Both the position numbers and the translations under genes were made by a program. A stretch of DNA of 12,152 nt from Clostridia bacterium (GTDB lineage Bacteria > Bacillota_A > Clostridia > Oscillospirales > SIG627), in contig JAFVYT010000048.1 in the NCBI GenBank assembly GCA_017508505.1, forward strand, positions 1-12,152, read 5' to 3'. The notes under the pieces are model-generated. The model saw nothing but the letters and a program-made list of their open reading frames with translations, did no database searches and was not told the origin of the DNA. Of the stretch, positions 1 through 12,152 are shown piece by piece (positions within the stretch are counted from its first letter, which is position 1; every line of letters starts with the position of its first letter).

Positions 1-14
1 CATTTTTTACCATA

Positions 15-138
15 ATATGCCCAAAGGGCATATATCATATTGCGATAGCAATATTTCACATTTCCGTAAGGAAATACTTCATATTACCGTTAGGTAATAT
101 ATCATTGGGGGTTGCGGTAATCCCTTACCGCAACCCCC
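15..138. repeat. Ladder of five unlike hairpins with TCA-containing linkers
   Basis: Five perfect inverted repeats lie head to tail. 15-33 has an 8-bp stem ATATGCCC and loop AAA. 37-54 has stem ATATTGC and loop GATA. 60-75 has stem ATTTCC and loop GTAA. 81-100 has stem ATATTACC and loop GTTA. 107-138 has a 14-bp stem GGGGGTTGCGGTAA and loop TCCC. The linkers are short and alike: ATC, TTCAC, ACTTC and ATCATT, so most junctions read as a variant of ATATCAT or ATTTCACAT. The stems differ in sequence but share one plan: A/T-rich outer pairs, G/C-rich pairs near the loop, and 3-4 base loops. This is not a CRISPR array, because there is no constant repeat. It lies just past the spoIVB stop and may continue left of the window. 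Function is unknown; a structured 3' UTR or a REP-like dispersed repeat is possible. Confidence 0.85.
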
Positions 139-155
139 GTTCAGGTGCTTTTTTT

Positions 156-1334
156 CTATTCCGGCATATTGCCGAGCATATTCTCGATGAAGATGCCGTA
201 GCCTCGGGTGGGGTCGCCCACGAGCACGTGGGTGACCGCACCGACCAGCTTTCCGTTTTGGAGAATGGGGGATCCGCTCATTCCTTGAATGATGCCGCCC
301 GTCTTTTCCAAGAGGGCGGGGTCGGTGACGTGTAGGACGAAGTTTTTCGTTTCACGGTCGGGCCCGATGATCTCCTCGATCTCGATTTCATATTCCTTTT
401 TTCCGTCGGAGTCCAGGGTGCAAACAAGGCTCGCCTTGCCCGTTTTTACCTCACCCTTCAGGGCGATGGGAACGGTGGGGGAGCGGTCCCCTTGGCAAGG
501 CAGGGTTCCGAACACCCCCGTGGAGGTGTTGGCCGAGAGGGCTCCGTAGGGGTCCTTTTCCAGCGTGCCGCGGATCTCTCCGGCCTTTCCGTTTTCCCCT
601 CGCAGGATCCCCTCGATCCGCGCTTGGCAGACCGAGCCGGATTTCAGGGGGAAGACGGCGCCGCTTTCGGAGTCGCACACTGCGTGCCCGAGTCCTCCGA
701 AGGCTCCGCTCACGGGATCGCGGAAGGTCACCGTTCCCAATCCCGCCGCGCCGTCCCGCACCCAAAGCCCCGCCTTATACCCGCCGCCGTCCGCAGAAAA
801 GGCAGGGGTCAGGGCAAGGGTCAGAGCTTCGTTTTGCCGCTTGACCGAAAGGGTCACCTCTTTCCCGTCGCTGCGGGAGACGATTTTCGCAAAGGTGGCG
901 GCATCCGAAAGGGTCACGCCGTTTGCCTTCAGAAGCAGGTCTCCCTTCTTCAGCCCTGCCGCCGCTCCGGGAGAGACGGTGCCCGCGTCGGTGCGGATTT
1001 CTCCGAGACCCGTGACGAGCAGAGCCCCGGTTTCGATCCGCAGGCCGAAGAGCTCGCCGCCGCAAATGACCTCCGCCTTGGGATAGAAATTGACCCGAAC
1101 ACTTTTGACGGGCACAAGCCCGAAGGCCATCAGGCGGTAGTCGCTGCTTTGTGTCTGTCCGCCGTCGCTTTCCTCCGGAACGAAGGAGAAGCAAAACAGA
1201 CTCTCCGGCTCGTCTCCGTCGAAGCGGCTGATGGTGTCCGGGCAAAGATAGTCACCCAGTCCGAAAAAAGAAAGAAACACAAAATAGAGAAGGAGACAAA
1301 GGGCGGCGATCCGTGCCGGTATTTGCTTTTTCAT
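156..1334 (-). CDS. spoIVB: SpoIVB peptidase (S55 family), stage IV sporulation
   Basis: In sporulating Firmicutes SpoIVB is made in the forespore, crosses into the intermembrane space and cleaves SpoIVFA. This releases processing of pro-sigma-K in the mother cell. The protein has 392 residues (B. subtilis SpoIVB about 426): a membrane anchor at about 8-25, a PDZ domain at about 108-175 (SPGAAAGLKKGD), and a C-terminal S55 protease domain. The triad is visible: His217 in GLGHAV, Asp338 in HVTDPALL and Ser353 in GMSGSPI. The Asp-to-Ser distance of 15 equals that I recall for the B. subtilis enzyme (363/378). The frame stays open to 1478, but I place the start at 1334, where GGGAG lies 7 nt upstream and the anchor begins directly. 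The gene is divergent from the 1529 gene. The usual neighbours recN (upstream) and spo0A (downstream) are not seen here, although the downstream side is cut by the window. Confidence 0.93.
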   Translation of the reverse strand: MKKQIPARIAALCLLLYFVFLSFFGLGDYLCPDTISRFDGDEPESLFCFSFVPEESDGGQTQSSDYRLMAFGLVPVKSVRVNFYPKAEVICGGELFGLRIETGALLVTGLGEIRTDAGTVSPGAAAGLKKGDLLLKANGVTLSDAATFAKIVSRSDGKEVTLSVKRQNEALTLALTPAFSADGGGYKAGLWVRDGAAGLGTVTFRDPVSGAFGGLGHAVCDSESGAVFPLKSGSVCQARIEGILRGENGKAGEIRGTLEKDPYGALSANTSTGVFGTLPCQGDRSPTVPIALKGEVKTGKASLVCTLDSDGKKEYEIEIEEIIGPDRETKNFVLHVTDPALLEKTGGIIQGMSGSPILQNGKLVGAVTHVLVGDPTRGYGIFIENMLGNMPE

Positions 1335-1373
1335 ATTGTGCTCCCATTGAAAATTGTCTTTTTCAGACGTAAT

Positions 1374-1402
1374 TAATTTGCACAAAACGGGAGAAAATAT
1401 GT
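1374..1402 (-). promoter_or_regulatory. Candidate sigma-G-type promoter for spoIVB
   Basis: Read on the minus strand, ACATA (1402-1398) is followed after 17 nt by CAAATTA (1380-1374), about 40 nt before the chosen spoIVB start. This resembles the forespore sigma-G pattern (GMATA, 17-18 nt, CATnnTA), which is what controls spoIVB in Bacillus. Both boxes have mismatches and the region is A/T-rich, so a chance match is quite possible. Confidence 0.3.
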
Positions 1403-1463
1403 TACGATAATAATGGCTTTTCAAAATAAGTCTGCCAAAGGGGAAACATTTTCCGTCATCTTC

Positions 1464-1492
1464 TTGTTTTTTTTCCAAAAGCGTGCTACAAT
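1464..1492 (+). promoter_or_regulatory. Sigma-A promoter with extended -10
   Basis: TTGTTT (1464-1469) is followed by a 17-nt spacer and TACAAT (1487-1492). TG lies at the extended -10 position (1484-1485). It is about 37 nt upstream of the ATG at 1529 and points to that gene. Confidence 0.6.
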
Positions 1493-1528
1493 ATCCTCTG
1501 ATCTAAAAAAAGAAGGAGATTTGTTGCC

Positions 1529-2074
1529 ATGGCAGGAAACGGAAACGATTTTTTACCAAATTACGTGGAGCACATCGTGCCCTTGAAGGAAACGAAGCTG
1601 ATCCTTCCCAGAAAGCTGATTTTGTACTTCGGCGCGGCGATTCTGGTGCTGACGGCGCTCACGCTGATTCTGGTGTTTAACTTTTTGGCTCCCATCTTCG
1701 CGGTGATGATGATTCTGGTGGCATACCTTGTGTGGTACTTTTCCCGCTATGCCTCCGTGGAGTTTGAGTATACGATCCATCAGGGAGAGATCTCCTTTGA
1801 TATTGTGTACGGAAGAAAGCAGAGAAAGCCTTATTATTCCACTCCTCTGAACCGCATCGAGCGCATCGCTCCCCTGGTGGACGGTGCCGTGCCCGAGGCG
1901 GATCTGCGCGACGCGGAAAAGGAGGTCTTCTGTGCCTCCCGAAAGAAGAGCCCCTACGCCCGCTATGCCGTGGTGCGCGGGGAGGATGGCAAAAAGACCA
2001 TTCTCTACTTTGAGGTAACGGAAAAGGCGGAAAAGGTATTGCATTTCTTCAACTCCCGCGCCTTCCTCAAGTAA
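1529..2074 (+). CDS. Small two-helix membrane protein, unknown function (DUF6106-like)
   Basis: This 181-residue protein has a polar N-terminus, two adjacent membrane helices at about 28-49 and 51-69, and a cytosolic C-terminal domain from about 72 rich in beta-type sequence (EFEYTIHQGEISFDIVYGRK). The layout, a helical hairpin followed by a small beta domain, recalls bacterial PH-like membrane proteins. The sequence feels like the clostridial family DUF6106, but I name that from memory only. I see no catalytic motif. The start is set by AAGGAGA (1513-1519), 9 nt before the ATG, and by a good promoter just upstream. The 108 nt to htrA hold a separate promoter, so the two genes need not form an operon. 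Function is unknown. Confidence 0.85.
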   Translation: MAGNGNDFLPNYVEHIVPLKETKLILPRKLILYFGAAILVLTALTLILVFNFLAPIFAVMMILVAYLVWYFSRYASVEFEYTIHQGEISFDIVYGRKQRKPYYSTPLNRIERIAPLVDGAVPEADLRDAEKEVFCASRKKSPYARYAVVRGEDGKKTILYFEVTEKAEKVLHFFNSRAFLK

Positions 2075-2078
2075 GGGA

Positions 2079-2123
2079 TTTTCAAGCGCTTTTCACACAG
2101 GATTCATTTTTCCTCGTTATAAT
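2079..2123 (+). promoter_or_regulatory. htrA promoter with 11-nt-spaced TTTTCA repeats
   Basis: A perfect -10 box TATAAT lies at 2118-2123, but no good -35 box exists at 16-18 nt. Upstream, TTTTCAAG (2079), TTTTCACA (2090) and a weaker GATTCATT (2101) start exactly 11 nt apart, about one helical turn. This suggests an activator site that replaces the -35 box. I recall TTTTCACA-like octamer repeats before B. subtilis htrA, linked to CssR control. Transfer of that role here is inference. Confidence 0.5.
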
Positions 2124-2182
2124 AGAGGCAAGATAAGGGATCCGAAGAAAAAGCGATCCGCAAAAAACGAAAGGTGATACCC

Positions 2183-3571
2183 ATGACTGACGAAAGACAA
2201 GATTATACCTCCCCCGAGTCCGGCGGCACTCCTCCCGAGTCCGGCAATGCGCCCAATACGCCGAATCAGGGGCCTGCGCAGCCCTTTGACCGTCCCCCCT
2301 ACGGCGCGGGCGGCTCCTGGCAGAGCACGTCCTACTCCGGCTCCTCCTATTACGGTGGGGGCGGCTACGGCACGCCGAGCCCCGCTCCTGAAGGAAAGGG
2401 CCCGAAAAAGCCAAATCGCTCCGTAGGCTGGATCATCGGCCTTGCGCTCCTTTACGTGGGGCTCATCGGCGGGATCTTTGCCCTGATTGCCACGGGTACG
2501 CTCCGGTTTGGCTTTGTGGCCGAGGAGACGAATCAGACCGTAGAGGTCGGGGAGAAGGAGAAGGGCGAAAGGGAGACCTATGCCCCCATTGAAGAGGTGA
2601 CCTTGGAGGACGGAAGCCTCGTTCTGAGAAACGAGGATCACTCCGGGGAGGCGTTGACCGCCACCGAGCTGTACGAGAAAAACGTAGAATCCGTGGTCTT
2701 TGTGGTGGCCAACTACCGCAACGGCATCAGCACCGGCTCCGGATTTGTCATCGACGCCAAGAGCGGCTATATCCTCACCAACTATCACGTGGTGGAGGAT
2801 TGCGAGGACATCTCCGTATCCTTTGTGTCCGAGAAGGCCTACAAGGCAGAGCTTGTGGGCGGAGACGAGATCAACGACGTGGCGGTGCTCAAGGTGGATG
2901 CCGAGGGCCTGCGCGCCGTGAACACCACGAATTCCGACCATCTCAGGGTCGGCTCCGACGTGATCATCATCGGAAACCCCTTGGGCGACCTGACCTTTAC
3001 CATGACCCGCGGAATCGTTTCTGCGGTCAACCGCAAGATCAGCACCGGGGAATACAACATCAGAACCTTCCAGACCGATACCGCCATCAATTCCGGCAAC
3101 TCCGGCGGCCCTGCCTTTAATGCGGCGGGAGAGGTCATCGGCATTGCCTCCGCCAAGTATTCTGCCGCGGGGGTGGAGGGCATCGGCTTCTGCATTCCCA
3201 TCAACGACGCCATGGCGGTGGCAAGAGATCTGATCGCCTACGGCTACGTGACGGGAAGACCCAATTTCGGCATTGCCGTTTCCGATTCCTACGGGTATGA
3301 GTACTCCATCGACCAGCACGGCAGACCCGTGCGGGTGGAGGTGACCAAGGGTGCCCGGGTGGAGGAGGTCGGAAAGGATTCCTGCGCGGAAAAGGCCGGC
3401 TTGAAGGTGGGGGACATCATCACCAAGATCGACGATACCAAGATCGAGACCGCCAACGCCCTCATCAACGCTAAGACCGCCTACAAGGCGGGGGATACCG
3501 TAAAGCTGGAGGTCTACCGCGACGGTGAGACCCTGACTCTGACGGTGGTATTCGACGAATATACCCCCTGA
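2183..3571 (+). CDS. htrA: HtrA/DegP-type membrane-anchored serine protease
   Basis: This 462-residue S1C protease probably degrades or refolds misfolded proteins on the outer face of the membrane. A cytosolic tail of about 80 residues is rich in Pro, Gly, Ser and Tyr (YSGSSYYGGGGYG). One membrane helix follows at about 83-106, then an acidic linker, the trypsin-like domain at about 158-355 and one PDZ domain at about 375-458. The catalytic triad is His202 (TNYHVV), Asp232 (NDVAVLKV) and Ser307 (GNSGGPA). A GTG at 2174 would add three residues, but it lies inside the ribosome binding site AAAGGTGAT (2170-2178), so the ATG at 2183 is the likely start. The gene has its own promoter and a strong terminator at 3599, and so appears to be a single-gene unit. 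Length and architecture are usual for Firmicute HtrA. Confidence 0.94.
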   Translation: MTDERQDYTSPESGGTPPESGNAPNTPNQGPAQPFDRPPYGAGGSWQSTSYSGSSYYGGGGYGTPSPAPEGKGPKKPNRSVGWIIGLALLYVGLIGGIFALIATGTLRFGFVAEETNQTVEVGEKEKGERETYAPIEEVTLEDGSLVLRNEDHSGEALTATELYEKNVESVVFVVANYRNGISTGSGFVIDAKSGYILTNYHVVEDCEDISVSFVSEKAYKAELVGGDEINDVAVLKVDAEGLRAVNTTNSDHLRVGSDVIIIGNPLGDLTFTMTRGIVSAVNRKISTGEYNIRTFQTDTAINSGNSGGPAFNAAGEVIGIASAKYSAAGVEGIGFCIPINDAMAVARDLIAYGYVTGRPNFGIAVSDSYGYEYSIDQHGRPVRVEVTKGARVEEVGKDSCAEKAGLKVGDIITKIDDTKIETANALINAKTAYKAGDTVKLEVYRDGETLTLTVVFDEYTP

Positions 3572-3598
3572 TTTGTGAAGAGAATGAATCAAAATTGT

Positions 3599-3634
3599 AA
3601 AAAGAGTTCGACGAGCCTGTCGGACTCTTTTTTT
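3599..3634 (+). terminator. Rho-independent terminator after htrA
   Basis: A 14-bp stem runs from AAAAAGAGTTCGAC (3599-3612) to GTCGGACTCTTTTT (3619-3632), with loop GAGCCT and further T residues. The single imperfect pair is T-G, which is stable only in plus-strand RNA. It lies 27 nt after the htrA stop. Confidence 0.93.
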
Positions 3635-3659
3635 GCTCGTTGAAAAGACGTGAAAACTC

Positions 3660-3688
3660 TTGCCAAAAGAAGAAAAGAGTGCTAAAAT
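3660..3688 (+). promoter_or_regulatory. Sigma-A promoter of the glycerophosphotransferase/YidC-fusion operon
   Basis: TTGCCA (3660-3665) is followed by exactly 17 nt and TAAAAT (3683-3688), with an extended -10 TG at 3680-3681. It sits between the htrA terminator and the ATG at 3762, leaving a leader of about 65 nt rich in A and G. Confidence 0.75.
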
Positions 3689-3761
3689 GAAATTTGGTAC
3701 GTTGTGCCGCTTTCAAAAGAAAAAAAGAAACCGACGAAGAAAACAGAAAAGGAGATTTGAG

Positions 3762-4991
3762 ATGTTTCTTTACATAGATCCCGGTACGGGCAGTATGCTC
3801 TTTACCATTTTGGTGGGCGTGCTGGGTGCCGCCTTTTATTCCGTGCGGATGCTTTGGATCAAGCTGCGCTTCAAGCTCAGCGGAGGAAAGGCCAAGGCAG
3901 AATTGGAGAAGATCCCCTTTGTGATCTTTTCCGACAACAAGCGCTATTGGCTGATCTTTGAGCCCATCCTGCGGGAATTGGAGCGCCGCGGCGTGAACGT
4001 GGTGTACCTGACCGCCTCTCCCGACGACCCCGCTCTGACGACGGATCTGAAAAACGTAAAGGCAGAGTATCTGGAGGGCAACAGGATTTATATGCGCCTC
4101 AACTTCCTCAACGCCGCCGTGGTGCTGTCCACTACCCCCGGTCTTGACGTGTACCAGTGGAAGCGGTCCAAGGAGGTGCAGTATTACGTGCATATTCCTC
4201 ACGCCGCCAGCGAGATCATTCTGTACCGTATGTTCGGTATCGACTATTACGATGCCATTCTTCTCTCCGGGGACTATCAGATCCAAGACGTGAGAGAATT
4301 GGAGGCCCTCCGCTCCCTTCCTCCCAAGGAAATGGTCAAGGTTGGCATCCCCTATATGGACGTGATGGCAAAGCGTCTGGAGGAGAGCGGCCCCGCTCCC
4401 GAGCATCCTACCACGGTGCTGCTGGCTCCCACCTGGGGACAGAGCTCCATTTTCGGGGTGTACGGCGGTAAGATCATCGACAAGCTTCTGGAAACGGGCT
4501 ACCACGTGATCGTCCGTCCCCATCCCCAGTCCTTCGACTCCGAAAAGGAATTGATGGAGGAATTGATGAAAAAGTACCCCGAGTCCGAGCGTCTTGAGTG
4601 GAATCGGGATACGGACAACTTTGAGGTGCTCCGCCGCTCCGACATCCTGATTTCCGACTTCTCCGGTGTGATCTTTGATTTTGCGCTGGTATACGGGAAG
4701 CCCGTGATCTACACGGATCCCAAGTTTGACCTCGGATTGTACGACGCCTGGTGGATGGAGGGACACACCCTTTGGACCACGGGGGCTCTGCCCCGCCTCG
4801 GGTGCGAGCTCACCGCCGAATCCATGGAAAACATCAAGGAGCTCATCGATACCTGCCTGACGGATGCCCGCTTTGAGGAGGGCCGCCGAGAGGTGAAGGA
4901 GGAGACCTGGGCACACTTCGGCGAGGGCGCTGCCCGCGTCGCCGACTACCTTGTCGCCAAGTACGAAGAAATCGTAAAAGAGGAAAAGTAA
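3762..4991 (+). CDS. CDP-glycerol glycerophosphotransferase-like enzyme with IDPGTGS membrane N-terminus
   Basis: This 409-residue protein resembles the TagB/TagF family (PF04464), GT-B enzymes that move glycerol-phosphate or a related polyol-phosphate from a CDP-activated donor onto a lipid-linked acceptor at the inner membrane face. Family signs are HIPHAAS with His147, the LAPTWG strand (221-226), RPHP with His254, and the C-terminal ISDFSGVIFDFA block (297-308). Residues 1-40 are unlike classic TagF: the motif YIDPGTGSMLF leads into one membrane helix (about 11-31) and a basic stretch. The frame is open from 3660, but AAAAGGAGA (3747-3755) sets the start at 3762 and directly precedes the motif. 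The stop is 1 nt before the next ATG, so the two products are probably translationally coupled. Donor and acceptor cannot be read from the sequence; a sugar- or ribitol-phosphate is possible. Confidence 0.88.
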   Translation: MFLYIDPGTGSMLFTILVGVLGAAFYSVRMLWIKLRFKLSGGKAKAELEKIPFVIFSDNKRYWLIFEPILRELERRGVNVVYLTASPDDPALTTDLKNVKAEYLEGNRIYMRLNFLNAAVVLSTTPGLDVYQWKRSKEVQYYVHIPHAASEIILYRMFGIDYYDAILLSGDYQIQDVRELEALRSLPPKEMVKVGIPYMDVMAKRLEESGPAPEHPTTVLLAPTWGQSSIFGVYGGKIIDKLLETGYHVIVRPHPQSFDSEKELMEELMKKYPESERLEWNRDTDNFEVLRRSDILISDFSGVIFDFALVYGKPVIYTDPKFDLGLYDAWWMEGHTLWTTGALPRLGCELTAESMENIKELIDTCLTDARFEEGRREVKEETWAHFGEGAARVADYLVAKYEEIVKEEK

Positions 4992-4992
4992 G

Positions 4993-7773
4993 ATGACTTT
5001 TTTGGGTATTTTGGAAACTATTTTCATTGGGCCTTTGAAGCTTCTCTTTGAGATGATCTTTCAGATTGCCAATGAGTTCATTCGCCACCCCGGTGTTTCG
5101 ATTATCTTTTTGAGCCTTGCCATGAACACCCTGGTGCTTCCTCTCTACAAGAGAGCGGACGCCATGCAGGAGGAGGCAAGGGATACGGAAAATCGCCTTT
5201 CCCGCGGGGTCAACCACATCAAGCGCGTCTTCTCCGGAGACGAGCGGATGATGATCACTCAGGCCTACTATCGCCAGAACAACTACAAGCCAACGGACGC
5301 GCTCCACGGCTCGGTCTCTCTTCTTTTGGAGATTCCCTTCTTTATGGCGGCGTATCAGTTCCTGTCGAACCTTGAGATCTTAAATCGCGTTTCTCTCGGA
5401 CCCATCCGTGATTTGGCCAAGCCCGACGGGCTCATCGTCATCGGCTCTCTGACCCTGAACCTTCTGCCCATTCTGATGACGCTCATCAACGTGATCTCCG
5501 GCGCCATTTATCTGAAGGGCTTCCCTATGAAGACCAAGATCCAGCTTTACGCCATGGCCGCGTTCTTTTTGGTCTTTCTGTACACCTCCCCCTCGGGCCT
5601 TGTGTTCTACTGGACCCTCAATAACCTTTTCTCCCTTGTAAAGACCGTCTTTTATAAGATCAAGAATCCCGCCAAGGTTCTGCGGATCCTTCTGGCGGTG
5701 TGCGGTGCGGCCCTTGCCGTTTACGGCGCACTCTTCTTCCCCGGCTCTATGATGAAAAAGTGCGTGGTGGTGTTCCTCGGCCTTGCGCTGGTCTTCCCCC
5801 TTGCTTGGCATTTTGTCAAGAAGTATCTTCCCAAGAAGGAAAAGACCGACGTGACCCCCAAGCCGAACCGTCGCGCCTTCCTTCTCGGATGTCTGTTCCT
5901 GACCCTTCTGGTGGGCATTCTCATCCCCTCCTCGGTCATCGTTTCCTCCCCGCAGGAGTTTGTGGACGTCAGCGACTTCTACCATCCCCTTTGGTATCTG
6001 GTCAGCAGCACGGCGATGGCCGTGGGTACCTTCCAGGTTTGGGTGGGCGTGTTCTATTGGCTCGCCAGCCCCAAGGGTAAGGTGATCTTCACCCGTGTTA
6101 TCTGGGTCTTCTGCGGCGTGGCGCTGGTGAACTATATGTTCTTCGGCACCAACCTCGGTACCCTTTCCTCCGCTCTGAAGTACGAGGGGGGAATGGTGTT
6201 CCGTGCCATGGATTTCGTTCTGAACTTCGGCGTGCTCGCGGTTATCGCCGCCGTGCTTGTTTTCGTCTGTCTGAAATTCCCCAAGGTCATCACCGGTGTG
6301 CTTGCCACGGCCGTGGTAGCGGTAGCGGGAATGGGCGTTTTGAACGTGGTGGGGATCACCTCCTCCGTCGCACAGGTCGAGCCCACGGACACGGATGAGA
6401 TCCCTCAGCTTGACTTCTCCACCGATGGCAAGAACGTGGTGGTGATCCTGCTCGACCGCGCCATGGGCCAGTACGTGCCCTATATGATGCAGGAGAAGCC
6501 CGAGCTCAAGGAGCAGTTCCGCGGCTTTACCTATTACTCCAACATCGTCTCCCACGGCGGCTACACCAATATGGGCGTGCCCGCGGTTTTGGGCGGCTAT
6601 GATTATACTCCCGTGGAAATGAACCGAAGAAACGAGCTTTTTCTGGAGGAAAAGCACAACGAATCTCTGAAGGTGATGCCTCAGATCTTTGCGGATAACG
6701 GATACGACGTGACCCTTTGCGACCCCGTTTACGCAGGCTACCAGTGGATTCCCGACACCTCCATCTTTGAGGATATCCCAAACACCGAGACCTACATCAC
6801 CACGGGCCTCTTCGACGACGTCGTCACCAAGGAGCGCCTGAGAGAGAACAATCACCGCAACTTCTTCTGCTACGGCGTGATGAAGGTGATGCCGCTGCTC
6901 TTCCAGCGCACCATCTACTGCGACGGCACCTACCATCAGGCGGCCTCCTACGGCGGCAAGCAGACCATTGTCAGCCCCACCCGTGCGGAGGGTCTGGATC
7001 CCGACTTTATGCGGGAGTATAACTCCATCAGCCATCTGACCGAGATGACCCGCGTTACCGAGAGCGAGAAGAACAACTACCTCTTCTACTATAACGGTAC
7101 CCCCCACGAGCCCGCCTACCTTCAGGCTCCCGATTACGAGCCGAAGTATCTGGTGGACAACGCGGAGTACGATGCGGCCAACCCCAACCGCTTCACCTAC
7201 GATGGCACGAGCCTTGTGATGGTGCAGGGGGATCAGATCGCCCATTACCACGCCAATATGGCGACCCTGATGCAGCTCGGCAAGTGGTTTGACCACCTCC
7301 GCGAAAGCGGCGCCTGGGACAACACCAAGGTCGTTGTGGTTTCCGACCACGGCAGAAGCCTTTACCACGATCCCGCGATGAACATTCGCCCCGATCTGGT
7401 GCACTACGGCGACATCGAGTTCTTCTATCCCCTCCTTCTGGTGAAGGATTTCGGGGACAATGAGGAGTTCCGAACCAGCACCGAGTTTATGACCAACGCA
7501 GACGTGCCCAGCCTCGTCTTCGGAAACGGGCTCGTGGAGAATCCGATCAATCCCTTTACGGGAAACCCCATCAATATGGACGAGAAGACCGCACATCCTC
7601 AGCTCGTGATGCTTTGCGGCAAGGACGACGGCAAATACCGCGTGGACGTGAACAACGGCAAGCAGTTCCTGCCCTCGATGTGGGCCTCCGTGGAGAAGGA
7701 TATGAAGGATCCGGACAACTGGGAGTTCTACCTGAAGGAAACGGTGCTTACGGAGCACGCACTTCCCAACTGA
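4993..7773 (+). CDS. YidC/Oxa1-like insertase module fused to extracellular alkaline-phosphatase/sulfatase domain
   Basis: The 926 residues fall into three parts. Residues 1-222 match the YidC/Oxa1/Alb3 core: an amphipathic start, a helix at 35-51 ending LVLPLYK, a cytosolic helical loop (52-105), the helix containing LLEIPFFMAAYQFL, a helix at 147-173, and a closing pair with SPSGLVFYWTLNNLFSLV. Residues 228-455 add seven helices. Residues 478-910 form an alkaline-phosphatase-superfamily domain like LtaS or sulfatases: Asp488 (ILLDRAMG), candidate nucleophile Thr525 (GGYTNMGVP), His705 (GTPHEP), and Asp785/His786 (VVSDHGRS). Twelve helices with an outside N-terminus put KK/RR-rich loops (275-294, 359-364) in the cytosol and the phosphatase domain outside. 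There is no signal peptide, and the conserved groove Arg of YidC is Asn45. GAGGAA lies 7 nt before the ATG. It probably acts with the upstream transferase on an envelope phosphopolymer (inference). Confidence 0.9.
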   Translation: MTFLGILETIFIGPLKLLFEMIFQIANEFIRHPGVSIIFLSLAMNTLVLPLYKRADAMQEEARDTENRLSRGVNHIKRVFSGDERMMITQAYYRQNNYKPTDALHGSVSLLLEIPFFMAAYQFLSNLEILNRVSLGPIRDLAKPDGLIVIGSLTLNLLPILMTLINVISGAIYLKGFPMKTKIQLYAMAAFFLVFLYTSPSGLVFYWTLNNLFSLVKTVFYKIKNPAKVLRILLAVCGAALAVYGALFFPGSMMKKCVVVFLGLALVFPLAWHFVKKYLPKKEKTDVTPKPNRRAFLLGCLFLTLLVGILIPSSVIVSSPQEFVDVSDFYHPLWYLVSSTAMAVGTFQVWVGVFYWLASPKGKVIFTRVIWVFCGVALVNYMFFGTNLGTLSSALKYEGGMVFRAMDFVLNFGVLAVIAAVLVFVCLKFPKVITGVLATAVVAVAGMGVLNVVGITSSVAQVEPTDTDEIPQLDFSTDGKNVVVILLDRAMGQYVPYMMQEKPELKEQFRGFTYYSNIVSHGGYTNMGVPAVLGGYDYTPVEMNRRNELFLEEKHNESLKVMPQIFADNGYDVTLCDPVYAGYQWIPDTSIFEDIPNTETYITTGLFDDVVTKERLRENNHRNFFCYGVMKVMPLLFQRTIYCDGTYHQAASYGGKQTIVSPTRAEGLDPDFMREYNSISHLTEMTRVTESEKNNYLFYYNGTPHEPAYLQAPDYEPKYLVDNAEYDAANPNRFTYDGTSLVMVQGDQIAHYHANMATLMQLGKWFDHLRESGAWDNTKVVVVSDHGRSLYHDPAMNIRPDLVHYGDIEFFYPLLLVKDFGDNEEFRTSTEFMTNADVPSLVFGNGLVENPINPFTGNPINMDEKTAHPQLVMLCGKDDGKYRVDVNNGKQFLPSMWASVEKDMKDPDNWEFYLKETVLTEHALPN

Positions 7774-7811
7774 AAAAAAACCGAAATGCATATCGCATTT
7801 CGGTTTTTTTT
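7773..7811. terminator. Bidirectional terminator between convergent operons
   Basis: A perfect 17-bp stem runs from A8 plus CCGAAATGC (7773-7789) to GCATTTCGG plus T8 (7795-7811), with loop ATATC. The A-run and T-run flank the G/C core symmetrically, so it can stop transcription from both the YidC-fusion gene (plus) and ddl (minus). It overlaps the last base of the plus-strand stop codon and ends 3 nt before the ddl stop. Confidence 0.95.
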
Positions 7812-7814
7812 GCT

Positions 7815-8747
7815 TTATTTCAGTGCCAGCTCCACGAGGGTGCGCGTCAGAGTGGGAAAGTCCATCCCTGCGGCCCGTGCCGCATCAGGGAAGAGGCTGG
7901 TGGCGGTCATTCCGGGAGCGGTGTTGATCTCGATGACCTGCACCTCGCCCTTTTCGTCCAGCATCATATCCACTCGGGCATAGCCCCGACAGCCCGTGGC
8001 AAGGTAGGCCCTTTGCGCTACCTCACGTGCGGTCTTTTCGGCTTCGGGGGGGATGGCGGCGGGAATGATGTGACGGCTTTTTCCGGGGGTGTACTTGGAG
8101 TGGTAGTCGTAGTATTCCCCGTCGGCACGGATCTCGATGACGGGAAGCACCGTTTCTCCTCGGTTCCCCATCACGGGGACGGTCAATTCCGCGCCGGAGA
8201 GAAATTTCTCCGCCAGGAGATTGTCCTTGTAGGCGAGGAGCGCGCGGAAGGCGGCGGGGGCGTCCTCTTTTTTTCGTACGATCTCGGTTCCGATGCTGCT
8301 GCCCTGACGGCAGGCCTTCAGAACGAAGGGGATCCCGAGGGTCTCGATTGCCTCCTCGGCACTTTTGACCGGGTCGAGGGCCTCGTCCCAAACGAAGTCC
8401 AGAAACTCCGGGGTGGGAACGCCGCTGAGGGTCAGCACCTTTTTGGTCATGATCTTGTCAAGACAAAGGGCGCTTGCGGCGATGCCGGGCCCCGTGTAGG
8501 GGATGCCGAGCCACTCCAGCAGCCCCTGAATGGAGCCGTCCTCACCGCCAATGCCGTGCAGGGCGATGAAGGCCACGTCGGGACGGAGTGCCTCGATCTC
8601 GGAAAGGGGTCGCTCCGCAGGGTCGAAGAGGGTGACCCGAAAGGGCCCCTCGGCGAGGGCGTCTGCTACGGCCTTGCCGCTTCGCAGGGAGACCTCTCGC
8701 TCCAGGCTCTTTCCGCCTGCCAGAACGAGCACGTGCTTTTGATCCAT
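7815..8747 (-). CDS. ddl: D-alanine--D-alanine ligase
   Basis: This 310-residue ATP-grasp enzyme joins two D-alanines for the peptidoglycan stem peptide in the cytosol. It has the N-terminal GGKSLEREVSLRSG motif (11-24, Glu16 positioning substrate), HGIGGEDGSIQG (64-75), the glycine-rich KACRQGSSIG (144-153), and the metal-binding end RVDMMLDEKG to VIEINTAPGMT (258-281). The omega loop reads YYDYHSKY with Tyr219 where E. coli DdlB has Tyr216. This fits D-Ala-D-Ala rather than the D-lactate ligases of vancomycin-resistant or lactic types. The usual KPA of the ATP loop is KAC here, a mild variation. GAGG lies 6 nt before the ATG. It is the last gene of the queT operon, 26 nt after the hydrolase gene, and ends in the shared terminator. 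Confidence 0.96.
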   Translation of the reverse strand: MDQKHVLVLAGGKSLEREVSLRSGKAVADALAEGPFRVTLFDPAERPLSEIEALRPDVAFIALHGIGGEDGSIQGLLEWLGIPYTGPGIAASALCLDKIMTKKVLTLSGVPTPEFLDFVWDEALDPVKSAEEAIETLGIPFVLKACRQGSSIGTEIVRKKEDAPAAFRALLAYKDNLLAEKFLSGAELTVPVMGNRGETVLPVIEIRADGEYYDYHSKYTPGKSRHIIPAAIPPEAEKTAREVAQRAYLATGCRGYARVDMMLDEKGEVQVIEINTAPGMTATSLFPDAARAAGMDFPTLTRTLVELALK

Positions 8748-8773
8748 ATCAAAACCTCGTTTTTTCTTTCATT

Positions 8774-9388
8774 TTATGCGTCCAGCCGCGCTTTTGCCAC
8801 CGCGGGGAAGAAGTCCCGCAAGAAGCCGCGAAAGGCGCGTGCGGCGCGGTCTGTGAAGGCGTCCACCACCTCGTCGGTAAAGACCTCCGACTCCGGCAGT
8901 ACCTCCTCGGTGTGAAAGCGGTAGTTGAAATCCAGAAAGGAGCGGATCTCCTCCACGGGAAGCTCCATGGAGTTTTCAAAGAGCGCCTCGTCGGCGTTTT
9001 TCAGTCGCTCCCAAAGGGGCCTTGCCCATACCTTGCGCCAGGCGCCGCGGTTTCCCGCACGGCTGAGCTCCTTGCGGTAATCCCGAAACCACAGATCTCC
9101 CGTATAGCTGAGGCGGTGTGCCTTTTGGGGGCCGTTGTCCCACAGATAGTCCAAATACAAATGGTACAGCACGCCGAAGTCAAAGTCCTCCGAAAGCGTC
9201 AGGGACTGACCCAGACGGATCAGCGCCTGCAGGCGCTCGTCGGGGGGCGTGGTGCGCAGGTGGAACAGATCCTTTCTCTCTCGATCAAAGTCCAGACAGT
9301 CGGGCAGAATACACCCGAGAAAAAAGGAATCGGAGCCCGTCGGCCAAAGGGCGTGCCCCGCCAGAAGATGCATCATGGTTGCAGGCAT
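8774..9388 (-). CDS. Zn-dependent phospholipase C-like hydrolase
   Basis: This 204-residue cytosolic-looking protein has no signal peptide or membrane helix. The pattern resembles small bacterial proteins of the zinc-dependent phospholipase C fold (PF00882). It has an N-terminal MMHLLAGHAL with His7 and His12, then FLGCILPDCLDFD with Asp30, FHLR with His43, and the helix GVLYHLYLDYLWDNG with His76 and Asp80. These His/Asp residues could bind two or three metal ions. The acidic C-terminal half is helical and has no motif I know. The start at 9388 is backed by GAGG 7 nt upstream; an internal ATG at 9376 would remove four residues. It sits 8 nt after queT and 26 nt before ddl. Substrate is unknown, and a phosphodiesterase or nuclease role is equally possible. 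Confidence 0.75.
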   Translation of the reverse strand: MPATMMHLLAGHALWPTGSDSFFLGCILPDCLDFDRERKDLFHLRTTPPDERLQALIRLGQSLTLSEDFDFGVLYHLYLDYLWDNGPQKAHRLSYTGDLWFRDYRKELSRAGNRGAWRKVWARPLWERLKNADEALFENSMELPVEEIRSFLDFNYRFHTEEVLPESEVFTDEVVDAFTDRAARAFRGFLRDFFPAVAKARLDA

Positions 9389-9396
9389 AGCTTACC

Positions 9397-9882
9397 TCAT
9401 TCAAAATGTTTTTGGAAGGGAAGGAGCGTGCGGTACAGCAGGGCACCCAGCCCCATGGCGCTGACTGCCTCCCCCACGAAAAAGGCCCCCGCCAGAATCA
9501 GAAAGCCCTCTTTGCCGAAGCCGTATACAAAATACAGGATGGGGGGGATGATCATAGTATTGGCGATCACGGGACAAAGAAGCGCCCAAAGAGGCTTTTT
9601 GCGGAAAACGTAGGTTCCCACGGCACCAATGAGCGTGGCAACGGAGCCGAAGATCACGTCGGGGAGTGCCGCACCGCAAATCAGATTCGCCGCAAGACAC
9701 CCGCAAAAGAGCCCGGGCACCGCCGCAGGAGTGAGAAGGGGGAGGGCACACAGGGCTTCGGAAAGGCGAAACTCGAAGGGGCCCACCGCCAGCCCGAAGA
9801 CGGCGGATAGCAAGGTCAGGACGGCGTAGAGCGCGGCGATCATAGAGGCCGCCGCGAGGTGCTTGATTCGGCTTTTCTTCAT
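9397..9882 (-). CDS. queT: QueT-family ECF transporter S component (queuosine precursor uptake)
   Basis: The 161-residue membrane protein has about five to six helices and the QueT (DUF988) hallmarks: FRLSEALCALPLLTPAAVPGLFCGCLAANLI is present in part at residues 37-66, followed by DVIFGSVATLIGAVGTY. QueT is the substrate-binding subunit of an energy-coupling-factor importer and brings in queuosine precursors such as preQ1 or queuine; EcfA and EcfT would be encoded elsewhere. The frame is open far upstream, but that part only mirrors kdgA. AGGAG (9893-9897) with 10-nt spacing fixes the start at 9882. The preQ1-I-like leader independently supports the function. It is first in a three-gene operon with the hydrolase and ddl. 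Confidence 0.88.
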   Translation of the reverse strand: MKKSRIKHLAAASMIAALYAVLTLLSAVFGLAVGPFEFRLSEALCALPLLTPAAVPGLFCGCLAANLICGAALPDVIFGSVATLIGAVGTYVFRKKPLWALLCPVIANTMIIPPILYFVYGFGKEGFLILAGAFFVGEAVSAMGLGALLYRTLLPFQKHFE

Positions 9883-9892
9883 TACTGAAATT

Positions 9893-9945
9893 CTCCTAGT
9901 TTTGTTTTGGGTGAGGATGGTCACGAACTCACCGCTCCGAAGAGC
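9893..9945 (-). promoter_or_regulatory. preQ1-I-like riboswitch in the queT leader, preceded by UUCG hairpin
   Basis: On the minus strand the leader begins with a small hairpin GCTC-TTCG-GAGC (9945-9934). Next comes stem GGTGAG (9933-9928), loop TTCGTGACCATC (9927-9916) and CTCACC (9915-9910), then the A-rich tail CAAAACAAAACTAGGAG, which contains the ribosome binding site of queT. A short G/C stem, a loop starting UUC with a later G and C, and an A-rich tail ending in the Shine-Dalgarno sequence match the preQ1-I layout as I remember it from B. subtilis queC and T. tengcongensis. The loop-tail pseudoknot is weak here (G9922 with the C of ACTAGG, and C9925 with a G of AGG), so this could be a divergent version. 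Control would be at translation, with ligand hiding the ribosome binding site. Confidence 0.6.
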
Positions 9946-9951
9946 CCAAGT

Positions 9952-9980
9952 ATTGTACCACAAACGCACGAAATTTGCAA
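9952..9980 (-). promoter_or_regulatory. Sigma-A promoter of the queT operon
   Basis: On the minus strand, TTGCAA (9980-9975), a 17-nt spacer and TACAAT (9957-9952) form a near-consensus promoter. Transcription would begin near 9945, at the foot of the UUCG hairpin, giving a leader of about 60 nt. Confidence 0.75.
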
Positions 9981-10038
9981 GGGGAGAAGCCAAGGAAGGG
10001 AAAAAGAGTGAGTTTTTGGGGAAAACTTCCATATTGAC

Positions 10039-10085
10039 TTGACTAAAATTGCCAAAAGGGTGTAAAATCGTAGAGTAAATACGAT
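10039..10085 (+). promoter_or_regulatory. kdgA promoter with overlapping candidate operator
   Basis: TTGACT (10039-10044), 18 nt and TAAAAT (10063-10068) form a sigma-A promoter; a second TTGACT at 10034 overlaps it by one base. A perfect inverted repeat ATCGTA-N7-TACGAT (10067-10085) starts in the -10 box and covers the probable start site, a classic repressor position. The 19-bp span suits a dimeric regulator such as GntR, LacI or IclR types known to control KDG genes. Which one is unknown, since no regulator is encoded in this window. Confidence 0.55.
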
Positions 10086-10116
10086 CTCCGCCACGAGCGG
10101 AAAAAGGAGTGTTATT

Positions 10117-10758
10117 ATGAAAAAACTGATGGAACGGGTGCAGGCCCTCGGCGTGCTCCCCGTCATTAAGATCCAAAATGCGGACCACGCGGAGAAGCTT
10201 GCCGCCGCTCTCATTGCAGGGGGCTTGCCTGCGGCTGAGGTCACCTTCCGCACCGACGCGGCAGAGGAGGCCATTTCCAGAATGCATCAGGCATACCCCG
10301 AGCTTCTCATCGGCGCAGGCACCGTGCTTACCACCGAGCAGGCAGACCGTGCCATGGCCGCCGGTGCGACCTTTATCGTTTCCCCCGGGCTCAATCCCAA
10401 GGTGGTCGGCCACTGTGTGGAAAAGGGCTACCCCATCATCCCCGGCATCTGCACCCCCTCCGAATTGGAGTGCGCTCTCGGCTTCGGCCTTGAGGTGGTG
10501 AAGTTCTTCCCTGCAGAGGCGGCAGGCGGTCTTCCTATGATCAAGGCGATGAGCGCTCCCTACGGTGCCGTTCGCTTTATGCCCACCGGCGGAATCAACC
10601 AGAAAAACATTCTCTCCTATCTTGCCAATCCCAAGGTGCTCTGCTGCGGCGGTAGCTGGATGGTGCCTGAGGACAAGCTGATGGCAGAGGATTTCGGCGC
10701 CATTGAGGCTCTCGTGAGAGAGGCCGTGGAGCTGGTAAAAAGCGGAAAAGGAGAATAA
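10117..10758 (+). CDS. kdgA: KDPG aldolase (2-keto-3-deoxy-6-phosphogluconate aldolase)
   Basis: This 213-residue class I aldolase splits 2-keto-3-deoxy-6-phosphogluconate into pyruvate and glyceraldehyde-3-phosphate in the cytosol. It is a single TIM barrel with the expected residues: Glu41 and Arg45 in EVTFRT, GAGTV (66-70), SPGLNP for the substrate carboxylate, and Lys129 in VVKFFPAE as the Schiff-base lysine (Lys133 in E. coli Eda). The phosphate site is PTGGI. Length is typical. AAGGAG (10103-10108) lies 8 nt before the ATG. A small CCGC/GCGG hairpin at 10088-10100 sits just before the ribosome binding site. It is 4 nt from kdgK, so together they use KDG derived from uronates or pectin. 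The family also cleaves 4-hydroxy-2-oxoglutarate. Confidence 0.95.
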   Translation: MKKLMERVQALGVLPVIKIQNADHAEKLAAALIAGGLPAAEVTFRTDAAEEAISRMHQAYPELLIGAGTVLTTEQADRAMAAGATFIVSPGLNPKVVGHCVEKGYPIIPGICTPSELECALGFGLEVVKFFPAEAAGGLPMIKAMSAPYGAVRFMPTGGINQKNILSYLANPKVLCCGGSWMVPEDKLMAEDFGAIEALVREAVELVKSGKGE

Positions 10759-10762
10759 AGCT

Positions 10763-11785
10763 ATGAAAAGAATCGTAACCTTCGGCGAATTGATGCTTCG
10801 CCTTGCCCCCGAGGGATATCTGCGCTTCGTGCAGTCCGACCGCCTTCAGGCTACCTTTGGCGGCGGTGAGGCCAACGTGGCCGTTTCCCTTGCCAATTTC
10901 GGCTTGGATGCCGCCTTCGCCACCAAGCTTCCCACCCACGAGATGGGTCAGGCCGCGGTGAATTCTCTGCGCAAGTTCGGTGTGGACACCTCCACCGTGG
11001 TGCGCGGCGGGGATCGCGTGGGCATCTACTACTGCGAAAAGGGCGCTTCTCAGCGTCCCTCCAAGGTCATTTATGACAGAGCCTACTCTGCCATTGCCAT
11101 GGCAAAGAGAGAGGACTTCGATTGGAACGCCATCCTTGACGGGGCCGATTGGTTCCACTTCACCGGCATCACTCCCGCTCTGGGAGACAACGTTGCCGAG
11201 ATCTGCCTGGACGCCCTGAAGGTCTGCCGCGAGAAGGGCATCGGCGTTTCCTGTGACCTGAACTACCGCAAGAAGCTTTGGACCCGTGAGAAGGCAGGGG
11301 AGGTTATGGCCACCCTGATGCCCTACGTCAACGTGTGCATCGCCAACGAGGAGGATGCAGGGGACGTCTTCGGCATCCGTGCCAGCGGCACCGACATCAC
11401 CAAGGGCTCCCTTTCCCACGAGGGCTACAAGGAAGTGGCAAAGGCGCTTGCCGATCGCTTCGGCTTTGATAAGGTCGCCATCACCCTTCGCGGCTCCATC
11501 TCCGCCAACGACAACAACTGGGCGGCGATGCTCTACGACGGCACCGACTTCTTCTTCTCCAAGAACTACCTGATCCACATCGTGGACCGTGTGGGCGGCG
11601 GCGATTCCTTCGGCGCAGGCCTCATCTATTCTCTCCTCAACGACTACTCCTCTCAGGCCGCCATTGAGTTTGCCGTAGCCGCCTCCTGCCTCAAGCACTC
11701 CGTAGAAGGCGACTACAACATGGTATCCGTTGCCGAGGTACAGGCATTGGCGGGAGGAGATGGCTCCGGTCGCGTACAGCGCTAA
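10763..11785 (+). CDS. kdgK: 2-keto-3-deoxygluconate kinase (PfkB family)
   Basis: This 340-residue ribokinase-type enzyme phosphorylates 2-keto-3-deoxygluconate to KDPG, the substrate of the aldolase encoded just before it. Family signs are the N-terminal FGELMLRLAP, the sugar-binding FGGGEANVA (32-40), SCDLNYRKKLW (163-173), and the C-terminal DRVGGGDSFGAG (275-286) with catalytic base Asp281. The usual GAGD anion hole reads GGGD. The sugar specificity comes mainly from the gene pair, since PfkB sequences alone are poor guides. AAAAGGAGA (10746-10754) overlaps the end of kdgA and lies 8 nt before the ATG. No terminator follows directly; hairpin repeats begin at the stop codon and a true terminator appears only at 12067. 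Confidence 0.92.
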   Translation: MKRIVTFGELMLRLAPEGYLRFVQSDRLQATFGGGEANVAVSLANFGLDAAFATKLPTHEMGQAAVNSLRKFGVDTSTVVRGGDRVGIYYCEKGASQRPSKVIYDRAYSAIAMAKREDFDWNAILDGADWFHFTGITPALGDNVAEICLDALKVCREKGIGVSCDLNYRKKLWTREKAGEVMATLMPYVNVCIANEEDAGDVFGIRASGTDITKGSLSHEGYKEVAKALADRFGFDKVAITLRGSISANDNNWAAMLYDGTDFFFSKNYLIHIVDRVGGGDSFGAGLIYSLLNDYSSQAAIEFAVAASCLKHSVEGDYNMVSVAEVQALAGGDGSGRVQR

Positions 11786-11942
11786 ATTTGCTTTGTAAAT
11801 TTGGCTGCAACTTTGTTGCACTGCGGAGAAACGCTCGATCATTTACACAAGTAAACTCACTCGCGTTTCCCTTGTGCGCCTCGTTTCGCTCAAATTTACT
11901 TCGCAAATTTGCTTTGTAAAATGGCGCATTGCGTCGTTTTAC
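11784..11942 (+). repeat. Cluster of triloop hairpins and a nested cruciform behind kdgK
   Basis: The region has no gene. Hairpins lie in series. 11784-11802 is AAATTTGC-TTT-GTAAATTT with one G-T pair. 11806-11820 is TGCAAC-TTT-GTTGCA, perfect. GAAACGC (11828-11834) pairs with GCGTTTC (11863-11869) around TTTAC-ACAA-GTAAA (11842-11855). 11892-11910 is an AAATTT stem with loop TTC. 11916-11942 is a 12-bp stem GTAAAATGGCGC-ATT-GCGTCGTTTTAC with two T-G pairs. The T-G pairs are stable only in plus-strand RNA, as expected for the kdgK 3' UTR. The first stem uses the kdgK stop codon. Function is unknown. Confidence 0.75.
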
Positions 11943-11975
11943 GGGGGGATTTGCAGGACTCCGTCCCGCACCCTG

Positions 11976-12027
11976 CCAAGGGGACTTTTTGAAAAAAGTC
12001 CCCTTGGATCCCTCAAAAACGTTTGAG
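11976..12027. repeat. Long perfect hairpin plus small hairpin, dispersed-repeat type
   Basis: CCAAGGGGACTTTTT (11976-11990) and its exact complement (11993-12007) form a 15-bp stem with loop GA. CTCAAA-AACG-TTTGAG (12012-12027) follows. No T-run comes after the long stem, so it is not a standard terminator. I recall near-identical GGGGACTTTTT/AAAAAGTCCCC elements between genes of Oscillospirales genomes. That memory suggests a multi-copy element but is not a search result. Confidence 0.7.
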
Positions 12028-12066
12028 TGGATTTTATCCTTTTCTCTTCAAGAAAGAAAGCAAAAC

Positions 12067-12097
12067 AAAGACCTCACGGTTTCGTGAGGTCTTTTTT
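12067..12097 (+). terminator. Rho-independent terminator
   Basis: A perfect 12-bp stem runs from AAAGACCTCACG (12067-12078) to CGTGAGGTCTTT (12083-12094), with loop GTTT and more T residues on the plus strand. It may end kdgAK transcription, 280 nt after kdgK and beyond the repeats. The minus-strand T-run is weaker (CTTTGTTTTG), so it could also serve a gene coming from the right. Confidence 0.85.
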
Positions 12098-12102
12098 GTT
12101 GA

Positions 12103-12152
12103 AAAACTTGAAAGCTTTTTGGGAGGTTTGGAACCCTTTTTCTCGAAAAAGG
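12103..12152. repeat. Partial inverted copy of the 11976 repeat, cut by the window edge
   Basis: The stretch from ACTTGAAAGC through GGAACCCTTTTT to GAAAAAGG shares order and spacing of blocks with the reverse complement of 11976-12030: ACTCAAACG, TTTTTG, a purine-rich G block, GG..CTTTTT and AAAAAG. It is an imperfect match with at least one indel. The last bases look like the start of a CCTTTTT/AAAAAGG hairpin that continues past the window. Confidence 0.45.

Follow-up and report, generated by a model that had tools for sequence, protein, structure and literature searches.

The window, the whole stretch of DNA analyzed here, comprises 12,152 nucleotides from a Clostridia bacterium. It carries a gene for a fusion of a YidC/Oxa1 domain to an enzyme of the alkaline phosphatase (AP) superfamily, and directly before it a partner gene with a PF04464 domain. 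The features are as follows:

3762..4991, + strand: partner gene, 409 aa, N-terminal membrane hairpin and PF04464 (CDP-alcohol:poly-ol phosphotransferase fold; Pfam Glyphos_transf E=6.9e-13 on the longer frame)
3771..3794, + strand: YIDPGTGS motif, partner residues 4-11, in the membrane hairpin
4993..7773, + strand: fusion protein, 926 aa, single open frame
4993..5658, + strand: YidC/Oxa1 core, residues 1-222, five transmembrane (TM) helices and a cytosolic helical hairpin
5125..5127, + strand: N45, aligned with the YidC groove arginine (E. coli R366) in a pairwise alignment to E. coli YidC
5668..6372, + strand: seven extra TM helices, residues 226-460 (AF2 model; loop charges)
6409..7743, + strand: AP-superfamily domain, residues 473-917, predicted extracytoplasmic
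6454..6456, + strand: D488, predicted metal ligand, 79/79
6565..6567, + strand: T525, predicted catalytic nucleophile, 79/79 in type I (the family of the window fusion); Thr also in three aligned type II AP genes
7105..7107, + strand: H705, predicted active-site histidine, 79/79
7345..7350, + strand: D785-H786, predicted metal ligands (DHG motif), 79/79

The initial annotation, made from the sequence alone, had read the frame as a YidC core at residues 1-222 followed by seven more helices and a phosphatase-type domain outside the cell. This anatomy is borne out. The Oxa1 fold with its cytosolic hairpin is clear in the structure model, the seven additional helices are seen in the AF2 model, and the loop charges broadly fit a helix path from inside to outside, with about twelve TM helices in total, five of them in the Oxa1 domain. 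For the seven middle helices, the fold comparisons neither pointed to a known fold nor spoke against one. The catalytic residues that it had named (Asp488, Thr525, His705 and Asp785/His786) are each kept in all 79 aligned sequences; the roles listed above are those that we presume from the AP family. The annotation had missed the PF04464 partner in the same operon, YIDP hairpin included, as well as the Lic and phosphonate neighbours seen in related loci and a reciprocal fusion family.

It had also considered that an assembly join between two genes could have produced the frame. This source of the fusion is ruled out by the full-length homologues listed and by the confirmed genome loci. Of 7993 candidates scored in a protein search with the window fusion, 4421 matched at E<=0.001; the best 120, those for which the domain make-up is known, were 914-944 aa long and covered 99-100% of the query at 55-59% identity. 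Other genomes had been proposed as the place to look for the same fusion and its neighbours, and there the genome scan confirmed at least 478 stretches. We read 80 of these loci, the nearest relatives found, which are not independent, some coming from the same genome. The hosts include Clostridia MAGs, Mediterraneibacter agrestimuris, Hominifimenecus, Butyrivibrio, Clostridium punense, a Roseburia MAG and Schwartzia succinivorans (which we take to belong to the Negativicutes), and many loci come from gut and rumen samples. Within 291 genomes of one class, type I was found in at least 9, the centre genome counted; at most three candidates were scored per genome, so that all tallies over these genomes are lower bounds. 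Tandem copies exist as well, with 95 ORFs in the fusion cluster across 81 loci (the 80 and the window), a few of them fragments. The fusion is a family and not an accident, and it belongs to a real and widespread envelope system. We recognised no published account of either fusion in a literature search judged on titles and abstract openings, with subscription journals mostly outside it. Source databases name some of the proteins "YidC/Oxa1 family membrane protein insertase", a name that is probably misleading for them.

The partner gene ends 1 nt before the fusion starts (TAAGATG), a junction that suggests translational coupling of the two. To provide a reference for the neighbourhoods, 20 control regions of 20 kb were taken from ten of the same genomes, the fusion loci themselves spanning 4.5-22.8 kb. 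A relative of the PF04464 partner was found by phmmer, with one partner sequence as query, in 75/81 loci and in 0/20 controls; the remaining 6/81 loci gave no PF04464 match. In the first clustering, the partner was the same-strand ORF directly upstream of the fusion in 66 of the 80 loci that have an upstream ORF, while five further loci, the window among them, list a long opposite-strand ORF there instead. The YIDPGTG-type motif lies within the first 90 aa of 67/73 partner ORFs. An unrelated YIDP[GS] string occurred in one control region, in a frame containing stops. H147 and the R252-P-H254-P motif of the partner, which presumably correspond to the catalytic histidines of TagF, are invariant in all 67 type I partners and all 24 type II domains aligned, so the predicted enzyme should be active. 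Short type I fusions were found at four further loci (L127-L130); the PF04464 partner is present in only 2/4 of these, and a choline-type kinase or LicC-like gene in 0/4.

A second fusion family, in which YidC is joined to PF04464 itself (type II), turned up in a PF02096 search of 12 genomes (L093, L094). Of 7998 scored candidates, 2550 matched the L093 protein at E<=0.001, and in the best 120, L093 included, 110 carried both domains and 10 carried YidC alone. The PF04464 part of the L093 type aligns with the window partner at 28% identity over 361 aa (E=5e-41, pairwise); solved structures match the partner weakly (best E=0.00068), on a different E-value scale. Type II occurs in at least 4 of the 291 genomes, the centre genome counted; there were five before G258 was dropped, as its candidate (L126) is a canonical yidC in the dnaA-rnpA region. 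We have read five type II loci (L108, L109, L123, L124 and L125), and all five carry a YIDPS version of the hairpin motif. A clear AP gene lies in three of them (L108, E=2.2e-7; L124, E=3.2e-8; L123, E=6.4e-14), and all three genes retain the catalytic Asp, Thr, His and Asp-His. The AP-like gene of L109 matches weakly (E=0.002) and has no direct sequence match to the window fusion, and in L125 Pfam recognised no AP gene. A choline kinase was found in 0/5; L109 has a PntC-type gene and in L125 the type II gene lies within a phosphonate operon. In L123 a YIDP hairpin, a TM segment and an AP domain (27% identity to the window over 150 aa, E=5e-8) form a single 756-aa frame beside YidC-PF04464. 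The pairing is thus swapped, YIDP-PF04464 with YidC-AP in type I and YIDP-AP with YidC-PF04464 in L123. Reciprocal fusion is a classical sign of parts working together, and this exchange points to one machine, with a CDP-X transferase in the cytosol, an Oxa1 unit in the membrane and an AP transferase outside. The full swap of parts comes from one locus, L123, and the YidC-PF04464 fusion from many.

With regard to the AP domain, formylglycine sulfatases carry a C/S-x-P-x-R motif at the nucleophile. This motif is absent around T525 (Thr in 79/79 type I sequences, followed by N in 74 of them, with P530 in 74/79), and a plain sulfatase reading is ruled out. In structure comparison the phosphonate monoester hydrolase, sulfatases, PbgA, EptC, LtaP and MCR-1 all fell in a range of about 2.5 Z units, and EptC, PbgA and choline sulfatase scored no lower than LtaP. 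The initial annotation had likened the domain to LtaS. The comparison does not single out an LtaS-like identity: the AP relatives score nearly alike, and the informative neighbours point to CDP-choline or CMP-phosphonate and not to glycerol-phosphate polymerisation.

These neighbours were counted over the 81 loci with a single seed for each family and a cutoff of E<=1e-8, and each family was found in 0/20 controls. A LicC-like nucleotidyltransferase was present in 44/81 loci, a choline-type kinase in 35/81, an EamA transporter in 21/81, an NCS1 permease in 6/81, a BCCT transporter in 5/81, the aminotransferase part of a PntC-type protein in 5/81, LicD in 2/81 and PEP mutase in 1/81. The family names come from matches of representatives (Choline_kinase PF01633, E=6.6e-18; NTP_transf_3; EamA; BCCT). 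Headgroup-activating genes are present in about half of the related loci, and many others have none of these families nearby. The window itself, over its 12 kb, holds no choline or phosphonate gene, choline-type kinase or LicC-like gene, and it is one of 37/81 loci lacking the LicC-like gene, some of which are short contigs and many not. The seed sequence for the fusion also matched 1/20 controls and 2/5 type II loci. Two loci illustrate the phosphonate side. In Schwartzia (L048) the place directly upstream of the fusion is taken by LicD and not by the PF04464 gene. A PF04464 relative is found elsewhere in the locus; PEP mutase, phosphonopyruvate decarboxylase, a nucleotidyltransferase and, by eye, an aminotransferase-like gene follow. 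L127 has a fusion of a nucleotidyltransferase to PEP mutase (E=1.5e-119), next to two divergent short type I copies. We have searched for LicD in the genomes of 28 of the 35 kinase loci. It was missing from 15 (13/25 plus the genomes of L041 and L047) and found in 13, that of L026 among them. Incompleteness of the MAGs may lie behind some of the missing cases, but L041 and L047 are strain records. Some of the LicD-bearing genomes may use the ordinary LicD route as well.

We consider it fairly probable, from the gene content, that the fusion and its partner move an activated phospho-headgroup from a cytosolic CDP or CMP donor to a glycan or lipid of the surface. Depending on the species, the headgroup could be choline-phosphate, 2-aminoethylphosphonate or perhaps ethanolamine- or glycerol-phosphate. 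The fusion and the upstream partner would be the two halves of one membrane machine. The PF04464 protein would take the headgroup from CDP-X and place it on a membrane acceptor at the inner side, the AP domain, with its Thr nucleophile and metal site, would pass it on outside, and the Oxa1 unit would join both sides, either as a docking platform or as a path for the polar headgroup of a lipid donor. The initial annotation had conceived of the Oxa1 fold as serving a phospho-transfer reaction, an idea that is supported. That the parts form a single machine is best supported by the PF04464 partner, the Lic and phosphonate neighbours and the reciprocal fusions. The anatomy and the genetics are confirmed; the mechanism is what we infer from them. 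The CDP-choline made by the neighbouring genes could instead feed phospholipid synthesis.

The alternative that survives best is a teichoic-acid polymerase, in which PF04464 would prime or extend a glycerol-phosphate chain in the cytosol, the AP domain would extend or modify it outside from phosphatidylglycerol as LtaS does, and the choline genes would act on the same polymer instead of serving a donor pathway. PF04464 is indeed the CDP-glycerol phosphotransferase family, LtaP and LtaS both appear in the Foldseek list (LtaP also in that of VIA), in genome G007 the two fusions are the only PF00884 matches, and the loci without a LicC-like gene would fit as well. However, the neighbours that recur activate choline-type and phosphonate headgroups, LtaP has no advantage over the other AP relatives, 6/7 genomes examined have other Sulfatase-family proteins, and in Schwartzia it is LicD that replaces the PF04464 gene directly upstream. 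We regard the polymerase as rather unlikely.

The Oxa1 part bears on what the fusion does in the membrane. The initial annotation had raised the matter of a separate yidC. A canonical-size one exists in 11/12 related genomes, and in the twelfth, that of L003 (a 1.6-Mb MAG), the YidC search gave the fusion alone. The window fusion lacks the rnpA-yidD-yidC-jag surroundings and has other genes as neighbours. At the groove position (45 in alignment A2) type I has N in 79/79 and type II has K in 28/28, while 12 canonical-size clostridial YidCs show K (4), R (3), Y (3), N (1) and Q (1); the short early-branching type I copy L127a has, by eye, Ser. The positive groove charge has been called strictly conserved (PMC8920935). 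By this alignment that does not hold in these Clostridia, as 5/12 canonical-size YidCs lack it, and the argument that loss of the groove arginine proves the fusion is no insertase was dropped for this reason. Besides N45, type I has Y52 fixed in 79/79 and an insertion carrying D56; in the canonical YidCs the corresponding columns carry none of the three, except for one N at 45. The YidC parts of the fusions form one clade (support 100/100), and the branch that leads to it measures 2.55-3.11 changes per column. In the best trees the type II YidCs cluster among the canonical clostridial ones and type I stands on a long separate branch. A single clade of type I and type II was not rejected by the AU test (p=0.363), and we do not claim that the two families recruited YidC independently.

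The fusion is probably not the protein insertase of the cell. A dedicated insertase is a different proposal, in which the Oxa1 part would insert membrane proteins, perhaps chaperoning its own partner or hairpin protein, and the fusion would reflect co-assembly. The clear YidC fold with its cytosolic hairpin speaks for this, the type II YidCs retain their lysine, and the short YIDP hairpin resembles a possible YidC substrate. The loss of charge is compatible with it, given the canonical-size YidCs without it and that E. coli YidC is reported to work without R366 if a hydrophilic or aromatic residue stands at position 517 (PMC8920935). Yet the same source describes S. mutans YidC2, with W at the place of W207, as needing its arginine, and both the separate canonical-size YidC and the deep, long-branched clade with its own fixed residues argue against this role, which seems to us improbable. 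It is very unlikely that the Oxa1 part does no more than anchor the enzyme after a chance fusion: AP-fold transferases like LtaS do work with unrelated TM domains, but of the 85 columns that are invariant in the 79-row alignment, 42 fall in residues 1-226, which make up a quarter of the fusion, and two distinct fusion families join the Oxa1 domain to parts of the same system.

Returning to headgroup transfer, YidC, Oxa1 and Get1 are reported to scramble lipids in vitro, in simulations through the same groove (PMC10491306), and this makes a path for lipid headgroups via the Oxa1 unit of the fusion plausible. As a tentative possibility, the Oxa1 domain may be the part that crosses the membrane, with PF04464 charging a lipid inside from CDP-choline or CMP-aminoethylphosphonate, the groove passing the headgroup and the AP domain transferring it to a surface glycan. 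Alternatively, the Oxa1 part may serve as a scaffold only.

The Oxa1 superfamily is known for protein insertases, to whose reported activities the scrambling of lipids has been added (PMC10491306). Here an Oxa1 domain is fused to two different parts of what seems one phosphotransferase system, at hundreds of loci in Clostridia and relatives, so that nature provides a test of whether the groove can serve lipids or headgroups. The pathway that supplies a choline-phosphate donor to an AP-fold transferase outside is stated as an open step in PMC10434233, and the fusion is a candidate for the type of answer. If the reading with a groove for the lipid donor is true, this would be a new way of decorating bacterial surfaces with choline-phosphate that joins a Lic-type donor pathway to a PptA-type transferase outside, and it would give the Oxa1 superfamily an enzyme-bound role, of which we know no earlier case. 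Choline-phosphate or aminoethylphosphonate on the surface of gut bacteria may bear on host recognition.

Compared with known systems, the fusion shares with YidC/Oxa1/Alb3 (PF02096) the five-TM core fold and differs in its seven added helices and AP enzyme, N45 for the groove arginine, a deep clade of its own and a location away from rnpA. LtaS/LtaP, EptA/EptC/MCR-1 and PptA have in common with it the AP fold outside the membrane, the Thr nucleophile and the metal-site residues. GacH is another AP-superfamily phosphotransferase of the envelope. In contrast to these enzymes, the fusion has about twelve TM helices, including the five of Oxa1, and a linked cytosolic PF04464 partner. LtaS has a five-TM N-terminal domain directly before its AP domain, whereas the fusion has there the five YidC helices and seven more. 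TagF/Bcs3-type PF04464 transferases have the fold family and the conserved His motifs of the partner, which is small and has an N-terminal membrane hairpin. Some fusions stand next to genes for PEP mutase or for NTP-transferase/aminotransferase proteins, as in the PntC pathway of phosphonoglycans (CMP-aminoethylphosphonate); the PntC neighbourhoods described in PMC6697681 contain LicD-like phosphotransferases or glycosyltransferases, and its main text does not mention YidC. With Lic-1 (LicA, LicB, LicC and LicD) many of the fusion loci share the choline-type kinase, the LicC-like gene and the EamA-type transporter at the frequencies given above; unlike Lic-1, the loci have a LicD-like gene near the fusion in only 2/81 cases, and an AP-fold enzyme is present. 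A passage of PMC10434233 describes the coexistence of Lic-1 and PptA in one species as currently without evidence. In the fusion loci that carry them, Lic-type donor genes share an operon with an AP-fold enzyme.

We searched the genome of locus L047 for members of the Sulfatase family (PF00884), and the only matches were its two fusions of YidC to an alkaline-phosphatase-superfamily domain (type I fusions). Since these were the sole matches, a separate LtaS appears to be absent from this genome. The type I fusions of L127-L130 were shorter, at about 860-880 amino acids, with a reduced middle region, and were the first to branch off within the type I tree. At L042 (10001-12797) the fusion is seemingly divided between an ORF of 806 amino acids and another of 186.

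The fusion also had ordinary neighbours in the window, the HtrA-type protease being named from its domain content:

156-1478, SpoIVB peptidase
2174-3571, HtrA-type protease
7815-8747, D-Ala-D-Ala ligase
9397-10413 and 10117-11785, QueT transporter, KDPG aldolase and PfkB-type sugar kinase

Elsewhere, at eight type I loci (L001, L013, L021, L044, L054, L055, L071 and L079), a small multi-pass protein resembling CPBP-type (CAAX) membrane proteases by eye was encoded two genes before the fusion and on its strand, immediately ahead of the PF04464 gene. A cluster-2 gene of L033 codes for a protein of ~590 amino acids that unites nucleotidyltransferase and choline kinase parts with a winged-helix domain, and the same architecture was assigned to the ~590-amino-acid cluster-2 genes of L016 and L040 from length and clustering. 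The protein could be a self-contained CDP-choline maker with a regulator.

In several type II loci, a gene that by eye was signal-peptidase-like adjoins the YidC-PF04464 gene:

L108, 8424-8927, signal-peptidase-like gene
L109, 13601-13996, signal-peptidase-like gene
L123, 5252-5713, signal-peptidase-like gene

Strict conservation of the positive charge in the groove is claimed for YidC in PMC8920935. Our alignment of canonical-size clostridial YidCs contradicts this claim for the groove arginine (R366 in E. coli), as 5 out of 12 (L085, L087, L089, L090 and L091) carried Tyr, Asn or Gln instead of a positively charged residue at that position.
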